Source of the DNA: Mesaphorura yosii
Lineage: Eukaryota > Arthropoda > Collembola > Poduromorpha > Tullbergiidae
Assembly: GCA_009869945.1 (NCBI GenBank)
Contig: WIXG01000523.1
Coordinates: 1-43,477 of the forward strand
Reading direction: 5' to 3'
Length of the DNA: 43,477 bases
Part shown: in pieces, positions 1 to 43,477 of the stretch
Numbering within the stretch: position 1 is the stretch's first letter
Layout of the letters: every line of letters starts with the position of its first letter
Notes under the pieces: model-generated
The model's input: the letters and a program-made list of their open reading frames with translations, nothing else
Databases searched by the model: none
Told to the model about the DNA's origin: nothing
Position numbers and translations under genes: made by a program

Positions 1-43
1 TGTTTCGACATTTGCAAATTTGGTAGTGCCTGCATCTTTAATA

Positions 44-68
44 CCGATACAAACCACTATTGTATCGG
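44..68. repeat. Inverted repeat, 9-bp stem, 7-base loop
   Basis: The arm ccgatacaa (44-52) is perfectly complementary to ttgtatcgg (60-68). It could form a hairpin or be the end of an old mobile element. No gene context assigns a role. Confidence 0.6.
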
Positions 69-406
69 AAATATTTGTATTCATGCTTTGGCGATAAATA
101 TCGATTTGACATTGTGTAGCCGGTGTAAAATTGGTACCAATTCAATAAGAAAACAAGTGCATTGAGCAGCACCGATAATGTGCCAACAAACTGCTAGCAA
201 AGTAGTTATTGGTCTATTCATGTTTTTGCCAATGTCGCATTGACAGTATTGGTCTTGCCAGTAACGAACTTAACGTAGTAACGTAACGTAAAGTGACCAG
301 TAACGCAAGAAAATGGCATGTCACTTCGCTGAGTACGGTCAAAGTCAGCCCCTATACCTGACTTTGAAAATGTGAGTAATACTCTCCTTTTGAGTAAGAT
401 AACGTA

Positions 407-538
407 CTCACAATTTTAATTGTTAATACGAAAAACGTTTTTGAGTAAGCACGCGTACTCATACTCTGGAGAAATTCTACTCGTGAGTGTTACTCACGAG
501 ATCCGTTATTGTTAATACGAAAATTGTGAAAGTGAGTA
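407..538. repeat. Possible degenerate MITE-like palindromic segment
   Basis: The left edge actcacaatttt (about 407-418) is roughly complementary to the right edge (about 518-538, aaaattgtg...gtgagt). The interior holds two copies of gttaatacgaaaa and a perfect hairpin at 480-500. No target-site duplication could be established, so the mobile-element reading is tentative. Confidence 0.25.
480..500. repeat. Perfect hairpin, 9-bp stem, 3-base loop
   Basis: ctcgtgagt (480-488) is the exact reverse complement of actcacgag (492-500), with loop gtt. A second perfect palindrome, gatcacgtgatc, lies at 540-551 and contains a CACGTG core. Confidence 0.7.
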
Positions 539-827
539 AGATCACGTGATCAGATCACGAAAATTTCTGTTTGTTAATACCAGCCTGAGTGTTGATTTTG
601 ATCGTGATCGTTTTCTCGGGAAAGCGAGAAAAACAGTGGTGCGTTTGCGGGCTGACTGTAACTAAGGAAATATTGCAAACAGGTCAAGTTACACGAAAAG
701 ATACACCTAAAATGCTGATTACCCTTGCTTCTCAGTCGTACTCATTAATATCTCGGGGACTTGGGTGGGCTTCCAATAATTCTTCCGCATTCGTTTCCTG
801 CAGCTATGATTACCACACACTTTGGTA

Positions 828-893
828 GACCGTCTACATTCGATAATTGTACGCCAGTCCCTTTGTCGCTTCTTCCCACACAAATCTGAGGAA
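828..893 (-). pseudogene. Duplicated fragment of the M16 gene exon 10
   Basis: This 66-base stretch matches 4561-4626 in the same orientation at 60 of 66 positions (about 91 percent). The parent stretch encodes part of exon 10 of the M16-like gene (the region ending KGLAYNYRMQTAD). Similarity fades on both sides, so it is a small dispersed exon fragment, not a gene. The surrounding minus-strand frame is not a recognisable protein. Confidence 0.75.
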
Positions 894-1018
894 CTATCTT
901 TGCATAAAGGTGTCCTGCACTCAAACCAAGCAAAGAGAAATTAAGCTAGTCTTCCTGACATGTTCACCTCCAGCTCCGATCCTATTTTATTTCAACAATT
1001 CCAGTCCTCATTGAAATC

Positions 1019-1931
1019 ATGGTGCTGAGCCGTTTCGTCTTGCCAGTGTGCTTCTGCCTGTTGGCCCTTGCATGTGGAGCCGCGAGCGTCGACACCATTC
1101 CTCCTGTCCCTACAGCTCCTGCCAACAATCAGCGCAACTTTTGGGAATGGGTAGAGCCCTTCATGCCAGCAATAAATAGTACAATGAGGAATATCTGGCC
1201 ACCCATTGGTAATCAGTAGTTATAACAAGCAACTGCATATTTATTACGATTTTGAGTAAATTAACACATATTGACATCTTGTTCGACCAGATGCAGAAGA
1301 CCACAAAGAAACCACTATGAAGATAGTGACGCAGACCATGGATCCACTGCGGCTTTCGTTGGAGAAGGTGGAACGCGACGTGATTGACATAAAGACGACG
1401 GCGGAGGAAACTAACTTAAGGATCGACAACCTACATAGCAACGTGAGTTTGAGTTTCGAGAAGCAAGACTTGAAGATGGAGAAGATCCAACTCAGGGTTG
1501 ACAAACTGTCTAGTAAACTTGATAGTAAGTTCGAATCGCAATCCGAGAAAATTGACAAACTGTCTAGTGAAGTTGATAGTAAGTTTCGATCTCTCTACGA
1601 GAAAATTGACATACGGTCTAGTAAAGTTGATAGTAAGTTCGAGTCGCTCTCCGAGAAAATTGACATACGGTCTAGTAAAGTTGATAGTAAGTTCGAGTCG
1701 CTCTCCGAGAAAATTGACATACGGTCTAGTAAAGTTGATAGTAAGTTTGAATCGCTCTCCGACAAGATTGACTCGCTTTCTGATTCATTCAAGTCAATGA
1801 AGAGCGAGATCAGCACGCAAATTCAGCTGACTAATCAACAGCTGCAGCTAATACTCCATATGCTTAAAGCCAACACACCGGCCAGTGGAACCTCCGAATC
1901 CCCACTAGCACCACCACTCACTAATCAGTAA
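1019..1931 (+). CDS. Secreted repetitive coiled-coil protein (276 aa)
   Basis: Function unknown. There are two exons, 1019-1208 and 1291-1931, joined by an 82-base intron (GTAATC...GACCAG). Phase is preserved, so two adjacent ORFs become one 276-residue protein. The N-terminus (about residues 1-23, hydrophobic VLPVCFCLLALACGA core) is a typical signal peptide. A Pro-rich linker and a coiled-coil follow. The centre holds about five 18-residue repeats (54 bases each, type EKIDIRSSKVDSKFESLS), and the tail is a Pro/Thr-rich stretch ending TNQ. Eighteen residues equal five helical turns, fitting an extended rod. If the intron is retained, translation stops after 66 residues with the similar ending PPIGNQ. 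The start is the first ATG before the signal peptide. No homologue is recognised. Confidence 0.75.
1491..1760 (+). repeat. Coding tandem repeat, five 54-bp units
   Basis: Units start at 1491, 1545, 1599, 1653 and 1707. The units at 1599 and 1653 are identical base for base and the one at 1707 differs at two positions, pointing to recent unit expansion. Each unit encodes 18 residues of the coiled coil. Every unit also contains GTAAGT, a consensus 5' splice site, yet the frame stays open throughout. Confidence 0.9.
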
Positions 1932-3235
1932 TCACCTTTAAATTATCAATTATTATCAATGCAGGTGTAATGATGAACATTGTCATGTTGTTGATGCTGG
2001 TGGGTTTAGGTTATTTCTTAGAGCATTTAATATTTATGTGCTGTAGATACGTATTGATTTCATGATAATAATCTTTGTGGAATTACCTCCTCGAGAACGG
2101 CAATTATGTTTAAGAAAAGGTTTAATGAATAGATAACCCAAATACAAACGAATAAGTATCTTTGATAAATGTTGACAAGCTTTTACTACAATGAATGTGT
2201 GCACGGAATTATAATAACTAAAGACTGGAAGAGCAAAGCCTCGATATTTTCCCCTCGAGGATGCATGACGAGGCGAGAAACATTGCGGACTCCATTTTTG
2301 GCTGGCTCCCTGGCCGACTTCTGCTTTGTCATGTTTAATTCCAAGAATCCACGTAGTCGAGCCGAGGACGCGGCCAAAAACTTGAGGCGCGACACAATGA
2401 ACAAATAAGATCAGCATTAAACGTCGACAGTAACGAGTCTCAAGTCAAGAGACAGCCGGAGGAAGTTGCGTGTTTACGGCAGCAGCATTGTTACGAAATT
2501 CTCTTCCGAGCGACAAAATGACAATCACCCATTGACTCTTGCCCTGCTCATGCACACCATTTTTCATAAGTTCATGGCCAATGAGTGCCTAAGAAATTGA
2601 ATGAACGTTAGATTAGTAAATGACAGTAAAAACAGTGGAAGAACTGTGAGCAGGTTAACGGAAGAGGGAGAAGAGAAAATGGCTGCAAATGAACGCCGAG
2701 AATTTCTAGCATGGAGGAATACACTAATTCACTTGACAGAGAGCAAGGGTGAGAAATCTTACATTTCTGCGTCAGCGTTTGTTACCGAGGAACAACGGAC
2801 TCCCTGAACTCTAGCTTCTACCGTCTCATGAGAGAGTAGGAGTAACATTTGCAATTTGGGGCATCTCGAATGGGTGGCATATCTTAATGAAACATGACCA
2901 CATAGCGTCTCTTCCAGCGCATTCACAAAATGGGGCCAATAATTTCTAGGTTATTCCTGGAAAGTTAGGACTCGTACTAGATACGAACTAGGAGTCTCGG
3001 TTTGTCCCGGATACCTCTCTCAATTGAGCTGATAGCCCATCAATACTCCTACCTATCAGCATTGGGGACAGTACGTGGTTTCTTTCTCAAACTCTGCATA
3101 CACACTGGAAAAACAAGGACTCGCTACAACTTGTATTGCGTTCGAAATTACACTTGAATCGACAAACATACGTATTTATTATGACAGTCAAATCGCACAC
3201 AATTTTGTATATCAATAATGAGCGTTTGTCAGGAT
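1932..3235. other. Intergenic, no gene recognised
   Basis: This stretch separates the coiled-coil gene from the 3' end of the convergent M16 gene. Open frames of 60-130 codons exist on both strands around 2034-2417 and 2601-2807. They have no recognisable domain, no signal peptide and no splice support. Confidence 0.5.
3175..3180 (-). terminator. Poly(A) signal of the M16-like gene
   Basis: AATAAA on the minus strand, about 56 bases past the stop codon at 3236. Confidence 0.55.
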
Positions 3236-6200
3236 TTACAGTGTAGAGCACATATCAACTAAATTCTCCGTCTTGAACTGCAGTCCAAATTCTTCTCCAA
3301 GGCGCTGCATAAGTTTGGCCTGTTCTTCCTCTTCAACCATCAGAGCACACCACGCTTGGGTCGGGTCAAACAGGCGAGAAATGTGCTCACGGACGACCGA
3401 CTTGACATCATCCAGCGTCACTTTGACGCAGTTGACCATCAGATCTCTGAAAATGGGACACGTTGCCGAATGATGCGTGTGCGTTGTTGAATTGAAAGCC
3501 TCAGCAAGTCGACTCACCGCCGGCTTGCGAGTTGCTGGCCGCCCAGATTCGTGAGCAGAGTCACGGCGATTGCTCCCTGAGGTCCCATTTCATTAGCAGT
3601 TGGGTCGTTGACAAGCATCAGTTTAGTTGCGATAAGCAGACTGTTGAGCCATTCCCAATCGTCCTGTAATGAAGATAAAAAATGCAAGGTTTCCGCATCT
3701 GCATTGTCTTTTGTAATCGGTAAGTAATCATCTTCTCCTTACAGTCATAATTCTCGTCATAATCTTCAACGCTCCGATGACGTCGGCTGACTCCATATTG
3801 AGTGTGAGGATGTTTGCAAACGAGCAAGGCATGCGAAGCGCAGGCTGGTTGGGTTCATCTTCCTCAATGCACTGCCAAATCCATTTTTGAGCCATTGAAT
3901 ATAATTGCATGCAGACACAGAGTGCCGGGAAGTATTCTGCAGTTGGGTCGATGGGAATGGCCAAAGTTAGGTAGGCTGGTCTGCCGTGTTTGGAAGAAAC
4001 AGAAATTCCAGCTGATCCTGGAACGTTTATCATTTCTTGCTCCAACGTTGGACGATTGTCACTGGAATGATAACGATACCTAAATTATTTTGGCGTTTGG
4101 CTTTTGGAACTATTTTGTTTTAAGATTGCAATGAACGTACGCAAATTCTCGTGACTTGATGACATGAAGGAAGTATTCCTTCCATGGCGCGACCGGATCC
4201 TGGTTCCCCGTGATCAAGTTGACGTCGCACGCAATCTGAAAGACGACGCGGCCTTCGTCCACAATTTTTCTCCAAGTAGAAGCCAGCGCATCAGTTGTGG
4301 CCTTGGGATTCTCTGCCATTGACTTCAAGTATTCGTTGATCAAATCCAGGCGCCTTCGCCCGACAAAAAGCCGTGCATTCGATTCTAAACAAAACAGAAC
4401 AGAACCAGGGCGAATTAGCGAAATTGTGAATTGGAATTATGGTGAAAGTAAATTAATTAAATTGAGAATTAATAATCAGCTTACCTTTCTTGTAAATCAG
4501 TTTAATGAGAGAGTACAAATTGATTTCTGACGAGTCAAAGAACTCGTAATTCGGTTGGTCGGCCGTCTGCATTCGGTAATTGTACGCCAGTCCCTTTGCC
4601 GCTTCTTCGCACACAAATCTGACGAATTTCGGTGTAAACTCGTACTGATACATCAGATAGTTCATCATTCCAACGGCCCATTTGTAGTGTTCAGGACGCG
4701 CAATCAGCATGGAGAAGATGTTTTGCATCATTTCGCCATTCAAGCCCAGCGAGACTTGGCTGTCGGAAATCCAGAGCGGTGGGTTGAATTCATTAGGGTG
4801 TTCGATGTCAACGTCGGTGTCAAGACCGGGCGGGCGAGGGCAGAGAATTGCGCCCAAGGAGGCTGCGATGATGGCCACGTGATTCCGCTCCGATTCGTTC
4901 AAGTGAGAAGTATCCATGACTGACGTCAACTGAAAACAGCGTATCTCGCACACACGCAAATTTTCCAAAATTAGCACCAGCCATCAGCAGGACGAAAAAT
5001 ATTCAGAAACGCTCACGTAAACGAAGGAACTAGGCGTATCGTCCAAGAAAGTGTAAAATGGCAGCTCCGTGATTGGAAATTTCGGATGCTGGACTGATCC
5101 ATCGGAAGAGTATTGAGTTACGGGATAATTGCGGAAATCGCACTGAACCACTTGCTCTAGAAACGTGTTAGTGGTGGATAAACGCTCTTCAAAGTCCGTA
5201 GCGGCCTCCTTCTGTTGTAAATAGAAAGGGGTTTTGCTAATTAATAGTTTTACAGCTCGGAAATTGTCGGAACTGAGAATAAGTCACTTACAAACGTGCC
5301 GAACGGAAACATCGTCGGATCTTCTTTGAAAATTCGTTCAATATGCCCGAGTCCACCATCCGCATCTTGACCGTTACTCTTCTCTCGATCGCCTTCGCCT
5401 GCGCCGGTGTCCTTCGCCGCGCCAAGGCCCAGATTTTGAATCGACTTCTCCAACTCAGTCGTTTGGGGTGATGACTTTAATTCAGGGTCCGGCTTGACGA
5501 TGTCTTCTTCAAGATAGAATCCTTCCGAGCCGACGGGATTGTTGGCTCTGCTTCGTGGCCGTGATGACGCTCGTCGTGAAATGCTGCTGAAACTCCGCTC
5601 ACTCGCAGGCTCAGACTGGAATCCTTCGCCATTGACCGTAGAAGACGTTTTATCCGAGTCTTCGACACTACCGTCAAAACTCTGGTGAGAAGAAGCGTTA
5701 GAAGCAATTGTCAAAACCCAATTTAAGCCCCAAAATGCGAGCTCACCTTTGGAATTATTTTCGTGACGAAAGTTCCGTTCGTGAAAAAATACTTCGCGAC
5801 CAAATCTTTCCAGAATGCCAACGGCTTCTTGAGGAGATCGTCAAAAACTCCAGTTGGATCCAGCCGCTTCTTCAGTTGTTCCGGTTCGCCAAGACCGTAC
5901 CGTTCTGCTTTTGTAATGCAAGACGCGAGGATCAACGCCGGTTCAGACTCGAGCTCTCGAATGCAGTGCCAGCCAACTCGCTCAACCATTGCTTGGAGCT
6001 CCTTCAGCTGCATCAACTCGCCTGCGTCTGCGTCGTCTCCGAGCGTGGCGAAAGTCTCCTTCACTCGTGCAGCGACGGAGTCGACATCCTCCAACGTCTT
6101 GACGCCATGAATTGTGATGAGGGCGCACGTGTCGACGTACTCCAACAGACACCAGGAAATGCGCTGTGCTGTTCCTGGCGTGATGAAATTATTCCAGAGG

Positions 6201-7775
6201 GGACCAACGCTCGTGTACGCAGTGAGGACTTTGAGCGCGTAGCACCTGCGAAAAAAGCAAGCAGATTAATTGTGAATTAGCCAAATCATGCGTGCGCGTG
6301 CATGCGATGCATTGAATTTACGTTTCAATGTCGGTAGCCGGACAGCCACGCCAACCGAAGCAGAGCGTTGCCGTTGCGTTTGGCTTCCGAGAATGATTTC
6401 GAGGGATGAATTTGACAGTCGTCTCGACGCCAGGCCGGAAAGGTGGAAGAGGTTCGGCTGACCACGGACGGATAAATTTAGGTGCGTCCGGTCGCTGGAA
6501 AATAAAAACACACCAAAATGGCTTTTTGCTTTTAGCTTGTCAGCTGTCCGCTCAGTGCGTATTTGCCAATTGCGTAACGCAATTGTGATGTGATGCATTT
6601 CTTGGCGCTCACCGTTTCGTAAAAGTCCGACTCGTACTCGGTGAGCGTCTCCAGAATGTGAGCCCGGTCTTCAACAGTGCCCGTGATCACCACGGTAAGA
6701 TTCTCTGGACGATACAGATTGTCGTAGCAGGCTCGCATCTTGTGACTGACCTTGTTCTTGCCCTCGAATAGGAGACGATTCCAAAATGGACTTGAGCCCA
6801 GAAACATTTCGTGAAGCGTCGCCTCCCACGCCATTGCTAAAATGGAAATTATCAGAGCAGAACGCTGCAAATAAGTTCATAGTTACAGATTCGTATGGAA
6901 AATCCAGAATTAACTCGCCTCCTTCACCAGCTTCACTTAGACAGTAAAATTCACGACAATTCAGCTTCGGCTCGCAGTCACCACCGGCCTGCAGCTGCGC
7001 CTCCATTTCTTGGTACAACTCTTGAGAATTATTGTTTTCATCAGTGTTCGTTGTGAGATCTCCGCCTGCAGGATACAAAATAAAAGAGAACGCTTATAAC
7101 TTTGCCTTTTGCGTAGTGCCACAAAATACGCGCTGCGAACTGCGAACCTTCACTTGAAAAGACTTCGGTCAGTTTATCAGGTGCGGGAAATCCCTGCGAC
7201 TCGAAGACAGCCTGAAATCAATGAGGAAATTGTATAAAAGATAAGAGCTTCATGAAAATTTGCATAACGGCCTGGCCTGGCCTGATTCGCCTGATGAATA
7301 CTCACCTCAATATTTTGGAGCAGATAAACGCAGCACGAAAATGTTCCAAGAAATGCTGGTTCACCGAGAGCACAGCAAACGTAGCAAGACTGGTCGCGGT
7401 CCGCCAAAGGATTCTCGGCACCATGAAACTGCCAGGCGGGACGCAGCATGTCGCCTCGCATCGTCCGAGGGAGGAGCCCACCAGAAGAGTCCAGCTGCCA
7501 GAGAAGAGTTTCGATTCCACATGCTTCCGGTTTGTCCGTTCCTGAGCAATGATCGAGCAATCGAAGCTTGATCAATCAGAACATTTCTTATCCGCCATAC
7601 CGACGGTGAAGGGCAACTTACCAAAAGAAAAGTATCCGTTAATGGTTTGTGATTCGACGTTGCAAAAGTAGACGGAGAGTCCAGACTTGACCGATTTATA
7701 CTTTTTGATTGTAATCTCGTTCCTGGTTCGGTACTCGCCATCGTCGAAGAAGTCTTCGGGGATTTCAAACTCCAT
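3236..7775 (-). CDS. M16 metallopeptidase-like protein, probably non-catalytic
   Basis: About 1,140 aa in 14 exons: 7775-7622, 7541-7306, 7211-7148 (or 7154), 7065-6937 (or 6928), 6836-6613, 6494-6322, 6245-5747, 5681-5292, 5211-5017, 4929-4485, 4384-4141, 4061-3743, 3663-3518, 3446-3236. All phases agree; the ends of exons 3 and 4 are ambiguous. It resembles the M16 branch typified by C. elegans C05D11.1: NGYFSFG near residue 50, YRPENLTVVITG, PWSAEPLPPF, CFGWRGC, then the long C-terminal halves. In this family NGYF is followed by an inverted zinc motif HxxEH. Here the aligned residues 59-63 are C-G-I-E-T, so both His ligands are missing while Glu remains. A Ser- and acid-rich linker (exon 8) joins the halves. 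The start is the first ATG. Likely a structural or regulatory relative; partners unknown. Confidence 0.8.
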
Positions 7776-8217
7776 CGTGAATAACGAATGACTGATTGCT
7801 GATGAATAGGCGAATGGCTCTACCGCTCGATGGCAATTGCTGAGATGTGATGAAGGTTTTAGCAAATTAGCTTATCAGTTTCACTTTCACGTTGTAATCA
7901 GTACACTACAATCCCACTTGCAGATTCTCCACTGTGTTCTCTCACAGCACGATGGTTCAGAATTCCGAGTCAATCAGAATGCAGCGCAGAACGACTGAAA
8001 GCGAAAACTTCTCGTCTCCAAGAAAAACCTGGTTTTGCGAGTTTGTTTGCTTTGTTTATGAATGAGATTCGCTCTTCAGGTTTTCTTGCGCCGATAATTC
8101 ATTTGGCAACATGACATGAAATGGCAACCCGTACAAAAAAGCTGCGAATCCTTTTATTGAAAGCAAAACATCAAAGTACGAAAACGTTAATTGATTTAAT
8201 TCCATGCTGCGTCCGTC
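7776..8217. other. Intergenic between M16-like and PLC-like genes
   Basis: It contains the upstream region of the M16-like gene and the short 3' flank of the PI-PLC gene. No additional gene is seen. Confidence 0.5.
8153..8158 (-). terminator. Poly(A) signal of the PI-PLC-like gene
   Basis: AATAAA on the minus strand about 60 bases after the stop at 8218. Confidence 0.55.
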
Positions 8218-9796
8218 TTAACAAGACGCCCGATTCTTATTGACCGTCATGGACATTTCGATGATGTTGTTCCCCAAGTAAAAGTCTGTCGACACAATAT
8301 TCGATTTCGAGTACCACGACGGGGTTCGATACCAGTCCGTGACCGGAGGGTTTATCAATTGCGCGAATTTCCGGAGGCCGAAAAGTGGCTTGAGGATGAT
8401 GTCTTCCGTGGTTGGTGTCAGCTCGGCCATAGAAGACCAAAGTCTCCCGCTGCAGCCGTACGACGGAATTGCGTTGGCGTTCAGGTAAAAGTATAGGTCT
8501 TCGGCGGTGTTTTTGTCGCCCCAAGCCTGAAATCGCAAATCAGTCCCATAAAACTGGCTGAAAGGATTAAAATTTCGATCTTTCATTTCAACTACGTACG
8601 TGCGTCACAGAAGGCCAAAGGAAGTCATGGCGCCCGACGACGGACCCGTCGGGGTAAGTCCACAGTACGTACTTGCCCGTCCGCCAAATGTCGTTCGGAC
8701 TCGGACTCAGACCACCTACGCCGCTCTTTGTCACAAGCAAGTCTCCCAACGCAGCGCTCACAAACGAGAGGAGCTCCTCATGCACTGCGGGCGAGTCGAA
8801 TCCCTCCTCAAACCGGTGGAAATCCATGATGACAATCTCCCGAGTCTGCAGAACGAAGGCACGTACGTCGGCGAGCAGAGACGAGAGCGGACGGAGTCGA
8901 ATTCCGTGGTAAATCCCAAACTTCTCCGCAGCGTTCGCCTGATACCCGACTCGCACGTCGAGGTAGCGGATCCCGTGCACCAGCTGCGAGTAGACCGTGT
9001 CCTCCTGACTGCCGTTTAAAATTAAAGAAAGGGTAGCAAAAGTAAACTCAAATGCCCACACCTCGACCTTCGACTCCAGGACTTACTTGTACGTGTACTG
9101 CGTGATGGCATTAAGCTCATCTCCTCGAGCGTAAAACTTCCACGCGCCAGCGTTGTGCGTGCCCGGAATCATTATGGAAGTCAGTGCCCGGTCTCCAATT
9201 TCATCTCGTAGCTCATTCATCCAGGTTGGGTAGATTTTGAGGCAGTTTACGAGCGCAGGTCTGGCGGAGTTTGGTTCGGCGAACGCAGCTATCCAAAAGC
9301 CCACACATGCGCCACCGCCAGTGCCTGCGCGTGGGAATCCAAAGCTGGCCACGGGGACCTTCGTGTCGTACTCAAGCCGCTCGAACCTCACACCAGTGTC
9401 CTTAGCTCCGGAGGTCGACTCCGACTCCAACGAGGGAAGAGTGAAAAGAGGCTGAAGGCCCGAGCTATTGCTGTTGCTTGGGTCTTGGTCGAATAAACCT
9501 AACCAGCCTGATGTGAGAATGTTCGGAGGAAGGTTGTACCAGTTCAGCTCCAGATTCCTGTCCAGAAGGACGGTCCCGGAGGAGCCAGCCGTGGCTCGGA
9601 TGGTGAGGAAGACTTCTGGAGCGTCAAACAGCCCTACAAGGCAACACAACACAGGTAACTACGAGCACCGGTCTAAAAAAAATTCATTTTTACCGTTCTT
9701 GGCGCCGATTTCCAACGGCTTTGATTGACTCGACCCAAAAAAGCAGAAAGCAAGAATCACGGCGGGAGAAACCGTTGCCATTTTGACCAATTTCAT
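8218..9796 (-). CDS. Secreted PI-PLC X-domain protein (455 aa)
   Basis: Four exons (9796-9694, 9633-9087, 9008-8600, 8526-8218) in agreeing phase give 455 residues. The N-terminus (ATVSPAVILAFCFFGSSQS) is a signal peptide, followed by an N-terminal domain of about 150 residues with several Trp and Gly. The PI-PLC X domain then shows MIPGTHNAG (first catalytic His), GIRYLDVRVG, IYHG (second His) and MDFHRF, as in PLCXD and bacterial PI-PLC enzymes, which cleave phosphoinositides without Ca2+ or a Y domain. Both His residues are present, so activity is plausible; the substrate is unknown. Secretion is unusual compared with the cytosolic vertebrate PLCXD proteins. No C-terminal anchor is obvious. 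Confidence 0.85.
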
Positions 9797-10570
9797 CTCT
9801 TCCAGTCTTCTTCAAGTCAGTAAATCAGTTCTCTCACTTTACTGCTTAGTGCTCGACAGTGCTCGAGGGTGTTTCGAAGTCTGAACTGAAAACTGGAGCT
9901 GGATTCTCCATATTTGAATCGACTCATCCTGGTCGATGGTTTTTCTATTTTGCAAGCCATTTCGAGTTGCCAATTCAAAAGATTGCATTCGTGATTGTGA
10001 TTAGATCAAGTGTGCTAAAATATTCGCAATCGCAAATGCGTGCAGGTGTAGGAGGCTTCAAGTTCGTGGCGTGCAGTGCAGCAGTGCTGTGGTACGATGG
10101 TAAAATCCATTATTCATGATTCTCTTTAATTAATGATCTGTCTATTATTTTAGCTTTCAGCATTCAAGGTCAGAGTCCGCGTCTCTGCGCTGCGTTCGGT
10201 CGACGTTCGAGTTAAAGGCAAAAGGCTGGCTGGAAAATTGCGAATTCTTTGCTGGCTGTTGACTGCTGACACGCACTTAACAATTATCATGCAATCACAA
10301 GGTTCAAGCATCCAATTATGGACATACCTGACATGTCCACATGCCATCATTTATCATGTTCGACGTGCTTGTGCTTGCAATTAATTGCAATTGGGGCTGA
10401 TGGTTGATTGCTGACTTAATTAATTAACGATTAACGACTACGACTTGCACTTTTCTGACTACTGCACTGGCTTCAATTATTTATTTTGTCTTCAGTAAAC
10501 CGCTCCGCTCGCTTCATGATTTTTAGTTTTGCTGCTGCGTTGCGCGCAGTGACAGTGATAGGAATTTTTT
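9797..10570. other. Intergenic, AT-rich
   Basis: Upstream region of the PI-PLC-like gene and 3' flank of the first DM4/DM12-like gene. No gene is recognised; small open frames at 9859-10119 and 10150-10350 lack any supporting feature. Confidence 0.5.
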
Positions 10571-12080
10571 TTACATTCGCATTCTCGCGTGTTTGCTGAT
10601 GAAGCCCGGAAAATTTGTCTGTGGAAGCTGGCCACATTGCTGATAACGTTTCTTACAAACCCCGGCGGCTCTTCCCGTGATGGCGGCGTTGGAAATCTCC
10701 ACCAGATGCTCCTTCATCGATGCCGGGCCGTACTTTCGGGACATCATGTTAAGAATCTCTTTGCTGAGTGCAGATGCAAAAAGGACACAAGAGATTTCAC
10801 GAATCAGCAATCAGAACTTCGACTTCCTAACTCACGTTTTTCAAGTTACCTGATCATTCTGCCCACTATTTGCCCTTGACTCGGCTCCAGTTCACTCGCC
10901 AGAATGTGATTTGCTCTGCAAATAGCGTAGAGACTGCAATTGAGTGGTGCGACAGAGTCAAGCACCTGTCCAATGCGAATCTGAAAGAATTTCATCACAT
11001 TTCAGGATAAAATTCGTGTGAGCTGGGTATTTAACGCGACGCAAGCAGAGAAGACGACAGCTTGCGAGATGAACTTACGAGATGTGGAAGGATATGAAGC
11101 GTGACTCTGTCAACATCGACGTCGGGACGATCCGTGTCAGTATCATCGGGAAGGCCGTCCACCACAACAGTATTTAGATTTTGGTCGGCATCGGCATCCC
11201 GTTTTCTTCTACCCATTGGCGCGGCCGTGGTTGACGTCAGCTGCTGCAAAACGCTCTGCAAAAAAAGACAACAAGCGAAAAGCGATTAGACTACTTCATG
11301 CGTCGTGTCACAATAAAGTTCAGATTCGATTAGCGAGTGAGTGATTAGCGTAGTGAATTACCTGCAGGAATGACATCAGCCCCAAGACTCCAAGAAGCCC
11401 AAGCGCCGAATTGCAGTCTTTCTTCCTTCAGGCAGGCAGGCAAAAAAATGAAATTGACTTAGAATCGGACCGAGTTCAATCAAACACTTAAGCCAGGCTC
11501 ACCCGTGTCCGTGCCCACCTCCGCCACCTCCTCCTCCATATCCGTATCCTCCTCCATGGCTGCCTGCAGATGCGTATCCTCCAAATTCCTGATTTACTGC
11601 TATTCCCGTGTCCGAACCTGAAATTCAATGTGGAGATTTCAAAGGCAGCGCTCGCCGTTCAGATTTTAACAAAAAATCTTAAAGCGTCTGCCGAAAGAAA
11701 AGTTGTTCTGTATGTTTGCTTTGAGGCTTACTTCCGTATCCGTAATCGTTAATCGACACGGCAGCGCTCTGCAGGCTATTCGATGCGAGTGGAGTCAGGC
11801 TCAATTGACGTGCAGGGCGTCCAAATCCAAAATCTGCTGCTGTGGCCAAATTCGGGTAGCCTCCAGCTCGATTCCTGGCGGCGGCTGCAGCAGCGGCGGA
11901 GCTGCTCCCGTCGTAATCAAACTGAATGTACTTCCATTGATTTTCTGTATTGTCGTTACTGTTGACGCCGATGCTCTTTTGCGCTGACGCCGAGATTATG
12001 GGGACGATGAAGAAAATGAGGATCCAGACGGTCAGAGCAAGCAAACGTGTGCTGCCGTCTTTGACGTGATTGCGATTCAT
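10571..12080 (-). CDS. Secreted DM4/DM12-like precursor, paralogue 1 (342 aa)
   Basis: Six exons (12080-11732, 11617-11503, 11425-11362, 11255-11079, 10980-10850, 10763-10571), all in phase. An N-terminal hydrophobic signal (LALTVWILIFFIVPIISASA) is followed by a variable region with an Ala run and a Gly/Tyr/His-rich stretch. A short apolar segment DCNSALGLLGVLGLMSFLQ comes next, then a furin-type site RRKR (residues 192-195). The C-terminal product would be about 147 residues. It has four Cys with C-x5-C (NCSLYAIC) and C-x6-C (CKKRYQQC) spacing, similar to the DM4/DM12 domain of arthropod secreted proteins. The assignment to that family is inference from spacing. The adjacent gene at 12858-14372 is a tandem paralogue on the same strand. 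Function unknown; a cuticle or extracellular role is possible. Confidence 0.8.
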
Positions 12081-12857
12081 GATTAGTATCGCGTAATTCT
12101 ACACCAAACTTTGGTCGGGCGCGAGAAAATTGTGACTGCTCCATTTAAACCGGCGACGACCACTTTTATAAGCGCCTTGCACCTGAAACAAAAGCGTAGC
12201 GTGCAATTTTTGTGTGTCCTCGCAATTTTCGGTCACAGAGCCAGTCGCAAACGATCTTGTAATTTTGTAATTACTGCTTTAATGTAATGTGGGATTTATT
12301 GTACTACGTGAACGGCTGACTAATTGGGTGGTAACAGCACAATAGTGTTCATGTGCAAGTGAATTCCAAGAGACTACATACGAAAACAATCACAATTATA
12401 ATGCGAATACGAAGCAGAAGGCAAAGGCAGACGAATTACAGGACTAATTCTGAGGATTCTTCACATTCGCATTCGCAATTCAGAATTCACGACCGTTTTG
12501 TTTTGCCGTTTGCTGTATTGAGATTTGAGATTACCGTTAATGCCATAAACCCCTAACTCAAACCCAGCACGACCACGGCCACGGCCATGCTGTCATTATT
12601 CATTCTTTAGTGTCTGGTCCCAAAATTAACCAAGCGCATCGTTACCGCCGTCTCGTGGGACGGAGCCCAAACAATGAATTGCCAGTTGTAAATTGCTTGA
12701 CAGATTGACGGGCGACGCGATGGGGAACCGTAAACTTAATTTTTCTGTTGTATTCTCTTACTATTCGTGAAATACTGAATGAAACAAATCAAGTCGGTCA
12801 ATTTTTATTTATTTTCCCCACTGCAATGTGCTGCGCTGGTTTAAATACAAACTTCTG
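12081..12857. other. Intergenic between the two tandem paralogues
   Basis: Contains the TATA-type promoter of paralogue 1 and otherwise AT-rich sequence. No further gene is seen. Confidence 0.5.
12163..12170 (-). promoter_or_regulatory. TATA box of paralogue 1
   Basis: TATAAAAG on the minus strand, 83 bases before the ATG. This leaves room for a start site about 30 bases downstream and a short 5' UTR. Confidence 0.6.
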
Positions 12858-14372
12858 TTAGCCAAGCCAAGAAGGAAACGAAAATTTGAGGCCCGGCCAC
12901 GGCATTGAAGTCAAGACTGAGCCTGCGCCTGAGCCCCGCCTGCCGCACCGCAATTTCCGGTACGCATCGCAAGTCTGTGTTGTCCGTCCGACATGTGCGG
13001 CATTCGCGATCTCTCCGAGCATCTTCTTGTTTTTCGGCCGGCCGTACTTCCTGCCCAGCATGTTCATGACGCCGTCGCTGAGCATTCGCCCGATGAAGTG
13101 GCCCTGCCCCGTCCCGAAGGGGATTTCTTTGACGAGGAGTTTGTTGGCAGAGCAAAGCGCGTGCATGCTGCAGTTGAGCGGTGCGGACCCGTCCAGCACT
13201 TGACCAATGCTCATCAGGTGTGGGATGATGTGCAGCGTTATCTTGTCAATGTCCATGACTGGGCCAGGCTCGGCCTCAGCCTGGCTGTCGTCCAAGTCTC
13301 GTTTCCTTCGGCCGGCTGGCGCCCGTGTAGTCGTCATTTGACGTAGAATGTTCTGGACACCAAGGGAAAATTTATACCATAGCCATAAGTCATAACTCAA
13401 GGATGCACGCCCGGACAAGGAAAGAGCAAGTTTTTCAAGACGTTACCTGCAGAAAGCTGACAAGCCCGAGCATTCCAAGGAGCCCAAGCGCAGAGTTACA
13501 ATCTTGCCTACGAAATACACGAAATACAAGCGGAAATCAGAAATTAATGCCATGGCCGGCCGAAAAATCAAGAAATTTTGGAATTTCTAGGATTTTGGAG
13601 AGGTTCCTGCTCTAGTTTGGTTAAATTCTGTACGCATTGTTGTTGTTTGAATTTCTGAAATTTAGGCTTATCGGCTTGTTTAGACAGCACATCACTGGAA
13701 AAACTTGCTCTTTCTCGTGCCAGACTCTCAATCAGACTTATCAGACTTTAAAGTACCTGAATTAGTGACAGCAGAGCCAGGAAACCGAGCAGGCCGACTG
13801 CTGACGAATTCACGCTACGGCGAAATTGTAGCAGTTACAACAATTTTGGCTTGGCCTTGACGTCTTTTTTTTTTGTATTCTTCTTCGTCTACTTACCCGT
13901 GCCCTCCACCTCCACCATGCCCGTGCCCATGCCCTCCTCCGTGGGTCCCGGCCGACGCATAGCCTCCGTACTCGATTTCGTTTCCATACCCATAATTATT
14001 CGCTGCCTCCGCCTGCAAATTGGTTGCAGTTAGTGAATTCAGCTGGCGGGCGGGTCGCTTGCGTGTGCGTGCTTGGGCGTGGCCGTGACCGTAATCAGGC
14101 TGGTCTAAAATCAAAGTAAAAGTAAAAATGCAGATAAGTAATTAAAAGAGTGATATCGAACACTTTTGTAACACCGAGTATTTGTCCAGCTTACACTTAA
14201 TGACGCTTGGAATCAGTTGACTGGAGCCGGTCGCGTGATCGAATTGTAAGTATTTCTTCATTTCTTGTCCACACGCGGGTGGAGGCAGATGAATGCAGCA
14301 GAAACAGAAAAGCACGAACAAGACTTCAAGAAGGATGGGTCGCTTCGGCGGCTGACTTCTGTACACGACCAT
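12858..14372 (-). CDS. Secreted DM4/DM12-like precursor, paralogue 2, alternative exons
   Basis: Exons: 14372-14195, 14104-13897, then either 13814-13757 or 13507-13447, then 13352-12858, giving 312 or 313 residues. A signal peptide (LLEVLFVLFCFCCIHLP) is followed by a Tyr/His/Gly-rich region, the alternative apolar segment and a furin-type RRKR site (residues 163-166). The mature part, about 146 residues, keeps the four-Cys pattern of paralogue 1 (NCSMHALC; CDAYRKLRC) with strong similarity around GRM, NM(M/L)xRKYG and EIxNAA. Its last exon corresponds to three exons of paralogue 1, so introns differ. The two middle exons both enter in phase 2 and leave in phase 0. Joining both, or neither, gives an early stop, so they must be alternatives. 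Function unknown. Confidence 0.8.
13420..13436 (-). promoter_or_regulatory. Intronic pairing element, arm 2
   Basis: On the plus strand this reads gaaagagcaagtttttc. It is the exact 17-base reverse complement of 13698-13714. In the pre-mRNA it starts about 10 bases after the 5' splice site of exon B, so pairing with arm 1 would enclose exon B. Confidence 0.7.
13447..13507 (-). other. Alternative exon B of paralogue 2 (61 nt)
   Basis: Encodes QDCNSALGLLGMLGLVSFLQ after the shared Gly. It is closely similar to the constitutive exon 3 of the neighbouring paralogue and includes the Cys. Flanked by TAG and GTAACG. If read after exon A it stops at its fourth codon (GCA AGA TTG TAA). Confidence 0.75.
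13698..13714 (-). promoter_or_regulatory. Intronic pairing element, arm 1
   Basis: On the plus strand this reads gaaaaacttgctctttc, perfectly complementary to 13420-13436. It lies about 42 bases downstream of the exon A donor, in the intron between exons A and B. Confidence 0.7.
13757..13814 (-). other. Alternative exon A of paralogue 2 (58 nt)
   Basis: Encodes VNSSAVGLLGFLALLSLIQ after the shared Gly. It is homologous to exon B but lacks its Cys. Acceptor CCGTAG and donor GTACTT. The same entry and exit phases as exon B show origin by exon duplication. Confidence 0.75.
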
Positions 14373-15023
14373 TTTTATGGATCCCGAGCGGACGCTGCCT
14401 GACTGACGACTGATCTGTCCTAATTTCAGTGCTGAAGTGTTTTATAACACAGCCAGCCAGGCCAAAGTCACTGCCAACAAAGAGGACGGCTGACATGGGA
14501 AGTAATTCACTATTCACTGATCACTGCATTGGCTTGAGTTTTATCACGCACTTGCTTTACTGCATTGTTGAATTAAAGTACAGTTTACCAGTTTACGCTG
14601 TGAATGATGTCATTGTTGTCGCTGCGCTGTCGTGTTTTGGGTTTAACATTTAATTGTACGCGTGTAATTGAGCTTGGCTTGCAAATTTCAAGTTGACAAA
14701 CTTTAATTGTCCTTGAATTATACAAATCCCAAATTTGCGAAGATGCGCAAATGCACAAGAATAAAAGTCACATCAGACGTCAACAGTCAAGATGTTCCCA
14801 AAATAGCAAGACCGCAATCTCATGGCTCACACAAACACAGATGACATTACCGTTTTGTTTTGTTCTTTCCTGTGCATTTGTGTTTTGAAAAGCTAGTTCT
14901 TTTACGAAATCTACGAAATCTCGCGATTTTATTGACCAAACATGGTTTAACAAGGCTTAACAAGGCTTAAAGCTCGAATTAAGCCAGAAAATTCACTTAT
15001 CACCCCTTCAAAGTTTCATCGAC
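14373..15023. other. Intergenic between divergent genes
   Basis: Separates paralogue 2 (minus) from the Ser/Arg-rich gene (plus). It contains the TATA box at 14441; nothing else is recognised. Confidence 0.5.
14441..14446 (-). promoter_or_regulatory. TATA box of paralogue 2
   Basis: TATAAA on the minus strand, 69 bases before the ATG, closely matching the arrangement at paralogue 1. Confidence 0.6.
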
Positions 15024-16192
15024 ATGAATTTCGATCTGGATTTCGACAATTTCGAGCTTGCACTTTCCGAGCTGGAGCCCAGCCTGTCACAAGCGGCGTT
15101 CGATCACTTGCTCGATATCATTGACACTGAAAATCGACGACGACGAAAAACGGAACTTTCTCCTTGTCCGAGTAGTCAGGCGATCGGGAAATCGGGCTCT
15201 TCGATCAGCCGGTTTAGCATCGGAGGACTGCTAAATCAAAGCAGCCGTAGCCGTACTCGGGCTACGGCGACAACATCCCAGAATCGTAGGCACTTACCCA
15301 AGACTTTGTCCAGGCTACAGTTAGCAGTGGAAGCAGATTCAGGGTCAGAATCTGTCCAGGAAAATATTCTGGGCACTCGCCCGACTCCGAGTGACCGCAC
15401 CCGGGGCCACGCCCGTGTTGAAAGCCGCCGCAGTCGTCGGAGTGATTGCTCTCGCTCGCTCGTCTGCCGTAAAATAATTTCGAAAGTCCAAGACAAAAAG
15501 CAGTGCCATGCAAGCAGGTAGAAGTCCACGTCAGTGCTGGTTTCTTTAGTCAAGATTTCGATTCGATTATTCGAAGCCATTATTTTTGTTGCAGATTAGC
15601 ACACACTGTCACCAAATCTCGTGCCTCAGAGCCAGAATCTGTGCGGACAAGGACAAGGTGCAGCAATTCTAGTTACAATTCCAGCAGGCTGTCGAAATAC
15701 GTGGGCATAAGTCGGACAAGTCAAAGCCCCGATCTGGATCTCGAACAATCAACCATCGAAGGAGCCGAAGCCGAAGTCCATGCCGCCAGCCGTCCGGTCG
15801 TCACTCCACTGGAACCGATCACGGGCAAAATTGTCCACGCTACCACTGCGACACGGCCTTCACAGTCAAACCGAACCCGAAGCACCAGCGACCGAAGACG
15901 AACCCAAACATGTACGCCTCCTGCTGCTGTTCCAGTTCGTGACTTTACTCGAACCGTCAGCAATCCACTGTACAGAAACTATAGTCCTCGGGGCTACGTG
16001 AAGAGTGACGACGAGCTGATTCTGGAGAAGGTCGAAGGGCTGGTGGACCGATTCAAGAGCTGGGTGCTCGGCGTTGGCGGCGGGATGCCCGCTGCAGGCT
16101 TTCTGGAGTCTGAACAAGACGACCGCATTCTGGAGGCTGTGAACACTAGCGATTTATATTCGATTATCCGTGCTGGAATGGAAAAACCCTGA
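15024..16192 (+). CDS. Unknown Ser/Arg-rich protein (363 aa)
   Basis: Two exons (15024-15517 and 15595-16192) joined across a 77-base intron with phase kept. The N-terminus is short, acidic and amphipathic (about residues 1-35, with repeated Asp/Phe/Glu/Leu). A long basic Ser/Arg/Thr-rich and probably disordered middle follows. The C-terminal segment of about 60 residues looks folded and helical (LILEKVEGLVDRFKSWVLGV, then a Leu/Ile-rich end). No signal peptide or membrane segment is seen. It is not recognised as a known family; the C-terminal segment is the best part for homology searching. Confidence 0.65.
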
Positions 16193-16553
16193 ATAGACTG
16201 GTTAAAATTGGCGTTAACTCTAATTTTAGTTACTTCGTACTTCATTCTCACCATCTTCATGTACGCAGCGTGTCAAAGCGCAAAAGTTGGTGGATGGAAG
16301 AGCCGTTTACTATTTGGGTGAAATGAGAACAAGAACAAATACGAAAAAAAGGTTCATTGGGTTGAAGCCAAAGTACGGGAAATTCGAAGGCTGGGATTGC
16401 GAGTTACGAAAAGGCTTCTTGTTGACGAATATGAATTACATTAGCACTGCACAAGTTAGAAATTATCTGGTTAGGGCTCTTTATTAATAAACTCGCAAAA
16501 AACCGGATCTTGCGCATTTTAACGCATGATTATTTAATTAATGCAATTTTGAC
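16193..16553. other. 3' flank of the Ser/Arg-rich gene
   Basis: An open frame at 16287-16487 is basic and unrecognised, and I do not call it a gene. A likely poly(A) signal AATAAA lies near 16486. Confidence 0.4.
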
Positions 16554-16718
16554 TTAATGCTTGACGTCTGGCAAGGCTAATCTGTAATTTTCCGGTCGCC
16601 AGTTTTGTGAGTTGCATTGTCGTACTTTCACCTTTGTGATAGTGGACTTCTTGCCACTGGACTCGGACTGCTTCTGTCGAAGGTAGCAGGAGGGCAGGAG
16701 CACCAGAAGCCGTGCCAT
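16554..16718 (-). CDS. Possible small protein, 54 aa, divergent from INIP
   Basis: ATG at 16718, only 50 bases from the INIP start on the other strand, suggesting a shared bidirectional promoter. The peptide begins MARLLVLLPSCYLRQKQ and is basic, as in small mitochondrial or ribosomal proteins, but no family is recognised. An alternative 50-base intron (GTGAAAG...TTACAG) would change the tail. It could also be non-coding. Confidence 0.3.
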   Translation of the reverse strand: MARLLVLLPSCYLRQKQSESSGKKSTITKVKVRQCNSQNWRPENYRLALPDVKH

Positions 16719-16768
16719 TGTATTATATGTGCAAGTAGAGAGTGACAAGTAAACTGCAATCAGTTCAA

Positions 16769-17756
16769 ATGCGTCTGAATCAAAATAGTAAAAGCGGCAG
16801 TGCTAAACAAAGTGTACACAGCAACAGTAGTTCGACGACGACCGGTGGTGGGGGTGGTGGTGGTAGCGGCACGGGCACGACGGCCGCCAGCGGAGCAGCG
16901 AGTGGTGGGGCCACCTCGGCTAAAGCGAACAGTGTCAGCCGAAATCGGGACGTGAAACTTCAACCAGCAGGATCGACGACAAATTCCTCAGCCACAGCCG
17001 TGACGACGAAGCCGAAAGGCGGCTCACACCAGCTCAGTTCGTCAAAAACTGTGCTAAACCCCCAAAACATTGGTTCGGTGCCCAGAAATCCTACGCAGCA
17101 CCAGCGAACAACTGCGTTGCTGAAGGCTGGAGCCGCAGAGGCACCTCCTGTCGCCGCCGGTTCGTCTTCGTTGGGCCTGTCAAGCACAGCGAACGACTTA
17201 ATGACTGAAAAATCTCGGCGTGTACTGGAAGAGATTCAGAAGACTAAGAATAGTTTACTCAAACAGCAACAACTCGCGTCGTCTTCCAGCGCAGCACCTG
17301 GAAACCTATTCTTAGCGTCCTCCGGAGTGGGTCCGACGTCAGGAGGCCATTTCCCCCAACTCGTAAGTTACAAGTTGAAGTTAAATGTCGAATATTCGAA
17401 TACGTCAAGTAAATTCTACTAAGCTTACTGATTTTGATTTGTTCTCATAGCAAATCCCGGGCGGACCGATTCCAGGCAGTTTGCCCAACCTACACAGCCC
17501 ATCCGTCATCATAGGGAACCCAATCGACGCCAGTAACATAGGTTTAAGTCCAGTCCAGCGTTCAGCCCTCCACCTCCTGCAGCAAGCCAACCAAACCAGT
17601 TTTGGGTCCTACATCTCAACCGACTCACACTTTGGCAATAGTATTTTCCCCGTTCTGCCGCGTCTAGTGAACAATAACATTGCAAACTCAAACAGCACCA
17701 GCACGAACTCTGCAGCAGAGAATAACAATAGCAGTGGAGTAATTAAAATCACGTAG
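16769..17756 (+). CDS. SOSS complex subunit C (INIP) homologue, extended (299 aa)
   Basis: Two exons (16769-17362, 17451-17756), phase 0. INIP is the small subunit of the SOSS single-stranded-DNA-binding complex with the INTS3 and SSB proteins, acting in DNA damage repair in the nucleus. Two family blocks are visible. A helix near residues 175-200 (EKSRRVLEEIQKTKNSLLKQ) matches the human N-terminal KNRVAILAELDKEKRKLLMQ. A C-terminal block (LHLLQQANQTSFGSYIS, then FGNSIFPVLPRL) matches the human SSGYFITQDSAFGNLILPVLPRL. The human protein is 104 residues. This one has about 165 extra N-terminal residues of Ser/Gly/Thr/Ala-rich low complexity and an Asn/Ser-rich tail. The first in-frame ATG is chosen as start. 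Confidence 0.85.
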
Positions 17757-17969
17757 TGTAGTAACGTACTTCCAGCTCCAAAGTTTTATTTTTAAGGTTT
17801 TTACTTAATTTTACTTCGATTTGGAATTTGAATTTCAAATTTTTAATTTCAACCTTCTTGCTGTTATCGTGTTCAACGTGTTATCGTTAGTGTGATTTCA
17901 ACGACGACGCTACACTACGAACTACGATACGAAGATACGATCAGTTGATAGTGATTTTAGTGAGTCACG

Positions 17970-18889
17970 ATGAAGCTTAAGGAACTCGAAAGTTATTTAA
18001 GCCAGTGCGAGCCGTTCACAAAACCGAAAGTTGAGCTGGAGCAGTACCCAACAACTTCCCACATCGCCAGCCGAATGTTGTATGCGGCGCAGGATGATAT
18101 CAAAGGTAACGTTGACGTTTTTTAGAGCAAAATGAAGTTTTGAATTCTTGAAAAACAAAAATGTATCGCATTTTGCCTGTGTTTCTGCTTTTTAGGAGGC
18201 CTCGTCTGTGATCTCGGAAGCGGATGCGGAATTCTTTCAATTGGCAGCGTTCTGGTCGGAGCCGCTTTCGTCTGCGGTGTGGAAATAGACCCCGACGCAA
18301 TGCGGGCAGCACAAGAAAATGTGGCGGAGGTCCTTGATGAAGACAGCGCGTCCGCAATTGATTTTCTGCAGGTTGACATTTGCCCTCGCTCGTCGGAAAG
18401 CAGCGGTGGCGGCAACAGCGGGCTCAAGAATTTCGGCGACTGCTTTGACGTCGTAAGTTGTTACTCAATTGCAATTAGGAACTGAGCTCTTGAAATAGCT
18501 GTACAAATCTTCATTCTCCTTTGCTGCAGGTGGTCATGAATCCGCCGTTCGGCACGAAGAACAACGAAGGCATTGACTGGAGCTTCGTTCAGGTAGCTTT
18601 GCAGTTGGTGAAGCCCGGAGGTCGAATTTATTCCCTGCACAAATCATCAACGAGGTCTTTCTTCACGAAGAAATTCAAGTCTCCTTTCCCGCTTCGGGTC
18701 GACGACGATGGCGGCGAAGATCAAGATCGAATTATTCCAAGGCCTCCGGCGCCGAGCACGACAGTTGCCGTTCGCGCCAAAGTATTAGCCGAAGTCCAGT
18801 TCGACCTTCCCAAAGTGTACAAGTTTCATAAGGAGAAGAGCGTCGATATTTCCGTAGACTTTTGGTGTTTTGAGAAGATGGCTGCTTAA
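17970..18889 (+). CDS. METTL5, 18S rRNA adenine N6-methyltransferase (250 aa)
   Basis: Three exons (17970-18105, 18196-18452, 18530-18889). METTL5, with TRMT112, methylates one adenosine of 18S rRNA. Features in order are an N-terminal LESYLSQCEPFTKPKVELEQY, a family signature; CDLGSGCGILSIG, the SAM-binding Gly loop; VCGVEIDPDA; MNPPFGTKN, the NPPF catalytic motif of N6-adenine methylases; and SLHKSSTRSFFTKKF. The human protein is about 209 residues. The extra length comes from an acidic insert in the second half (DDDGGEDQDR, then a Pro-rich loop) and a Ser/Gly-rich insert before the NPPF block. Catalytic residues are intact. Confidence 0.92.
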
Positions 18890-19389
18890 GCCTAGCTGTT
18901 TAATTTGTTTAAAACTACGGACGGCATGCATTGCACTCAACGTTTTTGTTCTGTCATCCATTTGACTGTCGTGAAGGACTTGTACAGCCTACGACGCCTA
19001 CGAGCCTACAGACACTTTTCCGTTATCAGTATAGCTGAGTAAGCTCTGCTGATCTGCTCTACTCTGCTTTTAGTAGTTTTGGAGATAAACTTGTAAAGAA
19101 AACAGGGAATAAATTGACGAGATAAATAATCCATTAGCAGTTTGCTCTTCCTCGTCTTTGCCTCATCTTTTGCGTCGATCTTCCCCAATCTTGTCGAAAT
19201 GCTTCAGAATGGAGCGGCGTACGGGCTCTGGCCTGAAAATTTTGCATTCAGCATTTCTTCTTTTTCAAGATCAAGACTCTCAGCGTTCAGCCTTTCAGAT
19301 TCAGTTCTCTGCTTCGTCTGTAATCGGAAAGGTGACCCGTGGATCCGTGTCCATCATTTAATTTCCTTCTCATCTCGTCCTTATTCAAA
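18890..19389. other. Intergenic between METTL5 and the GPCR
   Basis: Contains the METTL5 poly(A) signal at 19108-19113. A short frame from an ATG at 19208 could be a 5' leader exon of the GPCR but has no clear signal. Confidence 0.4.
19108..19113 (+). terminator. Poly(A) signal of METTL5
   Basis: AATAAA about 220 bases after the METTL5 stop. Confidence 0.45.
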
Positions 19390-21560
19390 ATGTTGACTGC
19401 TGGGCTCCGCCCGGCTGAACAAATCTTAAATTTCTGCTGTGCCTTGTATCTGATTGACAACGGAATTGTGCAAGATAACTTTAATCAAACTGTCAGTAAC
19501 GAATTCTTTCGAGTACAGAACACAGGAGCAGTGATAACTGATTCCGGCTGCCGCAAACTACTCGGACGAAGTGGCTACGCCCCAACCACACAACTGGAAA
19601 AAGTAAGCATCGCTGACCTCGACCCGAACACACGAGCTTGCATCCCGCGAGTTAGTTCGTGTTGCCTCCTGCAAATAGTCGATGTCGAGTATGACGCCTT
19701 CACAAACCAGCCTCATTTCATTTTTGGGCCAAATCCAAATCATTCGGTACTGACAACGAGAATTGGCGACGGCGACCATGGACAAAGGCATCAAAAATGC
19801 ATGGAAGAAGGCGCCAGCGTTCCTTCGGAGCCAGAGACAGAACTAGAACCGGACGCTGAGGGGCCAACCTGGCCGCCATTACCACCGTACGAGGAAATTC
19901 CATATGGTGGACCACGGTGGGGCCTGCTGGAGCCATGGGAGATTGCCGTTAAAACATGTGCCACGCTTCCAGTCGCACTGATCGCCATCATCGGAAATTT
20001 GGTGGTCATTCGCATCATTTTCAAGACACGGCTGACGAAAAATTCGGTGAATCTCTTCATTCTTAACATGAGCATCGCCGATCTTCTGACCGCACTGCTT
20101 TTTACGTGGATATTCCTGGTTATGGACTTCTACCAGCGATACGTGCTCGGGAAAATTTTCTGCGAGTATCACAGCACGGTGTTGAGTAAGTAAAACGCGT
20201 TTAAAATCAACGGAGTTTCAGGCTTCAGGACTACTGTCTTATCTCTCGTTTCCAGACACGCTGATGCTGACGAGCATTTTTAGTCTGTGTGCAATCAGTT
20301 TCGACCGCCTTACAGCCGTTGTGTTTCCGTTCCGAAGCAAAATGAGTCCGAGAGTAGCCAAGTACGTGATTTACTGCATTTGGATTGCTGCCACTGGGAT
20401 TTCGGCCCCGATCGTTCTCTGGCGGAGTTTTGAGGAGAGGCAATGGCTGGATTTCTTGGAGATTTGGTGTCAAGAAGAACGAACTAAAGCTAGACTCTAC
20501 TGGCTCCTTCTCGTTTCGGCGTTATTCTGGTTTCCCATCGGCGTTCTTGTGATTAGCTACACGGCGATCATCATAAAGGTTACTTTTAGCTAAATAAAAG
20601 CATAATTTAGCATTAATTTACGTTATTTTCGTGGAACATTTAATCTTTTATAGCTACATTTCATGGAAAAACATCAGCACGAAGATCACGGCCATACATG
20701 GCAAATCAAAGCCAAATCGAAGGTCATCAACATGTTTTTTCTCGTTCTGATTGCTTTCGTTGTCTGCTGGACTCCATTTACGATTGTCGTATACGAGCGG
20801 AATCGATTAACAGCCAAGCTGAACACTGAAGTGGTAAATCCATTAATTTCGACTTACAAGCATCGAAGAGAGAGGCTGGCTACGTCAACGAAAAGCTAAA
20901 AGCTAAGTGGTCTTTCTACCTTGTTGTTTACCTTGCAATTAGGTCCCGGTTTGGCTGGACAATCTGTTGTTTGCCTCGCAATATTTGATGATCGTCAATT
21001 CGGCTGTGAATCCTATCATTTACGGGTTCAAGAACGAGAATCTGCGACGTGGGTTTAGGACGGTCATTCCTTCCTGCTGTAAGCGCCAAAGCAAGATTGA
21101 AGTGTCGACGATCATGGCGGATGCTGCTGGAAGGAAGCAGCAACGGCAGTGGCAGGCTGGCGGTGGCGGCTCATCGGGCCTCAACCCGACCGAACCGCCA
21201 GGCATGGGTGAAGACATCCTGAACAACGCCGTTAAGATAAACCTGGGAACGGGGACACGGGGTCACGGCCCTGGCCGTGGCAGTGCTGGTGGAATCAACA
21301 CGCCGAGCGCTCCTCCATATCACTTTCAGTTCCTCGCCAAGACACGCAAGTACTACGAGAACATCCTGTTTGCCAATGCCAACAATTCGGGGATGGAGAA
21401 GGCGAGCTTGAACTCTTACGAGCGGCGAGGGTCTGCACTCGCGGATTTGGGACTTTCGATCCCGGAGACGGGCACGGGCTCCGGCGCGGGGTCCGACCCG
21501 GGGTCTTCAGCATGCAATTCGACGTCGCCTACCGCATCAACGACGATTGACAATGTTTAA
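19390..21560 (+). CDS. Class A neuropeptide-type GPCR with long N-terminus (638 aa)
   Basis: Four exons (19390-20185, 20256-20578, 20654-20833, 20943-21560). Seven membrane segments are visible: GNLVVIRII (TM1), NMSIADLLTALLF (TM2), the Cys after TM2 (KIFCEYH), CAISFDRLTAVVFP (TM3, DRL in place of DRY), YVIYCIWIAATGISAP (TM4), LVSALFWFPIGVLVIS (TM5), FFLVLIAFVVCWTPF (TM6, CWxP) and NSAVNPIIYGF (TM7, NPxxY). This places it in the rhodopsin-like peptide-receptor group; the ligand cannot be assigned. The N-terminus of about 190 residues contains several Cys and N-glycosylation sites and an acidic Pro-rich stalk. The start is the ATG at 19390; signal-peptide character is weak. The donor after exon 2 (GTTACT) is non-consensus. 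The long Gly/Ser-rich tail starts after a CC pair near the helix 8 end. Confidence 0.85.
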
Positions 21561-21591
21561 CATGACGATTGCTGATAAAAACATGATCCGA

Positions 21592-21597
21592 AATAAA
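21592..21597 (+). terminator. Poly(A) signal of the GPCR gene
   Basis: AATAAA 32 bases after the stop codon. Confidence 0.6.
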
Positions 21598-22297
21598 TCG
21601 TAAGCCACAATCGCATTCGTACGATGCGATGATGCAAGCGAAAGTGCAAATTTAGGAACAAGCATTTTGCATACTGATTGACGGGCGCGCGGCCGCGACG
21701 ACGGATTTAATTGATGATCGAGTCGAGAAATTGATGCCAGGGGCAAGTAAGCACCAAGCACGCTGTCATTTGTCAATTGTCATAATATTAAAGAAAAAGA
21801 ACGCGAGACAAAAACACAACCGAGTGCAACAATTGAATTCTGTGTGACTTGTGACTTCGTCTTCATCCTCAGCGATTAATCATCGACACTTGAGACTTGA
21901 TTTTACGACACGTGTTTAATTGCGAGAGTCAAAGAAAGGAAATGACAGTCGGCTTTTGCGTTCCCTGCATTTTCAAGCATCATGCATACATTCTCGAGCT
22001 GGTTAGAGATGAAAGATGTAAATTCGTCAATTTGTCAAAACTAACCTAAGAATAAGAACTGCGTTGCGTAATTTTGACACTTGACTTATGGCGTGCGCTG
22101 CGCCTGTGCGAAGGGTTGAATTGTCAACCGGGGGTATTGTAATGGTACGTTATTTATGATCGGCCATAAATGCCCAGAATTGCAATCCTGCCTAAAACAA
22201 ACACAACAGTGCGCAGTGATCGGTGATAATGATTAGTGACTTGGCTCTAGCTGTTATGCAATCAATCGGATAGGACAGACAGATGAAATTGATTCTT

Positions 22298-22304
22298 TAT
22301 AAAT
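22298..22304 (+). promoter_or_regulatory. TATA box of the Gln-rich secreted gene
   Basis: TATAAAT lies 138 bases before the proposed ATG at 22436. Confidence 0.45.
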
Positions 22305-22435
22305 GAAGACACCGCCAATTTATGGCCTGCACTCTCCAAACAGTGGCTGTCGAAGGAAGACGGTCAACTTAACAGAAACTGGCGAAGCACGTTCTTATCA
22401 GTTGACGCGAGGAATTGATTGCAGTAGCTGGCGCC

Positions 22436-23470
22436 ATGAGGTCGCTGTCGCTAGAATTTGTAAGTTGCACCATCATTCAGTTTTAACTCGTTAACTGTTT
22501 AATTTTCATTTATTTTCGCTGTCAGGCCATATTTATTCTTCCCTGGTGTTTCCTCTGCACCTGTCCCTCAAGAATTCAGGCCCAGATAGGGCCAGGGTCT
22601 TCGTACGGTTATCCCCCAAGCCCCATATCAGCTTACAGCCAGAGTGGTCAGAGTCAGCGTACTTACGACCAGCAACAGCAGCAGCAATCGTACTTCCAGT
22701 ATTCAAGGCCCGATATAATCTCAGAAGCCCCGACGTACCCTGTCACCCTCGGCTTACCCCGCGCCCGCGACAACCAACTGCAGCTCGGCCCGACTCCGAC
22801 ATTCTACAGTGCCAACAGCATCGGGAGCCCCTCATGCCGTGGCCAGCTCGTTGGAGACGAATTCAAATACGTCTGCTCTGGCCCTACTCCAACGCTGTCG
22901 AGGAAATACATTCTCTGGCTCCAGGCAGGGCGATCACGGCCAATCAGGATCGAGATACCAAACTACAAGCTCGATGACTGGATCGAAGCAGGCTTCAAAC
23001 GCTCGCCAGACCGAACACGATCGCTTATCAACGTGTTTGTAAGGAAACCCGAGGTCACGGCGCACGCCTCGGCGGAGGAGACGGGCCCGCAGGAGCCTGA
23101 AGTCAACCTCGAGTACGAACCCGTGCTGCAAACGACCAGGCATTTCGGGACAGACGAAGTCAGGATTGTGGGGCCGGGTGTGATTCAAGAGCCACAGGCG
23201 TTCGGGGGCAGGCCAGGCAGCAGCGGCGATGGAAGGCAGCAGATTCAGTACAAAAGAGATGTGAAAGCGGCGGAGGCAGAAAACGGTCACGTGAAGAGTG
23301 AGACCGAAGCCATGAAAATTGAATCAAGAAGCCAGGTGGCCTCTCCTTCAATGAACCCCATAACAGCCGTGAACCAGACTAAGGCTTACGCTTTCCCGAT
23401 GCCGATGTGGAGTGGAATGTGGATCCCGCTTTCGGGACCGAACGGAGAACGAATTAAACTGGGTTCATAA
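22436..23470 (+). CDS. Secreted Gln/Pro-rich protein, unknown (322 aa)
   Basis: A 24-base first exon (22436-22459, MRSLSLEF) is spliced to 22526-23470. Joined, they give a signal peptide (EFAIFILPWCFLCTCPS) that neither exon shows alone. A Tyr/Ser/Pro-rich region with a Gln run follows, then a more ordered central part with two Cys (SPSCRGQLVGDEFKYVC) and a Trp/Tyr-rich block (KYILWLQAGRSRPIRIEIPN). The C-terminus is charged, with a dibasic YKRD site. No family is recognised. It is convergent with PTIP, the stops being 224 bases apart. Confidence 0.65.
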
Positions 23471-23560
23471 CCATGTGTACTTTGTACTCAATTCTTCGTC
23501 ATGTCGTTTAATTCCTACACACTTCACATTTGAGTGAAATGAACAATTAAAAATCTGTAC

Positions 23561-23566
23561 AATAAA
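23561..23566 (+). terminator. Poly(A) signal of the Gln-rich secreted gene
   Basis: AATAAA 91 bases after the stop, between the convergent gene ends. Confidence 0.5.
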
Positions 23567-23693
23567 TTAATCAAGCTTAATTAGTAAATCTCAATCTTAG
23601 CAATTACAATTAGCAACTTACAGTAAAATGTCGGTTTACGGTTACATTAAAAAAGAACAAATATATGCAAGTTAGTGCAAGGCAAGTGCGCGT

Positions 23694-26600
23694 CTAATTT
23701 AGCTTTAACTTGTTAATCACGTCGATTTTCTGTCGGACGACCATCTCGAGCACTTTTTCCCATTTTATCACTGAAAAAGACAGAAAAGGATTCAAAATAA
23801 GTTAAAATCTGCATTAATCTGCACGGAATGCAATAATTGACTTTGACTTACCGCACGGGTTCGACAGAATCGACTTGAAGAGGTGTGCGTCCTCTTCGCA
23901 GGTAACCACAAAGAATTTGGTCGAATTTTTGGCACTGTTGAGGATCGCCTTGACGGACTGAAACTCAATCACGCGGCCCCCGGCGGACTGGACGATTTCC
24001 TTTAGTGAGGCTCTACTGGGCTGCACGTTGGGCGAAAGATAAAACACGAGGTCTTCGAGCAACTGGTTTCGACGTGGCATTCTCAGAATTGCGGGCAGGT
24101 CGACGTCGTACAGCGTGCTAAACATCGAGTCCTTGATCATGTACGGGGCAGCGTCGACAAATTCGTCCTTTCCGACGCAGGCGATGACCCACTCAGTCGA
24201 GACGATGTAGGACGCGTGGCTCAGGCAGCAAAAGAACTTTTTCGTGTACGCGTTGTCGAGGAGGACGAGGATCGAAGTTTCTTTGGGGGTCTCCGTGATC
24301 CGAGCACCGAGCTTCTCAAGCTTCTGCTTCGTCTTGTCCTTGACTGCTTTTGAGCCGCCAGAAAGCATGACGATCGGCCCCGTCTGCACAGGCGGCCGTC
24401 TGAAGAGCGGAATTGTGATCGGGATTGGCACGACCGGAACGACGGAAGGCTCCTTCGTTGTGTCGTCTGCAGCAGTCTCAGGCTGGGTAGTCTGAGCTTG
24501 GGATTCTGGTTCTGATTCTGGCGCGACTGCGGGTTCCGTCTTGATTTCGGCCACTGGCGCAGAAGTCGAATTGGCATTAGCGTCGGCATTGGCTTCAGCT
24601 TCGCTTTCGGTCCCAGGCTCTGTCTTTATCTTGGCGGGAGTTGGCGTGGGCGTAGAATCTGAAACGGCCCCACCTTCGCTTGCGGGTTGTTCCTCCGAGC
24701 TTGAGCTTGGATCTGTTGGAGTGGGAGTTGGAGCAGTTTCAGGTGCCTGTGACTGTGACTCTGACTGCGTAGAAGGCGCTCCGGCTCCAGGCGTTGGAGG
24801 TGCAGAGCTTGGCTTTGGCATTTGTGCTGGCGTTGGCGCTGATTGAGCAGCCGATGGATTGGGCGTGGAGGGCTCAGACTTCTGCAAGGGGATCGGGACC
24901 ACTTTAGGAGGAGGCGAGAGCCGTTGCAGGTACGCTTGCTCCTCCAGCTTCATTTTCTTCGCCGCGCCACCGTCTTCTGGCCGTTCTGGCCCCGGCAAAG
25001 GCAGTGCCCGTTTCCGGCCCTTGAATTTCTCCATGCACTCGTTGCTCACGCGAATCGGGCTCTTCCAGGCCGCCATGAGATGCACGATGGGCGCAATATC
25101 AAACCGGAACGGCTGTTCCGTATTAAATTGCTGATACTTTGGGCTGTGGATCATTTGCAGGAGCGTCGCGGTCGGGCCGAACATGAGCTCGTTCAGAAAC
25201 TGGACGTTGATGACCGGCTTCCTCCATTCGCGAGCTTTCTGGTACTTTTTGCCTTCGGGCTTCAGGGCGACAAGTGCCAGGTTGGATTTCGTAAAGTAAC
25301 TCGTGAGCTTAGCGCCAAGGATTTTCAGCATGTTGCAAAGCCGAAGCTTCTCGTCGCCTTTGAATCCCGTCGTAGAGACTATCTCGCCTCGGAGCGGCCT
25401 GTCCTTGTCTGCGAAGGGCACGGGGAGGTGGATCGAGTAGAAAGGCGCGGAGACGACCCGACGAATGCAAATGTCGCTGAGCCAATGAAAAGTGACCACT
25501 CGCTTCCCTTCCCGGAGCGCCTGAGTGAATTCCCGAAAGTTCTGCGAGTCGGACAGCACGTGAGTGAGTCTCATGCTGTACGCTTCATCAACCTCGCCTC
25601 CGCACTTCAGCACAATCTGCCGCCAGTTTGGCGCGTCGGGGTTGGGGAAAGGCGCCCAGAACGTGCAGCCTACGAGGAAGCCGTCGAGCGGGATTTTGAC
25701 GCTCGGGTCGTGCCCAACGAATTGGTGAGGCCGTGTTGCGGCTGCGATCGCCTGCGCTGCCCCGGCCGGCATCCGTGGCTTGCCGATGGCTCCCGCCGCG
25801 AGCTGGGCTGCGGCAGCAGCTTTGGCGGCGCTTGCTTGATTCTTGCGCTGGGCCACAAGCGATTGGCGTGGCGTCTTTTGCGTTGGAGTCGTCGGCGTTG
25901 TGGGAGTCTGCGGCGGGGTTTGTGGCTGGTACATCTGAACCTGAGGTGAGCCAGGAACTTGTCCTATTTGGCCCTGTGCTTGCCCAGGGCCAGGAAATCC
26001 CGTCCCAGGCCCGGGGCCGACGGCGTGGGTGGGCGAATCGGGGACGTTGTTCCCTTGCAGGCGTGTGTTGAGCATGTTGGCCAGCACCGTCTTGGTCTTG
26101 GAGTGGATCTGTACGGGAATGCCTCCGTGCGGGTGGCCATGCTGTTGCTGTTGCTGCAATTGCTGCTGCTGTTCAGGACCCAGTCCCTGGCCCGGACCTG
26201 CACCAGCGCCTCCTGGAGAGTACATTATACCTACACCGTGTGGACCAGCACCTGCTCCAGGACTCTGCCCACGAATATTCCTCGCCTGCATCTGTTGCTG
26301 CAGCTGCATGACGTTCGGATGAGTCTGCTGCATTTGCTGCTGCTGTTGTGGGTCGGCTCCGGATCCAGGCCCCTGACCGACTTGGCCCTGAACCTGACCA
26401 CCGATCCCCACGCCCACGCCCATTCCTGGACCTCCTGGCCCACCAGATATTCCCATACGAGCTCCCTGCGCCTGCATTTGCATCTGCTGTTGCTGGAGGA
26501 GTTGTTGGCCTCGAATTAATTGACTGCCGCCACCGCCTGGAGGGCCAATCCATTGCTGCTGTTGCTGCTGCGCACCGCCTGGCGCATGCTGACCTGGGCC

Positions 26601-29600
26601 CGTGCCTCCGACGCCTGTCGGTGATTGTGGGATGCCTCCCATGCCAATGCCGCCGATGCCACGCATTCCCATCGTCTGCACTTGCACTTGTGGGTGGAGT
26701 GGGCTACCTGGAGGCACCTGTTGCTGTTGTTGTTGTTGTTGCTGCTGCTGTGCATGCAGGAGCTGTTGTCTTTGCTGCTGCTGATTGACAGACATGGGCA
26801 TCTGCTGCTGCATTCTGTAGGGAAGCCCCTGCCCAGGCCCTTGGCTGACTTGACCCTGCCCAGGCCCTTGGCTGACTTGACCCTGCCCAGGCCCGGGTTG
26901 GCCCTGCTGCTGTTGATGTAACATGACTTGCCTCACGTTAAGCCGCTGCTGCAGGAGTTGTGGAGTGAGAACCTGCTGCTGCTGCTGAGGGCGAATAATT
27001 CCTCCTCCGCTGTGATGCTGCTGGCTGATCATCTGGCTCTGAGAATAGCTCATCTGCTGTTGCTGCATCAGGTGCTGAGCGCCCTGGGAGTGCTGCCCGT
27101 CTTGAAGCAGCAGCTGTTGCTGTTGCTGCTGCTGCTGCTGGTGCGGGTGTGGGTGCTGTGGCGAATGAGAATTTTGCGAATGCTGGTTGGGGTGCCCGAG
27201 CATCTGAATCTGAGGCGGAGGGCCGGGCCCAGGCTTGTTCGGCGGCATCCCAACCTGAACCTGCACCTGGTCGCCCTGGCCGTGGAAGTAGCCGAGGCCG
27301 AGCCCCTGTGGGGTTTGTGGAGAAATCCGCTGCTGCTGCTGCTGCGGCTGCATGCCCATTCCCATGCTTCCAACGCCAACGCCCAAATGGTCATCCTTTT
27401 GCTGCTGCATTTGCATGCCGCCGTGCTGCTGCGGTGGCTGTTGGCCTTGTCCCTGTCCCTGCATTTGTGGCGACTGGGGCACATAATAATTTTGCTGCTG
27501 CTGCTGTTGAGGCGGCGGCTGCATTCCGCGCTGTGGGAACGGGGACATTGGGCTCATAGGCGACTGCGGGGCGGAGTGGACGTACTGCTGGCCTGGGCCA
27601 GGGCCCTGCTGAACGGAGTATCGAGGTTGCTGCTGAGGCGGCATGTGACCGTGACCAGACACTGAAACCGGGCTGCCAGGCGGCTGCTGACGGTAAATCT
27701 GCATGTGGATGCTCGTTGGAGTGTTCATGCCCTGCTGCATTTGCTGCTGCTGCTGCTGTGGAGGAGGAGGCCCTCCTTGATAACCCTGCATTTGCTGCTG
27801 CTGCTGCATGCCTTGCCCAGCCCCCAGCTGGTGCTGCTGCTGACTAGGAAATGGCCGACTCCCGCCGCCTGGACCGCCTCCGGGACTCATCTGCCCCTGG
27901 AACACTTGCATCGGCGACTGCCCAGGAGCGGGACGCCCCGGTCCTAGTCCTGAGCTCTGCATCGGGGGCTGTTGCTGACCGCCGGGACCGGCAAACATGT
28001 GCTGCTGCTGCTGGTGTTGGTGGCCGTGTGGCGAAGGCATGCCTTGCTGAACGGTCTGCTGCTGCGGAAAATGTTGACCTTGGCTCACGCCCACACCAAC
28101 GCCCACACCCACACCCTGAAGCCCTTGCTGCTGCCCCTGCATCATGTGCTGCTGCTGTTGTGGATGCATCTGGCCACCCACGCCCATTTGTCCAGCCTGC
28201 CCTTGCCCGACGTGCATCATTTGGTTCAATTGCTGCCCCTGCAGCATTTGGTGTTGACCTTGCCCGTGCTGCTGCATCATTTGCTGCTGGCCAAGCCCCA
28301 TCGGCCTCTGTCCCGGCACCATCATTTGCTGCTGCTGTTGTGGCTGTGGCCCAGGCCCGGGTCCCATGTGCATTTGGCCCATCTGCCCTCCGTGAGGCCC
28401 CTGTCCGTGCATTTGGGCCGACTGGCCCATTTGCTGAGGGTGCATCGGTCGCTGCCCGCGCACGAGTTGAGACATTTGGCCGATTTGCTGCTGGTGCGGT
28501 TGCATTGGACGATGTTGCTGCTGCTGCAAATGCTGTGCGGGTCCTGGTCCCATCTGCATTTGTTGGCCCATTTGGGCAATTTGCGGCCCCGGCCCTGGTC
28601 CATGATGCTGTAACTGCTGCTGCATCATTTGTGGCTGGGCACTATGGCCGTGGCCGCCACCGCCGGGCTGACTTGTGGGACCGACATTCATCATCTGCTG
28701 CTGCTGATGAGAAATTTGCCCGTGACCGTGGCCCAGCGGACTGTGACCGTGACCGACGCCCATGGGGCTATGCATCTGCTGGTTGGGCGACCCAAGCTGT
28801 GGTTGGCGCTGCGGGCTAGGGCTGCTCATGGCGATAGACACGACCTGGCCCGCCTGCTGGACAGGTTGGCCGCCAGGAGTCATCGGCATCGGATGTTCAG
28901 GGCTCTGAAAACCTGCTCCTGTCCCGGGCCCGACGCCGGTTGGAGTCAGTGGCTGTCCCATTTTATTCATCAGGCGCTGGTCTTGCAAATTTTGCTGTTG
29001 CTGAATTTGTCCAAGGCCGCCAACACCAAGTTGGCCTCCTGTATTTTGCATGCCTAAGTTTTGTTGTTGCAAATTGATATTCTGTTGGCCTTGTAAATGA
29101 TGCGGTGGCTGTTGCTGCTGCTGAACAGTTGGTATTTGTTGAGTGTGGCCCTGAAAATTCTGCTGTTGTTGGGCCTGGGCCGCCGCCGCCTGCTGTTGTT
29201 GTTGTTGTTGTTGTTGCAGCTGCTGCTGCTGCTGTCGAACGAGCATTTGCCTCCGTAGCTGTTCATCCCGATGCTTCTGCGCCAGTTTCTGTACGACCAG
29301 CGCCCGCTGCTCGTCGTCAATCTTTTCCCATTGGTCTTTGAGGTCGGGATTGCTCTTAATGTAGCGTACAATCTCGAGCTGCTCCTGCGGAGTGGCGACG
29401 GGGTGAAATTGAGGCCGAGGCGCCTGTGGAGTGCTGGCGCTGGTGCTTGGCGTTGGCGTGTGAGGAGCAGAACCAAAAGACGAAGTGGTTGACGTGAACA
29501 TGGCTGGTTTGGGCTTCGTAGTTGGAGTGCTTGGCGTTGATGCCTGTGCCTGTGCAGTATTTTTGAGCTCCAACGCCCGCATTTTTGCGGCGACTTGACT

Positions 29601-30370
29601 CGGCGTGAGCACGAATTTCGGGTGATAAATGGCAGCATCTTGCAGGCTCCCGTTCTTGATCGAGTCCGTCACCCAATCGCTGCAGACGATTTTTATCCCC
29701 GCCCTCAATGCTGCTTGGTACATTTTCCCTTCGCAAGTGTTGGTGACTACATGAGTGGTCGATCTCATTAGGTCCCGGTTGAATGTCCCACCGTAGTACG
29801 TTACATTCGCCCACAAGTGTTTCAGATCGTCGCCTTTGATGCCAGAAGGTGTGATCGAAACTTTGGAGAAGAGCTGGTTGTTTTCGACGCTGAATCCTGC
29901 CACTCTGAACATGAATGAGCAACCAGGAACATAAATTAGCGATCTTAGGTAGCAAAAAAGCTAAAAGAAAATAAATAATTATTTTGCAACATTTAACTTA
30001 CGGAAGAACTTTTCCAAGTCTGCAAGAATACTCGACCCAGCTTGGTTTAACAATTGGAAGATCGAAAATATCACGAGCTTCCTCAACTTTGACTTCCAAA
30101 GCATCGGGCGCTGCGATAAAATGAGTCACGCCCATCCCGACGTAGTTTCTGAACTTGGCTCCTCCACTTTCGAGTAATTTGATAATCTAAATTTAAAAAT
30201 CAACCATTAACTAGCGTTAAATTAAAGGGAATATCACCAAATGCCTCTTATAAGATGCCTCCCAATATTTTAGAACTTACCCTTGGCTCAACGGAGCCCG
30301 AAACGCAAAATGAAACTTCATTAAAGAGTCGCTCCGACAATTGGTCCACGTCGTAGGGGAAAATGTCCAT
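23694..30370 (-). CDS. PTIP/PAXIP1 homologue, six BRCT repeats (2134 aa)
   Basis: Four exons (30370-30281, 30186-30002, 29904-23852, 23770-23694), phases agreeing. PTIP is a nuclear adaptor that links DNA-damage signalling (53BP1, gamma-H2AX) with the MLL3/4 histone H3K4 methyltransferase complex. BRCT1-2 span about residues 10-195 (VSFCVSGSVEPRIIKLLESG; KPSWVEYS; CSDWVTDSI). A Gln/Pro/Gly/Met-rich stretch follows to about 1400, with many CAG/CAA runs. BRCT3-4 lie at about 1495-1670 (FHWLSDICIRR) and BRCT5-6 at about 1905-2134 (STEWVIACVGKDEF; the last block completed by the small final exon, VIKWEKVLEMV). An acidic Ser/Thr/Pro linker precedes the last pair. Insect PTIP proteins are similarly long and Gln-rich. 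The second exon completes BRCT1, so the N-terminus is well supported. Confidence 0.92.
26000..29240 (-). repeat. Coding Gln-rich (CTG/CAG-type) low-complexity tract in PTIP
   Basis: Interrupted poly-Gln runs mixed with Pro, Gly, His and Met make up about 1,080 codons. The plus strand is dense in CTG and GCTGTTG strings. A 27-base minisatellite at 26827-26895 (two full copies, one partial) encodes a repeated PGPGQGQVSQG-type unit. Confidence 0.85.
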
Positions 30371-31150
30371 TGTGAACGATTAATTAAATGATACCGACAC
30401 AATTTCAGCTCAGGTTCAGCTTTATCAGACCTCTTACTGCAGCCTGGTGTCAAAGTCAATTGATTAGCATCAAAATACTTCATAACGTCATAATTACTGA
30501 CCAGAAACGCATTTATCTGAACTTCATCTTGTTTACTGGAGCTGGAGCACTCAACTTCATTAACGAATCGAGTCGCATCTTAAACAATAAAACGGTGATC
30601 GGATGCCTAGTCTAATGACTAACCCGTAATATTCACTTTTAAAAGGACAAAAGGGTACGGACGCAAGAGTTAAAACACGAAAAATGAGTGTGGGGTAGTT
30701 AATTTAAGTACTTAACTATCGACAATGTCAAACCGTTCCAATGAACACAAATAATTGGAATCACTAACCTAACAATTGCCTCCGCACAAGAAAGTAAAAA
30801 GGGAATCTTTGTATTGGCGTACCGCAGCTTAGCATTTTAGCACTGAAGTTTGTATTTCGCAGTCAAGCTCTTGTTTCGCAGTTTCTGAATCCGAATCTGA
30901 ATGCACTGAGCTCATCTCGCCTCATCTCCAATGATCTTTGTTGAAAAATCGCCGTGTTCACGTTCTTTGGAGATTTACATTGAAACGCAATCGACCCTGA
31001 AGTTAGATTGCCGCGTCGTGCTTCCGTGTCAGCTTTGGGATCGATTAAAATTGAGATAAGAAAAGATATATTTAATTTATTTACTATTCCACTAAATTAA
31101 TGCATAAATTAATCGAATCATTGTACTAAATCACTAAATCTGCAGTTAAC
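30371..31150. other. Intergenic between PTIP and the kinase gene
   Basis: Upstream region of PTIP and 3' flank of the kinase gene. AT-rich; no further gene is recognised. Confidence 0.5.
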
Positions 31151-34100
31151 TCATTTCTGCCGCATGATATCAAACAAAATCGTGTTCATCTCCTCCGCGG
31201 TTGGCCGCACAGCCGGTTCCGGGTCGATTGCTCGCTTCAGCAGGTTCCGCACGGTGCTGTCGGCAATTCCTCTCAGGATCACCTTCACTCCGCTGTAGTC
31301 ATTCATGATTTTGCACTGATACAGCGCTTTTTCGTTGGGAAAAATCTCCTTTTCCGTGAACAGCTCAATGAAAACGGCCCCCAGCGCCCAGATGTCGGAT
31401 TTGAACGTGGGGCGGAGGTACCGGCGCTCGACGGGGTCCTTCTGGAAACACTCTGGCGCAATGTACGGGAGTGTCCCGCCAAAAGCGTCGGTGTACTTCT
31501 GCGAATAAGTGCGCAAGTCAATTTTTCCGAGATAGCGCGTGATCCCAAAGTCACAGATCAGAACGTTGCCGGTTTTCTTCTCAATCTGCAATTTACATCA
31601 AAGATCAAGGTCAATCACTTCAATTTCAAGTCATTCACTCGAGATTTAGTGGAATTCTTACCATAATATTCTCGGGTTTGATGTCGTTGTGCAAAAATCC
31701 CTTTTCGTGCAGGTACGAAATTGCGTTTGTGGCCTGGACGGAGATTTTGAGCTTAAAACTGTAGGCAACCTGTAAGAAAGCGCAGAATCGTCAATCGTCA
31801 CTGCCGAAAGTCTGTGCCATTAATTAATTAATTAATGTCACCCCGCCTCCTGAAACTATACAGGTGGCAGGTGGTCATTCGGATTTTTACCTTTTCCCTA
31901 TTTCCATTCCGATCCCGGCCGAAAAGTATCGAGTGGAGGTCCATTCCGTCGACGAGCTGCATAACCATCCACAAATCTTGCTCGTAGCTGATTCCGTAGA
32001 GAGTGACAATGTTTGGATGCTTCAAAGAACTGCAAAAGCAAATTAAACCTGATTAATGCAAAGGCCTCAACGAAGGCTTCCCACGTGCATCAAACTTACT
32101 ATTGGATCCGTGCCTCCTTCAGTATATCATCGTAGTCAATGTCGGACGTCACAATGGGTCGTATTTGCTTAATCGCGCAGTCCGTTCCTCGCCAGGAGCC
32201 CGAAGTAACACATCCAAACCCGCCTTCGCCGAGCTTCCTCTTCATTTCCAGGTCACGGCGCGCAATTATCTGCAGACCGTCGCTGAGTGAAGACGAAGAA
32301 CCCACAGACAAGATGGAGGCGAGGCTCCCACTTCGTTTATCCTTGCCCACTCCAACGCCAGCCCCTGATGACGAATTGCTGAAGCGGACGACGTCTTGCA
32401 GTTCTGACGTGCTTCCGTACCCGTGATCCTGTGAGATTTGAGTCGTGCGTGGAGAGGGCGAACCGCCCCGACCAGGAGAATGTCCTTCGGCGACGGCAGC
32501 GCGGGCGCCTTTCGGAGTTAACCCCCCGCCGTTCTGCTCAAACTCCAGCTGCTTCTGCACCACCTTCGGGTTCAAATAAAACGCCCCGAGCGCCGCTGCG
32601 AACTGGACCTTGGCCACGGGGCTGTCGGGGCTCGTATCCGAAGGATTCACGTCGATGTCGACCACCGTGCCCGTCTTCCCCAGCAGAGCATCCATCTTAT
32701 TGACCCAATTCCCGTACTCGGCCGTCTGCAGCGAGCGCACGATGTTCTTCTGCGAGAGGACACGGACTCGGTCGCCGACCTGAAGCGGTTTGTCGTCCGA
32801 GTCGCGTGGCGGAGGAACGACGCGCAGTGCCCGTGGATTGATGTAGTACGGCTCTTCGGTGTCGTCGAGAAGCACGAGAGCGTCGCAGTACTGAAGAAAA
32901 AGACGGAGTTTCCGGATTTTGACCAGCTTGCCAAGCATGTCTCTGTGTCGCCCGGTGTCCGTGTCGAAATCGGCGTCTACGCCGATTTCTTCTTGCAGCC
33001 GCTTGAATTCTGACTGATTCTTCGTGACGCGGGCGAATGAACCTTTCCGAAGGACATCGCCGTTGATGTCTTTGGCTTCGATGTCGGCTACACAAAGGAG
33101 GAAGATTTTAAATTTAAGGTGGGGTTTTTTCATTTATGGAGTCACAATTTTATGAAACTTACATGCTGAACTGCTCGTCAACGCCCTCGCATTGAAGCAG
33201 TGCTTTTTCCCGTTTGGAAAATGAACAAAAACGTCCCCCGCCGCATCAATCTTCCTGATTTTCCCTATTTTCCCACAAAACTCCCGCATTTCTTCCTGCC
33301 ATCCGCCATGCCCCTTCGCCAGCGCCCGCACTTCGTCTGCGTCGGGAAGCACCTGCACGAAGTAGCCGACCGCCACCGTCTGCCCGTCGTTCAGCTTCGC
33401 CTTCGGCCCAGTCTCCACAAACTTCACGCAGCGGGCGCTCAGATGCCCAGCGTACGGCGAGTCCAGGACTTCAATGTACATGTCGCCTTCTGCGTCGATG
33501 TCCTGCACAAAGGCCCGCAAATCAGCCACGCCTTCGATAAACTCCTTCTCGGACGCGATTCGAGGGTTGTGGCGGCGGACCGTCGCTTCATCTGCGATCT
33601 GGACGATGTTGCCAATGTGAAGGAGCCTTCCGTTCATGTCGCGCGCCGTTTTCTTCGCCAGACTGACGCCCGTCGTGGAAATTGTGACCTGCTGACCTGG
33701 CGAAGCGGGCGTGAGAGTGTTCTGGTCGTCTGCAGAATCGTCGTCGTCGTTTTCGTTTTCGTCCTCGACGCTTCCGGCATTTGGCGGCGAGTAGAGTCCA
33801 GGTGCAGGCCAAAGTAAGGCCGATCGAGACGGAGGAGGCGGCGGTGGCGAACGAGGAGAATTAAAATCGGCCACCTTTGGCTTCTGCTGCTGTCTGGCTC
33901 CCACGCCGAAGCCTCCGCCTGCTTCTCGTTTTGAATCCAATTCTTGCAAGTGTCTCGCCAGCAACTTCAGCTCAGAATTCTGCTCCAGGAGGCTCATGAA
34001 CCCCTGCTTGGAATCTCCATCCATTTCGTTAAAAATCACATCGACGAGGTCGTCTCGGTCGTAGATGAACGCCAGCTTGATTGCCATCGCCAGGTCGATT

Positions 34101-34800
34101 GGGGCGTAGACACGAATTCGGTTGTTTGCGACGAGCGCCTGGACGATGGAGCGAAGCCCCTTTGCAATGGCGACTGAAAGTGGAGATGCCCCAACCGTAT
34201 TCACTCGCCCGATTTGGCATCGCCTGTCTTCGACGAGCATGTTAACTGTCTGTAGGCAGGCTTCCAGTTCGTCGCCTGAACTCCCGCACGCTTTGAGCAC
34301 CAGAAGCAAAGGCGTGTCACCGTCGCGTGTGAGCGCATTGACCTCGATTTCGGTTGATCGGAGCATCGAGTTGAGGATGTCCGTCTTCTTGAGCATGGCG
34401 GCTAAATGAATCGGAGTTATTTTGGAGGCCGAGTCGAGAACTTCATTGATCCCAATTTTTCCACCCGTCAGAATTTTGATAACGGGGACCAGCTCACCCT
34501 TTTTCACACTCGTCACGAATACTTTGTGCTTTTTCAGCAGTGGAGCCAGCACTTCGTCCACGTTGAGCGTCGACGCACGCTGGAATTTGTTGGCTAGGTC
34601 GGCTCGTTCGTTGCTGGTCGTCGATCGCTGGATTGTGGTGCGAACTTGCTGAATAATTTCTGGAAAGGGCAAAACTACGAGTCAGCCGCACCCAGACGGC
34701 CATACCACTAATTAAGTATTAATTAATGCTTACCTGTACGTTCGGTCTTGCCGATTCCTTTACTTTGTTTCGACCCCATCCTTTTGATTTTGCCAAACAT
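31151..34800 (-). CDS. Ankyrin, mind-bomb-type repeat and protein kinase fusion (1077 aa)
   Basis: Six exons (34800-34734, 34659-33163, 33087-32100, 32029-31891, 31769-31662, 31585-31151), all in phase. The N-terminal third has ankyrin-like repeats (KITPIHLAAMLKK; DGDTPLLLVLKA; VGASPLSVAIAKG). The middle has SH3-like repeats of the mind bomb type (ALAKGHGGWQEEMREFCGKI; VGDRVRVLSQKN with NWVNKMDALLGKTGTVVDI). The kinase domain, about 801-1070, has GEGGFGCV, AIKQI, KEARIQ, LHNDIKPENI, CDFG, APE and an end-of-lobe Arg. HRD is replaced by HND, so the RD Arg is missing while the catalytic Asp, the Lys and DFG remain. The nearest analogue is plant KEEP ON GOING, which combines kinase, ankyrin and HERC2-like repeats in another order. 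Residues from Met8 (MGSKQSKGIGK) look like an N-myristoylation signal. Substrate unknown. Confidence 0.85.
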
Positions 34801-37151
34801 ACTTCACACTACTAAACTAACCACGTCACACGAAGCACGATACAAAACTAAGTTAAATCACAAATCGCAGTCAGTCAGTAGAATTTCAAGTGCTCGCTAA
34901 CCTACATTTGCGTTTACCGTCAAAATTTACGATGAAGTTTACAAGGTAAAGGATAAAGAGAAGATAAATTGGCTTGGCCTGAACCTGTACCTACTTTAAA
35001 AACGGTTAGACTAGCACAACTAGGGGTTATGTTTTATCTCTACTTGATTGCCTACGCTGTGCTGCAGCTCGAGCGTCCAATTCCGAATACTTTGACGTTG
35101 ACGCTAACGCTGAGCCTTAAACTCGGAAGCCTTGTGCTAATATTCACTGGAAAACAGCTAACTACCTTGCAATGTAATCTATGTGACTAATAGCTGATAA
35201 TAAAAGCAGGAATTTACTTCCACTCGGATATCTCGGGCGCAAAATTCACACAGATTAATTAGTAAATTAGCGTTGAATTTAGCCTGACGTGAAGTCCGCC
35301 TGGCCCGGAGGCGAAATAGGACCAGAACCCAGAACTATTTCAAGCTGGACTGTGGACTCTGAATCCACACAAAAGTGAGAAACTTTAGCTAATTCAGAGA
35401 AGCGTGATTTGAAAGTTGAACCAGCAATTCTGCGTAGATTGCAGTAAGCACTTATTTTTTACTAATGAACTTGTCCACGAGCCCCAGAGTTCCAAAACCG
35501 TGCAAAACCGTACTGACTGAGTGCAAACACTTGCAAATTGGCTATTAGTAAATCGGCAAAATAAGGGATTAAGTGACAAACAACTTCACTTTCATCAGTA
35601 CAACTCCAGCGTGACATTGAACACTCTGCTTGCTAATCAATCAGCAGGCGTCGGAATCCAGATAAGATTATTGATTCTGTCGATGCTTTCGAGTCAGTTT
35701 ATGGCAGGAAACAGGCTCGGTGCTCCATCATTCAACGTAGCGCTGGCTCTGGTGTTATCATCGCATCGAACAGTTAACAGAACCATCATCATCGTCGTCA
35801 ATTTACAATTACTGGATTTACAATTTACTACGAATGACAACTAAGCCAAAAGCTGCCAATTCTGAATGGCAATGCTGAGTCATTTACAGGAAAGCTTCGA
35901 GATAAGCTGCCACAGGTCGAATGGACCTCTGATCATTTTGTGTGGTGTGCTGGACCATAATTAATTTAATTTAAATAATTTGGGATTAAGATAAGCGTAC
36001 AACCGAGAATCGAGAGGCAGAATTGCATTAGCTTCGACCAGGCGCAAGGAACACGAGGCAGAACGGCTAGCTAAGTGTTAAATTGACTTTTGACTACTGA
36101 ATGTTCTAAATTCCACTCATTGCACTCATTCTGCCATTATCAAATTCCTCTGAAGCACGTGAACTGCTGAAGAATCTAAGCAATGAGAGGGCAAGTGCTT
36201 AACGATGGGACGGAGCGGAATGGTGATGAATCACGGCACAGGAAAGGATTTGATGACTGCAGCCAAAGTCAGCATGCACGGAAACTGACCCATACTAGGA
36301 AAATCATGACGTAGGCTATAAATTAATCAGGTTAATGATTTCCCAGGCTCAAATTAGTAAGTTAAAGGTTAACGTGTCTGTCGTCTCATTTCTTTATGAG
36401 TACATTTGGACGGATGGTGGAAGTAATCGAGCTGGGAAATTGCAATGTAGTAATGGAGAATCTCTGACGTACAAAACCATTGGGAACAAGGAATTAACTC
36501 CACGGCATTATTCAGCATTCAGAAGTATGCGTGCACGTGAATACGCCTGGTGGTCGAAGAAAGATTCAATAGAGAAATTGTACTACATCTCTGCGTTACT
36601 AGCACCGTCAATTGAGGCAGGTTTGTGATTGAGATTTGAGGTTGAACTGTGTCTGACGTTGTCATTATTCCCTATTAGCTAACCTAACCTAACCTAAAGC
36701 TAAGTCTCGGTCGAAACCAGAATGATCAGCCTTGTCTCTTCCTCTGCTGCCCAACACCACCCATCAGCCCGCGCAGTGTCGTGCTGGACCCGTGATCAGA
36801 ACCAAGTACGTCGACCTTGTCCACCGCTCTTGTCCCACAGCATACAGTTACGATGACGAAGGTGGCCTCCACACTTGCACAAATAAGTCCAGCTTTGTGG
36901 TTTCGTTCTGTTAAACATTTGCTCTGACTTTGTTAAATATTCAATCAATTTAAATGTAAATGTCCTGACATGTCTGCAGTTTGAAAAAGTGTCAATATTT
37001 GTTTGTCGTGTTTCGGGATTTAAATTCCAGCAAAAAAGCATTCTTCCCGAATTTGGAGTCCCAGCGGGTCTTCTGAATGCAATATGAGCGAAGTAGACAA
37101 GACAAGACTTCCGCACATTTATTTCAAGTTTCGTTCTGGTACACGAATAAA
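34801..37151. other. Long intergenic region upstream of the channel gene
   Basis: Large gap for this window. Unsupported open frames at 35521-35844 (no ATG start) and 36335-36628 (97 codons, no domain) are not called as genes. A short TTAGG-type tract lies at 36680-36697. The region may hold regulatory sequence for the flanking genes. Confidence 0.5.
36680..36697. repeat. Short (CCTAA)3 tract
   Basis: Three CCTAA units, the complement of the arthropod telomere unit TTAGG. Too short to be more than an interstitial fragment or chance. Confidence 0.5.
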
Positions 37152-38477
37152 ATGCATCTGAACTTGGTGACCACGATTGCCCAGCTTACATGGATGTGGC
37201 TGGCGCTCCTGCCCTTGATCTCCACCCAGGCACAGGTCAACTTCACAAACGAAGAAGTGACATCCATCCTGAACTCAATCACACAGGGCGATCGATACGA
37301 CCGCCGAATTCGTCCCGGCTACGGCGGCCCCCCGACGGTGGTCAACGTGACGATATACGTCCTCAGCATCTCTTCTGTGTCTGAAATAAACATGGACTTC
37401 ACAATGGATTTCTACATGCAGCAATCTTGGGAGGATGCCCGTGTCCGATTTGACCACTGGAAGATAAAGCAGGTCAAAGCAGGATCGGAGTACCTTCGCC
37501 AACGGCTCTGGCTCCCAGAAACTTTCTTCGCCAATGGAAAAGAAGGTAAATTCCATAAGGCGACGATCACGAACGAGTTCGTCCGAATTGATGCTAATGG
37601 GACTGTGTACTGGTCAGTTCGTCTCACAGTCACTTCACACTGTCGAATGGATCTTCACATGTACCCGTTCGACACACAAGTCTGTACATTGGAAGCGGAG
37701 AATTATAATTACAAGGTGTGGGAACTGGTATACTCCTGGGGGAAGATACCTCACCAACTGGATCCGATTCACTTTCATAACGTGTCACTTCCCCAGCACA
37801 ACATCCTTGGCTATCGCACATCAACAGCTGGCCATGAGACCAATGGCGGATTTGGGTCCGTGTCGTGTTCGATCGTGTTGTCAAGGTCAACTGTCTACTT
37901 TCTAATTCGTATTTACATCCCTTGTGCCCTCATCGTAATAATTTCATGGCTGCCGCTCTGGATCGATAGAAGTGCGCGCCTTGAGAGAGTTGCCATTGGG
38001 ATTTCGACAGTTCTGGCTCTCTCAACCTTCATTTCATCGATCAATGTCGACCTCCCAAAAATCTCATACTTGACAGCCATCGACGTCTATCTCTTCGCAT
38101 GCTTCGTGATGGTTTTTGGGGCCGTCGTCGAAAGTTCAACCAGCGGAGCGGGTGAGCGCTTACGGCTAAATAAGATCCTATGCGCCTATGCAGCTCGCGC
38201 GAACGAGGTTGACACCACTACCTGGGGTTGGACGCGCGGCCGCTCACCGCCAAGAATTCTACGCTCCCCGAATGTCACACGAGCCGAACATATTTCAGTG
38301 GACATGCGAAGAATTGAAAAAGGTTTGGACAAGGCGACGTGTCAGACAAAGAAGGCAAGGTCGTTGTCCAAATTCATATTCCCCGCATGCTTCATTGGAT
38401 TCAACCTTGTGTACTTGGTTACGTATCTCTCACTCACGATCATTCATGCAGTAGAGTACATTCCTATTAAAAAATAG
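37152..38477 (+). CDS. Intronless Cys-loop receptor with Glu at -1' (441 aa)
   Basis: Single exon. Signal peptide (LTWMWLALLPLISTQAQ), then an extracellular domain with WLPETFFANGKEGKFH, the Cys loop CRMDLHMYPFDTQVC (13 residues between Cys) and WELVYSW. Four membrane segments follow: RIYIPCALIVIISWLPLW (M1), RVAIGISTVLALSTF (M2), TAIDVYLFACFVMVFGAVV (M3) and FPACFIGFNLVYLVTYLSL (M4), with a short basic M3-M4 loop. The extracellular domain and M3 follow the GABA/glycine/GluCl anion-receptor group. The residues before M2 aligning with Pro-Ala-Arg are Leu277-Glu278-Arg279, so -1' is Glu, as in cation channels. The start is the ATG giving a clean signal peptide; an in-frame ATG lies at 37077. 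Lack of introns in a gene-dense, intron-bearing region suggests a retrocopy. Confidence 0.9.
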   Translation: MHLNLVTTIAQLTWMWLALLPLISTQAQVNFTNEEVTSILNSITQGDRYDRRIRPGYGGPPTVVNVTIYVLSISSVSEINMDFTMDFYMQQSWEDARVRFDHWKIKQVKAGSEYLRQRLWLPETFFANGKEGKFHKATITNEFVRIDANGTVYWSVRLTVTSHCRMDLHMYPFDTQVCTLEAENYNYKVWELVYSWGKIPHQLDPIHFHNVSLPQHNILGYRTSTAGHETNGGFGSVSCSIVLSRSTVYFLIRIYIPCALIVIISWLPLWIDRSARLERVAIGISTVLALSTFISSINVDLPKISYLTAIDVYLFACFVMVFGAVVESSTSGAGERLRLNKILCAYAARANEVDTTTWGWTRGRSPPRILRSPNVTRAEHISVDMRRIEKGLDKATCQTKKARSLSKFIFPACFIGFNLVYLVTYLSLTIIHAVEYIPIKK

Positions 38478-38928
38478 AGATATTTGACATTAGTAATTGT
38501 TGGGTTCGCCTTGGAGTGTTGAGGACTTGCAAAAACTGGACGGTGTTGGACACGTGACCACAAATAGTGAAGAAACTAAATTCTTACGCGACAACAATAG
38601 ATAAAACTTATTCATACATGTGAGAAACATTTTTTATACACCTTAATAAACTTAATGCATAAATAAGCTACATAGAAAAAAGACCGGTATGAATTTCATT
38701 CTCAACTCATACATGTGAGAAACCTTTGTCGCTCTCAAATTCTAGCTTAGGTAATTATGGACCTTTCTACTACTCAAGGCGAAAACCTTATATTTAATAG
38801 GATATAATTGTACTAGATTAATTTTGCTAGAAATCGCTTACTGTGAACCAACAACCAATATGGCAGCTCCTCAACAAATTCAGAACTCGCTAAGCTCCTG
38901 ACCCTGACTTCAAGTAGAAGACACGAAA
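38478..38928. other. 3' flank of the channel gene
   Basis: AT-rich. Holds two copies of tcatacatgtgagaaac (38612-38628 and 38707-38723). A 13-codon upstream ORF (38860-38901) precedes the micropeptide. Confidence 0.45.
38612..38723 (+). repeat. Direct repeat pair, 17 bp
   Basis: tcatacatgtgagaaac occurs at 38612-38628 and again at 38707-38723. No coding role; probably the remnant of a local duplication. Confidence 0.65.
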
Positions 38929-39042
38929 ATGTTCTCAACCAAAGCAACACTTCAACCCATTTTGGCATTGGCGATCATGTCAACTTACGCATTCGTCGCA
39001 AATGCTGACGACGCAGCACCGCCTGAAGGTGGCGACGATTAA
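38929..39042 (+). CDS. Small secreted acidic peptide (37 aa)
   Basis: MFSTKATLQP then a hydrophobic LALAIMSTYAFVANA core make a near-complete signal peptide. The predicted mature end is very short and acidic (DDAAPPEGGDD). Single exon, with an ATG in AAAATG context. No family is recognised. It could encode a tiny secreted peptide, or be the first exon of a longer gene whose later exons I cannot find. Confidence 0.5.
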   Translation: MFSTKATLQPILALAIMSTYAFVANADDAAPPEGGDD

Positions 39043-39413
39043 CTGAAACTCAACCCAGAGTCCGACTTTGCATTCATTCGAACAAACGGTTCAGACGCAA
39101 CGCGATCCTCTCCTCCTCTTCCTTTTAGTTTCTTTTCATGCAGTTTTCCGTTTTCAAAATTACCTTTCCTTTGAATTATTTTAATTTAAGTCCGAATTAA
39201 AATTTGTAAAACTTTAAGAAACGTGTGGAAACAAGAATCTTTTTCAACGGCATTCATGAGCTGCCAACGCTGCCGCTTTCTCGTTTACCTCCCGAATTTG
39301 TTCAAATCTCTTATCTTTGGCAACACGTGCGTGAAAAACTTTATAGTCTCCGCGTATTCGCGGATTCTATGGCGCTTGTTATTTAGTTAGCCACAACTGT
39401 TGTAAGGCGCAGG

Positions 39414-39420
39414 TATAAAA
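39414..39420 (+). promoter_or_regulatory. Orphan TATA-like box
   Basis: TATAAAA with no gene following on the plus strand within about 500 bases. Could drive a non-coding RNA or be chance. Confidence 0.25.
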
Positions 39421-39886
39421 ATTGACATTGAAACGGTCGAGAATAAATAAAACCACAGCAAGTGTGGATTTTGTGGGGAAGAAGAGGTTAAGTTCTAGCC
39501 AAGAGATCAAGTTTTATTTTTGTATTGCTTGTTATATTTATATGTTTTAGCATCCTGCAACCGTCCTTTGAAGTGAGTCGCGAATATTACGCCAATATTT
39601 ATGATACAAGCAAATCGGAATACAGAAAATAAACCATAGAATATGAATGAATGAGTCATGAACATCGAAAACCATCTCTTTAAATAAATAGAGATTCAGG
39701 TTAGCGATTGACTAAGCTTGATTTGTAATATTGCAATAATTCATGCTGACTAAACACTGAAGCAAAAGTTAAGTACTCGACTTAGACTTTGTCTTCTAGA
39801 TGCAAGGATTCCCGCTTTTTTTATTGCCTTTCTTTAGAAGAGAATTACATTAGAAGGAAAACGTTGGAACGAATTTCTTATTCGTT

Positions 39887-39892
39887 TTTATT
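39887..39892 (-). terminator. Poly(A) signal directly after the SLC22 stop
   Basis: AATAAA on the minus strand immediately follows the TGA stop at 39893-39895, implying a 3' UTR of only about 20-30 bases if used. Confidence 0.5.
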
Positions 39893-41801
39893 TCAAGCAA
39901 GTCCTTCGCTTTTCTTCTCCTTCACTACAGGCTTCTTCTGGCTGAGCGCCTGCAAATCCATCGCGTGTACACTCGACCGTCGTCTGGCAACCACCGACTC
40001 AATGTTCCCCACCTTTTCAAACATCTCCTCGTCCTTCGTCTCCGGAAGTAGGAGGGCAACTCCACCCGCAATCATGGCCACCACACCGATGACCACCGAC
40101 GACATTTCTGTATAGCCAAACTTGGCACGGACAACGTACGGAGCTGCCATGGAGCCAATTCGCCCGAAAAGGACCGCCAGACCAAGTCCAGTAGAACGTG
40201 CTTCGGTCGGGTAAAGTTCGGCCCCAAGCAGGATGATGACCGCCGTTGTTCCCGAGACGAAAAGCTTCGCGACCATGGCGAGAGTAATCCGAAGTGCCGA
40301 AAGTTCTACAAAAAAAGAAATTCATCTTGCAAATTTTGTGCAGAGGGTGCCAGTGTAACTCACCAAGCGGCACGAATGCAATTGCAAAGTACGCAACCCC
40401 AGCGAAAAGAAGTGTAGACACCGTCGTAGGCTTCCGACCCCAAAAGGACACGAGTGGAATACAGCCCAAGTAACCCGGGACTTCCATGAGTCCCCCGAGG
40501 AACACGATGAGGAAAGGATCCGAGCTGAGTGATGGAGACCCGAATGAGACGCCGTAGTAACAGAACGCGGCCGCCATGTACAAAAACCAGATGAGGAAGG
40601 AGCGCTGACGAAGCTCGGGCGTCCGGACTAAATTCATGTATGAAGTTAAGAAACGCTTCAATCCATAAGCCCATGTTTGCTGTGTGGCGGTAGCCGCCGT
40701 TGCAGTCTGCGTTGGAGGCTGGCAAGTTTCTTCGAGTATCGCTTTCAACTGAGCCCGCTCCGGTGGAGGCTGTTTTCGGTTACGCGCTGCGATTCGCTGG
40801 AGTGTATCAAGCGCCTCTTTCTCGCGCCCGTTCTGTGCTAGCCAACGGGACGACTCGGGCAGGAAAACAAAGTAAAGGAGAAGAGGGAGTGAAGAGAGGG
40901 CGAATGCAAACGAGAGTTGAGACCAGTGGCGGATGAAGTACGCGTAGAGCGGCAGAAGCATGTAGAAGAGGGCAAACGAGACTTCGGTCATGATTCCTAG
41001 TCCCGCCCGCCACGAAGTGTCCGTGTACTCCATCAGAATCGTGAAACTGTTCTGATTCGCTCCTGCTGCTCCAACAGCGATTGCGAAACGGCAGAGGATG
41101 AAGAGCTCGTACGAGTTTGCGTATGCGGTCAAGAATCCAAAGACGACCATGAGCCCAAAGCAGAGCAACGAAGTACGTCGACGACCCAAAAATTTGTCTG
41201 ACACTGCACCGAGCACGAGGGAGCCGAAGAAGACGCCGGCCATGTACGTCGCGTGAATTGTGGCCACGAGATGCTTGCGTTCACAGACAAGATCGAACTC
41301 CGTGACGATTGTCGAGACGTACGTGGATCGGTCGTATTCCCAAAACACGCACGGTTTTGTTGTCGGAGTTATGGGCAGGCGGTGAACGGCAGCGCGGGCG
41401 TCCTCAAATCGTGGCGTCTTACGCACCATAGCAGCATAGTCCAGGTCGTAGTATTCGCATTCGGCTCCTTCTGGAATGGCAACGACCTTGATTTGCGCTG
41501 GACTCCAGTCCGTGGCGTTGGCAAGTTCGGGAATGTGGCACCAGTGCCCCGGTGTCGCGCCCAAGTAAATGTAACCAATGTTTTGGAACACGTACATTCC
41601 CCTCTGCGACAGGGCAACAAAGACAAGGAAAAGGTTACCATCGAGTTCAAGAAATGGTTGGAGCCGTTGACTGACCTGAAAAGCGACGATGAGGAGCAGA
41701 AGCCATTGATAAAGACCGTGACCTCCGATGAGTGGAAAGACGCGGTCAAAACCTTCAAAGTTCTGCTGTTTCTCCGAGTCGGCAGCGATTGTGCCCGTCA
41801 T
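39893..41801 (-). CDS. SLC22 organic cation/anion transporter (592 aa)
   Basis: Three exons (41801-41676, 41603-40364, 40305-39893). The first intron is 72 bases, a multiple of three with no stop, so unspliced RNA would add 24 residues in frame. Evidence for splicing is that GHGLYQWLLLLIVAFQ should run directly into the MYVFQNIGYIYLGATPGHWC region, as in the family. SLC22 features: a large first extracellular loop with Cys, STIVTEFDLVCERKHL, GSLVLGAVSDKFLGRRRTSL (the MFS motif A region), LPESSRWLAQNGREKEA after TM6, and ELYPTEARSTGLG near TM11. Twelve membrane helices are expected; the family moves organic cations, carnitine or anions across the plasma membrane. The substrate cannot be told. 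Confidence 0.9.
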
Positions 41802-42402
41802 TTTACCAACCTGCGTTTTCTGGTTTGAAAGTAGTATGTACGGTGGCTATGGTGAGAGTATTTCGGCATGGACCAGTGACAAGAGAGATGAGAGACGAGA
41901 AGACAAATGGACATTCTGATTATGTTAATGGCTTGCTTTAATTAAGTGATTGATTGAATGACCGTTTAACTGGACGAGGTCGCCTGTGTGACTCTCATCA
42001 ACTAAATTGACTCAATTGGCTTCTGTCTTGGTTTGCCTTTCCTTGCTGCTGGTCAGTTGACTTGACAAGGACAAACGCAAAAGACCAGGCTGCTCATGAA
42101 ATGCTAATTTTATTCATTCAGTCATACCAAGCACATATGAGAAATAGATTAGAAAACAAAAGGAAACAAATGCCAATTTAGGTTTAAAAAAATTCGAGAT
42201 CTGAATCAAAAATTTGAATTTAGAAGATATTTAATCTAATTTAATTTAATGCAATCATGAGATCAATAGTATAGCACATGATTCGATCAAAATATGCCAT
42301 GGCCTCCATCGATTCGACAGTGCAGAGCGAGCCGATGCCCACGCCCAGCGCAGGGAACGACTTTAGCTCGAAGAGAGTCTCCTTCCCCTTCTTTCTCCAC
42401 TT
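41802..42402. other. Intergenic between SLC22 and the membrane-protein fragment
   Basis: AT-rich, with the SLC22 promoter side and the 3' flank of the next feature. No gene is recognised. Confidence 0.5.
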
Positions 42403-42773
42403 TCACTCGTCCAGAAGTTCTCGACTCTTCTGGCGGACGCGGACGCAGGCCGGGTAGAGGACGAGGGCGCAGGTGATAGCGACACTGCCCAAGCTCGGCG
42501 GGGAACCCAAGCGTGTCGATCATTTCGAGGGTCGCGTAGTTGCAGCTGACTGCGATCGACATGATAGAGGCCGTGAAGACGGGCATGATGAGGGCTTTGA
42601 GGGCTGTGGAGTTCCCCAGAAAGCGTTAGTGCCCCGGTGACGAGATGGAGGTAAATGTACAGCGTGACCGTGTAGAACGTGATTACGCCCGCGCCGTAGT
42701 AGCTCGCGATGGACTGCACGAGTGCCCAGGGCACCAGATGCCAGCGGGAACGACGGGTGTACTTACGCATGCA
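42403..42773 (-). pseudogene. Membrane-protein last exon with two +1 frameshifts
   Basis: From acceptor CCATAG (exon start 42773) the frame reads into an apolar segment ending YLHLVTGALT. Just after this, in a TTT run, coding potential moves to a second frame (LIMPVFTASIMSIAV, CNYATLEMIDTLGF). Inside a CCCC run it moves again, to a third frame (LGSVAITCALVLYPACV...RELLDE, stop at 42403-42405). Each shift corresponds to one extra base in a homopolymer. The product would have three or four membrane helices; the family is not recognised. Either a decayed gene or homopolymer errors in the assembly. Upstream exons were not found. Confidence 0.55.
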
Positions 42774-43396
42774 CTATGGGACAGGGTTGGGTAAAAAATG
42801 GAATAAAAGGGGGTACCGTATACCAAGATTTGAGTTATGTTAGCCGAATCTGTTTATAAAAATGCGTCGATCGTGAAAATTTTATTCAAATCTGTTCACA
42901 TCTCGCCTCGTAATAACAATATGATTCATGCACTTTCAAAGGAAATGTATCGGCACGGGCTTCGTTTGCTTTTTTGTGCTATTTTTTAGCTTCCAAACAA
43001 AGACAGAGACACATTTCTGATGTATTAGTCGTCTTCTACCAATATCCTTCCCACGCCGTCCCCCTCTCATTTTGCTCTTGAAATATATAAGCTCAAAGTC
43101 TTGCAATCGAGATCGCCTTTTTTCAAATTCTGTTATGGATAAACAACCCAAGGAGGTTGTAAGGAGTTTAAAAGGCGCAATTTCGAAATTTTTTATACTC
43201 CGAAACGACTTTTGCTGAGGTACTTCACTGCTGTACATGTAGTAAGTGACTAGCTCCAGTTCAGAGTTCAGATTCGTTTCGTACCTTGAGTGCTCAGTAA
43301 TTCTAAGTTGCTCGAAAAACAAGTCGTGAAGATAATCTGAAGGATATTTTCTTTTGAGTGTTGGACGCTTCAGATCCTGTAATTTCTAATATTGGC
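42774..43396. other. Unassigned right edge
   Basis: A minus-strand open frame at 42936-43322 has no recognisable domain. It could hold upstream exons of the membrane-protein fragment, but none could be joined with confidence. Confidence 0.4.
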
Positions 43397-43477
43397 ATGG
43401 AGGACAGAATGGCTAAACGTAAGCGGTTACCAATTCCACAGGAGGTGCAAGATTTGTTCTTAACGCTTGACGTGCCT
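43397..43477 (+). CDS. Start of an unidentified ORF, cut by the window end
   Basis: ATG followed by 27 open codons (MEDRMAKRKRLPIPQEVQDL...) to the last base. Basic start, then an amphipathic stretch. A GTAAGC donor-like string lies inside. Too short to identify. Confidence 0.3.
   Translation, partial: MEDRMAKRKRLPIPQEVQDLFLTLDVP

Follow-up and report, generated by a model that had tools for sequence, protein, structure and literature searches.

A candidate RNA-paired choice between two homologous exons in a gene of the springtail Mesaphorura yosii

How is one of two neighboring homologous exons chosen when transcripts containing both, or neither, run into an early stop? This question is raised by a gene on the minus strand of contig WIXG01000523.1 (Mesaphorura yosii, assembly GCA_009869945.1), in which exons A and B lie between exon 2 and the last coding exon, designated E4, and in which the introns on both sides of exon B carry complementary segments. 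All positions refer to the window, i.e., the complete stretch of 43,477 nucleotides analyzed (positions 1 to 43,477 of the forward strand), and are compiled in Table 1.

Table 1. Positions of exons, stem segments and tandem paralogue in the window
Feature	Positions	Strand	Description	Basis
Exon 1	14195..14372	-	Start codon, hydrophobic N-terminus	ORF continuity, GT/AG borders
Exon 2	13897..14104	-	Gly/His-rich pro-region, phase 2 end, donor CGG|GTAAGT	
Exon A	13757..13814	-	58 nt, VNSSAVGLLGFLALLSLIQ, without Cys	
Stem extension, upstream side	13715..13725	-	Imperfect, outward	
Upstream stem arm	13698..13714	-	Selector-like, starts 42 nt past the donor of exon A	
Exon B	13447..13507	-	61 nt, QDCNSALGLLGMLGLVSFLQ, sole Cys of the pro-region	
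Downstream stem arm	13420..13436	-	Docking-like, starts 10 nt past the exon B 5' splice site	
Stem extension, downstream side	13409..13419	-	Imperfect, outward	
E4, last coding exon	12858..13352	-	NILRQMTTT, presumed furin-type GRRKR, four-Cys helical domain, stop	
GRRKR codons	13299..13313	-	Within E4	Read from sequence
Tandem paralogue	10571..12080	-	Start to stop codon, without exon A, without stem	
Single B-type exon of the paralogue	11362..11425	-	KKDCNSALGLLGVLGLMSFLQ	

Gene layout and coding capacity of exons A and B

On the minus strand, the gene is arranged in the order exon 1, exon 2, exon A, exon B and E4. The coordinates of exons A and B and of the stem arms had already been given in a preliminary description of the locus, and all of them proved to be right when the sequence was read with its AG and GT borders. 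Exons A and B are each bounded by AG and GT, entered in phase 2 and left in phase 0. Joined translations yielded 312 aa with A alone and 313 aa with B alone, and they reproduced the claimed stops for the remaining combinations: joining A to B results in Q-ARL-stop and skipping of both in G-TFYVK-stop. A and B thus represent adjacent homologous exons of 58 and 61 nt with the same phases and 10 of 18 aligned residues identical, for which the frame is kept with either exon alone and broken with both or neither. At the coding level, they are mutually exclusive. Comparison with relatives, presented below, strongly suggests that exon B is coding sequence and lends modest support to the same status for exon A; presumably, both are used in transcripts.

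Two other causes of exclusive splicing were considered and dismissed. Steric exclusion by too short an intron does not apply, since the A-B intron comprises 249 nt and introns of 59-114 nt are presumably spliced in this family. Incompatibility between minor and major spliceosomes was likewise rejected, as the donors read GTAAGT, GTACTT and GTAACG, the acceptors end in AG, and no U12-type donor was recognized by eye in comparison with the U12-type consensus.

The encoded protein consists of a hydrophobic N-terminus, a Gly/His-rich pro-region, a variable apolar segment, the GRRKR motif, which we take to be a furin-type site, and a four-Cys C-terminal part. Both the cysteine in exon B and the GRRKR downstream of it, to which the preliminary description had drawn attention, are real. 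For E4, AlphaFold2 predicted four longer helices and a short one of low confidence (mean pLDDT 71.6, pTM 0.60, 7 sequences).

Further open frames were observed elsewhere in the window. A single frame of 2048 codons at 23814-29960 on the minus strand features an extremely Gln/Gly/His-rich middle and BRCT-like ends and presumably resembles PTIP, and a frame at 1275-1931 on the plus strand contains three to four near-identical, coiled-coil-like repeats of 18 residues (unit SSKVDSKFESLSEKIDIR). A transporter encoded at 40017-41846 returned a single protein at E <= 1e-60 (65% identity over 46% of the query; 7995 candidates scored), and a COX1 search of the assembly gave no match.

Family members, the lone cysteine and the age of the exon pair

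A first protein search at E <= 0.01 returned five relatives, namely P0001 (isoform X2) and P0002 of Folsomia candida and P0003 of Allacma fusca, both of them springtails, as well as P0004 and P0005. An alignment search among the 7987 candidates sharing most words added Folsomia P0006 and P0007 and returned P0004 again. Of the Folsomia gene LOC110845084, isoform X2 was covered here; isoforms X1 and X2 of LOC118436609 differ in a 42-aa insert located outside the variable exon. For three Folsomia gene identifiers, no literature was found. Within the window, the tandem paralogue is similar in layout to the main gene, but it possesses a single B-type exon and lacks the stem. The alternative exon is hence present in just one of the two adjacent copies. 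Moreover, three more tandem family genes are apparent on contig 37 at about 303-309 kb (L025 3400-9600); in all three, the variable segment is encoded by one exon without a cysteine codon. In the paralogue and in the three contig 37 genes, this segment lies within one exon ending CAG|GT.

The nature of the C-terminal domain was addressed by database searches. A fold search of solved structures with the predicted domain gave no match at E <= 0.001, and a profile search of solved structures gave 11 weak matches, the best of them (E 0.0017) to a ribosomal protein, which are not believed. No family protein scored above a Pfam cut-off. For DM4/DM12 (PF07841), with its curated cut-off of 22 bits, the four-Cys C-terminal domains of P0002 (18.0 bits, 228-297) and P0003 (14.8 bits, 187-259) remained below threshold, and the other five of the seven proteins scanned, among them the E4 protein of the window, showed no match to this family. 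At other places in the assembly, four clear DM4/DM12 matches were observed. Rfam yielded no match at the gathering threshold for 10400-14600.

The preliminary description had called exons A and B homologous, which is upheld here, with the correction that they appear to be old homologues. Over the last 18 codons, A and B share 26 of 54 nucleotides; B and the paralogue exon share 39, together with 16 of 18 residues, and the agreement of B with Folsomia P0001, and likewise with Allacma P0003, amounts to 15 of 18 residues. Because A and B are more distant from each other than B is from the paralogue exon, the pair does not result from a fresh duplication, and the two exons probably diverged long ago. 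This long-past divergence and the single B-type exons of other genes were missed in the earlier reading. Between exon A and the paralogue exon, 31 of the 54 nucleotides agree; for the exons of the contig 37 genes, the corresponding counts are 35, 34 and 30. The BLOSUM62 sums of exon A amount to 48-57 with the seven cysteine-free peptides versus 43-47 with the four cysteine-bearing ones, and its identical residues to 10-11 of 18 versus 10 of 18; the cysteine-free P0002 scores 57 with B. These values suggest a modest leaning of A toward the cysteine-free exon set. Furthermore, at least half of the differing nucleotides are at third codon positions in all eight family exon pairs compared (e.g., A-B 16/28, A-C37_1 11/19, A-C37_2 10/20, B-paralogue 10/15), which fits coding exons under constraint.

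The cysteine itself shows a simple distribution. In the region before the furin-type site, minus residues 1-40 (assumed signal region), exactly one cysteine, located at the exon B site, was counted in four of nine proteins (isoform B, the paralogue, P0001 and P0003) and none in five (isoform A, P0002, P0004, P0005 and P0006); the count included neither the genes of contig 37 nor P0007, which is another isoform of P0006. This tally is partly circular, because the exon types were told apart partly by the same residue, and the point that is free of circularity is that the pro-region has either one cysteine, always at the exon B site, or none. Conservation of an unpaired cysteine may point to covalent linkage with a partner, for example in a dimer.

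According to PMC9013439, tandem exon duplications are frequent in animal genes. Judged from the comparisons above, the simplest history of the pair would be an old exon duplication, with A subsequently lost from the paralogue; alternatively, A could have been captured or have changed fast.

Rarity, folding and position of the intronic stem

The exact 17-base complement between the introns flanking exon B was confirmed; at 95% identity, it extends to 20 nt. The assertion that it is unlikely to arise by chance also held, since a perfect complement of 17 nt occurred in none of 60,000 dinucleotide shuffles of both introns, the longest being 16 nt, found once. In the complete window, perfect inverted repeats with a gap of at most 700 nt were counted 7, 1, 1, 1 and 1 times at lengths of 11, 12, 13, 14 and 17 nt, and the means of 60 window shuffles were 5.8, 1.5, 0.43, 0.17 and 0.03 at lengths of 11 to 15, with none longer. 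The counts at lengths 11 to 14 are thus near the shuffled expectation, indicating that there is no general excess of such repeats. Of those with at least 13 nt within 700 nt, the window contains three (13, 14 and 17 nt) and 29 kb of contig 37 none. The one of 14 nt, with the core GGCCGGCC (13030-13043 and 13554-13567; shuffle mean 0.17 per window), is second in length only to the stem and lies in the same gene, where it joins the A-B intron with E4 coding sequence.

The arms do not stem from a repeat element. Within the assembly of 93,006,257 bases, the exact 17-mer was found at these two places only, which rules out transposable-element arms. Allowing one mismatch added five further places, the reversed control pattern having one, and a search with 67 nt that include the upstream arm (62 nt matched) returned only the query itself.

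In terms of energy, the stem is less outstanding. One in 1500 shuffles attained its helix energy of -27.6 kcal/mol (Gumbel p 0.0003), and 4 of 3000 attained the RNAduplex energy of the whole introns (-56.0; Gumbel p about 0.01). When 1724 segment pairs of equal size along the window are ranked, the latter value falls outside the 25 lowest, which all reach -83.1 or lower and many of which fall in the GC-rich part. Among the 92 helices listed in 7 kb, the stem ranks fourth by helix energy; the three ahead of it are GC-rich, belong to the same gene and are formed by 13494-13479 (exon B) with 12937-12922, 13559-13546 with 12906-12893, and 13567-13554 with 13043-13030. The first two of these include GU pairs; all three were set aside on an estimate of chance. 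The exceptional feature of the stem is accordingly the length of its perfect pairing and not its energy.

Folding of the RNA placed 16 of the 17 core pairs in the minimum-energy structure of a 791-nt segment; 15 of the 17 had a probability of 0.99 or more, and the mean probability of the stem pairs was 0.95 in both this and a 1263-nt fold. Forcing the downstream arm into the single-stranded state cost 20.1 kcal/mol in the shorter and 17.9 kcal/mol in the longer fold. The duplex described earlier is exact but incomplete, as the RNA stem extends imperfectly outward by pairing of 13725-13715 with 13419-13409, including GU pairs and one single-base bulge per strand. Together, stem and extension comprise about 27 bp with -39.0 kcal/mol. 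The extension was equalled by 150 of 20,000 shuffled flanks and by 324 of 20,000 random window flanks and hence is modestly unusual. Regarding the splice sites, stem formation frees the donor of exon A in just one of the two folds, and the donor of exon B has a mean unpaired probability of 0.31 when the stem may form versus 0.47 and 0.44 when the arm is kept from pairing.

A second stem looping out exon A was sought and not found; the best helix between intron 1 and the A-B intron comprises 8 bp (-11.7 kcal/mol). On the docking side, the next best partner does not exceed 7 Watson-Crick pairs. A 10-bp helix of intron 1 with the last intron, which includes GU pairs and would loop out both exons, was set aside; its energy of -14.6 kcal/mol is close to the shuffle mean for the A-B and last intron pair (-14.7). 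Perfect 9-nt tandem repeats adjoin two splice sites, at 13731-13748 after the exon A donor and at 13510-13528 in the exon B acceptor tract, and possibly represent protein-binding sites or slippage.

The position of the stem relative to the splice sites was evaluated against 20 introns from five family genes of this genome, covering part of the contig 37 gene introns and with borders set by eye. Nineteen of these are 59-114 nt long, and the A-B intron alone falls outside this range. With the downstream arm ending 67 nt before the E4 acceptor, closure of the stem shortens the splice distance from A to E4 from 404 to 109 nt. Based on a leave-one-out matrix of the same 20 introns, which is a small matrix, acceptors scored 2.6 bits for exon A and 6.5 bits for exon B, and donors 6.8 and 5.5, respectively. 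In our reading, exon A needs help, and the stem would supply it by placing A at the usual distance from E4.

Exon choice: proposed mechanism, alternatives and known systems

Based on these results, we propose with moderate confidence that exons A and B form a two-exon mutually exclusive cluster of the downstream-docking-site kind, reduced to its minimum, in which the stem loops out B and selects A. The gene product is predicted to be a secreted protein occurring in two forms that differ by a single cysteine. Pairing of the selector-like site past exon A with the docking-like site past exon B through the 17-nt core would enclose exon B in a loop of 261 nt and bring the donor of A to within the usual family intron length of the E4 acceptor, so that A would be joined to E4 and B skipped. 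With the stem absent, late or unwound, the better-scoring acceptor of exon B would take exon 2, and B would be joined to E4; transcripts with both exons or neither would fall out of frame. As the exon chosen sets the presence of the lone pro-region cysteine, one gene could make both cysteine forms, which elsewhere in the family are apparently made by separate genes. The preliminary description had suggested that pairing loops out B and favors A. As physical chemistry, looping-out of B is well supported by pairing probability, the cost of 18-20 kcal/mol and the splice distance; control of splicing by the stem, the means of its opening and the role of the cysteine are what we infer. The weak point of the proposal is how A would be kept out of transcripts that contain B: with a single stem and no second partner, the model itself does not explain the skipping of A, and only the low-scoring acceptor of A and the frame shift were found to act in this direction. 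A wider interpretation, put forward tentatively and itself rather doubtful, sees in one gene with one stem and two cysteine forms a surviving one-gene-two-products state of a family that elsewhere split the exon types between gene copies; in a compact genome, the stem would act mainly by bringing the longer splice back to an ordinary intron length.

Several other explanations were weighed against a selecting stem. Any pair of introns forms many helices, and three of those in this gene are lower in energy than the stem, yet chance complementarity is very improbable given that 17 nt were never reached in the shuffles and that the window expectation has already dropped to 0.03 at length 15. A serious, albeit unlikely, candidate is that A and B are truly alternative, with the choice made by splice-site strength and protein factors, and that a replication template switch, by copying 17-20 nt in reverse complement, left the stem behind as a neutral trace. 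Such a switch can create a perfect stem in one event according to PMC8794818, and the higher acceptor score of exon B would agree with a choice by site strength. However, since perfect inverted repeats are not in general excess in the window, template-switch events do not appear to be common here; moreover, the stem sits in exactly the two introns flanking exon B, and its GU-containing extension is unexplained by a single 17-nt event, although it could be older decay.

Exon A might also be dying or little used, with B effectively constitutive and the stem irrelevant. The presence of only a B-type exon in the tandem paralogue, the low acceptor score of A and its modest likeness to other family exons point in this direction, but its frame and borders are intact, and in comparison with each of the other five exons, third positions account for at least half of the differences; we regard a decaying exon A as improbable. 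A slightly lower probability still is assigned to an action of the stem on exon B by other routes than promotion of the A-E4 joint, i.e., back-splicing of B into a small circle, masking of its donor or service as an RNA editing target. A circle of 61 nt would be very small, and the shortening to 109 nt fits the A-E4 joint better; on the other side, the downstream arm begins close past the B donor, which is less unpaired with the stem present, and the review PMC11802352 connects complementary flanks with the formation of circular RNAs.

If the stem indeed controls the choice, the locus would offer a very small complete test case with two exons and one stem in about 550 nt, and RNA-paired exon choice would extend to a springtail gene that is not among the cases of the papers cited here. 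The locus would then also be relevant to the question of whether duplicated exons and duplicated genes can replace one another, since cysteine-bearing and cysteine-free segments occur both within one gene and in separate genes. Among the papers listed in literature searches on RNA-paired exon choice, mutually exclusive exons in springtails, two-exon clusters, and exon versus gene duplication, this gene did not appear. New here are the pairing probability of the stem, the shortening of the splice distance, the age of the exons and the cysteine pattern of the pro-region.

Compared with known systems, the locus resembles most closely the arrangements with a downstream docking site. A docking site in the intron after the variable cluster is described for the insect genes 14-3-3zeta, Mhc and MRP1 in PMC6071210, and selectors 3' of their exons for exon 4 of Coleoptera Dscam1 in PMC8042237; the M. 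yosii gene correspondingly has a docking-like site in the intron after its last variable exon and a selector-like site 3' of the exon to be chosen, with the intervening exon predicted to be looped out. It differs in possessing two exons and one selector without selector competition, and this springtail gene is not named among those cases in the portions of these sources used here. Intronic complements behind the exon to be chosen and behind the whole cluster were found, but several competing selectors were not, one long partner being present; having a single selector lowers the claim of full membership in the docking system and not the likeness. By our reasoning, two exons with a docking site on the right would need one selector, and one was found. 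Exon 4 of Drosophila srp, as described in PMC6071210, also consists of two alternative exons governed by intronic pairing, which is bidirectional and involves two pairs of complementary elements; here, one pair was found, and as a second stem was not, the cluster is not of this bidirectional kind. Loop-out by inverted Alu elements, covered in PMC11802352, likewise encloses one exon between complements, whereas here the arms are unique 17-mers and not repeats, and a homologous exon exists as an alternative to the one in the loop. Exclusion by frame shift and nonsense-mediated decay shares the early stops of the double and the empty transcript, but it removes wrong products and does not choose between A and B, and decay is an assumption in this gene. 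Against this background, the A/B pair is a credible and very small case of the known RNA-paired exon choice, newly described.
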